Shown here: positions 1 through 64,000 of the stretch, piece by piece
Layout of the letters: the number at the start of each line of letters is the position of its first letter
Numbering within the stretch: the stretch's first letter is position 1
Assembly: GCF_008728635.1 (NCBI RefSeq)
Contig: NZ_CP044285.1
Span: 4,278,001-4,342,000, forward strand
Reading direction: 5' to 3'
From: Hymenobacter baengnokdamensis
GTDB taxonomy: Bacteria; Bacteroidota; Bacteroidia; Cytophagales; Hymenobacteraceae
DNA length: 64,000 nucleotides
Made by a program: the position numbers and the translations under genes
The notes under the pieces: model-generated
Databases searched by the model: none
Told to the model about the DNA's origin: nothing
The model's input: only the letters and a program-made list of their open reading frames with translations

Positions 1-102
1 CTGAGCCAGGTCGCCATTCCGGCCGTGCAGCTGCCCGGTGGGTTTCAGGCGCAGCGGCGCGACTTTCTGCTTTCCGGCACCTGCCAGTTTTGCCAGAGCT
101 GA
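1..102 (+). CDS. C-terminal end of a Fur-family metal regulator (partial)
   Basis: The window opens inside a plus-strand reading frame of 33 residues ending in TGA at 100-102. The tail has the form GFQAQRRDFLLSGTCQFCQS. A hydrophobic strand followed by G-T-C-x-x-C near the C-terminus is what Fur-type repressors (Fur, Zur, PerR) usually end with; the CxxC pair is the second half of their structural zinc site. Only this tail is visible, so the DNA-binding domain and the metal specificity cannot be judged. Other CxxC-ending proteins cannot be excluded. Confidence 0.45.
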   Translation: MSQVAIPAVQLPGGFQAQRRDFLLSGTCQFCQS

Positions 103-262
103 TTAGGCAGCCTCACTGAGTAGCCAGTTCTTGCCAGCCGGAGACCTGCACTGTAATTACGCAAAAATGTCCTTTCCGGCAGCGCCTGCGTAGAGAGTAG
201 CCTGCGGAAAGCGGGGCAGCCAGCCGCGCCGAAAACTGCTCACTGTTAATTGTTAACTGCTA

Positions 263-676
263 ATGTGGTGGACCTACGCCCTGCTATCCGCCGTATTTGC
301 GGCCCTCACTGCTGTACTGGCCAAGGTTGGTATTAAAGGGGTCAGCTCCGATTTAGCCACCGCTATCCGCACGGTGGTTATCCTGATAGTGGCCTGGGGC
401 ATCGTATTTTTCAAAGATAATCCTGCCGATATATTCACGCTTCAGCCCCGCACCTGGCTGTTTCTGGTGCTCTCGGGTATTGCCACGGGGCTGTCGTGGC
501 TGTGCTACTTCCGGGCCTTGCAGCTAGGCAAAGTATCGCAGGTAACCCCGGTCGATAAGCTAAGCGTGGCGCTGGCTATTGCGCTTTCCGTGGTCTTTTT
601 GGGCGAAACCCTGACGCTGAAAGCCGCGCTGGGCGCGGGCCTCATCATTGGGGGCACTTTGGTGCTCATCCTCTGA
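263..676 (+). CDS. half-size EamA (drug/metabolite) transporter
   Basis: A 137-residue inner-membrane protein with about five hydrophobic helices (near residues 3-22, 33-50, 64-86, 97-114 and 118-136). It has one EamA domain instead of the usual two, including the Y-F-R-A-L-Q-L-G loop followed by V-x-P-V-D-K-L-S that is typical of COG2510-like short members, which are expected to act as dimers. The substrate cannot be read from sequence; small metabolites or cations are possible. The ATG at 263 follows an AT-rich stretch (TTAATTGTTAACTGCTAATG) that resembles the repeat unit at 10917-10957. The gene stands alone between a Fur-like gene and a convergent small periplasmic protein. Confidence 0.8.
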   Translation: MWWTYALLSAVFAALTAVLAKVGIKGVSSDLATAIRTVVILIVAWGIVFFKDNPADIFTLQPRTWLFLVLSGIATGLSWLCYFRALQLGKVSQVTPVDKLSVALAIALSVVFLGETLTLKAALGAGLIIGGTLVLIL

Positions 677-708
677 GGAGGCCCGTCCCAGCGCGGCCGG
701 TATGCAAG

Positions 709-1152
709 CTACTGATTTGTAGCCGGAGCGGCTGGAGATGATTTAGCAGCCCGGTGCTTACCACCCTGCGATGCGTATTGCGCAAACTGCGCCGGGGTCA
801 GAATGCCCTGCAACGCGGCCTTAAACTCCTGCGCATTGGCTTGCAGGGCCGTATTCTTTTCCTTATTGCTGGTGGTGCCATTCTGAATGGCATCTATTTT
901 CTGGTCGCGCGTCAGAGCGGCGGCCCGAACTTTGGCCGTGGTTGCGGCATCAAGGTTCAGCTGCCGGGCCAGCTCCTGGCTCATTTTATCGGCGCGCTGC
1001 TCGGGTGCCGCGGCGTGGTAAGCGGTGGAGCGGCTGGCGGTGGCAGGGGCCGAGGCTGGAGCCGCTGGTGCCTGCTGTGCCTGTGCACCAGTAGAGAGAG
1101 TCAACCCAGCTAGCAACAGCGAAAAAGCGCCGATACGAAAGGAAGTAGTCAT
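709..1152 (-). CDS. small secreted periplasmic protein, function unknown
   Basis: 147 residues. A signal peptide (residues 1-25, cut likely after A-Q-A) is followed by an Ala/Pro-rich linker to about residue 45, then a helical segment with Q-E-L-A-R-Q-L-N-L-D, T-R-D-Q-K-I-D and, near residue 120, the motif L-T-P-A-Q-F-A-Q-Y. The last motif resembles the LTxxQ-type repeats of Spy/CpxP-like periplasmic proteins, but the match is weak and I make no functional claim. The tail is Ala/Pro/Ser/Lys-rich. It is convergent with the EamA gene, with only about 30 bases between stop codons. Confidence 0.65.
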   Translation of the reverse strand: MTTSFRIGAFSLLLAGLTLSTGAQAQQAPAAPASAPATASRSTAYHAAAPEQRADKMSQELARQLNLDAATTAKVRAAALTRDQKIDAIQNGTTSNKEKNTALQANAQEFKAALQGILTPAQFAQYASQGGKHRAAKSSPAAPATNQ

Positions 1153-1302
1153 GAGTGAAAGAAGTTGGTAGAAGCCGTAAAACTGCTGCTGCCAGCTGAA
1201 CGTCTAATGAAGTATATCCTTGGCAGGATGCCACCTCAGAACTGCCACAACGAAAAAGGCACCTGCCAGCAATGCTCGCAGGTGCCTTTCAGCAAACGGA
1301 TG

Positions 1303-1376
<74 letters not shown>

Positions 1377-1492
1377 GTTTTAGGGCTTTACCACTGCGCC
1401 GGTTGCGCTTTGGTTGTGCAAAAGTACGCTGGCTTTTGGCTTGTGCAAGTCCCTGAGTCAATATTCTTCACAACTAACGCAAAATCAGGCGC

Positions 1493-1521
1493 AAAAAAAA
1501 GGACGGGAGAATCTCCCGCCC
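1493..1521 (-). terminator. intrinsic terminator of the first TonB-type receptor
   Basis: Read on the minus strand, the stem GGGCGGGAGA/TCTCCCGTCC with almost no loop is followed by a run of eight T. It lies about 30 bases past the stop codon of the receptor gene that ends at 1554. Confidence 0.85.
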
Positions 1522-1553
1522 TTTTTCAGCACCTTTCACAATTACCCGAGTAC

Positions 1554-4500
1554 TTAGTTGAAGCTGTAGCGTATGCCCAGCTGCCCCTGCCAGCGCGAGC
1601 CAAACGACGCAAAATCGTAGGAGCGGCCGCTGTTGCCATAGGCCGAGGGCAGCGAGAAGGTGGGCTGCGCATTCACGTTGGTCGATTCTACTTTCAGCAG
1701 CTCTACGGCATTGTTAGACACCACATACTGACGGCCCCAGTTGTTGTTAAGCAGATTGCCCAGGTTGAAGATATCGAACGTGATTTGCAGGCTGTTGCGC
1801 TTGCCGCCGGCCGTAAAGAAAATGTCCTGGGCTACGCGCAGGTCAACTTCGTGCGTCCAGGGCAGGCGGGCGCCGAAGCGCTCCACTACCTGCCCGCGGT
1901 GGCTGCTCAGGTAAGGGTCGTTCTGGATAAATGCTTCGAGCTGGTTCTGGACCGTAGTCAGGTCGCGGTTTTCGGTGGCCACGAGGCGGATTTGGTTGGG
2001 GTCGCGCACGTCGGTTGGCACGTACAGCAGGTCGTTGCCCGTGTTGCCGTCACGGTTGAGGTCGGTGCTCTGGCCGTAGATGTACGTCAGCGGCTGGCCC
2101 GACAGCCCTTCGTAGAACATCGTAATAGTAGTGCCAAGCTTGTTGTTAGCATAGCGGAAGTTGTAGCCCGTACTCGCGATAACGCGGTGGCGCTGGTCGT
2201 TGCGCGAGTAGCCCAGCTCGGGGCTATTGGGGTCATACGCCACCTGGTTGAAAGCGTAGTTCGACGAGGCCGTGCTGCTCGTGCCGCTGTTCACCTCTTT
2301 TGATACGCCGTAGGTGTAGGCGGCTGTAGTGTTCAGGCCATTCAGGAAGCGCTTCTGAAGCTGGAAAGTGGCGTTGTAGCGATAGCCCTGGTTGGTATTG
2401 TCGAGCAGGTAAACGTTGGTATAGTTCGGGTTAACCCGGCGCAGGGCCGTAGTAGCCGCATATATCGGACGCTGGTCGGGGCCGGCCAGGCGACCTACCG
2501 GAGCCGTCAGGTTAATATCCTTATAATATATATCGTTAATGGTCTTGGAATAGATTCCTTCCACGGTGGCGACTACATCACCCGGCAGGCGGAAGTCGGC
2601 CGCCAGGTTTGAGCGCCATACCTGGGGCAGCTTAAAGTTGTCGCTTACTAAGTTTATCTGGCTGGTAAGCACCTGGGTATAAGAAGTCGCAATCTTGGCA
2701 GGGTCAATCTGCACCGGCAGCGTAGTGCCAGTGGCCGCCGTCTGGTTTACCGAGCCCTGCACCAGGCCGCTGTTGGTATAGCTGTTCGAAATCCACACGA
2801 AGGGCACGCGGCCTGAGAAAATACCCGAACCACCGCGCAGCTGAATTTTGGTATCATTGTTTACGTCCCAGTTAAAGCCCAGGCGGGGCGAGTAGAGAAC
2901 CTGGCCGTTAGGCGTATTGCTGGTTTTGTACTGGCTGCCGAAACCGGCATTGAAGGTGCCGTTGGCGGCTTTCGAGCCCTCAGTTACGCCGGCGTTGTAG
3001 CCCGGCTTGTCCACAAACACGGGTACGTCGATACGCATACCCAGCGTCAGGCGCAGGTTTTCGACGGGGGTGTACTCGTCCTGCGCATAGAAGCCAAGCT
3101 GCGCCGCCTTGAAGCTTGCTTCCCCATTATTGGCCGTAGGGTAGCTCGACTGAACCTGGGTAGCCTTGCCGGCCTGAAAGTTGGCCAGCGAAGAGAACGT
3201 GTAGTAGCCGGCCCCATTGTTAAGGAACAGGTTGCGGAATTTGAAGCCCTCGTTGTGGGTTCCCACCGTAAAGGTGTGCTTGCCAATGGCTTTGGTCAGG
3301 TTATCGGTAATCTCAATAATGTCCTGGTCGAGCTGGTTAGCTACGGAGCTGCGCTCCTGCCCCAGGCTATAGGTAACGCCACCCTCCGAAATCTGATAAG
3401 CGGGGCCGGGGGCGCCTACTACATCGCGCGAATCACGGATGGCGCTATAGCTTAAAATAAGCTTGTTGGAAAAGCCACCCGCGAAGCGACTATTGAGCTC
3501 GGCAACGGTACTGTTTTGCAGGTTGCTGAAGCGGTAGGCGTTGTTGCTGAAGCGGACGTTGGTACCCGTGCGGGTGATGTTGTCGTCAAACGCCTTTACG
3601 AAGTTATGACGCAGCGTCAGGGTGTTATTCTCCGAGAGGTTGAAGTCGAGGCGGGCAAAAATCTTATTGCTTTCGGTGAGGCGCGTGATATCGCCTACCG
3701 TGCCGGGGTCGTAGCCACCATAGAAGCCGCCGCTGGCAGTAGGCAGCAGGGCCGCCGCCCGAATAGCGTTGATAACGCTAACGCTGGCGCGTGAGTCGGC
3801 GCCCCCCGGCAGGTAGCCCAGGGGCGTATTAACGCGCTGTATCTCCGCATTCAGAAAGAAGAATACTTTGTCTTTCACCAAAGACCCTCCCACGCGGAAG
3901 CCCGTCTGGTAGTTATAGAACTTATCTGCCTTGGAGCCATCGGTTACGCTCTTTCCCACCGTGTTCTGGTTGCGCCCAAAGCCGTAGATGGAAGCCGACA
4001 AATCGTTGGAGCCCGAGCGGGTAACAGCGTTTACCCCGGCCCCGGTAAAGTTGCCCATTGTAACGTCGTAAGGGGCCAGCACCACCTGAATCTGGTCGAT
4101 GGCATCGAGGGCGATAGGGTTGGTGCCCGCCTGCCCGCCGGGCGTGCCGGAAGAAGCCAGCCCGAATACGTCGTTGTTCACGGCGCCATCAATGGTAATG
4201 TTGTTGTAGCGGTTGTTGGCACCGCCAAATGATGAGCTGCCGCCACCGCCAGCCTGCGGGGTAAGGCGCGTGAAGTCGGTGAGCGAGCGGCTCAACGTGG
4301 GTAGCTGACTTATCTGCTCGCGGCTTACGTTGGTCTCGGCCCCGGTACGGCCGGCATTGATGACCGGGTCGCGGCGGGTAGTGATAGTTACTTCGCCGAG
4401 CTCCGTAGTCGAGGTGCTCATGGGCGCATCAATACGCTTGTTTTCGCCCAGCGACAGAATAATGCCCGTTTTCACCACATCCTGATAGCCTACGAATGTT

Positions 4501-4754
4501 ACTCTAACCGTGTACGGCCCGCCAACGCGCATACCCTGAATGTTGTAGCGGCCATCAGCATTGGTACCCACGCCGTACTGCGTGTTGGTCGGCGTATGAA
4601 CAGCCAGCACGGTGGCCCCTGGCAGCGGCTCGCCTTTCGCATCGGTTACCGCCCCGCTAAGGGAGGCCGTGGTGGCTCCCTGCCCCCAGCCCAAACGGGC
4701 CGTAAACAGCAAAAACAGGAGCAGCGTGAAGTGGCGTAAAGGTAGATTTCTCAT
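1554..4754 (-). CDS. Oar-like TonB-dependent outer-membrane receptor
   Basis: 1066 residues. A signal peptide (about 1-24, ending GWGQ) is followed by a carboxypeptidase-regulatory-like beta-sandwich (about 28-110: A-V-T-D-A-K-G-E-P-L-P-G-A-T-V, then G-R-Y-N-I-Q-G-M-R-V-G-G-P-Y-T-V). A plug domain follows (about 130-250, with A-I-D-Q-I-Q-V-V-L-A-P-Y-D-V and N-A-V-T-R-S-G-S-N), then a long beta-barrel ending in L-G-I-R-Y-S-F-N. This order is that of the OmpA-related Oar family of Bacteroidetes and myxobacteria, which imports or exports unknown polymers, peptides or adhesion factors. No SusD-like partner is adjacent, which argues against a classical polysaccharide locus. It is paralogous to the gene at 5083-8601. 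The start matches the signal peptide. Confidence 0.88.
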   Translation of the reverse strand: MRNLPLRHFTLLLFLLFTARLGWGQGATTASLSGAVTDAKGEPLPGATVLAVHTPTNTQYGVGTNADGRYNIQGMRVGGPYTVRVTFVGYQDVVKTGIILSLGENKRIDAPMSTSTTELGEVTITTRRDPVINAGRTGAETNVSREQISQLPTLSRSLTDFTRLTPQAGGGGSSSFGGANNRYNNITIDGAVNNDVFGLASSGTPGGQAGTNPIALDAIDQIQVVLAPYDVTMGNFTGAGVNAVTRSGSNDLSASIYGFGRNQNTVGKSVTDGSKADKFYNYQTGFRVGGSLVKDKVFFFLNAEIQRVNTPLGYLPGGADSRASVSVINAIRAAALLPTASGGFYGGYDPGTVGDITRLTESNKIFARLDFNLSENNTLTLRHNFVKAFDDNITRTGTNVRFSNNAYRFSNLQNSTVAELNSRFAGGFSNKLILSYSAIRDSRDVVGAPGPAYQISEGGVTYSLGQERSSVANQLDQDIIEITDNLTKAIGKHTFTVGTHNEGFKFRNLFLNNGAGYYTFSSLANFQAGKATQVQSSYPTANNGEASFKAAQLGFYAQDEYTPVENLRLTLGMRIDVPVFVDKPGYNAGVTEGSKAANGTFNAGFGSQYKTSNTPNGQVLYSPRLGFNWDVNNDTKIQLRGGSGIFSGRVPFVWISNSYTNSGLVQGSVNQTAATGTTLPVQIDPAKIATSYTQVLTSQINLVSDNFKLPQVWRSNLAADFRLPGDVVATVEGIYSKTINDIYYKDINLTAPVGRLAGPDQRPIYAATTALRRVNPNYTNVYLLDNTNQGYRYNATFQLQKRFLNGLNTTAAYTYGVSKEVNSGTSSTASSNYAFNQVAYDPNSPELGYSRNDQRHRVIASTGYNFRYANNKLGTTITMFYEGLSGQPLTYIYGQSTDLNRDGNTGNDLLYVPTDVRDPNQIRLVATENRDLTTVQNQLEAFIQNDPYLSSHRGQVVERFGARLPWTHEVDLRVAQDIFFTAGGKRNSLQITFDIFNLGNLLNNNWGRQYVVSNNAVELLKVESTNVNAQPTFSLPSAYGNSGRSYDFASFGSRWQGQLGIRYSFN

Positions 4755-4795
4755 AAAATGAAAAAGGTAAAAGGCTCACAGGTGCCAATATGCCA

Positions 4796-4803
4796 CAAAG
4801 TTA
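4796..4803 (-). promoter_or_regulatory. candidate -7 element TAACTTTG of the receptor gene
   Basis: TAACTTTG on the minus strand fits the Bacteroidetes -7 consensus TAnnTTTG and lies 42 bases before the ATG at 4754. I found no convincing TTG at the -33 spacing, so support is partial. The other receptor gene has the same type of element at a very similar distance. Confidence 0.4.
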
Positions 4804-4872
4804 AGCCGCATCAATACCTTTTTTCATCATACCTACATCTAAACCCGCCTTAACGTGAACTAATTATGAGGA

Positions 4873-4886
4873 ATGCTCACATTAAA
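4873..4886. promoter_or_regulatory. motif shared by both receptor upstream regions (copy 1)
   Basis: ATGCTCACATTAAA lies inside the 328-base gap between the two receptor genes. Nearly the same word, ATGCTCATGTTAAA, is at 8678-8691 upstream of the second receptor. A palindromic pair AATTATGA/TCATAATT (4862-4869 and 4889-4896) encloses this copy. The rest of the gap 4755-5082 is AT-rich promoter DNA plus the terminator of the second receptor. Confidence 0.3.
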
Positions 4887-5010
4887 TTCATAATTATTAT
4901 TCACGTAATCTGATGGTTAGGCACCCCGAATTTTTTATGAGTTTAGGCTTTTGTTTAGGGCGTTTTTTGGGAAGACATGAGCATTTTATGAAGCGAGTGG
5001 CAGCAGCCAC

Positions 5011-5046
5011 AAAAAAGCGGGGCAGGAATTGCTTCCTGCCCCGCTT
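5011..5046 (-). terminator. intrinsic terminator of the second TonB-type receptor
   Basis: A perfect 14-base stem, AAGCGGGGCAGGAA pairing with TTCCTGCCCCGCTT around a 4-base loop, is followed on the minus strand by a T-run. It lies 37 bases past the stop codon at 5083. Confidence 0.9.
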
Positions 5047-5082
5047 CCGGGTAGCCAAACTGGCTGGTCGCCAGCGGCCTGA

Positions 5083-8000
5083 CTAGTTGAAGATATAGCG
5101 CAGACCTAGCTGAATCTGCCAGCGCGACGAGATGCTGCCCGTGTTGGCACGGTAGGTATCTGTCAGGACAGTGCCCGTGGGTGAGCTGGCCGAAGGGTTA
5201 GCGTAGTAACCATAGGAGAATATCGGCTGGTTTTGAGCGTTATACCCCACGAAGTTCAGCGGGTTGGTCTTGTACGTAGTAGGGAAAGCACCCCAGTTGC
5301 GGTTCAGCAGGTTGCCAATGTTGAAAACGTCAACGCTAAACTGCAAGGTGTTGCGGTTTTCACCAATATTGGTGAAAATATCCTGAATCATCTTCACGTC
5401 GATGCGGTGCTGCCACGGATAGACTGCGCCATTGCGCTCGGCATACTGGCCGCGGTGCTTGCTCAGGTAAGGGTCCTGGTTGATGAAGTTGTTCAGGTCG
5501 GTCCACTGCTGCTGCGCGCTGTACACCACGGCAGTCCCGTTGACAGTCGTCGAGATTGGAGCCAGGTTAATCTCGCTCTGGTTGAGCGGAATATACATCA
5601 GGTCGTTGTTGGTCACGCCATCGCCGTTCATGTCGCCGTTGTACACGTACGAGAAGCGGCCGGTAGGCTCACCGTCGTAGAACATGGAGAAGGTCGTAGC
5701 CAGGTGGCTGAGGTACTCATGCCGATACGAAAGCGAAGCAATCACGCGGTGCTGGGTCAGCCACTGCGAGTAGCTCAGCACGTTGGCGTTCGGGTCGCCC
5801 GATACCTGGCGGGCGCTCCAGTTGGAGTAAGCCACCGACGAGTTACCGTCGTTTACCGAGCGCGAGTCAGAATAGGTGTAGGCTAAGCTGGCGAAAAGCC
5901 CGTTGCTGAAGCTCTTGCTCAGCTGGCCGGTGATGGAGTACGAGTAGCCCAGGCTGGTGTTAGTCAGCAGCTCAGCATCCGTAATTACCGGGGTAGCTAT
6001 CGTGGGCGTCGAGGGGTTATAGATTCGGTTGTACTTCGTGGTGGTAGTCAATCCGGTCGAAGGATTGGTGGTATAGAAAATCGGCCGCTGGTCGCCCGTA
6101 TTGGTGCCAACCGGGGCAGCCCGGTTTGTCGTAACCGGCAAGTCAACGTTCTGGATATACATCGCGTTGATGTCCTTCGTGTACAGACCTTCGACAGTGG
6201 CTACTACACCGCCCGGCAATACCTGGTCAACGGCAAAGTTAGAGCGCCATACCTGCGGAAACTTAAAGCTTTTGTCCGTTACTGCCAGGCTATACGACGT
6301 GCTGCCGCCACCAGCTGCAGGCCGGTAAGCATTTACATCGGGGTTAAAGGTATAGGGAACCCGCACGCCGACCGAGTTAACATAGGTAGCGCCTGCAGTG
6401 CCTGAGCCCGATACGTCAATTGAGTTGAACTGCACCCCGTTGTTGCCGGCCTGGTTGGAAATCCATACAAACGGCACCCGGCCCGTAAAAATGCCGGTGC
6501 CACCGCGTACCTGGGTTTTCTTATCGTCGTTCACATCCCAGTTGAAGCCAATACGGGGCGAGAACAGCAGCTTACGCGCTGGCAGCTGGCTGGTGCTGAA
6601 CTGCACACCATTGCGGAAGGTCAGGGCACCGGGGCCGGCACCATTGCCCTCAGTAGCAGCGCCGGATACGGTGGGGTTGCGGTCGATGTCAGAGAAGATA
6701 ATCGGAATATCGCCGCGCAGACCCAAGGTTAGTTTCAGGTTGCTCGTTGGCGTATACTCATCCTGTACGTAGAAACCCAGCTGCGCTGCTTTCGTCACGG
6801 CATAAGGGAAGCCAGCCTGAGTTGAGTATTGCAGGGCATAGCGGGCAGCACCAACCGGCGAGCCGGTGTAAGGAGCGCCAACCTGGTGACTGTTACGGTC
6901 ATACGTGTAGCCAGCCGAAGCATAGAAGTCTTCCAGCGAGTTGTACTGATACGTACCGTAGTAGTTTGGCGCGTAACCGTTCGAGAACTTGTACAGCTCA
7001 TCGTAGGTACCCAGCGTTACGCTGTGCTTGCCCAGGAAAGCGGTGAAGTTATCGCCAAACTGGTAGATATCCGAGTTCAGCACGTTGTAGGCCGAGTACA
7101 GTTCCGAGCCAAAGGTCGTCAGGCTATTGAGGCCCGAACGCACACCCGTTGTAGTGCTGGTAGACGGCGTAAGGCCTACCTGGTTTCCGATATCCACCAT
7201 CGGGAAGGGGCTGCCCCCGGCCGGATACTCGCGGTAATCGCGGTTGCCAATGTAGCCCGCGGTCACGTTGTTCGAGTATTTGCCACCGCCCAGCGTACTG
7301 TTCAGCTCGGCAATAATCGAGTTCAGGTTGTTATTGATAGTATAGTACGAAGAGAAGAATGGCAGGCCGTAGGCCGTTTCGGCGCGCGAGCCACCAATGC
7401 TACCCCCCGATGAGCTGGGATTAATATCGGCGTAAGACTTCAGGTAGTTATACTTGATATTGAAGTGGTTGTTATTGTTGATGTTCCAGTCCAGCTTAGC
7501 CGTGGCCTTGTAGCTGTTTGAGCGCAGGCTGTAATTCTCGTAAGCGCCGGGGTTATAGCCGTACTGCTTCATCAAAAAAGCGCTCAGCGCATCCAAATCA
7601 GCCGCATTGGCCTGCGAGGTTTGCGGGCCGGACGTCACATTGGCGCGGGTAGCCGTGTAGTTACCGGAGGGCGGGTCCGTGCGCTTCTCCTGCTCGAAGT
7701 TTACGAAGAAGAACAGCTTGTCCTTCACGATAGGACCACCCAGGCGGAAGCCTATGTTGTTCAGGTTAAAATTGGGATAAGCTGCCTGGTAGCTGCCGAC
7801 GTTCTGTCCTACAAAGTTCTGGTTACGATAATAATCATAAACCGAAGCCGAAAATTTGTTGGTACCCGAGCGGGTTACGGCGTTGATGCCGGCGCCGGTA
7901 AACGAGCCCTGGCGCACATCGTACGGAGCCAGGCTCACCTGAATCTGGTCGATAGCGTCGAGCGAAACCGGCTGGGCGCTGGCCTGGCCGCCAATGGTCG

Positions 8001-8601
8001 ACGACAAGCCGAAGGCGTTATTAAAGATAGCCCCGTCGATGGTCAGGTTGTTGTAGAGGTTGTTGCGGCCGGCAAAGCTCTGGGTGTTGGTGCCGCTACC
8101 CTGAGGAGTCAAACGGGTAAAGTCGTTGAATGAGCGGTTGATGGTTGGCAGGCGCTCAATCTGCTGGCGCTGCACCGTGGTAGCTGCTCCCGTGCGGTCG
8201 GCATTGATAATCGGGTTCTGGCTACCCGTTACCGTTACTTCAGCCAGCTGCGTAGTGCTTTCACCCAGCTTGGCATCGAGGCGGAAGTTTTCGGCCAGCG
8301 TCAGGTTGATACCGGTGCGGGTAAAATCCTGAAAGCCTACAAACGTAACCTTCACGGTATACGGGCCACCCACTCGCATATTCTGGATGTTGAAACGGCC
8401 ATCAGCGTTGGTTGGCGACACGTACTGCGTGTTGGTAGGCGTGTGCACGGCAATTACGGTTGCACCGGGCAACACCTGCCCTTTGGCATCGGTAATAGTG
8501 CCGCTCATAGCGGCCGTAGTGGCACCCTGGCTCCAGCCAAGCTGAGCTGTCAACAGCAACAATGCCAACAGCAGCGTCTGTCGTAAGTAGTGAAGCTTCA
8601 T
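5083..8601 (-). CDS. second Oar-like TonB-dependent outer-membrane receptor
   Basis: About 1172 residues from the ATG at 8601, which begins a clear signal peptide (MKLHYLRQTLLLALLLL, ending LGWSQ). An upstream ATG at 8646 would add 15 hydrophobic residues and is less likely. Domain order matches its neighbour at 1554-4754: carboxypeptidase-regulatory-like domain (about 25-110), plug (about 130-250, with A-I-D-Q-I-Q-V-S-L-A-P-Y-D-V and N-A-V-T-R-S-G-T-N), then a barrel ending L-G-L-R-Y-I-F-N. Local identity between the two is high in the N-terminal 250 residues and lower in the barrel, so they probably arose by duplication and now bind different ligands. Each has its own terminator, so they are not one operon. 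Confidence 0.88.
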   Translation of the reverse strand: MKLHYLRQTLLLALLLLTAQLGWSQGATTAAMSGTITDAKGQVLPGATVIAVHTPTNTQYVSPTNADGRFNIQNMRVGGPYTVKVTFVGFQDFTRTGINLTLAENFRLDAKLGESTTQLAEVTVTGSQNPIINADRTGAATTVQRQQIERLPTINRSFNDFTRLTPQGSGTNTQSFAGRNNLYNNLTIDGAIFNNAFGLSSTIGGQASAQPVSLDAIDQIQVSLAPYDVRQGSFTGAGINAVTRSGTNKFSASVYDYYRNQNFVGQNVGSYQAAYPNFNLNNIGFRLGGPIVKDKLFFFVNFEQEKRTDPPSGNYTATRANVTSGPQTSQANAADLDALSAFLMKQYGYNPGAYENYSLRSNSYKATAKLDWNINNNNHFNIKYNYLKSYADINPSSSGGSIGGSRAETAYGLPFFSSYYTINNNLNSIIAELNSTLGGGKYSNNVTAGYIGNRDYREYPAGGSPFPMVDIGNQVGLTPSTSTTTGVRSGLNSLTTFGSELYSAYNVLNSDIYQFGDNFTAFLGKHSVTLGTYDELYKFSNGYAPNYYGTYQYNSLEDFYASAGYTYDRNSHQVGAPYTGSPVGAARYALQYSTQAGFPYAVTKAAQLGFYVQDEYTPTSNLKLTLGLRGDIPIIFSDIDRNPTVSGAATEGNGAGPGALTFRNGVQFSTSQLPARKLLFSPRIGFNWDVNDDKKTQVRGGTGIFTGRVPFVWISNQAGNNGVQFNSIDVSGSGTAGATYVNSVGVRVPYTFNPDVNAYRPAAGGGSTSYSLAVTDKSFKFPQVWRSNFAVDQVLPGGVVATVEGLYTKDINAMYIQNVDLPVTTNRAAPVGTNTGDQRPIFYTTNPSTGLTTTTKYNRIYNPSTPTIATPVITDAELLTNTSLGYSYSITGQLSKSFSNGLFASLAYTYSDSRSVNDGNSSVAYSNWSARQVSGDPNANVLSYSQWLTQHRVIASLSYRHEYLSHLATTFSMFYDGEPTGRFSYVYNGDMNGDGVTNNDLMYIPLNQSEINLAPISTTVNGTAVVYSAQQQWTDLNNFINQDPYLSKHRGQYAERNGAVYPWQHRIDVKMIQDIFTNIGENRNTLQFSVDVFNIGNLLNRNWGAFPTTYKTNPLNFVGYNAQNQPIFSYGYYANPSASSPTGTVLTDTYRANTGSISSRWQIQLGLRYIFN

Positions 8602-8643
8602 AAGAAGAATTAAAAATGGAAGGAAAGCTAGCTGGTCTGCCGG

Positions 8644-8651
8644 CAAAATTA
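8644..8651 (-). promoter_or_regulatory. candidate -7 element TAATTTTG of the second receptor
   Basis: TAATTTTG on the minus strand fits TAnnTTTG and lies 43 bases before the chosen ATG at 8601, matching the layout at 4796-4803. No clear -33 TTG was found. Confidence 0.4.
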
Positions 8652-8677
8652 CTTCCTATCCTTCAGACTTACACATT

Positions 8678-8691
8678 ATGCTCATGTTAAA
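8678..8691. promoter_or_regulatory. motif shared by both receptor upstream regions (copy 2)
   Basis: ATGCTCATGTTAAA, 12 of 14 bases identical to the motif at 4873-4886. Directly beside it an imperfect inverted repeat (GTTAAAAATCTGAAG near 8687 and CTTCATTTTTAAC near 8724) could be a terminator for the NlpC gene or part of a regulatory site. Confidence 0.3.
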
Positions 8692-8748
8692 AATCTGAAG
8701 ATAAATTGATTAGTTCATCTTAACTTCATTTTTAACTTCACTAAAAAC

Positions 8749-9459
8749 TCACAACTTCGGTCGTACGGCCCGAATGAAGCGGCTCAGGTAATAATCGGCC
8801 TCGAAGCTGTTTTCTATCACGCCCAGCGAGGTAGAGGCGTGGATAAACTCGACGCCCTCCTCATCGACTACCGTCACCATGCCAACGTGCGTAATTACCT
8901 GTGAGCCGGGGGAGGCGCCAAAAAACAAAAAGTCGCCGGGCCGCAGCTCGGTGGGTTTCACGGGGTCGCCCCAGGCGGCCTGCTCGTTTGATGAGCGCGG
9001 GATAGTGATGCCCGCTTCGGCGAATGACAGCTGGAGCAGGGCCGAGCAGTCCATTCCCATGCGGGTGGTGCCGCCAAACAGGTAGGGCGTGCCCTGGTAG
9101 GCGCGGGCATTGTCGATGACGCTGGCCAGCACCCCGGTAGCGTTGCCGGTGCGAAAAGGCCGCTTCACCACCACTTTAGTAGTAGTTGCCACGCCGCTAC
9201 TACCGGCCGTAGTAGTCTTGGTTTTCGTTTTGGCCGCGCTCGGGCCAGCTATCCGCTGGCCGTGCTTCATACGGGCCATGTCGCGGGCCGAGTAGTAGCG
9301 CCCGTTAAGCTGGTTAAGCTTGCGCTGGCAGCTGCTGGCCAGCAGCAACAACACCAGCGCCAGGCCATAGTAGCGCTGCCAGGTTGGGTAGGCAGCCGGG
9401 CGGCAAGCCGCAATTCGTGCTTTCGCTATTGGCCTTACCTTCGTTTTCTCACTCTGCAT
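8749..9459 (-). CDS. NlpC/P60-family peptidoglycan endopeptidase lipoprotein
   Basis: 236 residues from the ATG at 9459. A basic stretch and the hydrophobic segment LALVLLLLASSC form a lipobox near residue 38, so the protein should be lipid-anchored. The C-terminal NlpC/P60 domain (about 105-236) shows the catalytic Cys in G-M-D-C-S-A-L-L, the general-base His in I-T-H-V-G-M-V and a third polar residue near F-I-H-A-S, with P-R-S-S-N-E-Q-A-A-W-G and R-P-G-D-F-L-F-F typical of the family. These enzymes cut D-Glu/meso-DAP bonds in cell-wall stem peptides. An earlier ATG at 9507 would overlap the start codon of the divergent gene and put an odd extension before the lipobox, so I prefer 9459. Confidence 0.85.
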   Translation of the reverse strand: MQSEKTKVRPIAKARIAACRPAAYPTWQRYYGLALVLLLLASSCQRKLNQLNGRYYSARDMARMKHGQRIAGPSAAKTKTKTTTAGSSGVATTTKVVVKRPFRTGNATGVLASVIDNARAYQGTPYLFGGTTRMGMDCSALLQLSFAEAGITIPRSSNEQAAWGDPVKPTELRPGDFLFFGASPGSQVITHVGMVTVVDEEGVEFIHASTSLGVIENSFEADYYLSRFIRAVRPKL

Positions 9460-9505
9460 TACTGGCAAATATAGCCCGGCGGCTGCCAGCCGTTCTTTTA
9501 CACGC

Positions 9506-10915
<1,410 letters not shown>

Positions 10916-10916
10916 C

Positions 10917-10957
10917 TAGTTAGCAGTTAGCAGTTAATAACTGCTAACTGCTAACTA
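10917..10957. repeat. perfect 19-bp inverted repeat between convergent genes
   Basis: TAGTTAGCAGTTAGCAGTT (10917-10935), loop AAT, then its exact complement (10939-10957). The arms are built of the tandem unit TTAGCAG. It starts one base after the stop codon of the FAD oxidase and ends just before the stop of the amidase, so it can act as a terminator in both directions. The same unit occurs singly before the EamA gene at 250-261. Confidence 0.9.
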
Positions 10958-10960
10958 ACA

Positions 10961-12595
10961 TTACCCAATCACTGCCTTAAACTCCGGTGCTTTCCGATGC
11001 TTGGTAGCCTGCTCGTAAGCATAGCCCAAACCTAATATTTCAGCTTCCTTGTAAGGGCCGCCCACGATGGAAAGCCCGATGGGCAGGCCGTGCACGTAGC
11101 CCATGGGCAGCGTCAGGTGTGGGTAGCCGGCCATGGCGGCCGCGCCCGAGTAGCCGGGGCCGGTGTTGTACTCGCCGTTTACGAGGTCGATGCAGGCGGC
11201 CGGGCCGGTAGTGATAGCTACGATGCCCGCCAGCCCGCCGTCGGTTTTCAGGGCCGCATCCAGGGCCTGGCGCGAGATATCGACCACCTTGCGCAAAGCC
11301 GTCGTGTATTTCTCGGCCGTCAGGCCATCCGTTTTTTCGGCCAGCTCCAGCGTTTCCTGCTGGAAGAAGGGCATCGCCTTGGCCGCGTTGGCTTTGTTGA
11401 AGGCAATGACGTCGGCCAGCGTTTTAACCGGAGCTTTGGTATTGGCCAAGTACTTATTTACGCCATCCTTAAACTCGTAGAGCAGCACGTCGAACTCAGC
11501 TTCGCCGATGGGCTGGGTGGCGGTGCGCACATCCACTTCGACCATAGTAGCGCCCTGGGCTTTGAGCACGGCCACGGCCTGGCGCAGCAGCTCGCCGCCG
11601 GCGGTCTGGCTGGTCAGGTGGCCCTTCTCCACGCCCAGCTTCTGGCCTTTCAGGGCGTCGGGGCGCAGCAGGCGGGTGTAGTCGGCCGCTTTCGCGGGGT
11701 TGCTGGCCGATACGGTCACGGCGTCGGCCGGGTCGGGGCCGGCCAGCGCACCCAGCAGCAGGGCCGCGTCGCGCACGCAGCGCGCCATGGGGCCCGCCGT
11801 GTCCTGCGTGGCCGAAATGGGAATAATCCCCGTGCGGCTCACCAGCCCCACGGTAGGCTTGAGCCCCACCAGGCCATTCACCGACGAAGGCGACACAATA
11901 GAGCCGTTGGTTTCGGTGCCCACGGCTACCGCGCACAAGCTGGCCGACGCGGCCGAGCCCGAGCCGGCGCTGCTGCCGCTGGGCGTGCGGTCGATGACGT
12001 ACGGGTTGTGCGTCTGGCCACCCCGGCTGCTCCAGCCGCTGGCCGAGTGCGTCGAGCGGAAATTGGCCCACTCGCTCAGGTTAGTTTTTCCCATAATAAT
12101 GGCCCCGGCCGCCCGCAGCTGCTTGGCCACAAACGAATCGTGGGCGGCGTGGTGGCCGGCCAGCGCCAGCGCCCCGGCCGTGGTCTGCATCTTATCGCCG
12201 GTATCAATATTGTCTTTTATCAATACCGGGATGCCGTGCAGCGGGCCGCGCAGCTTGCCGGCCTTGCGCTCTTTGTCGAGGCCATCGGCGATGCTCAGCG
12301 CATCGGGGTTTAGCTCAATTACGGCGTTCAGGCCGGGGCCGGCTTTATCGATGGCCGCGATGCGGGCCAGGTACTGCTGGCATAGGCTGCGGCTGGTGGC
12401 CTTGCCACTACTCAGCTGCGCCTGCAGGTCGGCGATGGATAGCTCACTAAGCGCAAAAGGAGCAGCAGCTACGGCAGGCTTGCTGTCGGCAGGGGCCAGG
12501 GCTGGCGCAGTAGGCGCGGCGGCAGCGGCGAGCGGAAGCAGAGTCGAGGCCAGTGCGGCCTGCGTGCCATGCTGAAGAAATTGGCGGCGTTGCAT
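10961..12595 (-). CDS. secreted amidase (amidase-signature family)
   Basis: 544 residues from the ATG at 12595, which places M-Q-R-R-Q-F-L at the N-terminus: a twin-arginine-like signal followed by an Ala-rich hydrophobic stretch to about residue 32. The earlier ATG at 12622 is possible but blurs the signal. The amidase-signature core has the catalytic Lys in V-L-I-K-D-N-I-D, the first Ser in P-S-G-S-S-A-G-S-G-S-A and the nucleophile Ser in T-N-G-S-I-V-S-P-S-S-V-N-G-L. Such enzymes hydrolyse amide bonds; the substrate cannot be told. The Tat-like signal suggests periplasmic action. Confidence 0.85.
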   Translation of the reverse strand: MQRRQFLQHGTQAALASTLLPLAAAAAPTAPALAPADSKPAVAAAPFALSELSIADLQAQLSSGKATSRSLCQQYLARIAAIDKAGPGLNAVIELNPDALSIADGLDKERKAGKLRGPLHGIPVLIKDNIDTGDKMQTTAGALALAGHHAAHDSFVAKQLRAAGAIIMGKTNLSEWANFRSTHSASGWSSRGGQTHNPYVIDRTPSGSSAGSGSAASASLCAVAVGTETNGSIVSPSSVNGLVGLKPTVGLVSRTGIIPISATQDTAGPMARCVRDAALLLGALAGPDPADAVTVSASNPAKAADYTRLLRPDALKGQKLGVEKGHLTSQTAGGELLRQAVAVLKAQGATMVEVDVRTATQPIGEAEFDVLLYEFKDGVNKYLANTKAPVKTLADVIAFNKANAAKAMPFFQQETLELAEKTDGLTAEKYTTALRKVVDISRQALDAALKTDGGLAGIVAITTGPAACIDLVNGEYNTGPGYSGAAAMAGYPHLTLPMGYVHGLPIGLSIVGGPYKEAEILGLGYAYEQATKHRKAPEFKAVIG

Positions 12596-12790
12596 GAAGG
12601 TAAAAAAGCGGCTGATAGGCAAGAGAAGTAAGAAGTCAAAAGTAAGGACACCGACGACGCCCGCAAGGCTGCTGTCCCGCTATTTTCCGAAGCCCGGCAG
12701 CCGGGCCGAACACCAGCCGCGCCGGGGCGTATAGGTAAGCAGAGTTGCGCTGCGCGCTATCGACTCCTCCACCCTCTTCTGTCTTTTCTC

Positions 12791-14095
12791 ATGCCTAGCC
12801 TCAACGACCAACCCAACGAAATAGCCGGCAACAAACCCACCCAGCCAACCGACAAGCCCGCTGCAGCGGGAGATAATGCGCAGGATGCGCTAGCTAACAG
12901 TTCCTTACAACGACCTACCCCCGCCATGCAGCCGGGCACCGATACTACCCAGCCCCCTTCAGGCAAAGAGTTGTTTGCTAGTGAGATGAAAGCTGGCAAA
13001 GGAGCCGTAGAGCCCGGCGGCGAACAAGAAAACCGCGAAGCTAATCCGGCCGACCTCACGGCTGCCCCAGCACCGGCCTTGTCTTCGCAGCAGCCCAACA
13101 TTTATGGCGGCAACTTCGGCAATGATGTGCAGGGCAGCTTTCAGGACCACGACCGGGCCAGCAATCAGCGCAGCGATGCCAACCGGGGCGAATTTGGCGA
13201 GCAGGGCACGCAGGGCGCTACCCACGGAGGCTTTGGCAACCAGTACCGCGAGTTTGAGACGGCGGCCGAGCGCCCGGCTGCCGAGGCCAACGAGGAAAAA
13301 TACTACGGCCAGGGCGCGGCCGCGCCCGGCCCGCAGCACAATGCCTACCGCAACTACGATGGCCGCGACGCCCGGCCCGAGCAGCAGGGCCACGCCGTGC
13401 GTGATACCCCGGCGCCGACGAGCATCGACTTTGGCGACACCAGCGCTCCCAGGCAGCAGCCTACCGATGGCCGCGGCAATACGCAGGACAATCGCAACCT
13501 GCCCGACAAAACCGGGGAAGTGGCGGCCTTTCAGAATGATAATGGGGCGCCTACCGTGGGTGGCGCCTACGCGGCCGACTACGGCCATACCTCGGGCGTG
13601 GGCCTGCCGGCCGGCACTACCGATAACCACGTAGAGGCGGGCGTAGCCGGCCGCAATCAGCACGAGGACCAGCGCTCTTCGCGTGGGGGCTACGACAACC
13701 AGGGCAGCCAGGGCGGTGCGCCCGCCGGCCAGGGAGCCGCCGCGCCCGTCAACTCGCCCGATGCGCTGCAAAACCCCGGCTATGGCTACGGCCACGCCCG
13801 CAGCGAAGAGGCCCAGCCCGGCAATCCTCAGACCGGCGACTCGCGCAACGGCTTCGGCCCCTCCGGCTCGAAGGAAGGCAATACCAGCCAGGGCTTTGGG
13901 TCCAAGGGGGGCTCTTACGACGACCACAATCCTGGCGCTCGTCCTGCCGAGCAGGATGCAGTTACCACCCAGGATAAAGCCGGCAATTATGGTCAGGAAA
14001 ACCGGGCCGACTTTCGCCCCGCAGAAAACGACCAGCCCAAGGATGGCGACTACGGTCCTACACCCCGCCGCAACGGTGGGCGGGACGAAGCCTGA
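12791..14095 (+). CDS. disordered Gly/Gln/Asn/Ala-rich hydrophilic protein
   Basis: 434 residues with no hydrophobic core, no signal peptide and no domain I recognise. Composition is dominated by Gly, Ala, Asn, Gln, Pro, Asp and Glu; short motifs recur loosely (G-G-F-G-N-Q-Y, Y-G-Q-G-A-A-A-P, N-Y-G-Q-E-N, G-Y-G-Y-G-H). Aromatic residues are almost only Tyr and Phe spaced among Gly and Gln, as in proteins that stay unfolded or form condensates. Base use matches its neighbours and the frame is open for 1.3 kb, so it is most likely real. A role in desiccation or stress protection would fit such a composition but is a guess. A long hairpin follows the stop codon. Confidence 0.75.
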   Translation: MPSLNDQPNEIAGNKPTQPTDKPAAAGDNAQDALANSSLQRPTPAMQPGTDTTQPPSGKELFASEMKAGKGAVEPGGEQENREANPADLTAAPAPALSSQQPNIYGGNFGNDVQGSFQDHDRASNQRSDANRGEFGEQGTQGATHGGFGNQYREFETAAERPAAEANEEKYYGQGAAAPGPQHNAYRNYDGRDARPEQQGHAVRDTPAPTSIDFGDTSAPRQQPTDGRGNTQDNRNLPDKTGEVAAFQNDNGAPTVGGAYAADYGHTSGVGLPAGTTDNHVEAGVAGRNQHEDQRSSRGGYDNQGSQGGAPAGQGAAAPVNSPDALQNPGYGYGHARSEEAQPGNPQTGDSRNGFGPSGSKEGNTSQGFGSKGGSYDDHNPGARPAEQDAVTTQDKAGNYGQENRADFRPAENDQPKDGDYGPTPRRNGGRDEA

Positions 14096-14097
14096 GT

Positions 14098-14171
14098 AAA
14101 CAGGTTGAGGACTTGGCTTGACTGTGCTGCTCGGTAAGTTAGCACAGTCAAGCCAAGTCCCCAACCTGTTT
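14098..14171. terminator. very long bidirectional hairpin terminator
   Basis: Arms of about 30 bases: AAACAGGTTGAGGACTTGGC and onward to 14128, pairing with the complement at 14142-14171 with one mismatch. It fills almost the whole space between two convergent stop codons (14095 and 14172). A T-run is at the 3' end only in short form. Confidence 0.85.
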
Positions 14172-15170
14172 CTAGCGATGCACCTTCATATCAATATCGT
14201 ACTTATACTTTGGCGGGCCGCCCAGCGGCACGGCGAAGAACGGCAGGGCGGTATCGTACTGGTCAGTGACGTAGAAAACCACGTCGTTGAACGTGGTGGC
14301 CTTGCTTACCAGCCGAAAATCGAGGGATAAGCCAAACTCTTTGGGGTCGATGGGCAGCACGCTGCTCGTCCATTGGCCATCGCCGCTGACCGGCGCGGAA
14401 TGGCCGTTTTTGGCAATGCTGAAGATAGTAAGCGTAGCCGAGTTGTCGACATCAAAGTTGCTTTGCTTGATGCTGACCACGTGCTCGCTGGCAAACGGGT
14501 AGAGATGCACCGTAACGGGCCGGCCCGTGGGTGGCGCGGCCGGAATGCGAAAGCAATACTCGTAGGTGAAGGCGTTGCCGCCCGGAATGGGCACGTTCAG
14601 ATTGGGGCTGCTACTCAGAAAAAAGCGATAAAGATTGCCGTCATTGCCGCTGACGCCCCGCACCACTACCTTATACACATACCCCTGAAACTGCTCGACC
14701 AGCTCGCCTTCCAGCGGGTTGAGCGGGCCGAAGGTGAAGTAGCCGCCATCGTAGGCCGGCTCCACGCCAAAGGTCTGCTGCTTGATTAGCCGGCCGCTGG
14801 GCGGTCCGGCCGGGCTGGCCGGGCGCGGGTCGGTAGCTCCTTTGGCCGAGTGCGTGCCCGGCCCGCCATACAGGCTGAACTCGGTACGGGTGTTAAACTG
14901 CCCCACTTTCGCATCGAGCTGGCCGCCACAATCGGGGTCAAATACCCGGATGTAGATGGGCCGCCGCTCGGTAGCGGGCACCAGAAAGAAGAACGTCTGG
15001 GTAAAGTCGTCGTCGCCGCTCGTGACGGGCGCCTGCGGGCCGAAGGTGACCAGGCTCTCAATTTTCTCCCCCGGATTTGGTACGGCCTGGGCGGCGGCTC
15101 CGGCCACTGCCCCGAGTAATAATCCCAGTAACCCCAGCACACGATTCAGGCAGAAAGCATAAGAGCGCAT
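14172..15170 (-). CDS. secreted protein of unknown function
   Basis: 332 residues from the ATG at 15170 (an ATG at 15182 adds four residues). A signal peptide ends near A-G-A-A-A-Q-A (about residue 29). The mature part looks all-beta, with T-F-F-F-L-V-P-A-T, Y-I-R-V-F-D-P-D-C-G-G and two similar stretches later (V-T-V-H-L-Y-P-F and V-V-F-Y-V-T-D), which suggests two or more beta-sandwich domains. There is no T9SS tail, no lipobox and no catalytic motif I recognise. It is probably periplasmic. It stands alone between two convergent partners. Confidence 0.7.
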   Translation of the reverse strand: MRSYAFCLNRVLGLLGLLLGAVAGAAAQAVPNPGEKIESLVTFGPQAPVTSGDDDFTQTFFFLVPATERRPIYIRVFDPDCGGQLDAKVGQFNTRTEFSLYGGPGTHSAKGATDPRPASPAGPPSGRLIKQQTFGVEPAYDGGYFTFGPLNPLEGELVEQFQGYVYKVVVRGVSGNDGNLYRFFLSSSPNLNVPIPGGNAFTYEYCFRIPAAPPTGRPVTVHLYPFASEHVVSIKQSNFDVDNSATLTIFSIAKNGHSAPVSGDGQWTSSVLPIDPKEFGLSLDFRLVSKATTFNDVVFYVTDQYDTALPFFAVPLGGPPKYKYDIDMKVHR

Positions 15171-15269
15171 AATCGGAAGCAAAAAGCCAGTGCAGAACTA
15201 GGGTATTATCCCGGGCTTCGCCGTAATATTACAACTCAAACGTTCCGTTCTGATTGCTATTCTTTCGCT

Positions 15270-15851
15270 ATGAGTGCTTCCGCACGCGACACTAACGAGT
15301 TTTTCGACCAGCTTACCAACCAGGTGCTGGCCCTGCGCGTGCTCTCTCACCAACGCCTGCGTCCGCTCACCTCCGAGCAGCTCAACCGCCGCCCGGCCTT
15401 CGATAAATGGAGCGCGGCTCAATGTCTGGAGCATTTAAATATAGTAAATGGATATTATTTACCCAACTTAAAAGCGCGCCTGCGGCTAGCGCAGGCCAGT
15501 GGCTCGGTAGCCGGCGCCCAGGTGCGCAGCGGCTGGCTGGGACGTTACTTTACGGCTACTGCCCAACGCAACAATGGCCTGGGCGACAATCTCTTGCGCC
15601 GCCCCAAACAGTTTGCGCCCACTGGGGTGCGTCTTACCGGCACCGTAGTAGAGGCCTTTAACCGCCAGCTCGACGAGCTGCTGCGCCTGCTGCTGCTGGC
15701 CCGCCAGGTAGATGCCGGCACGGTGCGCATCCCCAACCCGCTGTATCCGTGGCTGCGCCTGCGCCTCACCGATGTGTTTGAGGCGCTGGTTACCCACATG
15801 CAGCGCTACGTAAAGCAGGCCGAGCAGGCCGCCATCGCTACCAGGAAATAA
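15270..15851 (+). CDS. DinB-like four-helix metal-binding protein
   Basis: 193 residues. The fold pattern is that of the DinB/YfiT superfamily: W-S-A-A-Q-C-L-E-H-L-N with a first His near residue 56, and late T-H-M-Q-R-Y with a second His near residue 175, the usual positions for metal ligands in a four-helix bundle. Members include thiol-dependent S-transferases and hydrolases; the substrate is unknown here. It has no signal peptide, so it should be cytoplasmic. Convergent with the M28 peptidase across a hairpin terminator. Confidence 0.75.
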   Translation: MSASARDTNEFFDQLTNQVLALRVLSHQRLRPLTSEQLNRRPAFDKWSAAQCLEHLNIVNGYYLPNLKARLRLAQASGSVAGAQVRSGWLGRYFTATAQRNNGLGDNLLRRPKQFAPTGVRLTGTVVEAFNRQLDELLRLLLLARQVDAGTVRIPNPLYPWLRLRLTDVFEALVTHMQRYVKQAEQAAIATRK

Positions 15852-15854
15852 GGA

Positions 15855-15901
15855 ATGGGGGGACTGTCGTTCTGTGTTCTTGCACGACAGTCCTCCCATT
15901 A
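15855..15901. terminator. bidirectional hairpin terminator
   Basis: AATGGGGGGACTGTCGT (15855-15871) pairs with ACGACAGTCCTCCCATT (15885-15901) with one mismatch. It sits between two convergent stop codons (15851 and 15908). The inner part ACTGTCGTTCTG is also found in the hairpin at 34118-34191. Confidence 0.85.
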
Positions 15902-15907
15902 CGCTAT

Positions 15908-16939
15908 TTACTCATCATAAAGCACCTGTAGCACCGTCTGCCCCACCGCTTTCATCGTCTTGCGGTCGATGATGCTCATATTGTCGGCCGTGGTGTGGTG
16001 GTAGGCCGGGAAGTAGTCACCGCCGTAGGGCGGGTGGTCGTAGATATCGACCGTCGGGATGCCCGCCTGGCTGGTATATACATGGTCGTCGAGGATTTCG
16101 CCGGTGTCGGAGAACAGGAAATAATCGGAATAGCCAATCTTAGCGGCCGTATTCCAGATTTTATCTACTACCGAGCGGGCATTTTTCAGCGAGGCCCCTT
16201 CGCGGGTAAAGCGCCCCCCTTTGGCCCCCACCATATCAAACAGAATGCCGTACTCGGCTTTATAGCCGGCCGGCAGCAGGTGTTTGGCCCAGTACTGCGA
16301 GCCGAGGCACCACGAGTCGGTACCACTGCCGGCGAGCTGGTTTTTCACGTCGGCCTGGGTCGTATCATCGTGGCCCCAGTCTTCGGCATCAACCAGAATA
16401 ATATCCACGCCGACGTTGGGCGCCAGGCTGGCCGGCTGCAGGCTGAGCACGCGGGCTATTTCGAGGGCCGTGGCCACGGCGCTGGCCCCGTCGCTGGCCC
16501 CGTCCATGGGGGCATTTTTGTGCTGCTTGTCGGCGTCGGCAAAGGGGCGGGTGTCCCAGTGGGCAAACAGGGCTACACGCCGGGCCGCCGCGGGCTGGTA
16601 TTGGGCAATGATGTTGCGGCCGCTAATCTGCACTCCATCAAACGTCATGGCCTGAAAAGGCTGCTCATGCACCGTCAGGCCAAAGCTTTTCAGCTTCGCC
16701 ACCAGGTAGTTGCCGCAGGCCGTATGGGCCGGCTTGTTGGGCACGCGCGGACCAAACGCTACCTGCTTGGCGGTGTAAGCATAGGCCGAGTCGGCGTTGA
16801 AGGCGGGCACCTTGGGGGCTTTAGTAGCCGCCGGCTGGCTGGCCGCGGTGGTTTCGGCCGGCTTTTCGGAGGGGCAGGCCGTGAGCAGGGCTAAGCCAGA
16901 CGCGGCGAGCAAAGAGTAGCGAAGGGGTTGGAAACGCAT
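15908..16939 (-). CDS. M28-family zinc peptidase / glutaminyl cyclase-like lipoprotein
   Basis: 343 residues. The N-terminus M-R-F-Q-P-L-R followed by L-A-L-L-T-A-C gives a lipobox with Cys near residue 22. The zinc-binding M28 core is visible: A-H-W-D-T-R-P-F-A-D, D-G-A-S-D-G-A-S-A-V-A, V-D-A-E-D-W-G and the final H-H-T-T-A-D-N. The W-D-T-R and D-A-E-D-W-G forms are those of the subgroup that includes glutaminyl-peptide cyclotransferases, so either aminopeptidase or cyclase activity is possible. It acts at the cell envelope. A repeat of the REP type lies upstream. Confidence 0.85.
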   Translation of the reverse strand: MRFQPLRYSLLAASGLALLTACPSEKPAETTAASQPAATKAPKVPAFNADSAYAYTAKQVAFGPRVPNKPAHTACGNYLVAKLKSFGLTVHEQPFQAMTFDGVQISGRNIIAQYQPAAARRVALFAHWDTRPFADADKQHKNAPMDGASDGASAVATALEIARVLSLQPASLAPNVGVDIILVDAEDWGHDDTTQADVKNQLAGSGTDSWCLGSQYWAKHLLPAGYKAEYGILFDMVGAKGGRFTREGASLKNARSVVDKIWNTAAKIGYSDYFLFSDTGEILDDHVYTSQAGIPTVDIYDHPPYGGDYFPAYHHTTADNMSIIDRKTMKAVGQTVLQVLYDE

Positions 16940-16950
16940 AAAATTATGAC

Positions 16951-17047
16951 TGTCATCCTGAGCTGGCGAAGGACCTTATCACGCCCGCGCCGCATTGAGT
17001 AGTAGGCTGATGAAAGCCGCCGTGATAAGATGCTTCCTTCGTCAGCA
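16951..17047. repeat. extragenic REP-like inverted repeat
   Basis: TGTCATCCTGAGCTGGCGAA begins the unit; GCTGGCGAAGGACCTTATCACG near 16962-16983 pairs imperfectly with CGTGATAAGATGCTTCCTTCGTCAGC near 17020-17046. The unit lies in the gap between cysS and the M28 gene. Words of the type GTCATCCTGAGC...GCGAAGGACC recur between genes in many Bacteroidetes genomes. Confidence 0.7.
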
Positions 17048-17069
17048 GACAAATTTTTGCTGGTAGGCG

Positions 17070-18581
<1,512 letters not shown>

Positions 18582-18800
18582 GGACAGTAGTAAACAATAA
18601 GCAGCAAGCCGCTTTTAGCGGCGGCTCCCGGCGCGGAGTGATGTAGATGACCGAACGGCGAAGGTGCGGCAAAGTTCAGTAGAAATGGCTGAGTATCGGT
18701 CATGGCGAGTGCCGCGACGCAGCCGCGCTCGTATGGGTTGTCTGGGTAGCATACCGCTGCTGCGCTCACACTAACGGATGCTCAGGCGTTATTTCATAGC
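18582..18800. other. 219-bp gap with REP-like sequence
   Basis: No credible gene. A short hairpin GCCGCTTTTAGCGGC sits near 18609, and around 18697-18730 the text GGTCATGGCGAGTGCCGCGA followed by CGCAGCCGCGCTCGTATG resembles the GTCATxGCGAGC family of extragenic repeats. The rest is featureless. Confidence 0.4.
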
Positions 18801-19976
18801 TCAATTTTTCAACTCATAGACCGCCTCCACCGGAAAATGGTCGGAATACGGAATTTCGGTGTGGATACGACAGCCCAGCACCTGCCACGGCGAGCCAGCA
18901 AACTGCTGGTCGATGCGCAGTAGCGGCGGCAGGCTGCCGTGGTACGTATTGCCGGGCCCGAAGCCGGTAGTGGCCCAGGCATTCTGCAGCTGCCCGGCCA
19001 ACACCGTATAGGCATAAGAATAGGGCACATCGTTGAAATCACCAGCCAGCAGCACCGGGTAGGGCGCGCGCCGGATGTGCGCCAGCAGGGTATCGGCCTG
19101 CCAGGCCCGGGCGGCGGCCCCGCGAATAAAGCGACCAAGCAAGCCCCGCCCCTTGCTCTCGAAGCCGGCTTTGGAAGAGCTGGCTTTTACCAGGTCGCTC
19201 TCGTCGATGCTCATACTCTGGAGGTGGGCGTTGAAAATCCGGACGGTGTCGAGCGGGCCGGGGCCGGCCACATCGACCCACATGGCGTGGTTCTGACTAA
19301 GGCGACCGAAGGCGATTTCGCCGCGCCCTACAATGGGGAAGCGCGAAAAAATAGCCAAGCCAAACTGCGCGCCACTGCTGTTCGTCAGGCTTTTGGAAAC
19401 GAATACCTGTCGGCCGCTCTCGGCCCCGACGCGCTCCCCCACCCGAAACAGACTGCCATCGGCCGAGCGGGTACCGGGCGGCTCCTGATAAAACTCCTGC
19501 AGGCACAGCACATCGGCCCGGCTGGCGGCCAGCCAGCTGATAAAGTTGGCCGGCGCGGCAGGGTCGGGCTTACGCAGCTGCGCATACACGTTGAAAATGC
19601 GCACGTTGGCCGAAAGCAGCCGCAGGGTGGCTCTAGGCCGGCCTTGCTGCGCAAGGGGGTCGCTTACGTAGCCCGATGCCAGAGCCCGCAAGCCGGCTGC
19701 GTGTAGCGGCAGTCCGCGCTGCACCTGGGGCCAGGCCAGCACCAGCACGACCAGCGGCAGCAGCGTGATGCGCTGCCGGCGCAACGCCCAGTATAGCGCC
19801 GTCAAACCGGTAAGCACCAGCCACAGCGGCACCGTGAGCGCCAGCAGCGGAGCCAGTGAAAACTGCCGGCCCGGCACCCGCTCGGCCGCTACGCTCAGCA
19901 GCAGACCAAGCAGCACCAGCAGGGTAAAACGATGGGAAAGCAAACGGCGCACAGCAAGCCAGCAGCGCATCAGCAC
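18801..19976 (-). CDS. membrane-anchored endonuclease/exonuclease/phosphatase family protein
   Basis: 391 residues. Two or three hydrophobic helices (about 15-30, 40-62 and 70-85) anchor the protein; the DNase I-like domain follows (about 115-391). Its motifs are in order: S-A-N-V-R-I-F-N, C-L-Q-E-F-Y-Q-E (metal Glu), N-A-H-L-Q-S, L-A-G-D-F-N-D-V-P (metal Asp/Asn) and the final Y-S-D-H-F-P-V (catalytic Asp-His). The family includes phosphodiesterases acting on nucleic acid, phosphoinositides or sphingomyelin; the substrate is unclear. Bacteroidetes membrane forms are common. It diverges from the T9SS surface protein. Confidence 0.85.
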   Translation of the reverse strand: MLMRCWLAVRRLLSHRFTLLVLLGLLLSVAAERVPGRQFSLAPLLALTVPLWLVLTGLTALYWALRRQRITLLPLVVLVLAWPQVQRGLPLHAAGLRALASGYVSDPLAQQGRPRATLRLLSANVRIFNVYAQLRKPDPAAPANFISWLAASRADVLCLQEFYQEPPGTRSADGSLFRVGERVGAESGRQVFVSKSLTNSSGAQFGLAIFSRFPIVGRGEIAFGRLSQNHAMWVDVAGPGPLDTVRIFNAHLQSMSIDESDLVKASSSKAGFESKGRGLLGRFIRGAAARAWQADTLLAHIRRAPYPVLLAGDFNDVPYSYAYTVLAGQLQNAWATTGFGPGNTYHGSLPPLLRIDQQFAGSPWQVLGCRIHTEIPYSDHFPVEAVYELKN

Positions 19977-20084
19977 GCCTTGGGCACGGCAAAAATACGG
20001 CGACGGCGCGGGCGGGCCGCGCCGATAGTCAGGGCTTGGCCACCACAGCTTAGCTTTACGCGTGCGCCTTATATAGTATTTGCT

Positions 20085-23000
20085 ATGTCGAAAAAAATCT
20101 ACGCCATTTTATGCCTCCTGGTAGCACTTAGCGGCCCGGTCCGGGGGCAGCGGGCCGCTGCGCCAGCCATTATGCCCACCCTACCACCCGAAACCCCGGC
20201 AAGCCTGGAGTTTGTACCGAACAAAGGGCAGTGGCCGGCCGCCGTGCGCTATGCGGCTGCCGTGCCCGGCGGGCACCTGTGCCTGGAGCCAGGCGGCCTG
20301 CACTATATATTGCTACAGCACGTTGAGCACCCCCAGCCCTGGAAGGGCGGCACCGCAGGCCCGGCGGCCACCTCGGCGGCCGGCATTGGGGCGGCGGGCG
20401 CCGGGCCTGCGGGAGCCATCCGGGGCCACCAGCTGCGGGTGCGCTTTGTAGGAGCTGATACCACCACCAGCCTTACCCCGGCTGAGGCTACCGGCGAGGT
20501 ACGCAACTACCTGCACGGCAGCGATGCCACCCAGTGGGCGAGCGCCGTGCCCAGCTACCGGCAGGTGCGCTACCAGGCTCCCTGGCCGGGCATTGCCACC
20601 CGCTTTTACGAGAATGCAACCCAGCACCTCGAATACGACTTTGAGGTGGCGGCCGGCGCGTATGCCGGCCGGGTACAGCTGCGCTATGAGGGAGCCACCC
20701 GGCTGGCCCTCAGCCCAGATGGCCAGCTGCACGTGGGCACCACAGTGGGCAGCCTCACCGAGCTGGCGCCGCACGCCTATCAGCTTGACCCGGCTACTGG
20801 CAGCCGCCGCGCGGTGGCCTGCCGCTACCGCCTGAACACCGCCGAAGCGCGGGTATCGTTCGAGCTCGGGGCCTACGACCACAGCCGGCCCCTGGTCATC
20901 GACCCTACGGTCGTGTTCTCTACCTATTCGGGAGCCAAGGGCAGCAACTGGGGCTTCACGGCTACCTACGATGCAGCCGGCAACCTGTATTCGGGCGGCA
21001 TTGTGCTGGATGATATGCTAGCCCTCCCCAGCTATCCTACCACCCCGGGCGCGTTTCAGACCTCGTTCAGTGGCGTGATAGATATAGCCCTTATCAAATA
21101 TAACCCCGCCGTTAACGGGCCCGCGGCGCGGTTGTGGGCTACTTACCTGGGCGGCAACCGCGACGACTTTCCAAGCAGTCTGGTCGTAAATGCCCGAAAT
21201 GAGCTACTGCTGCTGGGTAGCACTTCCTCAACCAATTTTCCCACTACCGATGGGGCCGTGCAGCGCGGGTTTGCGGGAGGGCAGTCGGTAGACCCTTTTG
21301 GCTATGCCCCGGCCGCTATCTACCGGGTAGCCAGCGGCACCGATATGGTGATAGCCCGCCTGAGTGCCGACGGCGGGTCGCTGCTGGCTGCTACGTACCT
21401 GGGCGGCAGCGGCAACGATGGCATCGCCGCGTACAACCCCATTTCGACGGTGCGGCAACTGCCTCAAAACTACGGCGATGCGCTGCGCGGCGACATTTTG
21501 ACCGATGCCCAGGGCAATGTGTACGTGGCCTCCGTTAGCAGCTCCGGCAACTTTCCGACCACGGCGAGCGGCTTTGGGCGCACCTACCAGGGCGGCTCCT
21601 GCGATGCGGTAGTGTGCAAGCTCTCGCCCAACCTCAACAGCCTGCTATGGAGCGGCTTTTTGGGCGGCACGGCCGCTGATGCGGCTTACTCGGTGCAGCT
21701 CGACGCGCAGGGCAACGTGTACGTAGGCGGCGGCACGCTCAGCGCCAGCCTGCCGGGCACGGCAACCGGCTGGCAGCCCCGCAATGCGGGCAGCGTCGAC
21801 GGCTTCGTGGCTCGTATCGCGGCCGATGGCAGCGCGGTGCAGCGGGCTACCTTCCTGGGTACCAGCAGCTACGACCAGGTGTTTTTTGTGCAGTTGGGCA
21901 GCGATGGCGGAGTGTATCTATTGGGCCAGACGCTGGGCAGCTGGCCGGTAAGCCCCGGCGTGTACAACAACGCCGGTAGCCGGCAGTTTATCCAAAAGCT
22001 TAGCCCCGACCTGGATAAGTCGCTGCTGAGTACGGTGTTTGGCAGCGGGCGCGCTACTATTGATATTTCGCCCACGGCCTTTTTGGTTGACCAGTGCGAC
22101 CGGGTCTATGCCTGCGGCTGGGGCGGCATGGTAAACCAACAGGCGTATAGCTACTATGGCAATGGCTCGCCCAATGCCTCTAATGGCTTCACTGATGGCC
22201 TGCCTACGACCCCCAATGCCGTACGCACCGTACCCGACACGCCGGGCAACGGCTCCGATTTTTACCTGGCGCAGTTTGCCCCCGGCCTTGCCCAGCTGAG
22301 CTACGCCACGTTCTACGGCGACCCCACTCCTTTTTCGGAAGGCGACCACGTCGACGGAGGCTCTTCGCGCTTTGACCCGCGCGGCGTGGTGTACGCGGCG
22401 GCCTGCTCGTGCAGCAACCTGAACGGCTTTCCGGTACCTCCAGGGGCTTATTCGTACTCGCCCACCAATGGGCGGGCTGATTTTAACTTCTGTAACAACG
22501 CCGCTTTCAAGCTAAATTTTGAGCCGACGGTAGCAATGGTCGGTCCGGGCCAGACAGTATGCGACACTTCCCCTCCGCTACGGCTAAGCGGCACGCCTGC
22601 GGGTGGCACCTGGACGGGCCCGGGCGTATCGGGCTCGGTAGCTACGGGCTTTATTTTTACGCCCAGCCTGGCGCTGGCCGGCAATCAGCAGCTCACCTAC
22701 AGTGTGCCGGGCGTTACGAGCGCCTGCAGCGCCTCCGCCACGCTTACCATAGTGGTGGGCACGCGCGTACCGGCCAGCGCGGCGGCCCTGCCTACCCTGT
22801 GTGCCAATGCCAGCCCCCTGCCCCTCACCACCGGCCGCCCCGGCGGGGGCACCTGGGCCGGGCCGGGCGTGAGCAGCCCCAGCCCCGGCACCTATGTATT
22901 TACGCCCAGTACTGCCCTGGTAGGCACCCAGACGCTTACGTACTCGCTGGCGGCTTCCAGCAGCTGCGGTAGCCAGGCGAGCCAGGCTACGGCTACCGTG

Positions 23001-23753
23001 CAGGTACTGCCCATTGCCAACGTAATTGTGCCGCCCGATACCATTCTGTGCCCCGGCAGCACCCAGGCGTTTCGCCTGCGCGCTACGCCGGCGGGCGGCA
23101 CCTGGAGCGGGCCGGGGCTGTCGGCCAATGGCGCTGTTTTTACGCCTCCCGGTATCGGCACTTTTGCCCTGACCTATACCGTTAACGCCAGCTCGGCCTG
23201 CCCGGTAGCACTGACGCGCCGCATTACGCTGCTGCCCGAGCCGGTGCTGGCTCCCGTACTGGTGCCGGCCGCCTGCGTACCCTCCGATGTAGCGCCGCTG
23301 GTGGTACATTTCAGCCAGCCGGCGGCGGGGCTGCCGGCAGATGCTGTGCTAAGCTGGAATTTTGGCGATGACAGCACGACCGTGACTACCGGCCCCGACG
23401 TTACGCATACCTATCGCCGGGCCGGCACTTTTCGGCCCCGCGTAACGGTAGCATTTAATCAGAATCGTTGCGGGCGCACCCTGAGCCTGCCTCCCATAAA
23501 GGTGCAGGATATGTTCATTCCGAATATATTCACGCCCAACGGCGACAATCACAACGACTTGTTTGTCACGCGCCTGGGTGGGTGCCCGCCCCGCCTCCAG
23601 GTATTTTCCCGCTGGGGCCAGCAAGTGTACGAAAATGCGGCTTACCAAAACACCTGGGACGGCACCGGGCTGGCTCCCGGTCTGTATTATTACCTGCTTA
23701 CCCCACCCGACGGCGGCACGCCAATCAAGGGCTGGGTAGAGCTAATCAGATAA
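20085..23753 (+). CDS. T9SS type B secreted surface protein with beta-propeller, Ig-like and PKD repeats
   Basis: 1222 residues from the ATG at 20085, chosen because it begins the signal peptide (M-S-K-K-I-Y-A-I-L-C-L-L, cut near R-G-Q). The first domain (about 45-280) has the F-V-P-N-K-G-Q-W-P and P-G-G-H-L-C-L-E signature of the DUF7948-type domain. Then come SBBP-like beta-propeller repeats (about 290-800; recurrent W-x-x-Y-L-G-G and D-A-Q-G-N-V-Y-V). Three Ig-like repeats follow, each with G-G-T-W-x-G-P-G, then a PKD domain (W-N-F-G-D-D). The C-terminal tail P-N-I-F-T-P-N-G-D-N-H-N-D-L-F to G-W-V-E-L-I-R is the gliding-motility type B signal that sends proteins through the type IX system. 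It is probably an adhesin or matrix protein. Confidence 0.9.
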   Translation: MSKKIYAILCLLVALSGPVRGQRAAAPAIMPTLPPETPASLEFVPNKGQWPAAVRYAAAVPGGHLCLEPGGLHYILLQHVEHPQPWKGGTAGPAATSAAGIGAAGAGPAGAIRGHQLRVRFVGADTTTSLTPAEATGEVRNYLHGSDATQWASAVPSYRQVRYQAPWPGIATRFYENATQHLEYDFEVAAGAYAGRVQLRYEGATRLALSPDGQLHVGTTVGSLTELAPHAYQLDPATGSRRAVACRYRLNTAEARVSFELGAYDHSRPLVIDPTVVFSTYSGAKGSNWGFTATYDAAGNLYSGGIVLDDMLALPSYPTTPGAFQTSFSGVIDIALIKYNPAVNGPAARLWATYLGGNRDDFPSSLVVNARNELLLLGSTSSTNFPTTDGAVQRGFAGGQSVDPFGYAPAAIYRVASGTDMVIARLSADGGSLLAATYLGGSGNDGIAAYNPISTVRQLPQNYGDALRGDILTDAQGNVYVASVSSSGNFPTTASGFGRTYQGGSCDAVVCKLSPNLNSLLWSGFLGGTAADAAYSVQLDAQGNVYVGGGTLSASLPGTATGWQPRNAGSVDGFVARIAADGSAVQRATFLGTSSYDQVFFVQLGSDGGVYLLGQTLGSWPVSPGVYNNAGSRQFIQKLSPDLDKSLLSTVFGSGRATIDISPTAFLVDQCDRVYACGWGGMVNQQAYSYYGNGSPNASNGFTDGLPTTPNAVRTVPDTPGNGSDFYLAQFAPGLAQLSYATFYGDPTPFSEGDHVDGGSSRFDPRGVVYAAACSCSNLNGFPVPPGAYSYSPTNGRADFNFCNNAAFKLNFEPTVAMVGPGQTVCDTSPPLRLSGTPAGGTWTGPGVSGSVATGFIFTPSLALAGNQQLTYSVPGVTSACSASATLTIVVGTRVPASAAALPTLCANASPLPLTTGRPGGGTWAGPGVSSPSPGTYVFTPSTALVGTQTLTYSLAASSSCGSQASQATATVQVLPIANVIVPPDTILCPGSTQAFRLRATPAGGTWSGPGLSANGAVFTPPGIGTFALTYTVNASSACPVALTRRITLLPEPVLAPVLVPAACVPSDVAPLVVHFSQPAAGLPADAVLSWNFGDDSTTVTTGPDVTHTYRRAGTFRPRVTVAFNQNRCGRTLSLPPIKVQDMFIPNIFTPNGDNHNDLFVTRLGGCPPRLQVFSRWGQQVYENAAYQNTWDGTGLAPGLYYYLLTPPDGGTPIKGWVELIR

Positions 23754-23854
23754 GCAGGCCAGCAATTACCAGGCAATAGAGCCGGGCACGGCCGGCGTCG
23801 GCAAGCTCAGGATGCCGTTCTTTACTCACTGTTCACTAATAACGGTACCTAAAA

Positions 23855-24289
23855 ATGGATATTTTCATGCAGGCCGCCATCGACGAGGCGCGGCAGGGCC
23901 GCCGCGAGGGTGGCATCCCGATTGGCTCGGTGCTGGTACGCGGCCAGGAAATAGTAGGCCGCGGCCACAACAAGCGCGTGCAAGACCTCGACCCCATCGC
24001 CCACGGCGAAATGGATGCCCTACGCAATGCCGGCCGCCAGCGTACCTACCGCGATACGGTGCTCTATACCACACTCATGCCCTGCTACATGTGCGCCGGC
24101 ACTATCGTGCAGTTTAAAATCCCAAAGGTGATAGTTGGCGAAGCCCAGACCTTCGGCGAATCACTCGATTTCCTGCACTCACACGGCGTGGAAGTCGAAA
24201 TCCTCAACTCGCCCGAGTGCGTGGAGCTGATGCGCGAGTTTATCGCCGCCGAGCCCACACTCTGGAACGAGGATATTATGGAGCTGTAA
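23855..24289 (+). CDS. cytosine/nucleoside deaminase of the yeast Fcy1 type
   Basis: 144 residues. The zinc site of the cytidine-deaminase superfamily is clear: H-G-E (proton shuttle Glu) near residue 49 and P-C-Y-M-C near residue 71. Beyond the zinc motifs the order of short motifs follows my memory of yeast cytosine deaminase along the whole length: E-G-G-I-P-I-G, R-G-H-N-K-R-V-Q, L-Y-T-T-L-M-P-C, K-V-I-V-G-E, and the ending with I-A-A-E-P-T-L-W-N-E-D-I. That favours cytosine (pyrimidine salvage, ammonia release giving uracil) over guanine or tRNA-adenosine. An ATG at 23812 is in another frame. It has no partners nearby. Confidence 0.8.
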   Translation: MDIFMQAAIDEARQGRREGGIPIGSVLVRGQEIVGRGHNKRVQDLDPIAHGEMDALRNAGRQRTYRDTVLYTTLMPCYMCAGTIVQFKIPKVIVGEAQTFGESLDFLHSHGVEVEILNSPECVELMREFIAAEPTLWNEDIMEL

Positions 24290-24332
24290 GCCGGGGCTAT
24301 TTACACAACTGCTAGTTGGGCAGCTGCCTTTT

Positions 24333-24809
24333 TTAAGGAGCTGTGGCCGGACTGGCAGCTTGTACCCGAACATACTCTGAATTTATGGCACAGCCGGTAC
24401 CGGTGGTCAGGTATAGTTTGTTGGTCGTCAGCTCCGTCACATACTGCACCCGATAGTAGGCCTGGCCAGAGGGAGAATTATAGCTTTTGGTAAGCAATAC
24501 CGTCATAGCTGGGCCACCCTGGTAAGCTGGCCGGGTAATGAGGCGAAACGTACTGGTGAGCGTAGGCTTGCCGTTAAGATACTCTGTATATGTACTATCG
24601 GGTCCAAATACGCTGCGAATATCCTGGCTGGCTGGCACCGGGTCCATCTTCCCCGTAATGCCCCCGCCGGAAACCGCCAGCCGCCATTCGCCGCGCACGG
24701 TAACGGGGCCGTTCTCAAAATCATTTTCACTACCTGCCGTTTTTTGGCAAGCTGTGAGGCTGGCACAAGTAGCCGCCACTAGCAGAGATATACGTAGTGT
24801 TTTCAGCAT
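24333..24809 (-). CDS. small lipoprotein of unknown function
   Basis: 158 residues. The N-terminus ends in the lipobox C-A-S-L-T-A-C near residue 21. The mature part is predicted beta-rich (V-R-G-E-W-R-L-A-V-S-G-G-G near residue 40, then several T/S/Y-rich strands), in the style of lipocalin-like or META-like small lipoproteins of Bacteroidetes. No catalytic motif. The gene is preceded by a 200-bp gap in which I see only short hairpins such as CAACTAT/ATAGTTG near 24856. Confidence 0.65.
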   Translation of the reverse strand: MLKTLRISLLVAATCASLTACQKTAGSENDFENGPVTVRGEWRLAVSGGGITGKMDPVPASQDIRSVFGPDSTYTEYLNGKPTLTSTFRLITRPAYQGGPAMTVLLTKSYNSPSGQAYYRVQYVTELTTNKLYLTTGTGCAINSEYVRVQAASPATAP

Positions 24810-25010
24810 ATTACAGTGGGACCCGGCTAATTGTGCCGACTACGAGGAGAGTACAACTATTGCCTATATAGTTGCAAGGTTGTCGTAAGATTATTGCACC
24901 TATTCAGGAAATAGGCCGGACAGCTATACCGAGCGGGGGTGTAGGACTACTTGAGCAAGCCGACAGGGTGTGCTGGCAGCACTTCCGGAACCGCGCTAAG
25001 CTACTTATCG

Positions 25011-26486
25011 CTACTTCCGCCCCAGCCAGCTCTCGGGGTTGAGGTTGGCCGAGTTGCGCCACACCTGAAACTGCACCTGGGTAGTGCCGTCGGCATCGGT
25101 GGCGGCGGTGCCGATGGCCTGGCGGGCATCTACCTGCTCGCCTTCGTGCACACTCACCGAGCGCAGCCTGGCATACACCGTGAAGTATTCGCCGTGCTGA
25201 ATCATGACGATGGTGTTCATGCCCGGCACCTGAGCCACCGTGAGCACCCGGCCCGCAAATACCGAGCGTACGGCCTCACCCTCATTGGTTTGAATATCGA
25301 CGCCCCGGTTATCGACCGTGACGTGCTTGAGCACGGGGTGCGGATGCCGCCCAAAGTGCTGGGCCAGAAAGCCCCGCGCCACCGGCCAGGGCAGCCGCCC
25401 CCGGTTGCCGGCAAAATTCGAGGACAGGACCGACGTTTCGGGCGTGAGGGCTACGCGGCTGGCCCGCCGGTCGGCCACGGTTTCTTCGGGCGCGTCGCTT
25501 TCGGGGTTGGCGCCCGAGTCGTCTTCTTTCGCCGTTAGCTCCTGGCCAGTAGCAGCGGCTGGCTCATCGGCATGGGCCACGGGTGCGCTGCTGGAGGCAC
25601 CGTGCCGCCGGGTAGCTGCCGTGTGGGCCGCCCGGCGGCGGGCAGCCACGGCGGCCAGGCGGGCGGCGTGGGCAGCGCGGGCTATCTCCTCGCGCACGCG
25701 CTGGGCAATGAGGTCATCGAGCCGCGCCACGGCCTGCTGGCGCTCGGCCAGCTCCTGGCGCAGGCCCTGCTCCTGCTGGCTGAGCTGCTGCACTACCTCA
25801 TCCTGCTCGGTTTTGAGGCCCAGCAGGTTGCGGTTTTCGACTAGCTGGTTGGTAAGCAGGCTTTTCTGGCGCTGGCGCTGCTGCGTGAGGCCGTCGAGCT
25901 GGTGGCTGAGCTGCTGCTGTGCCCCCAGAATGCGCAGGGCCTGCTTCTGGCGCTCCTCGGTGTACTGGCGCACGTAGCGCAGGCGCAGCACAAACTGGTT
26001 GAACGAATCCGAGGCAAACAAAAACATGAGCTGGTTGAAGCCGCTGCTGGTTTTGGAGGCCGCGTACATCAGCCTGGCATACTCGGCCTTGAGGTTGGCC
26101 AGCTGCTCCTGGGTAGTCAGCACCTGCTTCACCGTCTGGTGCACGTTGGTTTCGATGCCTTGCAGCTGGGTCGAGATATGCTGAATCTGGCCCTGCTTCT
26201 CGGTCAGCTTTTCCTTGATAACGTTGAGCTGGCCCAGCGTCGCCTGCTTTTTTTGGGTGGTCTGGGTCAGCACCTTGCCGGCTTCCTGGATGCGGGCCAG
26301 GTTGGCCTGGCGCTCGCGCTCCAGCTGGGCCTTGCTCCTGGTGCGCGGGTGGCGGCTGGCCGTGCGGGCCGGCCGCGTCGATTTTTTGGCGGGCCGATGG
26401 CGCTGCGCCACGGCCGGCCCCGCCAGCAGCAATAGCAGCCAGACCGCCAGAAAACGCAGCGTAGAAAAAGGCAAAGGAACCGACAC
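25011..26486 (-). CDS. EnvC-like murein hydrolase activator with degenerate LytM (M23) domain
   Basis: 491 residues. A signal peptide (cut near A-V-A-Q, residue 28) is followed by a Lys/Arg-rich patch, a long coiled coil (about 50-265, rich in Q, L, E, R), an Ala/Arg-rich linker and a C-terminal LytM domain (about 370-491). The domain keeps the H-P-V-L-K-H and V-D-I-Q-T-N region, but the usual Y-A-H-L reads Y-A-R-L and the usual H-x-H-F reads V-Q-F-Q, so zinc ligands are missing. E. coli EnvC is likewise inactive and instead activates cell-wall amidases at division; the same role is inferred. In related genomes it follows DUF4292, TPR and nucleotidyltransferase genes; here it is separated from them by 1.6 kb of foreign-looking lipoprotein genes. 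Confidence 0.85.
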   Translation of the reverse strand: MSVPLPFSTLRFLAVWLLLLLAGPAVAQRHRPAKKSTRPARTASRHPRTRSKAQLERERQANLARIQEAGKVLTQTTQKKQATLGQLNVIKEKLTEKQGQIQHISTQLQGIETNVHQTVKQVLTTQEQLANLKAEYARLMYAASKTSSGFNQLMFLFASDSFNQFVLRLRYVRQYTEERQKQALRILGAQQQLSHQLDGLTQQRQRQKSLLTNQLVENRNLLGLKTEQDEVVQQLSQQEQGLRQELAERQQAVARLDDLIAQRVREEIARAAHAARLAAVAARRRAAHTAATRRHGASSSAPVAHADEPAAATGQELTAKEDDSGANPESDAPEETVADRRASRVALTPETSVLSSNFAGNRGRLPWPVARGFLAQHFGRHPHPVLKHVTVDNRGVDIQTNEGEAVRSVFAGRVLTVAQVPGMNTIVMIQHGEYFTVYARLRSVSVHEGEQVDARQAIGTAATDADGTTQVQFQVWRNSANLNPESWLGRK

Positions 26487-26742
26487 GAAGAGAGTAAGGT
26501 GGCAGTGGGCAAGCTACCGCCCCGCAAAATAACGCACGAACGCCGGGCCGGTCACCGCAGCGGCCGGGCCAATCGGTCAGCTGCTGCCTGAAGGAGGAGT
26601 AATCGGGGTTCGGGCAACAAACTTCTAAAGTCCCGCAGCGTACGCTGGCTTCTGTGGCTTTCCAAAACCCCAGGGCACTTTTTTACGACCCAATAGCTGG
26701 CAAGCTACCCAACTTAAAAGTCTGATGCCGCAACATTCTCTG

Positions 26743-26773
26743 TTGGGGCGGCCATTGCGTTGCGCTACGTTTG
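26743..26773 (+). promoter_or_regulatory. Bacteroidetes-type promoter of the lipoprotein gene
   Basis: TTG at 26743-26745, a 20-base spacer, then TACGTTTG at 26766-26773. Both boxes and the spacing fit the TTG-N19-21-TAnnTTTG consensus. Transcription should start near 26780, giving a leader of about 38 bases before the ATG at 26818. The rest of the 330-base gap 26487-26817 shows nothing else. Confidence 0.65.
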
Positions 26774-26817
26774 CCTGACCTGTTTTCACGCTGCCTCTCA
26801 CCACCCGTCATTTTCGC

Positions 26818-27357
26818 ATGATACGTTACCGTCTTCAGCTAAGCCTGCTGGCCGCCCTGCTGGGCCTGAGCCAGTGTAAGAAAAGCAGTCCCGACCCCGA
26901 AGACCAGTTGCCGCCCGCTACCCAGACCGGCGCCAACACCTTCGGCTGCCTCGTCAATGGCCAGCCCTGGACCCCACAAGGCTATAATGGCACTTCTAAT
27001 TATAGTGTCGTGTATGATTCCGGAGTTCAAAATGGACTCCTTGATATACAAAGTTATTGCTATCCTACAGGAATCAATAAGCCTCAGAGCATCGCCGTTA
27101 TCTCAGGACACATTACGAAAATTGGTACGTATTCTTTAAGCAGTCCTCAAATAGCCACGGCTAACTATACAGATTATAATTCTTCTTGCTACTGGAGCAG
27201 CCGAGACAGCGCTACTACTTATCGGCGGGGCACCTTGACCATTACCCGTCTGGATTTGCAGGCCGGCATCATCGCGGGCACGTTCGCTTTTACCCTCTAC
27301 AAACCCGGCTGCGACAGCGTGCGCGTCACCCAGGGCCGCTTTGATAAAAAGCTCTGA
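26818..27357 (+). CDS. small lipoprotein, member of a locally repeated family
   Basis: 179 residues with a lipobox (L-L-G-L-S-Q-C near residue 20), then C-K-K-S-S-P-D-P. The mature part begins with T-F-G-C-L-V-N-G-Q-P-W-T-P and ends with I-I-A-G-T-F-A-F-T and V-T-Q-G-R-F-D-K-K-L. This head and tail are characteristic of a Bacteroidetes family of secreted beta-sandwich lipoproteins (DUF6252-like, assignment from memory). Function is unknown. The middle part is lower in GC than the ends. A decayed duplicate lies at 27652-28021 and a third relic at 55033-55358. It is transcribed against the flanking envelope cluster and has its own promoter, as expected for a later insertion. Confidence 0.75.
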   Translation: MIRYRLQLSLLAALLGLSQCKKSSPDPEDQLPPATQTGANTFGCLVNGQPWTPQGYNGTSNYSVVYDSGVQNGLLDIQSYCYPTGINKPQSIAVISGHITKIGTYSLSSPQIATANYTDYNSSCYWSSRDSATTYRRGTLTITRLDLQAGIIAGTFAFTLYKPGCDSVRVTQGRFDKKL

Positions 27358-27390
27358 TGCTCTCCCTTTTCCTCTTTTCCTTTTCCTGCC

Positions 27391-27597
27391 ATGAAAAAAC
27401 GCTGTACCTACCTGCTGGCCTGGCTCCTACTGGCCACCCCCGCCCTGGCCCAAACCCCCGACCCCGTACGCCTCAAGCTCGACGCTGTCTTCGCCAACCT
27501 CGATAAAAGCCAGGTGCCCACCGGCCGCCTGCTCGAAGCTGCTGTGCCCCTCGGGCCTAATACTGTTGCAGAAGTAAAACTCAATATCGTTGTTTAG
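27391..27597 (+). pseudogene. truncated secreted-protein gene (N-terminal remnant)
   Basis: 68 residues: signal peptide (cut near A-L-A-Q, residue 21) and L-D-A-V-F-A-N-L-D-K-S-Q-V-P-T-G-R-L. From memory, this stretch opens much longer secreted proteins of Hymenobacter-type genomes, so the body of the gene seems lost; the last ten residues (V-A-E-V-K-L-N-I-V-V) come from unrelated AT-rich DNA. It might still encode a short secreted peptide. It lies between an intact lipoprotein gene and its decayed copy, suggesting several rounds of recombination here. Confidence 0.5.
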
Positions 27598-27651
27598 TAA
27601 AGTTAAACTTTTCTTTTTGTGCATTTCGCAAACCCTTACCCCCTCTTCCTC

Positions 27652-28021
27652 ATGTGCATACCCCCTACCTGCCTGCTGGTTGCCCTGCTGGGCCTAAGCC
27701 AGTGTAAGAAAAGTAACCCCGACCCCGTGGACCAGCTGCCGGCTGCCGCCCGCTACCCAGACCGCTGCCGGCACCTTCGGCTGTTTGCTCAATGGCCAGC
27801 CCTAGACTCCACAGGGCTATGATGGCCATCCTAACTTCATCACTACCTATGATGCTGGTTATCTAGGCGGAGCATTGCAGATTAAATGCTACCGCTACCC
27901 CTCCAATGGCAACCAGCAGGGGTTGACCTTCGGGGCCGCCAATGTTAAGCAGGTTAGTACCTATTTATTTTCTACTACTGGAGTTAATGGCCTAAGCTAT
28001 TCAGATAATGAAGCTGTTTAG
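27652..28021 (+). pseudogene. decayed duplicate of the lipoprotein gene at 26818
   Basis: The first 25 codons (lipobox L-L-G-L-S-Q-C, then K-K-S-N-P-D-P-V-D-Q-L-P) match the gene at 26818. An extra C near 27747 shifts the frame; in the shifted frame the reading A-T-Q-T-A-A-G-T-F-G-C-L-L-N-G-Q-P continues the match, but the next codon, Trp in the intact copy, is the stop TAG (near 27805). Similarity resumes with T-P-Q-G-Y-D-G and continues to S-T-Y-L-F-S-T-T. The gene then stops inside the palindromic repeat at 28010, whose GAAGCTGTTTAG gives the final codons and stop; the C-terminal third is missing. So it carries three lesions: a frameshift, a nonsense codon and truncation at a repeat. Confidence 0.85.
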
Positions 28022-28118
28022 GAAGTCAAAAATCCAATCCTGAACGTCATGCTTCGACAAGCGGACGCCAGATGAGCATGACGTTTTTTTAGTTGCCGGA
28101 TACTTTCTGAACAGGTTC
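28010..28118. repeat. palindromic extragenic element, copy 1
   Basis: Outer ends GAAGCTGTTTAGGAAGT (28010-28026) and TTTCTGAACAGGTTC (about 28104-28118) are imperfectly complementary; the inner part GAACGTCATGCTTCGACAAGC faces GATGAGCATGACGTT. The layout matches the copies at 40542-40630 and 45959-46074. This copy forms the 3' boundary of the lipoprotein pseudogene. Confidence 0.8.
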
Positions 28119-28145
28119 AGTTAATTTACCACCCGGCGCAATCAC

Positions 28146-28937
28146 TTACTTTTTCACTTTTGCCTGCCGGGCATATCCTTTCGGAATGCTGAACGGGAAG
28201 TCCAGGTGCCCCGAGCCAACTTCAATCTTCTGGTAGTTGAGCGTAGCCGAGGTGCTTTCGGTGCCGCCCTGCTGGCCCAGCACGCTGGTGGTGAAGGCAA
28301 AGGGCAGGTCGGTACCGGTAGGCTTCTGAAAATCGGCGTAGCCCACGGTGAGGCTGCGCTGCGCGGCCGTTTCGCTTACTTTAAGCTGCTGGAGGCGGCC
28401 GGTACTGCCGCTCAGCAGCTGCTCGAGTATCAGCGGGGCCTGGGGATAAGTGATGACTTCATTATCGCCTTCCTTCTTCACCACGGGCAGGGCACCTTTG
28501 GGCGCGGGCTGGTAGTCGCCGAGCAGAATAGCCTGCATCTGCTGGTAGCTCACGGGCACGTTCAGCAATTGGCTCAGGTAGGCATAATCGCCGGCGAAGT
28601 AGGTTTTTTGCAGGCGGTTGACCACCCGCACCGAGTCGGGGGTGAGCAGGGCGCGCACGCCCTCGATGCCCAGCAGCGAGCCCGAGAGCCAGATGGCCGA
28701 ATCGCGCCGCATGCGCAGCGTGAAGTTGGCCGACTGGTCGGTATCCTTGTGCTTGAAGTGGATTTTGCCCCGGCCATTCAGGTATTGAAAGCTGGTGTTG
28801 GCGGCCTTCACGCCGGCTGGCGTGGCCACGGCAACGGGCGTGGAGGTGCCGGCCGTCAGCGAGCCCGATTTGGTCGATACCGCCCGGTGGCAGCTGGCCA
28901 GACCCAATGCGGCCAGCAGAAACAGTGATTTATTCAT
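28146..28937 (-). CDS. DUF4292 outer-membrane lipoprotein (LolA/LolB-like fold)
   Basis: 263 residues. Lipobox L-G-L-A-S-C near residue 16. The mature domain has F-Q-Y-L-N-G-R-G-K-I-H-F-K-H-K, S-A-N-F-T-L-R-M-R-R-D-S-A-I-W-L-S and L-G-I-E-G-V-R-A-L-L-T-P-D, the features by which I recognise DUF4292: a half-open beta-barrel like LolA/LolB, thought to handle lipids or lipoproteins in the periplasm. Its ATG overlaps the end of the TPR gene by 8 bases, so the two are translationally coupled. The EnvC-like gene that normally follows lies 1.6 kb further on. Confidence 0.8.
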   Translation of the reverse strand: MNKSLFLLAALGLASCHRAVSTKSGSLTAGTSTPVAVATPAGVKAANTSFQYLNGRGKIHFKHKDTDQSANFTLRMRRDSAIWLSGSLLGIEGVRALLTPDSVRVVNRLQKTYFAGDYAYLSQLLNVPVSYQQMQAILLGDYQPAPKGALPVVKKEGDNEVITYPQAPLILEQLLSGSTGRLQQLKVSETAAQRSLTVGYADFQKPTGTDLPFAFTTSVLGQQGGTESTSATLNYQKIEVGSGHLDFPFSIPKGYARQAKVKK

Positions 28938-30765
28938 AGAGCTTTTGTTCTTTCACTTTGCGGTCGAGCAGCGGCGAGGCACCCGCCCCGGCTTTGTGGG
29001 CCCGCTGCCAGGCCGCCACGGCCCCGGCGTGGTCGCCGAGCTGCCATAGTACGTCGCCGTAGTGCTCCAGGATGCTGGCATCCTTGGTTGTTTTCAGGGC
29101 TTTCTCCAGGCTTTGCTTAGCGCCGGCGTAGTCTTTCTGCTTGTAAAGCACCCAGGCATAAGTGTCGAGGTAGGTATCATTGTCAGGAAACTGCTTTACG
29201 GTGCGCCCCGACATTTCCTTGGCCCTGTCGAGCTTTTCGCCCCGCAGGCTCAGAAAATAGCTGTAATTATTGAGCACGCCATAATTGTTGGGGTCGGCCG
29301 CGAGCACCGCTTCGTAGGCGGCATCCGACTTGGCGTAATCCTTCAGCTCCTGGTAGGCATCGCCCAGCTGGGCATCAAACTGGCTTTGCTGCTCGGCGTT
29401 GCCTACGGCCAGGCGACGGCCGTGCTCCAGCGCCGCTACGGCCTGCTGGGGCTGCTTCTTCAGCAGATGCCCCACGCCGTTGTAAAACCACAGCGGGGCC
29501 TGGTTCGGAAACAACTCCAGGGCCGCGTCGCTGTGCACGAGCAGCGAGTCGGTCTGGCTCAGCTCGGCATCGAGCAGCACTACCTGCTGCCAGAGCTGGT
29601 ATTTCGATTTATCGTATCTCAGGGCCTGCAGGTAGGTGTTGCGGGCCTCGCGCTTGTGGCCGGTCTGCATCTGCACGTCGCCGGCTATGCTGTAGGCCTT
29701 GGCCTCGCGCGGGTGGCTGCGCACGGTAGCGGCGGCCAGGTCGAGGGCTAGCGGGGCCACCTTGGGGTCGGGCAATTGCTTGAGGTAGCCTACCAGAATC
29801 CGCACGGCCTGGTCGATTTCCAGCGCCGGGCTTTCAAAGGCAAGGCGCAGCTGCTTCTCCACCTCGGCCGGCTGATTTTGCTGGCGGTACGCGTCGGCCA
29901 GAATCAGGCGGGCCTGGGGGTTGCCGGGGTCGAGGTGCAGGGCCTGCTCGGCTACCCGGATAGCATCGGGCAGGCGGTTATTAGCCGCGTACATCTCGGC
30001 CTGGGCCAGTACGTAGCGCGGCTCGGATGGATTGGCAGCAATCAGGTTTTCCCCTTCCTTCAGCGCCAGCGGCAGGTTGTTCTGGCGCAGGTATATCTGC
30101 TGCTTTTTAAAGGCAATCTCGTCGAGGCTGCCAAATTGCGCCTGCGCCTTATCGAGCGTAGCCAGGGCTTCGGGCAGCTTGTTCTGGGCCAGGTAAAGGT
30201 CGGCGAGCTGAAACAGGTAGCTGCCCGAGTTGGGCACTTCTTTCACCAGGCTGGCGTAGGTAGCGGTGGCCGCTTCATACTGCTTCTGGCTGGCCTGGGC
30301 CTGGGCCAGCAGCAGGTAATAGTACGGGTTTTTGACGTCGAGCTTCACGGCGGCCTCGGCGTAGCCGGTAGCATCGCGTAGGTTGCCGCTCAGCAGGTTA
30401 GCTTCGGCCAGCTTGTAGTTGATAGCCGCATTTTCGGGCATCAGGGTATAGGCTTTCAGCAGCCGCTCCAGCGCCTTGGGGTAGTCTTCCAGAATAACGT
30501 ACTTCACCCCGTCCGTATACAGCGCCTCGCTCAGCTCGCGCTCTTTCGCCGACAGCGGCGGGTGGGCAGCAGCCATTTTAGCTTCTATTTCGAGGCGCTG
30601 CGCCAGCTCTTTGCGCTCCTTGCGGCTGAGCTTCACGGGCGCCCGCGCGGCCACCGAGTCGGGCCGGACCGCCGAACCCGGGGTTTGGCTCCGGCTCTGG
30701 CTCACGCCGACCAGCGACAAAGCACTCACTATCAACAAACTAGACGCAAACGAACGCATACGCAT
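28930..30765 (-). CDS. secreted TPR-repeat protein
   Basis: About 611 residues from the ATG at 30765 (or 609 from 30759), where a signal peptide begins (M-R-S-F-A-S-S-L-L-I-V, cut near S-R-S-Q). The frame stays open up to 30876 but the upstream part is a hairpin and is not protein-like. From about residue 95 on, the protein is an array of about 14 helical tetratricopeptide repeats (for example N-A-A-I-N-Y-K-L-A-E-A-N-L and the final A-S-I-L-E-H-Y-G-D-V-L-W-Q-L-G-D), a scaffold for protein contacts. It probably works with the DUF4292 lipoprotein in outer-membrane assembly or envelope export; this is inferred from the coupling and recurrent neighbourhood. Confidence 0.85.
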   Translation of the reverse strand: MRMRSFASSLLIVSALSLVGVSQSRSQTPGSAVRPDSVAARAPVKLSRKERKELAQRLEIEAKMAAAHPPLSAKERELSEALYTDGVKYVILEDYPKALERLLKAYTLMPENAAINYKLAEANLLSGNLRDATGYAEAAVKLDVKNPYYYLLLAQAQASQKQYEAATATYASLVKEVPNSGSYLFQLADLYLAQNKLPEALATLDKAQAQFGSLDEIAFKKQQIYLRQNNLPLALKEGENLIAANPSEPRYVLAQAEMYAANNRLPDAIRVAEQALHLDPGNPQARLILADAYRQQNQPAEVEKQLRLAFESPALEIDQAVRILVGYLKQLPDPKVAPLALDLAAATVRSHPREAKAYSIAGDVQMQTGHKREARNTYLQALRYDKSKYQLWQQVVLLDAELSQTDSLLVHSDAALELFPNQAPLWFYNGVGHLLKKQPQQAVAALEHGRRLAVGNAEQQSQFDAQLGDAYQELKDYAKSDAAYEAVLAADPNNYGVLNNYSYFLSLRGEKLDRAKEMSGRTVKQFPDNDTYLDTYAWVLYKQKDYAGAKQSLEKALKTTKDASILEHYGDVLWQLGDHAGAVAAWQRAHKAGAGASPLLDRKVKEQKLYE

Positions 30766-30814
30766 AAAAACCAAGCCGGAAACCTTTCCGGCGAATGTAA
30801 GGGGCCCAACTACG

Positions 30815-30846
30815 AACGGCGTGGCCCCCGCGGGGGCCACGCCGTT
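30815..30846. repeat. perfect 32-bp palindrome without loop
   Basis: AACGGCGTGGCCCCCG is directly followed by its exact complement CGGGGGCCACGCCGTT. It lies between the nucleotidyltransferase stop (30873) and the TPR start (30765) in an otherwise co-directional cluster. No T-run follows on either strand, so it may act as an mRNA-processing or attenuation hairpin rather than a plain terminator. Confidence 0.9.
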
Positions 30847-30872
30847 TGGTAACGCCTGCCGCGCCTGAAATA

Positions 30873-31883
30873 TCACACTTGCAGGGCATTAAAATCGCCC
30901 ACGCTCAGGTCGCTGGGGCGGCCCGTGAGGCTGGCGCTGTTGCCAAGCATTGAGTTGGTCACGTTGGCATGGCGCACGGTGGCCGCGCTCTGCACAATGG
31001 AGTTCGACAGGCGAGAGTCTTCTACCACCGCGCCTGCGCTAAGCGAGACGTGCGGGCCAACTACCGAATTGGTAATCACTACGTTCTCGCCCAGATACAC
31101 CGGCTCAATGAGTACCGAGTTGGTCACTTTGGCCGAGTCGGCCACGAGCTTTTCGCCCCGCTCCTTCAGGTATTCGAGGTAGCGCTGGTTGGTGAAGACG
31201 GTCGCATCCTTGTTGCCGCAGTCGAGCCACTCGGTTACCTGGCCGGGCACAAACACAGTGCCCTTGTTCTTCATATTTTCGAGGGCATTGGTGAGCTGAT
31301 ACTCGCCTTTGTCCTTGATGTCGTTATCGAGCAGGTACTGCAGCTCATCGCGCAGGTACTCGCCATCTTGAAAGTAATATATACCAATAATAGCGAGGTC
31401 GGACACAAATTCCTGAGGCTTCTCGACAAACTCCGTAATCTGGCCCTGCTCGTTGAGCTTCACCACGCCAAAGGGCCGGGGGTCGGCCACTTTCTGCACC
31501 CAGATGGTGCCGGGCACCGAGCTGTCAAGCGTAAAATCAGCCTTGAACAGCGTATCGGCAAAAGCTACCACCAGCGGGCCGCTCAACGAAGGCCGGGCGC
31601 ACAAAATGGCGTGGGCGGTGCCCAGCGGCTCATCCTGGTAATAAATAGTGCCCTTGGCCCCTACCGACTCGGCAATGGCCACCAGGCTTTTCTCCACGAT
31701 GGCCCCGAAGCGGCCGATAATGAAGGCGACCTCCTCCACAGGCTCGCCGCACACGCGGGCAATATCTTCCACGAGGCGCTGCACAATGGGCTTACCAGCT
31801 ATGGGAATAAGGGGCTTTGGTACAGTGAGCGTGTGCGGGCGCATGCGCTTGCCCATGCCGGCCATTGGTACGATAATTTTCAT
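30873..31883 (-). CDS. sugar-phosphate nucleotidyltransferase with left-handed beta-helix tail
   Basis: 336 residues. N-terminal nucleotidyltransferase domain: I-V-P-M-A-G-M-G-K-R-M-R-P-H-T (nucleotide loop, residues 4-18), P-K-P-L-I-P-I-A-G-K-P-I, V-A-F-A-D-T-L-F (metal Asp), D-E-P-L-G-T-A-H-A-I-L. The C-terminal part (about 255-336) has hexad repeats (V-Y-L-G-E-N-V-V-I-T-N-S) that form a left-handed beta-helix, as in GlmU- or glucose-1-phosphate thymidylyltransferase-like proteins. It makes an NDP-sugar for cell-surface glycans; the exact sugar is unknown. It is the first gene of the TPR/DUF4292 cluster. Confidence 0.88.
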   Translation of the reverse strand: MKIIVPMAGMGKRMRPHTLTVPKPLIPIAGKPIVQRLVEDIARVCGEPVEEVAFIIGRFGAIVEKSLVAIAESVGAKGTIYYQDEPLGTAHAILCARPSLSGPLVVAFADTLFKADFTLDSSVPGTIWVQKVADPRPFGVVKLNEQGQITEFVEKPQEFVSDLAIIGIYYFQDGEYLRDELQYLLDNDIKDKGEYQLTNALENMKNKGTVFVPGQVTEWLDCGNKDATVFTNQRYLEYLKERGEKLVADSAKVTNSVLIEPVYLGENVVITNSVVGPHVSLSAGAVVEDSRLSNSIVQSAATVRHANVTNSMLGNSASLTGRPSDLSVGDFNALQV

Positions 31884-31933
31884 CGGTGCTTGTTACAAGA
31901 AAGAATAGTGAGTGGAAGACAACGTATTAGCCG

Positions 31934-32236
31934 CTAGGCTGCTTGCTGTATGGCAGTAGCTTCGCTACTACTGGCTGGGCTAGCCCTGTCAGGCAATACA
32001 AACCCGACGAGCGCGCCCAGACTATTGGCACGGCTAATAAACTCAGCTGCGGCCTTGTCTGGTACGCTTAAGGTAATGGGGCTAGCAGTTTGTAGTGTAT
32101 TTTCTGGGCTTTCGAGCAAGCGGTCAGTATTATTCTTGGCCTCTTTCAGCGACAAGTGCAGCAGCTCTTGTTGCAGTCTGGTCAATGCTACTTTTCGCAA
32201 GCCACTCCGCCAGCCAGCTAAAATGATAGTTACCAT
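31934..32236 (-). CDS. small protein resembling the ribosomal L7/L12 C-terminal domain; possible immunity gene
   Basis: 100 residues. The pattern V-T-I-I-L-A-G-W, K-V-A-L-T-R-L, L-S-L-K-E-A-K-N, then P-I-T-L-S-V-P-D-K-A-A-A-E-F and L-G-A-L-V-G-F looks like the beta-alpha-alpha-beta-alpha-beta domain at the end of bL12 (where L-G-L-K-E-A-K is a hallmark). The similarity was spotted by eye and is moderate. The ATG lies only 5 bases after the stop of a toxin-tail remnant (32242-32445), the usual place of an immunity gene. The role is not established. Confidence 0.55.
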   Translation of the reverse strand: MVTIILAGWRSGLRKVALTRLQQELLHLSLKEAKNNTDRLLESPENTLQTASPITLSVPDKAAAEFISRANSLGALVGFVLPDRASPASSSEATAIQQAA

Positions 32237-32241
32237 ACTAC

Positions 32242-32445
32242 TTAAAGGTCAGGGACATGAATAATAACCGGACTAGGCACTACTCCTTTGTAGCGGCCGG
32301 TAGTGCGGCGGCCGCCTTCGATGCGCAATTTGGTCGCCCCAAAGTAACGGCCTAACTGGTAAGCTGTCTGCCATAACGTAGCCCGTCCTACTTGGTTAAC
32401 CGCACTACCCTGCAAGTGCAGCTTAGTGAGGTGAAGTACCTGTCC
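32242..32445 (-). pseudogene. C-terminal remnant of a polymorphic-toxin-like protein
   Basis: A 67-codon open frame without a usable ATG, ending in TAA at 32242. It reads coding-like: L-H-L-Q-G-S-A-V-N-Q-V-G-R-A, then L-R-I-E-G-G-R-R-T-T-G-R-Y-K-G and V-I-I-H-V-P-D-L. The R-I-E-G-G-R-R-T-T-G ending recalls the tails of polymorphic toxins of Bacteroidetes and is followed at once by a small gene. Upstream on the same strand, 32423-32572 could encode 49 residues (beginning M-E-E-R-K-A-G-V-E-L) in another frame, possibly the same gene before a frameshift. This remnant is all I see in the 380-base gap 32237-32616. Confidence 0.5.
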
Positions 32446-32616
32446 TTACTTGGGCAAAAGTAGTTATACCCTCAAGTAAATGGCCCGCTACCAAGAAAGA
32501 AAACAACAGGATTCCATCCTCAAGTAGCAACTCCTTCTCGAGCAATTCGACTCCTGCTTTTCGTTCTTCCATCCCTTGACAGGTATGTTAAATCAGGCTT
32601 AATTACGTAGCCAGGG

Positions 32617-33594
32617 CTACCTACCGCCCAGCAGCTCAATCAGCGTGGCCGGGTCGGCGTTGCCGCCGCTTAGCACCAACACGGTATGCTGGCTGGGCGG
32701 CAGGCTGGCGCGGTGGCGCAGCAGGGCCGCCAGGGGCAGCGCGGCGGTGGGCTCCACTACCAGCCGGGCTTCGAGCAGCAGGCGGCGGGCGGCGGCCCGC
32801 AGCTCGGCTTCGGTCACGGTCACGATATCGTCGGCATACTGCCGGAGGTGGGCAAAAGTTAATTCGCTCACGGCCAGGGTGCGAACCCCATCGGCCAGCG
32901 TGCGGTTGGTATCGGCGGCGGGCCACTCCACTACTTTGCCGGCCCGCATCGAAGCCTGAGCATCGGCGGCCAGCTCGGGCTCCACACCAATTACCTTAAT
33001 GCTGGGCTTCAAGAGCTTGAGCACCGCGGCCATCCCCCCCAGCAGGCCGCCCCCGCCCACCGGGGCCAGCACCAGCTCCACGGCTGGCAGGTCCTGAAAA
33101 ATTTCCAGCCCTACCGTAGCTTGCCCGGCAATGACGTAGGCGTCGTCGAAGGGAGGCACCAGCACCGGGGGCTCGGCCGCGCCGGCCAGCAGCCGGGCGG
33201 CCACGGCCTCGCGCTTTTCGTGGGCGGGGTCGTACAGCACTACTTCCGCCCCCAGGGCGCGGGTAGCGGCTACTTTAACCTGTGGCGCATTGGTAGGCAT
33301 GATAATCGTGGCCCGCAAGCCCAGCTGCCGCGCCGCGTAGGCCACTCCCTGGGCATGGTTGCCGCTGCTGTATGCCAGCACGCCCCGTGCCCGCTCCGCC
33401 TGCGTGAGAGCCATGATGCGATTGCCCGCCCCCCGAATCTTAAAAGAGCCAATGGGCTGCAGGCTTTCGGGCTTGAGGTAAACCTGCTCGGCGCCCAGCT
33501 CGGGCAGGGCCATCGGTAATAAGGGCGTGTGCCGCGCCAGCCCTTGCAGGCGTAGCTGCGCCTGCCGGGCATCGGCCAGGGTAATGAGTTGCAT
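32617..33594 (-). CDS. PLP-dependent threonine/serine dehydratase-like enzyme
   Basis: 325 residues, fold type II. The PLP lysine is in P-I-G-S-F-K-I-R-G-A-G-N-R-I (near residue 53), the substrate loop in Y-S-S-G-N-H-A-Q-G-V-A-Y, and the phosphate cup in P-V-G-G-G-G-L-L-G-G. The short length without a C-terminal ACT domain matches catabolic threonine ammonia-lyase or serine racemase rather than biosynthetic IlvA. Product would be 2-oxobutanoate or pyruvate plus ammonia. Start at 33594 fits the usual M-x-L-I-T-L-A-D-A-R-Q opening. No operon partner. Confidence 0.88.
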   Translation of the reverse strand: MQLITLADARQAQLRLQGLARHTPLLPMALPELGAEQVYLKPESLQPIGSFKIRGAGNRIMALTQAERARGVLAYSSGNHAQGVAYAARQLGLRATIIMPTNAPQVKVAATRALGAEVVLYDPAHEKREAVAARLLAGAAEPPVLVPPFDDAYVIAGQATVGLEIFQDLPAVELVLAPVGGGGLLGGMAAVLKLLKPSIKVIGVEPELAADAQASMRAGKVVEWPAADTNRTLADGVRTLAVSELTFAHLRQYADDIVTVTEAELRAAARRLLLEARLVVEPTAALPLAALLRHRASLPPSQHTVLVLSGGNADPATLIELLGGR

Positions 33595-33711
33595 AAGAAA
33601 ACGAAATCAGCGTGGGAGCGCAAAGGTGGTGCGGCGGCGCCCAATGCCCCAAGCAGCGGGCGCTGGCCGAATAACTGCCCAACGCGCTTCTGCGTTAGGG
33701 CAATGGGCCCT

Positions 33712-33719
33712 TACTTTTG
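33712..33719 (+). promoter_or_regulatory. TACTTTTG -7 element directly before an ATG
   Basis: TACTTTTG matches TAnnTTTG and lies only four bases before the ATG at 33724. If used, transcription would begin at or very near the start codon, giving a leaderless or almost leaderless message. A -33 TTG is not evident. Confidence 0.35.
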
Positions 33720-33723
33720 CGCT

Positions 33724-34107
33724 ATGAACTTCATCTCCGAAATCGAATCCAGCATTCAGGTGCTGTTTGCCACTATCAACAACGGCTTTGAGCAAGATGC
33801 CAGCACTGGTCAGCAGCAGGTAAGCCACTGGTACCAAATGCTGAGCAGCAGCGACAACCCGGCCGTGCGCCTCGTGGTGCAGGAGCTGGATACGCTCAAT
33901 GGCCATATGCAGCGCAACGACGTTGCCGCGATGGGCGCTTCCTTTCAAAAGCTGGCCGACCTCACGGCCAAGGCTGCCCTGCCCATTCACAGCTTTGAGG
34001 GCATGGGCGACAAAATTCGGGAGCTCAGCCAGAAGCTTAATGCCGCCGGCGGCAACCTGCAGATTATTGCCCGGCAGCGCGCGGCCGGCACTGCTCCCGC
34101 TCGCTAA
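33724..34107 (+). CDS. small cytoplasmic helical protein of unknown function
   Basis: 127 residues from the ATG at 33724. A frame extension back to 33589 overlaps the divergent dehydratase gene and is not protein-like. The sequence is helical (I-S-E-I-E-S-S-I-Q-V-L-F, Q-E-L-D-T-L-N-G-H-M, I-R-E-L-S-Q-K-L-N-A-A-G-G-N) with no signal peptide and no recognised motif. It may be a small bundle or coiled coil. It ends at a very long hairpin shared with dut. Confidence 0.65.
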   Translation: MNFISEIESSIQVLFATINNGFEQDASTGQQQVSHWYQMLSSSDNPAVRLVVQELDTLNGHMQRNDVAAMGASFQKLADLTAKAALPIHSFEGMGDKIRELSQKLNAAGGNLQIIARQRAAGTAPAR

Positions 34108-34117
34108 GGAAGTAATC

Positions 34118-34191
34118 TGCGTAAGGAGCGCACGGGGAGTACTGTCGTTCTGCTAGTTGAGCGACAGTATTCCCCGTGCGCTCCTTACGCA
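34118..34191. terminator. very long bidirectional hairpin terminator
   Basis: TGCGTAAGGAGCGCACGGGG and onward to TACTGTCG pairs with CGACAGTA and onward to CGTGCGCTCCTTACGCA, arms of about 30 bases with one mismatch and a short loop. It fills the gap between the convergent stop codons at 34107 and 34198. The core TACTGTCGTTCTG/CGACAGTA is shared with the hairpin at 15855-15901. Confidence 0.9.
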
Positions 34192-34197
34192 AACAGC

Positions 34198-34635
34198 TTA
34201 CTTGCCGGTACTGCCGTAGCCCCCCGCGCCGCGGGCGGTCTGGCTCAGGCTTTCGGTAGGCTGCCACGCTATTGTTTCGTGGCGGGCCACTACCAGCTGG
34301 GCAATGCGCTCGCCATCGTGCACGGCAAAAGGCTCGTTGGACAAGTTTACCAACAGCACTTTTATCTCGCCCCGGTAGTCGGCGTCGATGGTGCCGGGGC
34401 TGTTGACAATGCCGATACCGTGCTTGTAGGCCAGGCCGCTGCGCGGCCGCACCTGCGCCTCGTAGCCGACGGGCAGCGCCAGGCTTAGGCCGGTCGGCAC
34501 CAGTGCCCGCTCCAGCGGGCCCAGCGTGAGGGAGCCACCTGGCAGGTCGGCGCGCAGGTCGAGGCCGGCGGCGTGCGCCGTTTGGTATTCCGGCAGCGGA
34601 TGCCGGGAAGAGTTGATGACGGGAATGAGCAGCAT
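34198..34635 (-). CDS. dut: dUTP diphosphatase
   Basis: 145 residues from the ATG at 34635, the usual trimeric dUTPase length. All five motifs are present: [10 protein letters not shown] (I), [11 protein letters not shown] (II), [11 protein letters not shown] (III, with catalytic Asp and Tyr), G-E-R-I-A-Q-L-V (IV) and [11 protein letters not shown] (V, the flexible C-terminal arm). It hydrolyses dUTP to dUMP and keeps uracil out of DNA. An ATG at 34677 lies in the terminator hairpin of the upstream gene and is rejected as start. From memory, dut often lies near the nucleotidyltransferase/TPR/DUF4292 cluster in Bacteroidetes. Confidence 0.95.
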
Positions 34636-34661
34636 GTACTCGTAAACTGTTTCTTTTCTAA

Positions 34662-34704
34662 GAAAAAAGACCGTCATGCTTCGCGGGGGCTCGGCACGAC
34701 GGTC
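34662..34704 (-). terminator. intrinsic terminator of the M3 peptidase
   Basis: Minus-strand hairpin GACCGTCGTGC/GCATGACGGTC with one unpaired position, followed by six T. It lies between the M3 peptidase stop (34731) and the dut start (34635). Confidence 0.8.
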
Positions 34705-34730
34705 GTATGATACTGAATTATTTACCCAAT

Positions 34731-36479
34731 TTATAAGGCTGCCATTTCCTCACGCACGAAATCAGCCAGCTGGCGCAGGTAGCTGGTGCTGAAATCGAAG
34801 CGAATGCCGGCGGCGGCATATACCTCGCCAATGGGCACGGTGTAGCCCAGGGCCAGAGCCCGCTGGTAGCCGGCCAGCGCGGCAGCAGGGTCTTGCCGGA
34901 AATTGCGCCACATAGCAATAGCTCCGAGTTGGGCCATTGCATATTCTATATAGTAAAAAGGCACTTCATAGAGGTGCAGCTGCTTCTGCCACAGATAGGG
35001 CCGAAAATGTTCCAGGCCGCTCCAGCTCACGGTGCGCTGGTTGAAATTCTGGAAAATCTCGGTCCAGCGCTGGTGGCGCTGCGCCTCGGTATGCGTCGGG
35101 TTTTCGTACACCCAATGCTGAAACTTGTCGATAGTAGCTACCCACGGAAAGGTTTCGAGCACACTTTCGAGATGGGTTTTCTTGGCCCGGCGCAGCTCGG
35201 CGGGGTCCTGAAAAAACACGTCCCAGTGGTCCATGCTCATCAGCTCCATGCTCATAGAGGCCAGCTCAGCTACTTCACTCGGCGGGTGCTTATCGGCGGA
35301 GAGCGGCAGGCGGCGCGTCAGAAATGAATGCACGGCGTGCCCGCCTTCGTGCAGCATCGTCACCACGTCGCGCAGCGACGAAGTAGCGTTCATAAAGATG
35401 AACGGCACGCCGGTTTCGTCGAGCGGGTAGTTGTAGCCGCCGGGCGCTTTACCCTTGCGGCTTTCGAGGTCGAGGTGGCCCATCTGGCGCATGGTGCGCA
35501 GGCAATCGCCCAGAAAAGGGTCGAGCCGCTGAAAAACCGTGATGGTCTTGTCCAGCAGCTCGGCCCCGGTCTGGAAGGGGTGCAGCGGCGGCTTGCCGCT
35601 GGGGTCCACGTCGAGATCCCAGGGGCGCAGGGCTGGGAGCTTAAGCTCCTGCCGCCGCGCCTCGTCAAACTCGTTGATGAGCGGCACTACCGTAGCCCCG
35701 ATGGCCGAGTGGAAGTCAAAGCAATCCTCCGCCGTGTAGTCGAAGCGCCCCAGAGCCGCAAACATATAGTCGCGGAAGTTGCTGAAGCCGGCGTTGAGCG
35801 CCACCTGGTGCCGCAAGGTCACCAGCTCGGTAAAGAGCTGGTCAAGCGGCTTGCTATCCTGCATACGGCGGGCCTGAATGGCGCGCCAGGCCTGCTCGCG
35901 CACCGGGCGGCTGAGGCTTTTGAGGCGGTCGGCGGCGCGGGGCAGGGTTAGCTCCTCGCCGTCGAGGGTTACGGTCATGGCCCCTACCGTGGCGGCGTAC
36001 TGCTGCTGCTTGGTCGAAATCTCGGTTTTAAGAACAATATTATCTTCTCTGTATATTTCCGACGCCCGGCGCACCGAGCGCAGAAATACTCCGTAGCGAG
36101 CTTGGTCGAGCTCGGGCAGATAAGGACTGGCGAGCAGCTTTTCATTGAGCGCGTGGTCGTACGGGGCAGTCTGGGGCTCGACTTCCTGCACAAAAAACTG
36201 AAAGGCCTCAGCGCTGGCTTCGTCCTGGGTGTCGCAGGTCATGCGGATGTAGCGCCAGGCCAGGTCCTCGCTCAGCACCGACTCCAGCTCGGAGCGGTCG
36301 AGCAGCCAGCGCTCCAGAGCGGCGGCATCAGCTAGGGCACGGTGCTGCAGCTCCTGAAAAAACGGCTCCAGCGCAGCCCAGTCAGTTACGCGAAAATCTT
36401 CGGGCAAGTAATGGCGCGGGGGGCGGGCAGTATCAGTGGCCAGCGAAGTAGCCGGGGTATCAAGCTCAGAAAACACCAT
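34731..36479 (-). CDS. M3-family oligoendopeptidase (PepF-like)
   Basis: 582 residues from the ATG at 36479 (an ATG at 36497 adds six residues). The zinc motif is [10 protein letters not shown] near residue 375, with the third ligand Glu in [10 protein letters not shown] about 30 residues on. The N-terminal helical half and the [18 protein letters not shown] region are typical of oligoendopeptidase F. It has no signal peptide, so it should cut short peptides in the cytoplasm. The message should end at 34662-34704. Confidence 0.92.
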
Positions 36480-36573
36480 AGAACACAAGTTACGCAAATA
36501 ATTACCAGTCGTCCGAATATGTTTTACCCTTTGCCCAATAAGCTAATGCGTAGCATATGGTACTTGCTGACTA

Positions 36574-37671
36574 TCAGCCAATTTCGATTACCACATCGGC
36601 TGTTAACGGATGAGCTACGCAGGTGAGAACATAGCCTTTAGCTAGCTCGGAGTCGGAGAGGCCTTCGCGCTCGTCGAGATGCACCTTGCCGCTGAGGCAC
36701 TTGCCCCGGCAGGCCGTGCATACGCCGGCCTGGCACGAGTACGGCAGGTCGATATCCTGGTCGAGGGCCGCATCCAGAATAGTCTGCCTGGCGGGCACCT
36801 CAAACACGTAGTCGCTGCCCTCGTACTGCACCGTTACGGTGCGGCTCACCACCTGGCCGTCGTTGGTGCCGGCGAGGGAGTCGCCGTGCGCATCGCCGGT
36901 TTCGGCCGCGTCGGCAGCGGCCAGAAAGCTCTCGCGGCGCACGCGGCTGGTCGGCACGCCCAGCAGCTCCAGGGCAGCCTGGGCTTCGGTCATCAGGCCT
37001 TCGGGGCCGCAGATGTAGTACTCGGCCTGCGGAGCCGGAAACTGGTGCCGCTGCTCCAGCACCCGCAAAATAGTGGTGCGGTTGAGGCGGCCGGTGTGCT
37101 GGTGCGCGGCGGGCGGCCCCAGCGGCTGGCTGTACACGTGCTCGACTTGCAGCCGGCCCCGGCTGCTGGCCTCAAGCTCAGCGAGCTGCTTTTTAAAGAT
37201 AACCGTTTCCTCGTTGCGGTTGCCATAAATTAGCAGCACGTGGCTCTGCGGCTCTGTGGCCAGAATGGCTTTGAGCATGCTCATCAGCGGCGTAATGCCT
37301 GAGCCGGCCCCGATGAGCACCAGCGAGCGGGCGGCTTTAGGACTGGGCTGCACCACGAAGCTGCCGAGGGGCGGCATTACCTCGTACTGCTGGCCTACTT
37401 TCACATTATCAAGCAGGAAGTTGCTTACCAGGCCGCCCACTACCCGCTTCACCGTGACGGACAGGCGCGGGGCTTCGGCCGGGGTGCTACTGAGCGAGTA
37501 GGCGCGGCGCTCGGGCCGGCTGCCGGCCGGGCCGCAGGGCACGAGCAGCGTCAGGAACTGGCCGGGCTTGCTGGGTACGGCCTGGCCATCGGGCCGCTGC
37601 AAATGAATGGTAACGGTATCAGGGGTTTCCTGGGTGAGGGCGACGACGGTGAGCGTCAGGTACGACGACAT
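36574..37671 (-). CDS. PaaE-like flavin/2Fe-2S ferredoxin reductase
   Basis: 365 residues in three parts: FAD domain (about 1-105) with R-R-A-Y-S-L-S-S-T-P, NAD(P)H domain (about 110-240) with G-A-G-S-G-I-T-P-L-M-S and C-G-P-E-G-L-M, and a C-terminal plant-type ferredoxin (about 275-365) with the C-x4-C-x2-C cluster in P-Y-S-C-Q-A-G-V-C-T-A-C and the fourth Cys in V-L-T-C-V-A-H. This is the order found in phenylacetyl-CoA epoxidase reductase PaaE and relatives, which pass electrons from NAD(P)H to oxygenases. No paaABCD genes are nearby, so the partner is unknown (possibly a desaturase or other monooxygenase). Confidence 0.88.
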   Translation of the reverse strand: MSSYLTLTVVALTQETPDTVTIHLQRPDGQAVPSKPGQFLTLLVPCGPAGSRPERRAYSLSSTPAEAPRLSVTVKRVVGGLVSNFLLDNVKVGQQYEVMPPLGSFVVQPSPKAARSLVLIGAGSGITPLMSMLKAILATEPQSHVLLIYGNRNEETVIFKKQLAELEASSRGRLQVEHVYSQPLGPPAAHQHTGRLNRTTILRVLEQRHQFPAPQAEYYICGPEGLMTEAQAALELLGVPTSRVRRESFLAAADAAETGDAHGDSLAGTNDGQVVSRTVTVQYEGSDYVFEVPARQTILDAALDQDIDLPYSCQAGVCTACRGKCLSGKVHLDEREGLSDSELAKGYVLTCVAHPLTADVVIEIG

Positions 37672-37781
37672 GGGCTAAAGCTGGATAAGGCCGCAAATTT
37701 ACGATAACCTCAGCCGGTGACGGAGTGGTTATCATTTTTCAAGGCTACATGTGTTTAACTAACCAGCGCTAGTTTCGTTGC

Positions 37782-38459
37782 ATGATGCCCGACTTTACCC
37801 AGCTGCTGGCCCGCCACCGCGCAGCGTTTGCGCCGCTGTTTCCGTTTTCGCTGCGCGGCCCTCAGGTAGCGCTGCTCGATTTTACGGCGGCCAACCCGCT
37901 CCTCTCCCACCCCGAGCGCCTGCGCGACACCACAGTCTTTGACGAGCTGGTGCGCGAGATGCTGGCCGAGCAGCACGCCACCGTGGGCATCGGCGGCTAC
38001 CTCGAAAACCGGGTTATCTACCGTCGCAGCCCGCACTTCGACGCTGCTACCGAGCCGCGCTCGCTGCACCTAGGCATTGATGTGTGGGTGCCGGCCGGCA
38101 CGCCCGTGGCCGCGCCGCTGCCCGCCGTGGTGCACAGCCTGGCCGACAACAACAACTTCGGCGATTATGGCCCGACTATCATTTTGCAGCACGAGCTGGA
38201 AGGCATCGCGTTTTTCAGCCTCTACGGCCACCTCACGCGCACCGATTTGGCCGGGCTGCGCACCGGGCAGGCACTAGCGGCCGGCGCAGTGTTTTGCCAC
38301 GTGGGCCCGCACCCCGAAAACGGCGACTGGCCGCCGCACCTGCACTTTCAGCTGATGCGCGACATGCAGGGCCGCTGGGGTGACTTTCCGGGCGTGGCCC
38401 CGCCCAGCGAGCAGGAATACTGGGCCGCACTGTGCCCCGACCCCAACGTTTTTATTTAA
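37782..38459 (+). CDS. M23-family metallopeptidase with intact zinc site
   Basis: 225 residues. The LytM zinc site is complete: L-H-L-G-I-D-V-W (His and Asp), F-S-L-Y-G-H-L-T (catalytic His) and P-H-L-H-F-Q-L (second catalytic and ligand His). There is no obvious signal peptide, which is odd for a wall hydrolase; it may be a cytoplasmic member or use another route. From memory such proteins in Bacteroidetes are listed as peptidoglycan DD-metallopeptidase family. Unlike the EnvC-like protein at 25011, all ligands are kept. It diverges from the PaaE-like gene. Confidence 0.82.
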   Translation: MMPDFTQLLARHRAAFAPLFPFSLRGPQVALLDFTAANPLLSHPERLRDTTVFDELVREMLAEQHATVGIGGYLENRVIYRRSPHFDAATEPRSLHLGIDVWVPAGTPVAAPLPAVVHSLADNNNFGDYGPTIILQHELEGIAFFSLYGHLTRTDLAGLRTGQALAAGAVFCHVGPHPENGDWPPHLHFQLMRDMQGRWGDFPGVAPPSEQEYWAALCPDPNVFI

Positions 38460-38559
38460 CAAGTCTGAGACGTTCGAATGGCGCCTATCGCGCAACCAGA
38501 GCAGTTCTGCCAGCCGTACACTGACTGCGAAACCGCTGCAAAACGACTGTTAAATTAAA

Positions 38560-39549
38560 TCACTTCTCCCGCTCTATCGTGTAGTTAATCAGCGTTTCGA
38601 GCGAGTTACGGGCTTCTGATTCCGGGAACTCGCGCAGGATGGCCAGCGCCTCATCGCGGTAGCGCTCCATGGTGCGGATGGCGTAATCCAGGCCGCCCGA
38701 CTGCTTCACGAAGTCGATTACCTGCTGCACGCGGTCGCGGTGGCCGGCGTTGTTTTTCACGTTGTAGATAACGCGGCGCTTGTCGAGCCAGCTGGCCTGC
38801 TGCAAGGCGTAGATGAGCGGCAGCGTCATCTTTTTCTCCTTGATGTCGATGCCCACCGGCTTGCCGATTTCGGCCGTGCCGTAGTCAAACAGGTCGTCCT
38901 TTATCTGGAAGGCCATGCCCACTTTCTCGCCAAAGAGCCGGGCTTTTTCGATGGTGGCCTTGTCGGCGCCGGCCGCCGCCGCGCCCACGGCCGTGCAGGA
39001 GGCGATGAGCGAGGCCGTTTTCTGGCGGATGATGTCGAAATATACCTCTTCTGTAATATCCAGCCGGCGGGCTTTTTCAATTTGCAGCAGCTCGCCCTCG
39101 CTCAGCTCGCGCACGGCGTTGCTCACAATCTTGAGCAGGTCGAAGTCGTCGTTTTCGAGCGAGAGCAGCAGGCCCCTACTCAGCAGGTAATCGCCCACGA
39201 GCACGGCTATCTTGTTCTTCCACAGGGCATTGATGGAGAAGAAGCCGCGCCGGTAGTTGCTCTCGTCCACTACGTCGTCGTGCACCAGCGTGGCCGTGTG
39301 CAGCAGCTCGATGAGCGCCGCGCCCCGAAACACGGCCTCGGGCAGCGGGCCGGCCGGGTTGGCGCTGCTGGCGCGGGCCGTCAGAAACACGAACATGGGC
39401 CGCACCTGCTTGCCTTTGCGGCGCACGATGTAGCCCATAATCTTATCGAGCAGCAGCACCCTGGTTTGCATCGACTGCCGGAATTTTACTTCAAACTCGG
39501 CCATTTCGGCCGCGATAGGAGCTTGAATTCGGTCGAGCGGATTTGCCAT
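38560..39549 (-). CDS. polyprenyl diphosphate synthase (long chain)
   Basis: 329 residues. Both Asp-rich motifs are present: V-H-D-D-V-V-D-E-S near residue 90 and Q-I-K-D-D-L-F-D-Y-G near residue 215, with K-I-A-V-L-V-G-D-Y-L-L between them. The enzyme adds isopentenyl units to an allylic diphosphate; residues before the first motif suggest a long product such as the menaquinone side chain (octaprenyl or heptaprenyl). G-K-Q-V-R-P is the substrate loop. Cytoplasmic. It diverges from the alpha/beta hydrolase. Confidence 0.9.
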   Translation of the reverse strand: MANPLDRIQAPIAAEMAEFEVKFRQSMQTRVLLLDKIMGYIVRRKGKQVRPMFVFLTARASSANPAGPLPEAVFRGAALIELLHTATLVHDDVVDESNYRRGFFSINALWKNKIAVLVGDYLLSRGLLLSLENDDFDLLKIVSNAVRELSEGELLQIEKARRLDITEEVYFDIIRQKTASLIASCTAVGAAAAGADKATIEKARLFGEKVGMAFQIKDDLFDYGTAEIGKPVGIDIKEKKMTLPLIYALQQASWLDKRRVIYNVKNNAGHRDRVQQVIDFVKQSGGLDYAIRTMERYRDEALAILREFPESEARNSLETLINYTIEREK

Positions 39550-39641
39550 GCGGGCGCAATGATACGGCCAGTAGCGCGGACTTTACCGTCTGCCGGCCCC
39601 TTCGCAAACGCGGACTACCGAGTCGGCACTACCTTAGCCGC

Positions 39642-40553
39642 ATGCTCCGTACTGTCGAGTTCCTGCTCACCGGCCGCGCCCACGGCCGCCCGTTTGCCGC
39701 CGATGCCACCTGGCAGCCCACCGGCCACCCCCAGCCAGTAGTAGTGTTCGTGCACGGTTTCAAGGGGTTTAAGGATTGGGGGCACTTCGGCCTGCTGGCC
39801 CGCTTCTTCGCTGAAAAAGGCTTCGTCTTCGTCAAGCTCAACCTCTCGCACAACGGCGTGGTAGTGGGCGGCACCGGCGATTTGGAAGACCTGGAGGCGT
39901 TCGGCCGCAATAATTTCAGCCTGGAGCTCGACGACCTGGGCCAGCTGCTCGATGCGCTGCACACGCCCGGCGCCACGCCCCTACCCGCCGAGTCCCTCAA
40001 CCTAAGCCGGCTTTTCCTGGTGGGCCACAGCCGGGGCGGCGCCCTGGTGCTGCTCAAAGCGGCCGAAGACCCGCGCGTGGCGGCCGTGGCTACCTGGGCG
40101 GCCGTGGCCGACCTGCACCCCCGCTGGCCCGCCGAAGTACTGGCCCAATGGCAGCGCGACGGCGTGCTCTACGTGCCCAACACCCGCACCGGCCAGCAGC
40201 TACCCATGTACTACCAGATTGCCGAGGATTTTTATAAAAACCGCGCCCGCCTCGACCTGCCGGCGCTCATGCCGGGCCTGCGCCAGCCAGTGCTGCTCAT
40301 CCACGGCGACCAGGACGAAACCGTGCCCCTGGCGGCCGTGCACCAGCTACACGCCGCCCAGCCCCGCGCCGAGGTATTCGTGGTGCCCGGCGCCGGGCAC
40401 ATGTTCGGCGGGGCGCACCCCTGGGCGGGCCCGGAGCTTCCCGCCCCAGCCCGGCTTATTGCGGAGCAAACGGCAAGGTTTTTTGAATTGAAAATTAAAA
40501 GTGACGAATTAAAAACTGGGGATGTACCGCCGGAGCATGCCGAAGCTGCTTAG
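39642..40553 (+). CDS. alpha/beta hydrolase (serine esterase/peptidase-like)
   Basis: 303 residues from the ATG at 39642; the frame is open back to 39543, but that would overlap the divergent gene. Motifs: V-F-V-H-G-F-K-G-F-K-D-W-G (oxyanion region), V-G-H-S-R-G-G-A (nucleophile Ser), H-G-D-Q-D-E-T-V-P (acid Asp) and G-A-G-H-M-F (His). Substrate unknown. The last residues are odd: E-L-K-I-K-S-D-E-L-K is the translation of an AT-rich repeat, and the stop TAG lies inside the palindromic element beginning at 40542, so the natural C-terminus has probably been rewritten by repeat insertions. Confidence 0.85.
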   Translation: MLRTVEFLLTGRAHGRPFAADATWQPTGHPQPVVVFVHGFKGFKDWGHFGLLARFFAEKGFVFVKLNLSHNGVVVGGTGDLEDLEAFGRNNFSLELDDLGQLLDALHTPGATPLPAESLNLSRLFLVGHSRGGALVLLKAAEDPRVAAVATWAAVADLHPRWPAEVLAQWQRDGVLYVPNTRTGQQLPMYYQIAEDFYKNRARLDLPALMPGLRQPVLLIHGDQDETVPLAAVHQLHAAQPRAEVFVVPGAGHMFGGAHPWAGPELPAPARLIAEQTARFFELKIKSDELKTGDVPPEHAEAA

Positions 40554-40630
40554 GAAGTTGTCGAAAATAAAAAAGAACGTCATGCTGAGCTTGTCGAAGC
40601 ATAACGTTCTCGCACATCCCAAACAGCCTC
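40542..40630. repeat. palindromic extragenic element, copy 2
   Basis: Outer ends GAAGCTGCTTAGGAAGT (40542-40558) and CCCAAACAGCCTC (40618-40630); inner part GAACGTCATGCTGAGCTTGT facing AAGCATAACGTTC. It supplies the stop codon of the hydrolase upstream and an in-frame ATG (40582) upstream of folK. An AT-rich repeat (TTGAATTGAAAATTAAAAGT, from 40483) lies just before it. Confidence 0.85.
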
Positions 40631-40668
40631 TCTACCAAAACAACCTGGTTTTTAACTCATCCTTTTAC

Positions 40669-41157
40669 TTGCCAACGCTAGCCTATCTGCTGCTGGGCAG
40701 CAACCTCGGCGACCGGGCCGCCCGCCTGGCGCAGGCCCGCCACGACCTGGCGGCCACCGCGGGCCGCCTCGTGGCCGCCTCGGCGCTCTACGAAACGGCC
40801 GCCTGGGGCCTGACCGACCAGCCGGCCTTTCTCAACCAGGTGCTGGCCATCGAAACCGACCTGGCGGCCCCTACCCTGCTGGCCGCCTGCCTCGCCGCCG
40901 AGCAGCAGCAGGGCCGCGAGCGGCAGGTACGCTGGGCCGCCCGCACCCTGGACGTGGATATTCTGCTCTTCGGGCAGGAAATACTGGCAACGCCGACCCT
41001 CACCGTGCCGCACCCGGCGCTGCCGGCCCGCCGCTTTGCCCTGGTGCCCCTGGCCGAGCTGGCCCCGCAGCTCCGGCACCCGCAGCTGCACCAAACCATC
41101 AGCGAGTTGCTTTCCGCGTGTACTGACCCGTTGCCCGTACAACGAATTACTGCATAG
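40669..41157 (+). CDS. folK: 2-amino-4-hydroxy-6-hydroxymethyldihydropteridine pyrophosphokinase
   Basis: 162 residues if started at the TTG at 40669 (M-P-T-L-A-Y-L-L-L-G). HPPK motifs: L-L-L-G-S-N-L-G-D-R, S-A-L-Y-E-T-A-A-W-G, Q-P-A-F-L-N-Q-V, R-W-A-A-R-T-L-D-V-D-I-L-L-F (the catalytic R and the two metal Asp) and P-H-P-A-L-P-A-R-R-F-A-L-V-P-L. It transfers pyrophosphate from ATP in folate synthesis. No ATG lies between the palindromic element (to 40630) and the first conserved residue; the only in-frame ATGs are inside or before the element. So either TTG is used or the protein carries a repeat-encoded extension. Confidence 0.9.
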   Translation: MPTLAYLLLGSNLGDRAARLAQARHDLAATAGRLVAASALYETAAWGLTDQPAFLNQVLAIETDLAAPTLLAACLAAEQQQGRERQVRWAARTLDVDILLFGQEILATPTLTVPHPALPARRFALVPLAELAPQLRHPQLHQTISELLSACTDPLPVQRITA

Positions 41158-41435
41158 GCGCTTATTCCACCTTAGCAGCTGCTGCACCAACGGCTGCGCG
41201 AGGAAATCCACCGCTTGGCGGGCTTGGGCCGTGGGAGTTGCGTGGGGCGCATGTGGCGCGCCAAAGGCCGACTTTCTTGCTGCCCTTTACGATAGACTGT
41301 TAGCACGAATCTTCACGATTTGTGCAAGGCGGCGGGAGGATGTGAAAATGAGTAATGAGCATTAGAGTAAGTTAAGATTTACTCTAGCAGCATAATAATC
41401 AATATGCCGTTGACAAATCATAACAACCCTATTTT
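41158..41435. other. gap after folK, start of a compositionally different region
   Basis: No gene can be supported. One frame after the folK stop reads Q-L-L-H-Q-R-L-R-E-E-I-H-R-L-A-G-L and may be a short relic. From about 41360 the DNA becomes clearly AT-rich, which marks the left edge of the accessory island. Confidence 0.4.
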
Positions 41436-42077
41436 TTAATTACAATCAGTATCGATAATTGACCAAATTCTTACGTGTGGCAATGCTTTCTTTAATCTGC
41501 ACAATTCATCTACTGTATAACCAAAAATCGGTCCGCCTAAGCCGAGTGATTTAATATTCGGCGGCAAATTCTCTAAAGGGAAGTAAGTTATTTTGGTATC
41601 TGCCAATGACAAATATTTCACTTTATCTAATAAGCTTAACTCTTTAGGAATAGAATCCAATTCACAGTTTTCAACTCTTAGCTCTTTCAGATTACGTAAA
41701 CGCCCGATAAATCTTGGTATTTCAGTTAGCTCACAACCTCTAATACTTAGGTACTCTAGCTCAACTAAATTTTGTATCCAGGTTGGAAACTCTTTAAATG
41801 GCACATTTAAGATGCTTAATTTCTTAAGCTTCTTAAGCTCCCCTATCTGGCTCGGCAGAAATGACGGATGATTTAAACCCGTTTGTATATTTAATTCTTT
41901 TAAGTTTTTAAATCTGATAAAATCGTCTGCATAGCTATTAGTATCTCCCTCCCAAAATTGAACAGATAAGCGCTGTACCTTTTGAGGTTTATGTAATACC
42001 AAATTAATATCAGTATAATTTGTTGCAAAATACAAGGATACCTTTTCGAAAAAAGACATTTCGCTTTTAATCTTCAT
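41436..42077 (-). CDS. leucine-rich-repeat protein in AT-rich DNA
   Basis: 213 residues from the ATG at 42077; the frame is open up to 42146 but the extra part (G-G-S-V-G-G-Q-N) is not convincing. Five to six leucine-rich repeats of about 23 residues: F-K-N-L-K-E-L-N-I-Q, L-K-K-L-K-K-L-S-I-L, L-V-E-L-E-Y-L-S-I-R-G-C, L-R-N-L-K-E-L-R-V-E-N-C, L-D-K-V-K-Y-L-S-L-A, N-I-K-S-L-G-L. They bind other proteins. No signal peptide. Codon use is strongly AT-rich and unlike flanking genes, so it was probably acquired by transfer. Role unknown; immunity or effector functions are possible in this setting. Confidence 0.75.
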   Translation of the reverse strand: MKIKSEMSFFEKVSLYFATNYTDINLVLHKPQKVQRLSVQFWEGDTNSYADDFIRFKNLKELNIQTGLNHPSFLPSQIGELKKLKKLSILNVPFKEFPTWIQNLVELEYLSIRGCELTEIPRFIGRLRNLKELRVENCELDSIPKELSLLDKVKYLSLADTKITYFPLENLPPNIKSLGLGGPIFGYTVDELCRLKKALPHVRIWSIIDTDCN

Positions 42078-42146
42078 AGTTACAGAAAGCTTGCTGGTTC
42101 TTATCTGATTACAGAAGATATTTTGCCCTCCGACTGAGCCCCCCAT

Positions 42147-43256
42147 TCACCAACACCTTTTTTTCAACCACTCCCGCACCGGCTCATCGTAAAATTTCAA
42201 GCAACCATAAGCCAGAATCACGGCGGCCACAAACACCAGCGCCGCCACGGGCCAGCCGGTGCGCAAGGGAATTTTGTGCGCCGCGACCCAGGCCGTGTAG
42301 GTGTAGATGAGCGGATAGTGCGTGATGTAAATCGGGTACGAAATATCGCCCAGGAAGCGGCACAGCCGCTTGGCCGGGGCCGAGCGCACCGCCCCGCTGG
42401 CTCCCAGGAAGATAATACCGGGGAAAACGAGCAGGATACTGAGCGCATCGTAGAGCCCATTTTGCCACGGGTGCGCGGGGCTGCCGATGCGGGGCATGGC
42501 CAGCACTCCTACCACCAGGAGGCTGCTCCACCCAAAGGCATTGGCAATGCGACGCAGCCGGGCCAGCCGAAACAGCAGCAGCCCCGCAAAAAACGGGTAC
42601 AGCAGGCGGGCGAAGCCGATGTGCAGCTGCTCCGGCTCCAGCGACCAGCCGCCCACAACGTCGCCCTGGGGGGTGGTGAGCGCCAGGTGCAGCAGCAGTC
42701 CCGCCGCCAGCGCCACCAGCCCGGCCAGGGCCGCGTTAGAGAAGCGGCGCACGAGCGTGGCGTACAAGACGTTGGCTATATACTCAAATAACAGCGACCA
42801 GCCCGGCCCGTTGAGCGGATAGGTTTCGTGCCAGCCCCGAATGTCGAGGGCGGGCGGCACCGGCACCAGCAAGCAGCCCAGCAGCAGCACGAGTAGCACC
42901 AGCCACCCCGGCGTCGGGCCGATGGCGGGCCACAGGCTGCCCGCCTGGAAATAATAAAACCCTGCCCCGATTACCATCCCCATTACTACCATCGGCTGCA
43001 GGCGCACCAGCCGCCGCTTGAAGAAGCCGCCCACCCGGAGGCGGCCCCACCGGTCGTCGTAGGCGTAGCCAATCACGAAGCCCGACAGCAGAAAGAAGAA
43101 ATCCACCGCCAGGTAGCCGTGGTTGATAAGCTGGTCGAGGTGACTGGTGGCGTGGGCCTCGCACAGGTGAAAGGCCACGACCACCAGGGCCGCCACGCCC
43201 CGCAGGCCGTCGAGGATGGGGTAATGGGGCTTGGTTGATAGCGAGACAGCCTGCAT
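42147..43256 (-). CDS. acyltransferase-3 family membrane protein (OafA/YrhL type)
   Basis: 369 residues with about ten hydrophobic helices. The opening I-L-D-G-L-R-G-V-A-A-L-V-V-V-A-F-H-L (catalytic-type His near residue 30) and F-F-L-L-S-G-F-V-I-G are hallmarks of acyltransferase-3 proteins, which move acetyl or other acyl groups onto surface sugars from inside the membrane. The end D-I-S-Y-P-I-Y-I-T-H-Y-P-L-I also fits. Unlike the LRR gene beside it, it has the GC-rich composition of the chromosome. Substrate unknown. Confidence 0.88.
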   Translation of the reverse strand: MQAVSLSTKPHYPILDGLRGVAALVVVAFHLCEAHATSHLDQLINHGYLAVDFFFLLSGFVIGYAYDDRWGRLRVGGFFKRRLVRLQPMVVMGMVIGAGFYYFQAGSLWPAIGPTPGWLVLLVLLLGCLLVPVPPALDIRGWHETYPLNGPGWSLLFEYIANVLYATLVRRFSNAALAGLVALAAGLLLHLALTTPQGDVVGGWSLEPEQLHIGFARLLYPFFAGLLLFRLARLRRIANAFGWSSLLVVGVLAMPRIGSPAHPWQNGLYDALSILLVFPGIIFLGASGAVRSAPAKRLCRFLGDISYPIYITHYPLIYTYTAWVAAHKIPLRTGWPVAALVFVAAVILAYGCLKFYDEPVREWLKKRCW

Positions 43257-43328
43257 AGGGAGCTAAATATAGCTTGCCCTTGCAAAGCACCGCGAGTCAG
43301 TCGTGCAAATGCCGGGTTGGTGCACGAA

Positions 43329-43360
43329 GTGTAGCGACGCGACCCTTCGCGTCGCTACAC
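43329..43360. repeat. perfect 14-bp-arm hairpin next to a MITE
   Basis: GTGTAGCGACGCGA (43329-43342), loop CCCT, exact complement TCGCGTCGCTACAC (43347-43360). It ends two bases before the TA that borders the MITE at 43364. Confidence 0.85.
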
Positions 43361-43363
43361 CTA

Positions 43364-43485
43364 GAGCGAATTCTGGGTCAGCATACGGGTTCTGTTCTTG
43401 CGTTCGCCTCACCCCCGGCCCCCTCTCCGAAAAGGAGAGGGGGAGCCATTATGGCAAAAAACGTACACTGACCCAGAATCCGCTT
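43364..43485. mobile_element. 122-bp MITE with IS630-like ends and TA duplication
   Basis: Terminal inverted repeats of about 18 bases: GAGCGAATTCTGGGTCAG at the left and the complement of AAGCGGATTCTGGGTCAG at the right, three mismatches (two at the outer end). TA flanks both ends (43362-43363 and 43486-43487), the target duplication of IS630/Tc1-mariner elements. The left end TAGAGC-ATTC-TCAG resembles the left end of the IS630 element at 44946 (TAGAGCAGATTCGTAATCAG). Inside is a hairpin GGCCCCCTCTCC/GGAGAGGGGGAGCC. No gene inside. It interrupts the toxin gene that resumes at 43487. Confidence 0.75.
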
Positions 43486-43486
43486 T

Positions 43487-44343
43487 AACTTCAACGACCC
43501 GGCTGGCGATGAACCGAATCCCTTGCCGAAGACGTACGCTGAAGCCGTAGACCAAATGTATGGCGCGGGCTGGTATGAACAGAATGGGCGGGGAGGTACC
43601 AATGCCGATTTCTATGGTACCAGTGCCTTTGGGCCGGCAATGGGTACTTACAACCCCGGCACCTCAATCGGGCCAAACTGGGCGGATGCAGAAAAGTATC
43701 AAGAAGCCAAAGCCATGGGCCTTAATCCGTCCTATGATGCCCGAGGCACGTTGCAAGTGCAGCCCTTATTTGTCTTACGTATTTATAACGGCTGGGGGCT
43801 CAGCGGTATCATCTGGTATCCCCGAGACTTCCATCTATCCCCCCTCAACCCACTAGGTATGGATGCATCCCCTTGGGGGGGCAAGCGGATGATGGGACTT
43901 ATTCCCAACAGCGTTCGGGGTTTGATATACTAGCTGCCGTAAAAGAATTGAATCAAAATGCAGATATATTAACTGCAAAATTGGTTGCGTCGGGTGAAAA
44001 GCCATACGGTATAGGAAGGTGTGCAGCATATGTTCGACAAGCTCTCAAAGTGGGAGGAATTGACACTAATTCTCATCCTCGTTCGGCAAAAAATTATGGT
44101 CCTTATTTACTAGGGTGGGGATTTCATGTGGTAACTTCCAATACCGAATCCAGTGGCTACTCACCTATGCGTGGAGATATTGCGGTGTTTAAGGGGTTCG
44201 GTACTGACCCTAATGGTACGTGGAACGGGCATATCCAAATGTACAACGGTAACCAATGGGTGTCTGATTTTAAGCAAAACCTTATTACACCAGGGCCTAG
44301 CTACCGCACGCCGCCTGATCCTTACATTATTTACCGTTGGTAA
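43487..44343 (+). pseudogene. truncated and frameshifted toxin with CHAP/NlpC-like amidase domain
   Basis: Two overlapping frames belong to one protein. The first (open from the MITE edge, R-F-N-F-N-D-P-A-G-D-E-P onward, to 43933) and the second (to 44343) meet at a run of seven G at 43875-43881; one extra G, or a -1 slip, joins S-P-W-G to G-Q-A-D-D-G. The joined product is about 285 residues. Its C-terminal half shows a papain-like amidase pattern: G-R-C-A-A-Y-V-R-Q-A-L (Cys), M-R-G-D-I-A-V-F, N-G-H-I-Q-M-Y (His) and W-V-S-D-F-K-Q. Such domains cut peptidoglycan in secreted effectors. No start is left because the MITE replaced the N-terminus. The next gene looks like its immunity protein. 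Confidence 0.65.
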
Positions 44344-44408
44344 AAAGACTAAAAAACAACATTTTTTGTTATGTTTACATTTAATCCTGAATTAACGATA
44401 CGATTCAC

Positions 44409-44858
44409 ATGAAAGCTAAGTTTCTCATTGTCTTGATAATAGTTGGCTTTATATTTCAAGCCAATTATAGCCTTGTTCAGGCACAGAGCACCGTTTATGA
44501 TAAGCAGATACTCACTATGTTAAAAGAATTTTATACAGCTTATATAACAGAATCATCAAAATCGCCTGCCATTAACAACTTAGATAAGATTTTTGCTCTT
44601 CAGAAAAAATCTTGTACTGTTGGTCTTTCGAATAAAATAAACGCTCAATTGAAGAGCGGGCAATTAGAAGCTGACCCTTTTTTGCAAGCTCAAGATATTG
44701 ATATTTCGTGGCTTAAGACTTTGTCTTTTATGAAAGATTTAAGGAGACAAAATGGGTATATTGTCTCTTATTTTGATTCTGAAGCGAATGAAAAGGTTGT
44801 CATACATCTGACTGTAATTAGGCAAGATGGAAAGTTTAAAATATCGGATTATAAATAG
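44409..44858 (+). CDS. secreted protein, probable immunity factor for the amidase toxin
   Basis: 149 residues, very AT-rich. A signal peptide (M-K-A-K-F-L-I-V-L-I-I-V-G-F-I-F, cut near V-Q-A-Q) sends it to the periplasm. The mature part (L-K-E-F-Y-T-A-Y-I-T-E, then D-P-F-L-Q-A-Q-D-I-D and K-F-K-I-S-D-Y) resembles DUF3828-type proteins, which from memory occur as immunity partners of peptidoglycan amidases. Periplasmic location is where protection from a wall-cutting toxin is needed. It starts 65 bases after the toxin frame. The pairing is inferred. Confidence 0.65.
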   Translation: MKAKFLIVLIIVGFIFQANYSLVQAQSTVYDKQILTMLKEFYTAYITESSKSPAINNLDKIFALQKKSCTVGLSNKINAQLKSGQLEADPFLQAQDIDISWLKTLSFMKDLRRQNGYIVSYFDSEANEKVVIHLTVIRQDGKFKISDYK

Positions 44859-44945
44859 TCTTAATACTAAATACATTTATTCAATTATATTTTTTATGCA
44901 ATATATGCATGTAAGTGAATTTGCTGCTTTTTCAACTAGCAACTA

Positions 44946-45956
44946 GAGCAGATTCGTAATCAGGGTACGTGATAGCCACAATGGTCAAACCAGTTTTGCG
45001 CATCCTCGGCCGTAATCCAGGTCAGCGCCGCTTGCCAGGCGCTTGTCAGGGCCTGGCGGGTGCGGGCGGCGGCGGTGCGCAAGTGGGTTTTGAGCTTGCT
45101 GAAGGCCAATTCGATGGGCGTAAAATCCGGCGAGTACGGGGGTAGGTACAGCAGCCGCGCGCCGCGGGCTTCCACCACCTCGGCCAGCCCCTGCGCCTTA
45201 TGCACCGGCAGATTATCCAGTACGACTACGTCGCCCGGCTGCAAGCCCGGCCCGAGCACCTGCTCCAGGTACACGGCAAAGCTGGCCGTGTTCACGGCGC
45301 CCTCCAGTTCCATGACCGCCTCCATGCCCTGGGCCGAGAGGGCCGCTACCACTGTCACGTTGGGGCCGTTGTGCAAGGGTACGGCCGCGTCCACCCGCTG
45401 TCCGCCTGGGGCGCGGCCATAGCGGCGGGTATAGGTCAGATTGACACTCGTCTCATCCACGAACTTGAAACGGGTAACGTCTTCGTGTTGAATAGCTTCC
45501 ACAAACTCCCGGCGCAGCGCCTTCACCCGCTCGGTGTCGCGCTCGGCGGCGTGCAGACTCTTTTTTTGCGCCGTAAATCGAGTTGTTGCAACGTCTGCCA
45601 GCGCACGGTCTGCCCCACGGCGGGGCTACCGGCGGCCACCAGCTGCTGGCGCAACTCGGCCAGCGTCGCGTCGGGCTGGGCAGCTACGCAAGCCACCAGG
45701 CGCTGGCGGTCCGCTTCTTGCAGGCGGGGTGCGGGCCCGCCCCGGTGGGGCAGCGCCGCGACCGAGCCGCGCGTGCGCTGGCGTTTGAGTAGCTTATCTA
45801 CGAACGAAATGGAAACGGCAAAGCGGCTGGCTACCTGGCCAATCGTGACCTCCCCGGTCGCGTAGGCGGCCACGACGCGCTCACGCAAATCAATGGAATA
45901 CGCTTGCATAGCGAAAGCTACATCAAAAAAACTGTACAACAGACCCGAAACCGCTC
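44946..45956 (-). mobile_element. IS630-family insertion sequence
   Basis: About 1.01 kb. The ends are GAGCAGATTCG at the left and the complement of GAGCGGTTTCG at the right, both next to TA (44944-44945 and 45957-45958), the IS630 target duplication. It contains a two-frame DDE transposase on the minus strand. The right end touches the palindromic repeat that starts at 45959. Confidence 0.85.
44960..45909 (-). CDS. IS630 transposase, two frames joined by -1 frameshift
   Basis: Frame 1 (45909 down to 45523) starts M-Q-A-Y-S-I-D-L-R-E-R-V-V and carries the helix-turn-helix (E-V-T-I-G-Q-V-A-S-R-F-A-V-S). Frame 2 (to 44960) carries the DDE triad: F-V-D-E-T-S-V-N, V-V-L-D-N-L-P-V-H-K and F-T-P-I-E-L-A-F-S-K. 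A run of seven A near 45561-45567 (minus strand C-G-C then A7 then GAG) lets ribosomes slip back one base; the shifted reading R-K-K-K-S-L-H-A-A-E-R-D-T-E-R-V then runs straight into frame 2. This is the usual arrangement of the family, so the element may be active. The fused protein is about 316 residues. Confidence 0.88.
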
Positions 45957-45958
45957 TA

Positions 45959-46074
45959 GAAGCTGTCTAGGAAATATGAGAACGTCATGCTGAGCCTGTC
46001 GAAGCGATGGAGATGCTTCGACAGGCTCAGCATGACGTTCAAAAGGATTTCTGGCTAACTTCCTAAACAGCTTC
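45959..46074. repeat. palindromic extragenic element, copy 3 (most complete)
   Basis: 116 bp. Outer arms GAAGCTGTCTAGGAAAT (45959-45975) and ACTTCCTAAACAGCTTC (46058-46074) are nearly complementary; inner arms GAACGTCATGCTGAGCCTGT (45980-45999) and onward and the complement ending near 46040 are perfect (GAACGTCATGCTGAGCCTGT/CGAAGC with ATGCTTCG...CATGACGTTC). It lies just past the fabD stop codon and could end its transcript. Confidence 0.9.
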
Positions 46075-46108
46075 CCAGCGCCCGCCGGCAGCCGTAAAAG
46101 CCGGAGTG

Positions 46109-47023
46109 CTACGCGGCCGAGCCGGCCGTGGCGGCAGGCTCGATTTTCTTGACCAGGCCCTGCAACACCTTGCCGGGGCCGCATTCCACGAAGTGCGTGG
46201 CGCCGTCGCGGAACATGGCCTGCACGCTCTGCGTCCAACGAACGGGGGCAGTGAGCTGGGCCAGCAGGTTGGTCTTGATTGCGGCCGGGTCACGGTGCGG
46301 AGCCGCGTCCACGTTCTGGTACACGGGGCAGCGGGCCGCCTGGAAGCTGGTGCGCTCGATAGCCTCGGCCAGCGCGGCCTGGGCCGACTGCATCAGCGGC
46401 GAGTGGAAGGCCCCACCCACCGGCAGCAGCAGGGCGCGCTTGGCGCCGGCGGCTTTCAGCACCTCGCAGGCTTTGGTAACGCCCGCCACCGAGCCCGAGA
46501 TAACGAGCTGGCCGGGGCAGTTGTAGTTGGCGGCTACCACGACGTCGCCGCCGGCCGCTACGTCCTGGCAGCCCCGCTCCACGGCCTCATCGGCCAGGCC
46601 CAGGATGGCGGCCATCGTGCCGGGCTGCTCTTCGCAGGCGGCCTGCATGGCCTGGGCGCGGCGCGCCACCAGCGGCAGCGCGTCGGCGAAGGTGAGCACC
46701 CCGGCCGCCACCAGCGCCGAAAACTCGCCCAGCGAGTGGCCGGCCACCATCGCGGGCTGCCAGTTGGGCCGGGCCACGAACTGCGCCACCGAATGCACAA
46801 ACACGGCCGGCTGCGTCACATCCGTGCGGCGCAAATCTTCTTCGCTGCCCTCAAATAGAAGCTTGGTGAGGTTGAAGCCCAGGATATCGTTGGCCTGCGT
46901 GAGCAGGGCGCGGGCGGCCTCGCTCTGCTCGAACAGCTCGCGGGCCATGCCCGGAAACTGCGAGCCCTGACCGGGAAACAGCACGGCCGTCGGGGCGGCT
47001 TCGGAAGGGTGGGAAGGAGTCAA
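46109..47023 (-). CDS. fabD: malonyl-CoA:acyl-carrier-protein transacylase
   Basis: 304 residues. F-P-G-Q-G-S-Q near residue 17 (oxyanion Gln), the nucleophile Ser in A-G-H-S-L-G-E-F-S-A-L near residue 96, an Arg in the D-A-L-P-L-V-A-R-R-A-Q-A-M region, and late N-V-D-A-A-P-H near residue 205. It loads malonyl groups on acyl carrier protein for fatty-acid synthesis in the cytoplasm. Length and motifs are normal. A short hairpin GCCGGCA/TGCCGGC lies upstream at 47052-47070. Confidence 0.93.
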   Translation of the reverse strand: MTPSHPSEAAPTAVLFPGQGSQFPGMARELFEQSEAARALLTQANDILGFNLTKLLFEGSEEDLRRTDVTQPAVFVHSVAQFVARPNWQPAMVAGHSLGEFSALVAAGVLTFADALPLVARRAQAMQAACEEQPGTMAAILGLADEAVERGCQDVAAGGDVVVAANYNCPGQLVISGSVAGVTKACEVLKAAGAKRALLLPVGGAFHSPLMQSAQAALAEAIERTSFQAARCPVYQNVDAAPHRDPAAIKTNLLAQLTAPVRWTQSVQAMFRDGATHFVECGPGKVLQGLVKKIEPAATAGSAA

Positions 47024-47086
47024 GATAGTAAAAATTTAATATTCCACAAAAGCCGGCAGTTAGTGCCGGCCCGGCAAAATAAAGCC

Positions 47087-47116
47087 AAAAAAGCCGCCCC
47101 GGCGAGGGCGGCTTTT
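47087..47116 (-). terminator. intrinsic terminator of the T9SS protein gene
   Basis: Minus-strand stem AAAAGCCGCC/GGCGGCTTTT with a short loop, followed by a T-run, about 20 bases past the stop codon at 47138. Confidence 0.85.
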
Positions 47117-47137
47117 CCAATATAGTAAATTCCCTAT

Positions 47138-50031
47138 TTACCGAACCAGCTCTACCCACCCTTTGTAGGTGCGCTTGGTTTGGGCTGCATCGGCAAACTC
47201 CACTTCGGCCAGGTAATAGTAAATGCCCCCCGAAGCCAGGCCGCCGGGCGCGCTTTCGCTCGTGGCGCCGCCGCCGGTCCAGTTAATGTAAGGGTCCTGG
47301 TCGCTCTCGTACACCTTGCGCCCCCAGCGGTTAAATATCTGGATGTGCGTGTGCAGCAGCGGACTGGTTGTTTTGGGCCGGAATACCTGATTGGCTTTCG
47401 AGCTGCTGCCGGGAATAAAGATATTGGGCAGAATAAAGTATACGCAATCGCTCTGGCAGGCCGAGTTACTCAAGCTGCTGCGCAGGCCATTTGCGGCTAC
47501 TGCCTGTACCTTGTAGCAGTAGGTGGGGCGGGGCCGATTGCGGTCGCTATACGTGAGCTGCTGGGTCGAGTCAATCAGTATATACGTACCCGTTTCCGTG
47601 TCGCTACGGAAAATACGGTAGCGCACCGCATTGGTCAGGCAGCCGGTGGGCGCACTGCCCGTCGTCCAGCGCAGGTTATTTTGATAAAGCTGATTAGCAG
47701 ACGGGTCGTAGGTAATCTTCGACAGGCTGTCGCAGTTCGTCACCTGTAGCGTGAGCACCGGCGTGCAGGGCACCGATTGCAGCGTGGTACAGGTTTGCTG
47801 GCTATTGTTGAGCAGGCTGCTCAGGAAGCTGTAGTTGGGGTACTGGCCGGTGGTCTGCACGTAGTAACAGTACTGCTGGCCCACTTGCAGCTTGCTGTCG
47901 TTGTCTACATAGGTACCGCTGGTAGGGCCGGGCGTCACGGTTGCAATCTGGTTGAAAGCCCCCGTGCCCAGGTCCTGGCGATAGATGCGACTAGGCTGCT
48001 TGCTGTTATCCCAAGGTACATTGTAAGCCCAGGTGACGGTAATGGTTTTGGCCAGGCCGTCGGGAACCAGGCTGGTACGCACGCTGGTAGCCGTGGGCGA
48101 GACTTCAGTTTTTTCAACCGGCGTCGCCCCCGACTGGTCAGTGTTGAAGAAAGTAAGCGAATACGTGTACTGGTTAGCCACAGTATTCAGCACTTGGTCA
48201 ACGTAGGTCGTATCGGCCAGATTGGTGATAGCAGGGAGCAGCACGGCGGGCCCGGTGCCCGTGCTTCGGCTGAGGCGGTAGCCATACGGTGCGCTATACG
48301 TACCGCTGTTTGGCCGGGGCTGCGTCCACTTCACGGTTATCTGCCCGAAGTTGGCGTCGGTTTTATTCACATCCACATTCGTAATCATCGCCGAGCGGCC
48401 GCTCAGGGTGACGCAGCTTTCTGCCGACGCGATGCTGGCCCCTCCGGCCGGCAGCGGGAAGGTGGCGTAAATGCGGTAGCAGTACGTTACGCCCCTGGTC
48501 AGGCCTTTGCCGGCGTTATCGTCGGTGAACGTAGTAGCAGTTGCCGCCACGGTCCCCACCTGCGTGTAGCCCGCGTTGGCTGGTATTCCTGTCTGGCAAT
48601 CGCCGGGCACAAAGCTCGACGGATTCTCCTTGCGATAAATCAGCATCTGGCTGGCATTGCCGCACGCGTAGTTGTCCCAGCTTACCTGCACAGCAGGGTT
48701 AGGATTGCCAATGGCCGGCACAGTCTTAAGGTTTTGGGGCGGCGGCCCGATTACCGTTATCCGCACCGGCTTCTCATCAATGAGAATGGGGTCGACCGCC
48801 GGGTTAGCGGGCTTGTCCTGCGCCTTGAACACCACGATATAGGGCTCGCTGGCTACGTTGGCACAGGTGGGCGTCCAGGTGTAGGTGCCGGTTACGGAAG
48901 TCCCTACGTTGTTCTGGGTAAACGTAGCCGGCGGAATAGTCCCGCTGTAAGCATAGAGCGTTACATTGGTTGGCGCCTGGGCATTGGGAGCCGACCCGTC
49001 GGCGGCCGAGATATTGAGCGTCACGCGCTGGTTGGCTACCACGCACACGTCGGGTGGGGCCGTCAGGTTGGGCCGCAGGTTGCTGGTTGGTACTACCAGA
49101 ATCTGCATATCGCGGATAACCTGCCCAATAAGCCGATGCCCCGCCGCCGAGCGCCGCCATTCTTCTACGGTGAAGGCTACGTTGTAATACCCGGCTTTGG
49201 CCGGGGCATTCCAGGTAATCTGGCCCGTATGCACGTCCTGCACAAAAATGGCCGCCCCCCCGTGCTGGCCGGCACCCCCGTGTACGGCACCTGCAAAGCC
49301 CCCGGCGCAATAGCCGGGTCATCCGGAAACACGAAGCCGTCACATACTTTGTTAATCGGCGTATTATTATTATTGATAGCCGCCTGGATGGCGTCACCTG
49401 CTACTCCCGTCGCGGCCTGCTGGCTGGGCCGCAGCTTGAAGGCGAGCGAATCGCCATCGGCATCATAAGCGGCTGGATTGTGCAAAAACACCTGCCCCAG
49501 CCCGGCTCGGTCGATAGCGGGGGCGCGCAGCACCGGCGAGTGGTTGCGGCCCAGCGAGGGGTCTATTACAATGCGCGAGTTGATGTAAAAAGTCTGTTTA
49601 TCTGAGCCGGCCATATTCACCACTCCGGCCACCCGGTTCTCGCCCACGAAGCTTACCAGGTAGCCATTAGAGTTGGGCCCTGGAAATATATGATCAAATA
49701 AATAAGTGCTTACTTCAATATCTGGATTAGATGTTGAAATAACGTCGGTGGTTCGCTGAATGGCATCTACGCCGCTAAAGGTGCCATCACCAAAAAAAAT
49801 GGTAGCGGTTGGCTGCTTACCCGGCTTAGTGGGGTCAAGATAAAGCGTGAGCTTGAAGTAGATGTGATTAGGGTTGCCCGTAATCGTATCTACTTTGGCT
49901 TGGATATCGCCCGCCCGGATGTGGGTGGCCTGCGCTGCCTGCGGGCAAAGCCAGCCCAGTACCAGCAGCAGCGCAGCCAGCAGCCCGGCACCCCGCCCCC
50001 CATTCTTCCCGAATGATAAAAAAAATCGCAT
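47138..50031 (-). pseudogene. T9SS type B surface protein with a frameshift in a G7 run
   Basis: Two frames form one gene. The first (50031 to 49177) has a signal peptide (cut near A-Q-A-T) and the opening T-H-I-R-A-G-D-I-Q-A-K. The second (to 47138) has fibronectin-III-like repeats and the type B sorting tail (L-P-N-I-F-I-P-G-S-S to G-W-V-E-L-V-R). They overlap, and at the seven C of 49255-49261 (G7 on the coding strand) one extra G turns S-T-G-G-R-P-F into S-T-G-G-A-A-I-F-V-Q-D-V and joins them. The joined protein would have about 960 residues and be secreted through the type IX system. As given, only the secreted N-terminal 284 residues would be made. It may be a real mutation, phase variation or a base-calling error. 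Confidence 0.8.
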
Positions 50032-50246
50032 ATACTACCAGTGTTGAAAGACCCCTTACTGACGCAAAAATCGGACCTTAGCACAATTACTTTGGTTTCT
50101 CAACCATTCGCAAAGGAGCTTGGTTATCCTAAAGTAAGCAGCAAATTGCCTAACGGTATTCGGGTGAGATTGATTCAGCCCCGGCTACCCAGGGCGGAGC
50201 TGCTGGATTTAACCTTTCTAAATAACGCTAATGTTACCTTGCTACC

Positions 50247-50278
50247 TTGGGCTGAGGGCGCGGCCGGCCCTACCTTTG
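50247..50278 (+). promoter_or_regulatory. Bacteroidetes-type promoter of the sdh operon
   Basis: TTG at 50247-50249, a 21-base spacer, then TACCTTTG at 50271-50278. Transcription should start near 50285, about 30 bases before the sdhC ATG at 50316. The remainder of the 284-base gap from 50032 is promoter DNA of the two divergent genes and holds no other gene that I can support. Confidence 0.65.
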
Positions 50279-50315
50279 GGCGTTACAAACGGTCAATTTC
50301 TCGGCTGAAATCTCT

Positions 50316-51053
50316 ATGAACTGGTTTACAAAAACCTTCACCAGCAGCATCGGGCGCAAGATAATCATGTCCCTTACGGGCCTGTTTCTCTGTTCCTTTC
50401 TGGTAGTCCACCTGGTTGGCAACCTCCAGCTTTTCAAAAACGATGACGGCGTTGCCTTCAACGTGTACTCGCATTTTATGGGGCACAACCCCATTATCCG
50501 CACCCTGGAATGGGGCCTGGTGCTGGGCTTTGGCTTCCACATCTACGAAGCCCTCATGCTCACTAACCGTAACAAAGGCGCCCGCTCGCACCAGTACGAC
50601 CAGTGGCAGGCCAAGCAAAACTCGGAGTGGACTTCCCGCAACATGGGCATTCTGGGCTCCATCATCCTGGTGTTTTTGATTGTGCACCTGTACAATTTCT
50701 TCTGGCGCGCCCGCTTCGGCACCCTCGATACCGATATCAACCACAACGATAACCTGTATCAGGTCGTGGTGTCGTCGTTTCATCAGTGGTGGTACGTGGT
50801 GCTCTACGTAGCGGCGCAGGCCAGCCTCGGCTACCACCTCTGGCACGGCTTCCGCTCGGGCTTCCAGACGCTGGGCCTCAACCACCGCAAATACATGCCG
50901 CTTATTAAAAACTTTGGCTATGCGTTCGCTGTCATTGTGTCGGCTGGCTTTGCTTCGATGCCGCTCTACTTTCTGCTGTTTACCAACGAGAAAGGTGCGC
51001 TGGTAAGCAACGCACCGGCCGTGCTGCACCAGCTTGTGCTGGCGTTCAACTAA
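50316..51053 (+). CDS. sdhC: succinate dehydrogenase cytochrome b subunit (b558 type)
   Basis: 245 residues, five hydrophobic helices (about 17-37, 60-82, 105-130, 150-175 and 205-228). Membrane anchor of complex II; binds two haems b and passes electrons to menaquinone. Helix His residues in H-L-V-G-N, G-F-H-I-Y-E, I-V-H-L-Y-N and Y-H-L-W-H-G-F are the expected haem ligands. The single fused anchor (no SdhD) is the type found in Bacteroidetes and Bacillus. First gene of sdhCAB, 23 bases before sdhA. Confidence 0.93.
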   Translation: MNWFTKTFTSSIGRKIIMSLTGLFLCSFLVVHLVGNLQLFKNDDGVAFNVYSHFMGHNPIIRTLEWGLVLGFGFHIYEALMLTNRNKGARSHQYDQWQAKQNSEWTSRNMGILGSIILVFLIVHLYNFFWRARFGTLDTDINHNDNLYQVVVSSFHQWWYVVLYVAAQASLGYHLWHGFRSGFQTLGLNHRKYMPLIKNFGYAFAVIVSAGFASMPLYFLLFTNEKGALVSNAPAVLHQLVLAFN

Positions 51054-51076
51054 CCTCAGTTTCTTAGCTACCTCAT

Positions 51077-53011
51077 ATGATTCTGAACTCCAAAGCGCCC
51101 GAAGGCCCCCTGGCCGAGAAATGGGACAAACACAAGTTTAACGTCAAGCTCGTCAACCCCGCCAACAAGCGGAAATACGACGTGATTGTGGTGGGTACCG
51201 GCCTGGCCGGCGCCTCGGCGGCCGCCTCGCTGGCCGAGCTGGGCTACAACGTAAAAGCGTTTACGTACCACGACTCGCCGCGCCGGGCGCACTCCATTGC
51301 GGCGCAGGGCGGTATCAACGCAGCCAAAAACTACCAGAACGACGGCGACTCCGTTTTCCGCTTGTTCTACGACACCATCAAGGGCGGCGACTACCGCGCC
51401 CGTGAGGCCAACGTGTACCGCCTGGCCCAGGTATCGGTGAATATTATCGACCAGTGCGTGGCGCAGGGGGTGCCGTTCGCCCGCGAGTACGGCGGGCTGC
51501 TGGCCAACCGCTCGTTTGGGGGTGCGCAGGTAAGCCGCACGTTCTACGCCCGCGGCCAGACCGGCCAGCAGCTGCTGCTGGGGGCCTATTCGGCGCTGAG
51601 CCGCCAGATTGCCTACGGCAAGGTGAAGATGTACACCCGCTCGGAGCTGCTCGATATCGTTGTAATCGATGGCCAGGCGCGCGGTATCGTGACGCGTAAT
51701 CTCATCACCGGCGAAACCCAGACCCACGCGGCCCACGCGGTGGTGCTGGCTACCGGTGGCTACGGCAACGTGTTCTACCTGAGCACCAACGCCAAGTACT
51801 GCAACGTAACGGCCGCCTGGCGGGCGCACAAGAAAGGGGCTTACTTTGCGAACCCCTGCTTTACCCAGATTCACCCCACCTGCATTCCGGTATCGGGCGA
51901 CTACCAGTCGAAGCTGACGCTGATGTCGGAGTCGCTGCGCAACGATGGCCGCGTGTGGGTGCCTAAAACGGTGGAAATGGCCGAGCGCGTGCGCAAAGGC
52001 GAAGTGAAGCCGCAGGATATCAAAGAAGACGACCGCGACTACTTCCTGGAGCGCAAGTACCCGGCCTTCGGCAACCTGGTGCCCCGCGACGTAGCCTCGC
52101 GCAACGCCAAGCAGATGTGCGACGAAGGTCGGGGCGTAGGCTCGACGGGCCTGGCCGTGTACCTCGACTTTGCCGACGTTATCAAGCGCACCAGCGCCGA
52201 AGCGGTAAGCCAGAAATATGGTAACCTTTTCGAGATGTACGAGAAGATTACCGACGAGAACCCCTATGAGATGCCCATGCGCATCTACCCGGCGGTACAC
52301 TATACCATGGGCGGCCTCTGGGTGGACTATAACCTGCAGACGACCATTCCCGGCCTCTATGCCGCCGGCGAGTGCAACTTCTCCGACCACGGGGCCAACC
52401 GCCTCGGCGCTTCGGCCCTGATGCAGGGCCTGGCCGATGGCTATTTCGTAATCCCTTACACCATTGGCGATTACCTGGCCGCTACGCCGCCCAAGCCGGT
52501 TACGACCGACCACCCGGCCTTCGCTGAGGCGAAAGCCGGTGTGCAGGCCCGCGTCGAGCAGCTGCTCAGCATTAATGGCAACCGGACCCCCGACCAGTTT
52601 CATAAGGCGCTGGGCCACATCATGTGGGAGTATTGCGGCATGGCCCGCAATGCCGAAGGCCTGAAACACGCCAAAGCCGCCATTCAGCAGCTGCGCCGCG
52701 AGTTCTGGCAGGATGTAAAAGTGGTAGGCTCGAACGAGGATATGAACCAGGCGCTGGAAAAAGCCGGCCGCGTGGCCGACTTCCTGGAGCTCGGCGAGCT
52801 GATGGTAGACGACGCCCTCGACCGCAACGAAAGCTGCGGCGGCCACTTCCGCGAGGAATACCAGACCCCCGAAGGCGAAGCCCTGCGCGACGACGACCAC
52901 TATGCCTATGTGGCAGCCTGGGAGTACATGGGTGACAACCAGCCCGAGCGCCTCAATAAGGAGGAGCTGGTGTTTGAGAACGTAAAGCTCACGCAACGCA
53001 GCTATAAGTAA
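51077..53011 (+). CDS. sdhA: succinate dehydrogenase flavoprotein subunit
   Basis: 644 residues. The FAD Rossmann motif [15 protein letters not shown] is near residue 39, and [14 protein letters not shown] carries the His that binds FAD covalently. Substrate residues are in [18 protein letters not shown] and the catalytic-Arg region R-R... later; [16 protein letters not shown] is the second FAD contact. Oxidises succinate to fumarate in the TCA cycle (or the reverse). Size and order match the menaquinone-linked type. The 104 bases to sdhB hold an AT-rich inverted repeat. Confidence 0.96.
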
Positions 53012-53012
53012 T

Positions 53013-53110
53013 TTTAAATTAAAAATTATGAATTAAAAATTATGAATCAAGGGTCGGTTACCGCTAGCAGCAGCCAATCTTCAATTCATAATTTTTAATT
53101 TTTAATTCAA
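53013..53110. repeat. AT-rich inverted repeat inside the sdh operon
   Basis: AATTAAAAATTATGAATT-type units at the left (from 53018) face AATTCATAATTTTTAATT units at the right (to 53106), with a GC-rich centre. The whole sdhA-sdhB spacer is this element. Related words occur at 40483-40517 and, in frame, inside cysS near 17475-17510. Confidence 0.85.
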
Positions 53111-53115
53111 AGAAT

Positions 53116-53901
53116 ATGGCCGGCTCCAACCCCAACGCTAAACCAATGAACCTGACGCTGCGCGTGTGGCGGCAGCCCAACCGCCAGACCGAAGGCCAGA
53201 TTGTAGAATATAAGGTAAATGAGATATCCCCGGATATGTCGTTTCTCGAAATGCTGGATGTGCTCAACGAGGACCTGCTGCACAAAGGCCAGGACCCGGT
53301 AGCCTTCGACCACGACTGCCGCGAGGGCATCTGCGGCTCGTGCGACTTGTTTATCAACGGCCGCTCACACGGCCCCGAAAAAGGCACTACTACCTGCCAG
53401 CTGCACATGCGCAAGTTCTCCGATGGTGATACTATCACCGTGGAGCCCTGGCGTGCCAATGCCTTCCCCGTAAACAAAGACCTGAGCGTAGACCGCTCGG
53501 CCTTCGACCGCATCATTCAGGCGGGGGGCTACGTGAGCGTGAACACCGGCGGCACGCCCGACGGCAACGAGATTCCGATTCCGAAGGAAATTTCGGACCG
53601 GGCTTTTGAGGCCGCTACCTGCATTGGCTGCGGCGCGTGCGTGGCGGCCTGCAAAAACGCGTCGGCCATGCTCTTCGTAAGCGCCAAGGTGTCGCAGCTG
53701 GCCCTGCTACCCCAGGGCCAGGTGGAAGCCAAAACCCGCGTGGAGAATATGGTAGCCCAGATGGACATCGAGGGCTTTGGCGCCTGCTCCAACATCGGCT
53801 CGTGCGCAGCCGAGTGCCCGGTGGGCATCTCGCTGGAAAATATCGCCATTCTGAACCGCGAGTTCCTCACGGCTAAGGTATCATCGAACAACCTGGCGTA
53901 G
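53116..53901 (+). CDS. sdhB: succinate dehydrogenase iron-sulfur subunit
   Basis: 261 residues with three Fe-S clusters: [2Fe-2S] in [10 protein letters not shown] and T-T-C-Q-L near residues 71-96, then [11 protein letters not shown] near residue 172, and [15 protein letters not shown] near residue 225 for the [4Fe-4S] and [3Fe-4S] clusters. It passes electrons from SdhA to the haems of SdhC. Last gene of the operon; a strong terminator follows. Confidence 0.96.
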
Positions 53902-53918
53902 CTACCAGCCAGTTACAG

Positions 53919-53956
53919 AAAAAAGGGCGCATCAGTTTAGCTGGGGCGCCCTTTTT
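53919..53956 (+). terminator. intrinsic terminator of sdhCAB
   Basis: Stem AAAAAGGGCGC/GCGCCCTTTTT with a 15-base loop and T-run, 18 bases after the sdhB stop codon. A-runs on the other side let it serve the convergent CDF gene too. Confidence 0.9.
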
Positions 53957-53992
53957 ACGTTGCAAGGCCAAAATATATAATATTTAACATTA

Positions 53993-54952
53993 TTAAGCTA
54001 CTGAGCTTCCATAATCTGGCGGCTTACTGGCGGCTACGGGCTGAATAAAGAGGTGCTTGACGTCGGGATGCGCCTGCTGAACGGCAGTGCGCAGGCGCTC
54101 AATGATTTCGACTACCTGAGCAGCTGGCAAGCCGGGCTCGAAGCTGACGGTTAGGACAACCAGAATTTCGTGTGGGCTGAGGTAAGATGAGAGCGGCGCA
54201 GCCGTGCGGGCTACGGCCTTTTCAGCATCAACCAGTTCGGCGATGCGCTGAAGAATAGCCTCTTCGGCGGGTTCGCCCAGCAGCAGGCTCTTGGTTTCGC
54301 GCAAAAGCAGGCCGGCTACTACCAGCAGCAGCACCCCGATGAGCAGCGAGGCCACGCCATCGAGGGCGGGCTTATTCAGCCAGTGGCTGAGAAACACGCC
54401 CAGAAACGCGATAAGCAGCCCCAGCAGGTCGGAGGCATCCTCGAAGAGCACCACGAAGACCGACGGGTCCTTGCTGGCGCGGAAAGCCTGCCAGAACGGT
54501 TGCCCGCCCCGCTGGGCGTTAAACATGCGCCGCGCTACCAGAAAGGAGCCCCCATCGAAGCAAAATGCCAGGCCCAGCACCACGTAGTTCCAGGTGGGGC
54601 TACTTAGCGGCGCGGGGTGCCGCAGGTGCTCGTAGCCTTCGTAAAGCGACAGGCCGCCGCCAATCAGGAAGATAAATACTGCCACCATAAAGGCCCAGAA
54701 GTACAGCTCGCGGCCATAGCCGAAGGGCCGACGCTCGGTAGCCGGCTGCTGGCTGGCGCGCAGCCCCAGCAGCAGCAGCCATTCATTGGCAGTATCTACC
54801 AGCGAGTGAATGGCTTCGGAAAGCATGGCCGACGAGCCCGTAAACCACGCCGCCGCAAACTTGATGGCGGCGATGCCCAGGTTGGCCGCCAGCGCAGCCA
54901 CGATGGCAGTTTTAGATTGAGGCGCGTCGGGGGTGTTGGTAGGCGTAGGCAA
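53993..54952 (-). CDS. cation diffusion facilitator (CDF) metal transporter
   Basis: About 319 residues from the TTG at 54952; an earlier TTG at 55033 is possible, and no ATG is in frame before the first helix. Six hydrophobic helices are visible, with metal-site motifs S-E-A-I-H-S-L-V-D-T-A-N-E in helix 2 and V-L-F-E-D-A-S-D-L-L-G in helix 5, followed by a cytoplasmic domain with V-V-L-T-V-S-F-E-P-G-L and H-P-D-V-K-H-L-F-I-Q-P. CDF proteins exchange Zn, Fe, Mn or Cd for protons at the inner membrane. The D-x-x-x-D / E-D-x-x-D pattern differs from the classic H-x-x-x-D zinc type, so the metal is uncertain. Confidence 0.88.
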   Translation of the reverse strand: MPTPTNTPDAPQSKTAIVAALAANLGIAAIKFAAAWFTGSSAMLSEAIHSLVDTANEWLLLLGLRASQQPATERRPFGYGRELYFWAFMVAVFIFLIGGGLSLYEGYEHLRHPAPLSSPTWNYVVLGLAFCFDGGSFLVARRMFNAQRGGQPFWQAFRASKDPSVFVVLFEDASDLLGLLIAFLGVFLSHWLNKPALDGVASLLIGVLLLVVAGLLLRETKSLLLGEPAEEAILQRIAELVDAEKAVARTAAPLSSYLSPHEILVVLTVSFEPGLPAAQVVEIIERLRTAVQQAHPDVKHLFIQPVAASKPPDYGSSVA

Positions 54953-55032
54953 GAGCGAAGACCGTAAGAAATAAAAAGTGGCAGAGTGCCGCACGGGCTG
55001 AGGCGAGCCATCGCAGGTAATACGGCCCGGCA

Positions 55033-55358
55033 ATGGTTTGGTATTACTCGCTGGTGCTGACGCGCCCGCCCGACTTTCCTAAAGTCAGGGGCACTTATCA
55101 ACTTGGCAAGGAAACACCTTATTGGAAGCTATCGGGCAATTATGCCACTTATACCAATATTCCGCCCGTGCCCGCCAGTGGGCCGCTTCTACCTATGTCT
55201 TATTACTATACTGATAGTGCAGCAGTGGGACTGTTACGCCCGTTCGGTACGACACAGTAGGGTACGTAGCTAGTGGCACCTTTAGCTATACGGCGCACGA
55301 AATCACGACTGGTAAGCTGGTGCACGTCACCAATGGGTGCTTCGACGTCGGACTCTAG
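55033..55358 (+). pseudogene. relic of the lipoprotein family seen at 26818
   Basis: One frame gives K-V-R-G-T-Y-Q-L-G-K-E-T-P-Y-W and onward to Y-Y-Y-T-D-S-A-A-V-G; after a shift near 55226 another frame gives T-V-T-P-V-R-Y-D-T-V-G-Y-V-A-S-G-T-F-S-Y-T-A, ending V-T-N-G-C-F-D-V-G-L and TAG at 55356-55358. Order and wording (G-T-Y-x-L, then G-T-L/T-V-T, then S-G-T-F-x-Y/F-T, then G-x-F-D) follow the intact lipoprotein at 26818-27357. The N-terminus with its lipobox is missing. It lies beyond the CDF start on the opposite strand. Confidence 0.7.
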
Positions 55359-55365
55359 CTTACTG

Positions 55366-55419
55366 ACTGGCACCAAAAAGCACCCCGGTGTGAGCTAGAG
55401 CGTTTTTTTGGTGCCAGTT
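55366..55419. terminator. hairpin terminator before the GH31 gene
   Basis: ACTGGCACCAAAAAGC (55366-55381) pairs with GC-TTTTTTTGGTGCCAGT (to 55418) and includes T- and A-runs on both sides. It lies seven bases from the stop codon of the minus-strand GH31 gene. Confidence 0.75.
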
Positions 55420-55425
55420 AATATT

Positions 55426-57918
55426 TTATGCCTTGGTTACCGCCTCGGCCACCGGACCCACCAGCACAATTTTCACCTCGCCAAAGCCCACGCCCACCAC
55501 TACGGCCGGCGCGGCTACGGTGGTTTCGGTGGCGGGGTACTCGCCGAGCGCCACGGCCTGGCCATCGGCGGCCACGGCTTTGATGGCGCCGGGCAGGCCA
55601 TGCAGCACCACGCGGTAAGTAGAATAAGGTGTTTGGTAGGCGCCCGCCGTTTGCTGCGTCAGCGTGAGCGATGCGGCATCGCCCGTTACGGTAAAGCGGC
55701 GGGTGGTTTGCTGGCCTTCGTGGTAGGCATAGCCTTCGCCGCCATCGTCATAGAGCACGCTCTCAGCAGTGCCGTTTTTGTAGTACACGTGCAGCGTCAG
55801 CTGCTCCACCGTTTTTTCGCCCACGTACTGCATCACGGGCTGCATGGGCACCACGGCGCCGGCTTTCACGAAGAGCGGAATGCGGGTAAGGTCGGCCGAC
55901 GCCCAGACCTCCTGCCCACCGGCCTTCAGCTCGTCGGTCCAGTAATAGTACCAGTCGCCTTTAGGCAGGTACATCCAGCGGCCATCGGCCCCGGCCTGGG
56001 TGATGGGGCAGACCAGCAGGTGGTCGCCGAGCGAAAACTCGGCCATGCGCAGGTAGGTTTCGGGGTCATCCTGGTCGAGGAAGGTGAGCGGGCGCAGCAT
56101 GGGGGTGCCGCGGGTGGTGTACTGCCAAAACGCGGTGTACACGTAGGGCAGCAGCTGGTAGCGCAGCTCAATAAAGTGGCGCGCCAGGCTGGTGTAGGGC
56201 TCGCCGAAGCTCCAGGGCTCCTGGTCGCCGTGGTCGCCGGAGCTGTGGGTGCGAAAGAACGGGTGAAATGCCCCGAGCGCAATCCAGCGGGCGTACAGCT
56301 CGCCGTCGGGCGTGTCGATGAAGCCACCGATGTCGGAGCCGATGAAGCTGAAGCCCGAGATACTCAGGCGCTGGCACTGAATATTAGCCAGCCAGAGGTG
56401 GTCCCAGCTGGCAATGTTGTCGCCGGTCCAGCCCGACGAATAGCGCTGGCCGCCCGCATACGTGCTGCGCGTAATGGTAAACGGCCGGTTGGGGTAGCTG
56501 AACTGCTTCACGCCATTGTTGGTAGCGCGGGCCATCTGCATACCGTAAATGTTGTGGGCCTTGCGATGCGAGGCCGGCTGGCCGTCGTAGCCGAAGCGCA
56601 CGTCGTCGGGAAAAGTCCCCTTTTCAAACACGGCGGGCTCGTTCATGTCGTTCCACACGCCTTTTACGCCCACCTCCTGAATGAGGCCCTTAAACAGCCC
56701 AGCCCACCATTCGCGCACTTCGGGCCGCGTGTAGTCGGGAAAGTTGCACTGGCCGGGCCATACCGAGCCTTTCATCAGCGGGCCATCGGCGCGGCGGCAG
56801 AAAAAGTCGTTCTTCAGCCCCTCCTGATACACCGGGTAGGCCGGGTCAATCTTAATGCCGGGGTCGATAATGACGACCAGCTTAAAGCCGTCGGCGGCCA
56901 GCTCCTGCACCAGGCGCTTGGGCTCGGGAAAATGCTGCGGACTCCAGGTAAAGCACCGGTAGCCATCCATGTAGTCGATGTCGAGGTAAATCGCATCGCA
57001 CGGAATACGGCGCTCGCGCAGGCCCCGGGTAATATCCTTCACGTTGCTTTCCGGAAAGTAGCTCCACTTGCACTGGTGGTAGCCCAGCGTCCAGAGCGGC
57101 GGCAGCTCGGGCGGGCAGGTCAGGCAGGTGTATTCCTCGGTTACTTCGAGCAGGGTGGGGCCGTAGATGAAGTAGTAGTTCATCTCGCCGCCCTCGGCCC
57201 AGAAGCTGGTCACGTCGGCGCGCTCGGCCGCAAAGTCAAAGAAGGCCTTGAAGGTATTGTCGAAGAAAATACCGTGGGCGATGCGCTGATGTAACACCTG
57301 AAAAAACGGAATATTCTTATATAGCGGGTCCGACCCTTTTACGTAGCCGTAGGTATCGGAGCCCCAGTTGCAAAACCGCTGGCCGCGCAGGTTCATATTG
57401 GCGGGCTTATCGCCGAGGCCGTAGTAGCATACGCCGCTGGGCACCTGCTGGCTCATCTTCACGATGTCGTTGCCGGTGTCGTCGTCGTGGTGCCAGTGAA
57501 AGCCCTTTTCATCAGCCGAAAGAATATTGCCGGAGCGGTCGAGCACGCGGGTGCGCAGCGAATCCTTCCAGACGATGCAAATCAGGCGGGCCGTGGTAAG
57601 GCGGTAGTGGTCGCTCTTTTCCTTAAACTCCAGAAAGCCCGGCACGCTGGGGCGCAGGGTATGCTCCACGGCCGGGTCGGGCACGGCGTAGCTGAAATCG
57701 GGTTCGGCCGGGCTTTCGGGCGTCAGGTAGCGAAAGCGCAGAATCTTATCGGAAAGCACCTGCAGCAGCAGGCGCGTCCCGTTATCGGTCGTAAAAGTGA
57801 AGAGGTGGTCGTTGGTTTGCTCCACGAGCTGCACCGGGCCGGGCAGGTGCTCCTGGCGCGCTTGGGCGGCCAGGTCGTTGAGCATATAGTTATTTTCCTG
57901 AACGGAATTGGTAGGCAT
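55426..57918 (-). CDS. glycoside hydrolase family 31 alpha-glucosidase
   Basis: 830 residues from the ATG at 57918 (the frame is open up to 57957). The catalytic nucleophile motif W-N-D-M-N-E-P-A-V-F is near residue 415, with the acid/base region T-R-S-T-Y-A-G-G-Q-R-Y-S-S-G-W-T-G-D-N downstream and D-I-G-G-F in the usual place. An N-terminal beta-sandwich (about 50-240) and C-terminal beta domains complete the GH31 plan. It removes alpha-linked glucose or xylose from oligosaccharides. No signal peptide is seen, so it likely acts in the cytoplasm on imported maltodextrin-like sugars. Its neighbour at 58151 has a glycogen-synthase-like part, a possible link to alpha-glucan metabolism. Confidence 0.92.
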   Translation of the reverse strand: MPTNSVQENNYMLNDLAAQARQEHLPGPVQLVEQTNDHLFTFTTDNGTRLLLQVLSDKILRFRYLTPESPAEPDFSYAVPDPAVEHTLRPSVPGFLEFKEKSDHYRLTTARLICIVWKDSLRTRVLDRSGNILSADEKGFHWHHDDDTGNDIVKMSQQVPSGVCYYGLGDKPANMNLRGQRFCNWGSDTYGYVKGSDPLYKNIPFFQVLHQRIAHGIFFDNTFKAFFDFAAERADVTSFWAEGGEMNYYFIYGPTLLEVTEEYTCLTCPPELPPLWTLGYHQCKWSYFPESNVKDITRGLRERRIPCDAIYLDIDYMDGYRCFTWSPQHFPEPKRLVQELAADGFKLVVIIDPGIKIDPAYPVYQEGLKNDFFCRRADGPLMKGSVWPGQCNFPDYTRPEVREWWAGLFKGLIQEVGVKGVWNDMNEPAVFEKGTFPDDVRFGYDGQPASHRKAHNIYGMQMARATNNGVKQFSYPNRPFTITRSTYAGGQRYSSGWTGDNIASWDHLWLANIQCQRLSISGFSFIGSDIGGFIDTPDGELYARWIALGAFHPFFRTHSSGDHGDQEPWSFGEPYTSLARHFIELRYQLLPYVYTAFWQYTTRGTPMLRPLTFLDQDDPETYLRMAEFSLGDHLLVCPITQAGADGRWMYLPKGDWYYYWTDELKAGGQEVWASADLTRIPLFVKAGAVVPMQPVMQYVGEKTVEQLTLHVYYKNGTAESVLYDDGGEGYAYHEGQQTTRRFTVTGDAASLTLTQQTAGAYQTPYSTYRVVLHGLPGAIKAVAADGQAVALGEYPATETTVAAPAVVVGVGFGEVKIVLVGPVAEAVTKA

Positions 57919-58150
57919 ACTGGGGAAGGGCTGAAAGAGCAGTGGGGGCTTGCGCACCTAACGATAAAAAGCCGGCCGTAGCCGATAGCTGCGCAGCTCT
58001 CAGCTCGCAAGTTAGTTTTTAGCGCTGGCATAAAGCTGAGGCCCGGAATTGGAAACGCCTCTTCGCCGGCCGGTAGCGCAATTATATTTTTTAGCTTATC
58101 CATTATCCTGCCTTCCGCAGTGCCGTTATTCGCAGGGTTAATCTCCGCCG

Positions 58151-59998
58151 ATGCTTTTGCCTGCTGCCGCTACGCCCGCCCCTATCGCCGTTCTGGTACT
58201 GGCCTGGGATGAGGCGGCGCCAGCCGTACGGGCCCTGCTGGCCGCCACGCAGGCCCCCGAGCCGGTCGTCGATTCTATCGTCGTGCTGGTGCCCCAGGCC
58301 GACGCCCCCGACCAGCTCAGCCCCGAAGAATACCTGCCGCTGCCCTTGGCCGAAGCGGAAGCCGAGCCGGTTCCGGCGCCCAGCCCGGCGCCGGCCCAGG
58401 CAGCGCCCCTGTCCGAAACGGCCCTGGCAAGCCCCGCGCCCGCGCCGCCTACCGTAGCCCACCCGGTCCCGCCGGCAGCTACGCCAGCCGCCGCACCGCT
58501 GCCCGCCTGGTCGCTGGTGCGGGTAGTGCGCCTGGCGAGCCTGAGCTTACCCGAACTGGCCCAAAAAGCCGGGCAACCCCTGCCCGCCCCTATCTGGACC
58601 GGGGCCGCCGGACGCCCGGCGGCCCCATACCTGGGTTCGGCCGAAGCAGCTCCCGGCTTTACCCAACCAGCCACCCCGGAGCTGCCCGCCCAGCAAACCC
58701 AAGGCTATGCTTCTACTTCCGCGCCGTCACCAGCGCCGCCGGCGGCGCTAACCTGCCCCGTGCCAGGCCAGCTACCTGAGTCGCCGCCGGCTGCTGAGGC
58801 CGTGGCGCGGGCCTTTGCACCACCGGCCGCGCCCAGCGAAGCGCCGGCCCAGGCTCCTGAGCCGGAAGCAGCTTTACTTACCCCGGCAGCTGCCGAGTCG
58901 AGCGAGGTGAACAGTCATTATATAGAAAATTCTGAATATAACGCCAACCCGTTGTCGGCTCACGCGGACTGGCCGCAGGCCCTGGCGGCTTTAAAGCAGC
59001 CGGTAGCCTTGCCGGAAACGCCGGAAACCGCCGCGCCTGCCCCGGCTCCCAACGAGCCCGCTCTCCCGGTGCACCCGGCCCTGCTGCCGGCGGCGCAAAG
59101 CTTTTCAGCCCCCGATTTGAATTTTCAGGTTATTCAGTACGCGCGCTTTGCCGTGCCGGTGGCGCGGGCTGAGCCGGGCTTTGAAGCTATTTATGCGCCT
59201 GCCTGGCCCACGTGGCTGGCGGCCCAGGAGCTGCAGCAGCGCACCGGCCAGCCGCTGGTGCTGCACGTAGTCAGCCTGGCGGCGCGCACCGAAGAATCTC
59301 TGGCTACGGCAACCGGCTGGATAGCCGAGCTGCAACGCCAGGCCCTGCGCCGGGCCGACCTTATTCTAACCGAAACACCGGCCTTGGCAGAGCGGGTTCG
59401 CCACGAGCTGCACCTGCCCGCCGGCGCGGTGCGCCCCATCCCGGCCAGCGATACCGCGGCCATTGCCCAGGCGCTGCACCAGGTCCGGGCGCGACTGGTG
59501 ACGCGCGAGTTAATTTTGCCGACGATGACGGAATTTGAACAGGAATTTGAAGCGGTGCTCGAAGCCGACCCGCGTACCGGCGACGTATTTGTAGTAGCGC
59601 CTTTTTCGGTGGCCGAGCTTTACGGCACCCAGGAGGAGCTGCTGGTGCAAACGGCTATCGACGGCTTTCCGTACCAGGGCGAGCTGCTGCCGCTCGGCGA
59701 TGGCTACCACGCCCTGGTGATTCCGCGCGAGGTGCGGCGCGCCGTGGGCAAAACGGTGGGCGACGTGCTGCGCGTGGCCCTGCGCCACGACCTGAGCGAG
59801 CGCGTGGTGACCATGCCCGACGACCTGGCGGCCAGCCTGGCCGCAAATGCCGCCGCCCTGAAGTTTTTCAAAAGTCTCACCAAACCCGAGCAACGGGCCT
59901 ACGTGCGCTACCTGAAGGGCGCGAAAACCGCCGAAACCCGCGCCAAGCGCCTCACCGAAACGGTGTATCGCCTCAGCATCGGTCGCAAGCGCGAATAA
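58151..59998 (+). CDS. unusual fusion: glycogen-synthase-like GT-B fragment + DUF1905 + YdeI/OmdA tail
   Basis: 615 residues. Residues about 1-45 (I-A-V-L-V-L-A-W-D-E) recall the first strand of a GT-B glycosyltransferase. About 45-310 is Pro/Ala-rich low complexity. About 315-445 matches the N-domain of glycogen-synthase-like GT4/5 proteins (Y-A-P-A-W-P-T-W-L-A-A-Q-E-L, G-Q-P-L-V-L-H-V-V-S-L, R-R-A-D-L-I-L-T-E-T), but the donor-binding second domain is absent. About 455-545 is DUF1905 (F-E-A-V-L-E..., Y-H-A-L-V-I-P-R-E-V-R-R-A-V-G-K), and the end (P-D-D-L-A-A-S-L onward, T-K-P-E-Q-R-A-Y-V-R-Y) is the YdeI/OmpD-associated helical tail. Each half is known; this combination I do not know. It is likely inactive as a transferase. 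Confidence 0.75.
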   Translation: MLLPAAATPAPIAVLVLAWDEAAPAVRALLAATQAPEPVVDSIVVLVPQADAPDQLSPEEYLPLPLAEAEAEPVPAPSPAPAQAAPLSETALASPAPAPPTVAHPVPPAATPAAAPLPAWSLVRVVRLASLSLPELAQKAGQPLPAPIWTGAAGRPAAPYLGSAEAAPGFTQPATPELPAQQTQGYASTSAPSPAPPAALTCPVPGQLPESPPAAEAVARAFAPPAAPSEAPAQAPEPEAALLTPAAAESSEVNSHYIENSEYNANPLSAHADWPQALAALKQPVALPETPETAAPAPAPNEPALPVHPALLPAAQSFSAPDLNFQVIQYARFAVPVARAEPGFEAIYAPAWPTWLAAQELQQRTGQPLVLHVVSLAARTEESLATATGWIAELQRQALRRADLILTETPALAERVRHELHLPAGAVRPIPASDTAAIAQALHQVRARLVTRELILPTMTEFEQEFEAVLEADPRTGDVFVVAPFSVAELYGTQEELLVQTAIDGFPYQGELLPLGDGYHALVIPREVRRAVGKTVGDVLRVALRHDLSERVVTMPDDLAASLAANAAALKFFKSLTKPEQRAYVRYLKGAKTAETRAKRLTETVYRLSIGRKRE

Positions 59999-60018
59999 GC
60001 GGCCGGCCGCTTATTCGC
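59991..60018. terminator. perfect 28-bp palindrome overlapping two stop codons
   Basis: GCGAATAAGCGGCC is followed directly by GGCCGCTTATTCGC. The stop codons of two convergent genes (59996-59998 plus strand, 60011-60013 minus strand) are themselves part of the arms, so both proteins end with the codons GCGAA-TAA or its equivalent. No T-run. Confidence 0.9.
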
Positions 60019-60991
60019 CTGGGTAGCGCAAGCCGATTTGCCGGCGCACCTCATCGGCCAGCTCCATCAGCTGCAGGCTGAAAGCCAAAGGCAACAGCGG
60101 ACTTTCCAGTAAGCCCTGCGCCAGGCACTGCTGCACGTGGGCGGCTTCGTAGTGGTAGCCATACCCCGTTGTTGGGGAAGGAATTACCTGCGCCTCCTGG
60201 CCAAACACCTGCATGCGCAGGCCGCTGGGCGCATGAAACCGGCCGGTAAGGTGCAGCTGGCCGGCCGTGCCATACAGCACGCAGCGGTTATCGGTTGTAG
60301 CGGCCAGCGTAGAAACCAGGCTGGCCGTGGCCCCGCTGGCATAAGCCAGGGCCATCGCGCAATTGAGGTCGACTCCCGTAGCCGTGAAGGTCGATACCGC
60401 CCGCACGGCTACGGGCGCGCCTAAAAAAAGCTGGCTGATAAAAAGCGGATAGACGCCGATATCCAGCAAGGAGCCCCCGGCCAATGCCGGGTTAAACAGC
60501 CGGCCGGTGGGATTATACTCGCTGGCAAAGCCAAAATCGGCAACCAAATGCTTTACTTCCCCGATGGCCCCGGCCCGCACCAGCTCCAGAGCCTGGCCGA
60601 TAGCCGGAAAGAAGCGCGTCCAGAACGCTTCCATCAGGAAAACCCCGCGCTCCTGCGCGGCCTCTATCATTTCCCGCGCCTCGCCGGCACTGCGGGCAAA
60701 TGCTTTTTCGCAGAGCACGGGCAAGCCGGCGCGCAGGCACAGCAGGGCGTGGGCGTGGTGCTCCGAGTGAGGAGTGGCAATGTAGACCACGTCGAGGTCG
60801 GGCACGGCCAGCAGCGCTTCGTAGCTGCCCACGGCGTGCGGCACGCCGTAGGTGGCGGCAAACTCCTGCGCCTTGGTCGGGCTGCGGGAGGCCACGGCAT
60901 GCAGGCGGGCCTGGGGCACCAGCGCCAAATCCTGGGCAAACTTATGGGCGATGTTTCCCAGGCCCAGAATGGCCCAATTGAAGGTGCGCAT
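60011..60991 (-). CDS. Gfo/Idh/MocA-family NAD(P)-dependent oxidoreductase
   Basis: 326 residues from the ATG at 60991. The Rossmann motif L-G-L-G-N-I-A-H-K-F is near residue 10, then A-V-A-S-R-S-P-T-K-A, Y-I-A-T-P-H-S-E-H-H and the catalytic E-K in V-L-C-E-K-A-F. It is a trans-dihydrodiol/glucose-fructose oxidoreductase-like dehydrogenase of sugars or related polyols. It is 59 bases downstream of the LacI-type regulator on the same strand and probably co-transcribed, which suggests a sugar-controlled role. A frame extension to 61036 has no support. Confidence 0.9.
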   Translation of the reverse strand: MRTFNWAILGLGNIAHKFAQDLALVPQARLHAVASRSPTKAQEFAATYGVPHAVGSYEALLAVPDLDVVYIATPHSEHHAHALLCLRAGLPVLCEKAFARSAGEAREMIEAAQERGVFLMEAFWTRFFPAIGQALELVRAGAIGEVKHLVADFGFASEYNPTGRLFNPALAGGSLLDIGVYPLFISQLFLGAPVAVRAVSTFTATGVDLNCAMALAYASGATASLVSTLAATTDNRCVLYGTAGQLHLTGRFHAPSGLRMQVFGQEAQVIPSPTTGYGYHYEAAHVQQCLAQGLLESPLLPLAFSLQLMELADEVRRQIGLRYPGE

Positions 60992-61049
60992 AGTATAAAT
61001 CGGGACAAAAGCCAGCCTGCCCTTGGCACGCACCACTTACCGCTTCTGC

Positions 61050-62138
61050 CTACGCAGCGGGAGCAGTGATGTAGTATTGCAGGTTTTCTTTCGTGATAAT
61101 ATCGAGTGGCAGGTACTTGAGCGGCAACACCTCTTTCTTAAAAACCAGCAAATCGGCCAACGTGAAAATACCCCAGTAGCCTTGCTCCCGGGGGTTTTGG
61201 TTTATTAAAAAGTCGATGATATTCTCATTCAGAAAATGAATATTCTTTTCGAGCAGGTCGTACCCCACCAGTCGGATATTCTCACGCTGGTAGGCTTGCA
61301 GATAAGGAGCTATCTCATAAGCTTTTGAAGTACTCACAAAAATCCCTTTCAGCTGAATTGCCTCATCATCGAGCAAGCGGTTGAGCTGCCGGGCAAAAGA
61401 GGGCTCGGTCGGCTGCGGCAGGTCGATGCTGATGATGGTGTACGGGCTTTTGGCCTCGGTTGCAGTAGCGGCAAGCTGCGCAAAGTAATCGCGAAAGCCC
61501 CGCTCCTTTTGGGTTACGTGCACGGAGTTGGCTACGTCTTCCGCAATATGCACTATCAAAAAAGTGCCGGGCTGCGCCTGCCCAAACTGCACCAGCTTGC
61601 CCGCCAGAAAGCCGCTTTGGTAAGAATCCTGCCCAACGTAGCTGAGCGATTCCAGCTCAGCAATGTAGGTATTAAACAGTACGTAAGGAATGCTTTGCGC
61701 CTGCCACCGCGCAAAGAAGGTCAGCGACTCACGGTAAAACAGCGGCGCAATCAAAATACCGTCGGGCTGTGAGGCTGTCGCGGCTTCAGCCTGCTCTATA
61801 AAAGACGAAACCTCCGTAAGGCTATACGGGTATATAATAACGTTTATACCATACTGTTTGAGCTCCCTGCCGGCTTTCTCAATACCATCCCAGGGAGCTT
61901 GCCAGTAAGGGTCGAGCAGGTGGTCGGGCTGCAGCACCGCCAGCCGATAGCTGCGGTTGGAGCCCAGCGTACGCGCTATCATATTGGGCTCGTACTCCAG
62001 CTCTTTCATCATCAGCAGTACCTTCTGCCGCACTTCCTCCGAAACCCGGCCCCGATTGTGCAAAACCCGGTCTACGGTTCCGACCGAAACGTTTGCTTTG
62101 GCTGCTATATCCTTGAGGCGCACCGCAGTTTTACTCAT
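61050..62138 (-). CDS. LacI-family transcriptional regulator
   Basis: 362 residues. The helix-turn-helix is L-K-D-I-A-A-K-A-N-V-S-V-G-T-V-D-R-V-L-H (about 8-27) with the hinge helix E-P-N-M-I-A-R-T-L-G near residue 52. The rest is a periplasmic-binding-like effector domain (about 62-340, e.g. Y-V-G-Q-D-S-Y-Q-S-G and F-V-S-T-S-K-A-Y-E-I). The Asp in G-T-V-D-R-V-L replaces the usual Ser, as in a Bacteroidetes subgroup. It diverges from nagB and leads a probable operon with the Gfo/Idh gene. A central-CG palindrome just before its ATG suggests autoregulation. Confidence 0.9.
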   Translation of the reverse strand: MSKTAVRLKDIAAKANVSVGTVDRVLHNRGRVSEEVRQKVLLMMKELEYEPNMIARTLGSNRSYRLAVLQPDHLLDPYWQAPWDGIEKAGRELKQYGINVIIYPYSLTEVSSFIEQAEAATASQPDGILIAPLFYRESLTFFARWQAQSIPYVLFNTYIAELESLSYVGQDSYQSGFLAGKLVQFGQAQPGTFLIVHIAEDVANSVHVTQKERGFRDYFAQLAATATEAKSPYTIISIDLPQPTEPSFARQLNRLLDDEAIQLKGIFVSTSKAYEIAPYLQAYQRENIRLVGYDLLEKNIHFLNENIIDFLINQNPREQGYWGIFTLADLLVFKKEVLPLKYLPLDIITKENLQYYITAPAA

Positions 62139-62146
62139 GTGTATGC

Positions 62147-62156
62147 TAAGCGCTTA
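62147..62156. promoter_or_regulatory. candidate LacI-family operator TAAGCGCTTA
   Basis: TAAGCGCTTA is a perfect palindrome with the central CG that LacI-family proteins prefer. It lies eight bases before the ATG of the LacI-type gene and between that gene and its -7 element, where a bound repressor would block its own transcription. Confidence 0.5.
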
Positions 62157-62170
62157 CTTGAAAAATTTAA

Positions 62171-62178
62171 CAAAGTTA
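62171..62178 (-). promoter_or_regulatory. -7 element TAACTTTG of the LacI-type gene
   Basis: TAACTTTG on the minus strand fits TAnnTTTG, 32 bases before the ATG at 62138. No clear -33 TTG at the right distance. Confidence 0.45.
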
Positions 62179-62607
62179 TCACTTAGAGCGGCTTTGGAAC
62201 AGGTAAATAGTAGTGCAAATTTTGTCGTTCGCATTCCCGCGCCACCGCAACGGGTGTGCATCGCGGACGCGAGCTGAACTATAAAGCCAGCGCTACCTAC
62301 GCTGGCCATACTCTCCAAAAGTAGCAGCACGCCCGATAGCAATGCCAGAGCGGTTTGCAAGTGAGTGTACAGGTTGAAAGGGGCGGGCTATGAAACTGCT
62401 TTAGCTGGCAACAGGGAGCGAGCCGAGCATTGGCAACCACTCCATCAGTGTTCCTTGACCATACCCGGCTGCCGGTTGCCAGCTTCCTTTTTTCAGTTGC
62501 TACCAGCCAACTGCCGGAGCATAAAAGTAGTCTGGGCTACCAGCATACGTCGGAAAGGCTCTTGCATTAGTTATACACTTTCCTTTTTTCGGAATACGAG
62601 AGAGCGC

Positions 62608-62667
62608 AAAAATATTTTTTTCGCGTGTGCGGGCACTCATAGAAAATATTTTTGCGTGTGCGCGCAC
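62608..62667. repeat. two direct repeats upstream of the nagB promoter
   Basis: AAAAATATTTTTTT then CGCGTGTGCGGGCAC (62608-62636) and AAAATATTTTT then GCGTGTGCGCGCAC (62643-62667), 34 bases apart. The second contains the perfect palindrome TGTGCGCGCACA. An A/T tract next to a GC palindrome, twice, directly before a promoter suggests a regulator binding site. Confidence 0.6.
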
Positions 62668-62684
62668 ATTTTTTTATTCCAGGG

Positions 62685-62716
62685 TTTGCTTTGCTTAGGC
62701 CAGGTGCTTAAGTTTG
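62685..62716 (+). promoter_or_regulatory. promoter of nagB (TTTG-N20-TAAGTTTG)
   Basis: TTTG at 62685-62688, a 20-base spacer and TAAGTTTG at 62709-62716, an exact fit to the Bacteroidetes consensus. Start of transcription is expected near 62722, leaving a leader of about 146 bases before the ATG at 62868, long enough for post-transcriptional control. Confidence 0.75.
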
Positions 62717-62867
62717 GGCAGAATTAGTTGTATCTGCTACGAAAAATCCTATTATCAGTCTCTGCTGCAAGATTCTTATGCCAGCCCTGCGGCCGTTGTA
62801 AGCGGCTTGCGTCGGCCGCCTCACTCTGCTTACCCCAACTCTCATTTTTTACATTTTAAAATTTGAC

Positions 62868-64000
62868 ATGGAAGTTCTTAACTATCCCGAGACTACGTTT
62901 GAGAAGCTTCCGGTAGTCATTTTCGAGCACGCGGCGCAGGGAGCTATCCGTATTGCCCAGGAGATTGCGGGCATTATCCGTCACAAGCAGCAGAAAGGCA
63001 AAAAAGCCGTGCTGGGCCTGGCCACCGGCTCGTCGCCCATTGGGGTGTACCAGGAGCTGATTCGCCTGCACCAGCAGGAAGGCCTCAGCTTTGCGAACGT
63101 CGTCACGTTTAACCTCGACGAGTACTATCCCATGCAGCCCGACGAGCTGCAGAGCTACGTCTATTTCATGCACGAGCAGCTGTTCGACCATGTCGACATT
63201 TTGCCCGAAAACATTCACATTCCCGATGGCACGCTGGCCATAGAGCAGGTAAAAGAATACTGCCAGGCGTACGAGCAGCAGATTAAGGACTGCGGAGGGC
63301 TGGATTTGCAGCTGCTTGGCATAGGCCGCACCGGGCACATTGGCTTCAACGAGCCGGGCTCGGCCAGTACCTCGGTTACGCGCCTGGTAAAGCTCGACCC
63401 GCTGACGATTACGGACGCGGCAAAAGACTTTATTAAGGAAGAGTTTGTGCCGCTCCGGGCCCTGACCATGGGCGTGGGCACTATCATGAAGGCCCGCCGG
63501 ATTATCCTCATGGCGTGGGGTGAAAGCAAGGCCCGCATTTTGCAGCAAACTGTGGAGGGACGGATTTCGGATGAGGTGCCCGCTTCCTTTTTGCAAAACC
63601 ATCCGAATGTGAGCGTGGTAGTAGACCAGTGGGCGGCCCTGGAGCTGACTCGCATTAAAACGCCGTGGCTGGTGGGCATGTGCTCGTGGGACGACAACCT
63701 GATTCGGCGGGCCGTCATCTGGCTGAGCTTAAAAATGCAGAAGCCCATTCTGAAGCTTACCGATGAAGACTACAAAGACGGTAGCCTGAGCGACTTGCTG
63801 GTGGAGGCCGGCAATGCGTATAATCTTAACATAAAGGTATTTAACGCCATTCAGCATACAATTACGGGTTGGCCGGGCGGCAAGCCCAACTCAAACGATG
63901 CGCAGCGCCCCGAGCGGGCAGTGCCCGCGAGTAAGCGCTCGCTCGTTTTCAGCCCGCACCCCGACGACGACGTGATTTCCATGGGCGGTACGCTGCTGCG
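62868..64000 (+). CDS. nagB: NagB-like glucosamine-6-phosphate deaminase fused to PIG-L deacetylase (partial)
   Basis: The gene runs off the window; 377 codons are visible from the ATG at 62868. The NagB domain (about 20-285) shows L-G-L-A-T-G-S-S-P-I-G-V-Y (phosphate loop), F-N-L-D-E-Y-Y-P-M, and G-I-G-R-T-G-H-I-G-F-N-E-P-G-S (active site). It converts glucosamine-6-phosphate to fructose-6-phosphate and ammonia. After a linker, L-V-F-S-P-H-P-D-D-D-V-I-S-M-G-G-T begins a PIG-L/LmbE metal site, a deacetylase fold that would act on N-acetylglucosamine-type substrates. Such fusions of about 640 residues are known in Bacteroidetes. The divergent LacI-type gene and upstream repeats point to sugar-dependent control. 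Confidence 0.92.
   Translation, partial: MEVLNYPETTFEKLPVVIFEHAAQGAIRIAQEIAGIIRHKQQKGKKAVLGLATGSSPIGVYQELIRLHQQEGLSFANVVTFNLDEYYPMQPDELQSYVYFMHEQLFDHVDILPENIHIPDGTLAIEQVKEYCQAYEQQIKDCGGLDLQLLGIGRTGHIGFNEPGSASTSVTRLVKLDPLTITDAAKDFIKEEFVPLRALTMGVGTIMKARRIILMAWGESKARILQQTVEGRISDEVPASFLQNHPNVSVVVDQWAALELTRIKTPWLVGMCSWDDNLIRRAVIWLSLKMQKPILKLTDEDYKDGSLSDLLVEAGNAYNLNIKVFNAIQHTITGWPGGKPNSNDAQRPERAVPASKRSLVFSPHPDDDVISMGGTLL

Follow-up and report, generated by a model that had tools for sequence, protein, structure and literature searches.

Short elements with IS5-type ends around CGTC-REP-like palindromes in the genome of Hymenobacter baengnokdamensis

Palindromic elements at the locus

The window, a 64,000-nucleotide stretch of the H. 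baengnokdamensis contig NZ_CP044285.1, contains three short palindromic elements, whose features are as follows (for the grounds on which they are called putative MITEs, see below).

28010..28118, no strand: 109-bp putative MITE, second copy, flanked by aat and agt
28042..28086, no strand: inner palindrome of the 28010 copy, a variant core
40542..40630, no strand: 89-bp putative MITE, third copy, right end decayed, flanked by gcc and tct
40575..40609, no strand: inner palindrome of the 40542 copy, a short 35-bp form with one REP-like unit
45959..46074, no strand: 116-bp putative MITE, best copy, IS5-type ends round a REP-like dimer, flanked by cta and cca with no exact 3-bp duplication
45959..45975, plus strand: left terminal inverted repeat, 17-mer match with 1 mismatch
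45980..46040, no strand: CGTC-tagged REP-like head-to-head dimer, arms 45980-46005 and 46015-46040 complementary at 26 of 26 positions
46058..46074, minus strand: right terminal inverted repeat, perfect 17-mer match

The original prediction described three copies with shared outer inverted ends, and this was confirmed. At up to 3 mismatches the outer 17-mer matches the window 6 times, against 0.49 expected, and these matches are both ends of the three copies; none of 100 shuffled windows gave 6 or more. At the left end the 28010 and 40542 copies match the 17-mer perfectly, and at the right end each shows 3 mismatches. The inner palindrome, GAACGTCATGCT, which had likewise been assigned to all three copies, is present in each of them, but the full two-armed dimer is confined to the 45959 copy. 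As predicted, that copy is the best of the three and folds strongly as DNA (-42.5 kcal/mol, z -11.6). The z-scores of the 28010-28118 and 40542-40630 copies are -3.4 and -2.2, respectively, and the fold of the latter was matched by 3 of 200 shuffles. None of the three copies has an exact 3-bp duplication. An Rfam scan of the window at gathering scores returned one tRNA.

Hymenobacter sp. BRD67 (NZ_CP053904.1) is 98.5-99% identical to the window over several kb and 94% identical in another stretch; judged by this identity, the two genomes are close relatives. The sites of the 45959 and 40542 copies are also occupied in BRD67, and the site of the third gave no verdict. Both subterminal stretches of the 28010 copy are shared with a BRD67 composite (L210) that has a TGC duplication; when the flanks of that composite were sought in the genome under study, the right flank alone was found.

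Several features of the surroundings were also recorded. The 40542 copy provides the stop codon (TAG in its left end, 40551-40553) of an alpha/beta hydrolase frame at 39543-40553. Directly abutting the left end of the 116-bp element is a stretch of about 2.6 kb (43364-45957) that lies between TA dinucleotides, holds an IS630-family transposase gene in pieces and is missing at the same place in BRD67. A DUF6252 gene (26818-27834) just before the 28010 element is accompanied by a decayed second copy of its own start, in stretches of 81 and 96 bp with 82-84% identity.

Outer ends and an IS5-family insertion sequence

The genome under study (G000; 4.43 Mb, one contig) contains 46 matches to the 17-mer at up to 2 mismatches, versus 3 for the reversed pattern. 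These resolve into 38 elements, 32 of which have a partner end at a loose limit of 6 mismatches, a form of pairing that may yield false partners. The original prediction had named fewer than about five copies, or ends that were not conserved, as its own refutation; copy number and ends both came out in its favor. Among 39 genomes, the 17-mer was present at up to 1 mismatch in 23, many of them with 1 or 2 matches, the same as the control. At least 4 such matches were found in 13 of the 39, every one of them Hymenobacter. Many 17-mers of one genome (G016) lie close to contig ends, the pattern expected of a repeated IS.

An IS5-family element of 932-935 bp, found in BRD67 and other Hymenobacter (G012, G019 and G024), has the 17-mer as its terminal inverted repeat. 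All 13 full-length copies examined have an exact 3-bp target duplication, and 11 of the 13 have perfect 17-bp ends on both sides. The encoded protein belongs to the IS5 family (NCBIfam NF033580, 135 bits at a cut-off of 110), with which Pfam agrees; a comparison of the transposase with solved structures found no relative at E 0.001. One full-length copy (L152) has a stop within the gene, and two shorter remnants (L158 and L159) are without the 3-bp duplication. In another genus, a relative of the IS (L172, 919 bp) is bounded by similar ends and flanked by an ACT duplication. At E 1e-20 the IS5 protein was present in 11 of the 39 genomes. In the genome under study, IS remnants only and no intact IS were found: the protein search returned one fragment of 76 residues, at a threshold where weaker fragments may be missed, and a second remnant is an IS reduced to 261 bp by internal deletion, whose ends are perfect and flanked by an ATT duplication. 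Genome G001 has 125 ends, with the IS present only as a fragment.

Target duplications were scored in 41 distinct end pairs of 36-330 bp, less the BRD67 orthologue of a window copy and the IS remnant, which left 39. An exact 3-bp duplication was found in 15 of the 39 and a longer one in none. Shuffling gave a mean of 1.6 and a maximum of 7 in 10,000 trials, and of 24 out-of-register offsets 23 gave 0-2 matches and one gave 5. In the genome under study alone, an exact duplication is present in 6 of 32 paired elements and in none of the three window copies, so that most copies there look old. The short elements share the ends of the IS and its 3-bp duplication, and on these shared features, together with the unfilled sites described below, they are best read as IS5-family MITEs.

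The inner palindrome and other cores

The inner motif GAACGTCATGCTGAGC occurs at 139 sites in the genome under study at up to 2 mismatches, versus 8 for the reversed control. The 116-bp element has matches in all 16 genus members compared, largely over its inner part, and in four of these (G007, G006, G003 and G010) the outer end is matched at most once at up to 1 mismatch. The inner palindrome is a separate family, more abundant than the outer frame and common also where the 17-mer is nearly missing. What had been described as one element consists of two families, a CGTC-REP-like core nested in an IS5-type frame. The earlier REP-like label holds for the inner part; as a REP or BIME identity of the whole element it is not supported, the outer ends being those of the IS5 family.

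In a sample of 28 dimers from the genome under study, enriched for framed ones by the way it was selected, 6 have both outer ends, another 3 combine a good end with a decayed one, and in 19 no match is closer than the control range. At the BRD67 sites of ten standalone dimers, extra DNA lies between the flanks in all ten (97-122 bp in six and 37-45 bp in four, with the sequence known for one) and no site is empty. As all ten are occupied, standalone dimers look old and fixed; framed ones have moved. A candidate autonomous element bounded by inner palindromes at G000:75450-77892 was dropped because its two ends look like separate dimers.

The arms of the 45959 core, like those of standalone copies, bear an unpaired CGTC tag in the form GAACGTC, and the dimers mostly have their tags outside (head to head), as in CGTC REPs. 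By reading, the putative unit stem is ATGCTGAG/CGAAGCAT, with a 5-nt loop and two mismatches of the G-A type. This stem was missing from the fold predicted for one unit, and the fold of a variant gave the outer part of it. The usual unit ends in a CTC tail, which departs from the CCA expected of CGTC REPs. On the strength of the tag, a stem that opens with AT as read, and the tags-outside arrangement, the core resembles head-to-head dimers of CGTC-tagged REPs.

The frame also surrounds other cores. A rough sorting by motif of the 38 elements gave 11 with a CGTC-type palindrome, 17 with a GGCAGCC-type one and 10 with neither, one of these being an IS remnant. Between the same outer ends lie a TGTC-tagged dimer of GTCATCCTGAGC in L072, AGACGC dimers with a GTAG tag in L081 and L082, these tags being named by reading, and an untagged palindrome of the GGCAGCC type. 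One frame (L002) is only 42 bp long, with 8 bp between its ends; the existence of such a short frame makes insertion of cores into short MITEs possible.

Movement, rival explanations and known systems

Nine elements of the genome under study were compared with their sites in BRD67. The 40542 copy and L190 were filled there, and L029 was precisely absent, with one AGT remaining. The other six (L007, L019, L021, L023, L024 and L030) gave no verdict; for L019 the left flank was not found, and L030 was missing but imprecisely so. Eight composites were also sought as unfilled sites in 120 genus genomes, using the best 3 candidates per genome, so that misses carry little weight, and the search was informative for L221 only. 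This CGTC composite of G009 is absent in G078, where the alignment crosses the junction without a gap (about 75% identity), and also in G006, with a length difference nearby; uninterrupted copies of the repeat that hosts it were found in three other genomes. Empty sites, the search for which had been proposed as a check, were found in relatives for L029 and L221, alongside the window copies filled in BRD67. Two composites of G013 (L201 and L216) share 93% identity and lie between unrelated flanks, and a G012 pair (L088 and L215) shares 83% identity, each member having an exact duplication of its own. Such near-identical composites at unrelated sites show that the REP dimer moves with the frame. 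The spacer between the REP arms is in opposite orientation in L201:1501-1650 and L216:1501-1651, as if flipped. The repeat into which L221 is inserted is a further one of about 100 bp, with GTGAGTTGGTGAGATAGTG inverted arms, seen also in L333, L336 and L338.

We consider that the short elements are IS5-type MITEs, some with REP-like cargo, and that their probable mover is a transposase acting in trans (probability about 0.88). At the sequence level this is backed by shared ends, shared 3-bp duplications, unfilled sites and near-identical composites at unrelated sites. An IS5 transposase supplied in trans, which we infer to be the enzyme that moves the elements, would recognize the 17-bp GAAGCTGTTTAGGAAGT ends and move whatever sits between them, duplicating 3 bp of target. 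The cargo in 11 of the 38 elements is a CGTC-tagged REP-like palindrome, typically a head-to-head dimer, which otherwise stands alone. REP dimers may have entered the frame by insertion into a short MITE or by capture, and the copies in the genome under study may now be idle for lack of an intact IS. Points against this reading are the missing exact duplications of the window copies and of most paired elements in this genome, their absence at L158 and L159, the one out-of-register offset with 5 matches, the chance of false partners, and the 125 ends of G001 beside an IS fragment only. The prediction of mobile, non-coding palindromic DNA with conserved outer ends and an unlinked transposase was borne out in this form.

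The mover originally suggested, a Y1 (RAYT) transposase acting on REP or BIME elements, is very unlikely, even though the core is REP-like and the genome under study has two Y1 genes (L134:1576-2473 and L133:1595-2597, near 2.333 and 2.717 Mb), each flanked by palindromic repeats. Those repeats, GTAGCGTGGACTCGCAGAGTCC at one gene and ACTGGCGCGAGTTTAGGCGAAGCCGTAACTCGTGCC at the other, are different sequences from those of the elements, and the two genes with their own repeats are likely true REP/RAYT systems of this genome. The inner motif adjoins neither gene. Across the flanks of 44 Y1 loci from the 39 genomes (one gene counted twice), the outer end was matched 6 times at 4 mismatches, against 9 matches at 2-4 mismatches for the reversed control, so the 4-mismatch end about 260 bp upstream of the L133 gene is at chance level. 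The inner 12-mer appeared at 2 of the 44 loci (control 0), at a distance of about 2 kb, or about 1.2 kb in L135, and not adjacent to the gene. With neither motif enriched round these genes, linkage of the elements to RAYT is not supported; a RAYT mover would also leave the 3-bp duplications and the IS5-family (DDE) ends unexplained.

Overlap of two unrelated repeats, with a REP palindrome that functions as a terminator or mRNA stabilizer and outer ends that are passive leftovers, is an improbable reading as well. It would fit the far greater number of standalone than framed palindromes, the occupation of all ten standalone sites in BRD67, as expected of stable or useful sequence, and the position of the window copies at gene ends. 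However, the same ends are found round cores of several kinds, together with matching duplications and unfilled sites, which makes the frame a unit of movement; an RNA role after insertion is still compatible with this. Chance similarity of short inverted repeats, already refuted by the window shuffles (0 of 100) and the genome-wide counts (46 versus 3), has a negligible probability.

Putative IS5-type MITEs with such cargo have partial counterparts elsewhere. The IS5-family MITEs of Porphyromonas gingivalis (BrickBuilt, MITE239/293, MITE700 and MITEPgRS; PMC4596501), in the same phylum, are likewise non-coding, with ends that match IS5-family elements of their genome. They differ in their ends (a 12-bp class), in their inconsistent duplications and in the minisatellite inside BrickBuilt, and the available text reports no REP dimer core such as that of the Hymenobacter elements. 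QMITE2 of Coxiella burnetii (PMC5896051), found mainly in 3' untranslated and intergenic regions, is also a MITE containing a REP; its REP is of the GTAG type and its duplications are 7-11 nt, in contrast to the CGTC-type core, 3-bp duplication and IS5-family partner here. REPINs (PMC3116915) similarly have two inverted REP arms able to fold into one long hairpin, but here no Y1 gene flanked by the repeat was found, and the presumed mover is a DDE enzyme acting on the outer ends. Before nested palindromes are named REPINs, frame and core should accordingly be told apart.

CGTC REPs have been reported from five phyla with no mover known (Di Nocera et al. 2013, PMC3733652); according to that source they "apparently lack a dedicated transposase" and show no association with transposase genes. 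They are described there with an 8-9 bp stem beginning with AT, a 4-5 nt loop and tails most, not all, of which fit CCA. The core here is alike in its CGTC tag, in dimers with the tags outside, in the absence of Y1 association and, by reading, in a stem that opens with AT; it is unlike in its CTC tail. For H. neapolitanus (CGTC-1 dimers) and A. variabilis (many GTAG-15 dimers), that source also describes a position within longer palindromes; unlike the cases described there, the outer palindrome here is identified as transposon ends, which come with target duplications and have an autonomous partner. Among the titles listed in searches of the open-access literature, none dealt with Hymenobacter MITEs or IS5-borne CGTC REPs.

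In Hymenobacter, the CGTC-type dimer is cargo between identified IS5-family ends, with duplications, unfilled sites and repeated composites, and a repeat believed to lack its own mover may be carried along between the ends of a transposon. With a single transposase and a substrate of about 150 bp, the question of what moves CGTC REPs becomes testable. We tentatively raise the idea, somewhat short of even odds, that IS5-family MITE frames are general vehicles for REP dimers, a DDE-transposase route for repeats without their own transposase; if true, it would answer the 2013 question for one genus. Nested mobile elements were also seen in a 224-bp framed element of BRD67 (L170:1142-1365), which has a further palindrome holding GGGTCAGTGTACG like that at 43364-43490 of the window.
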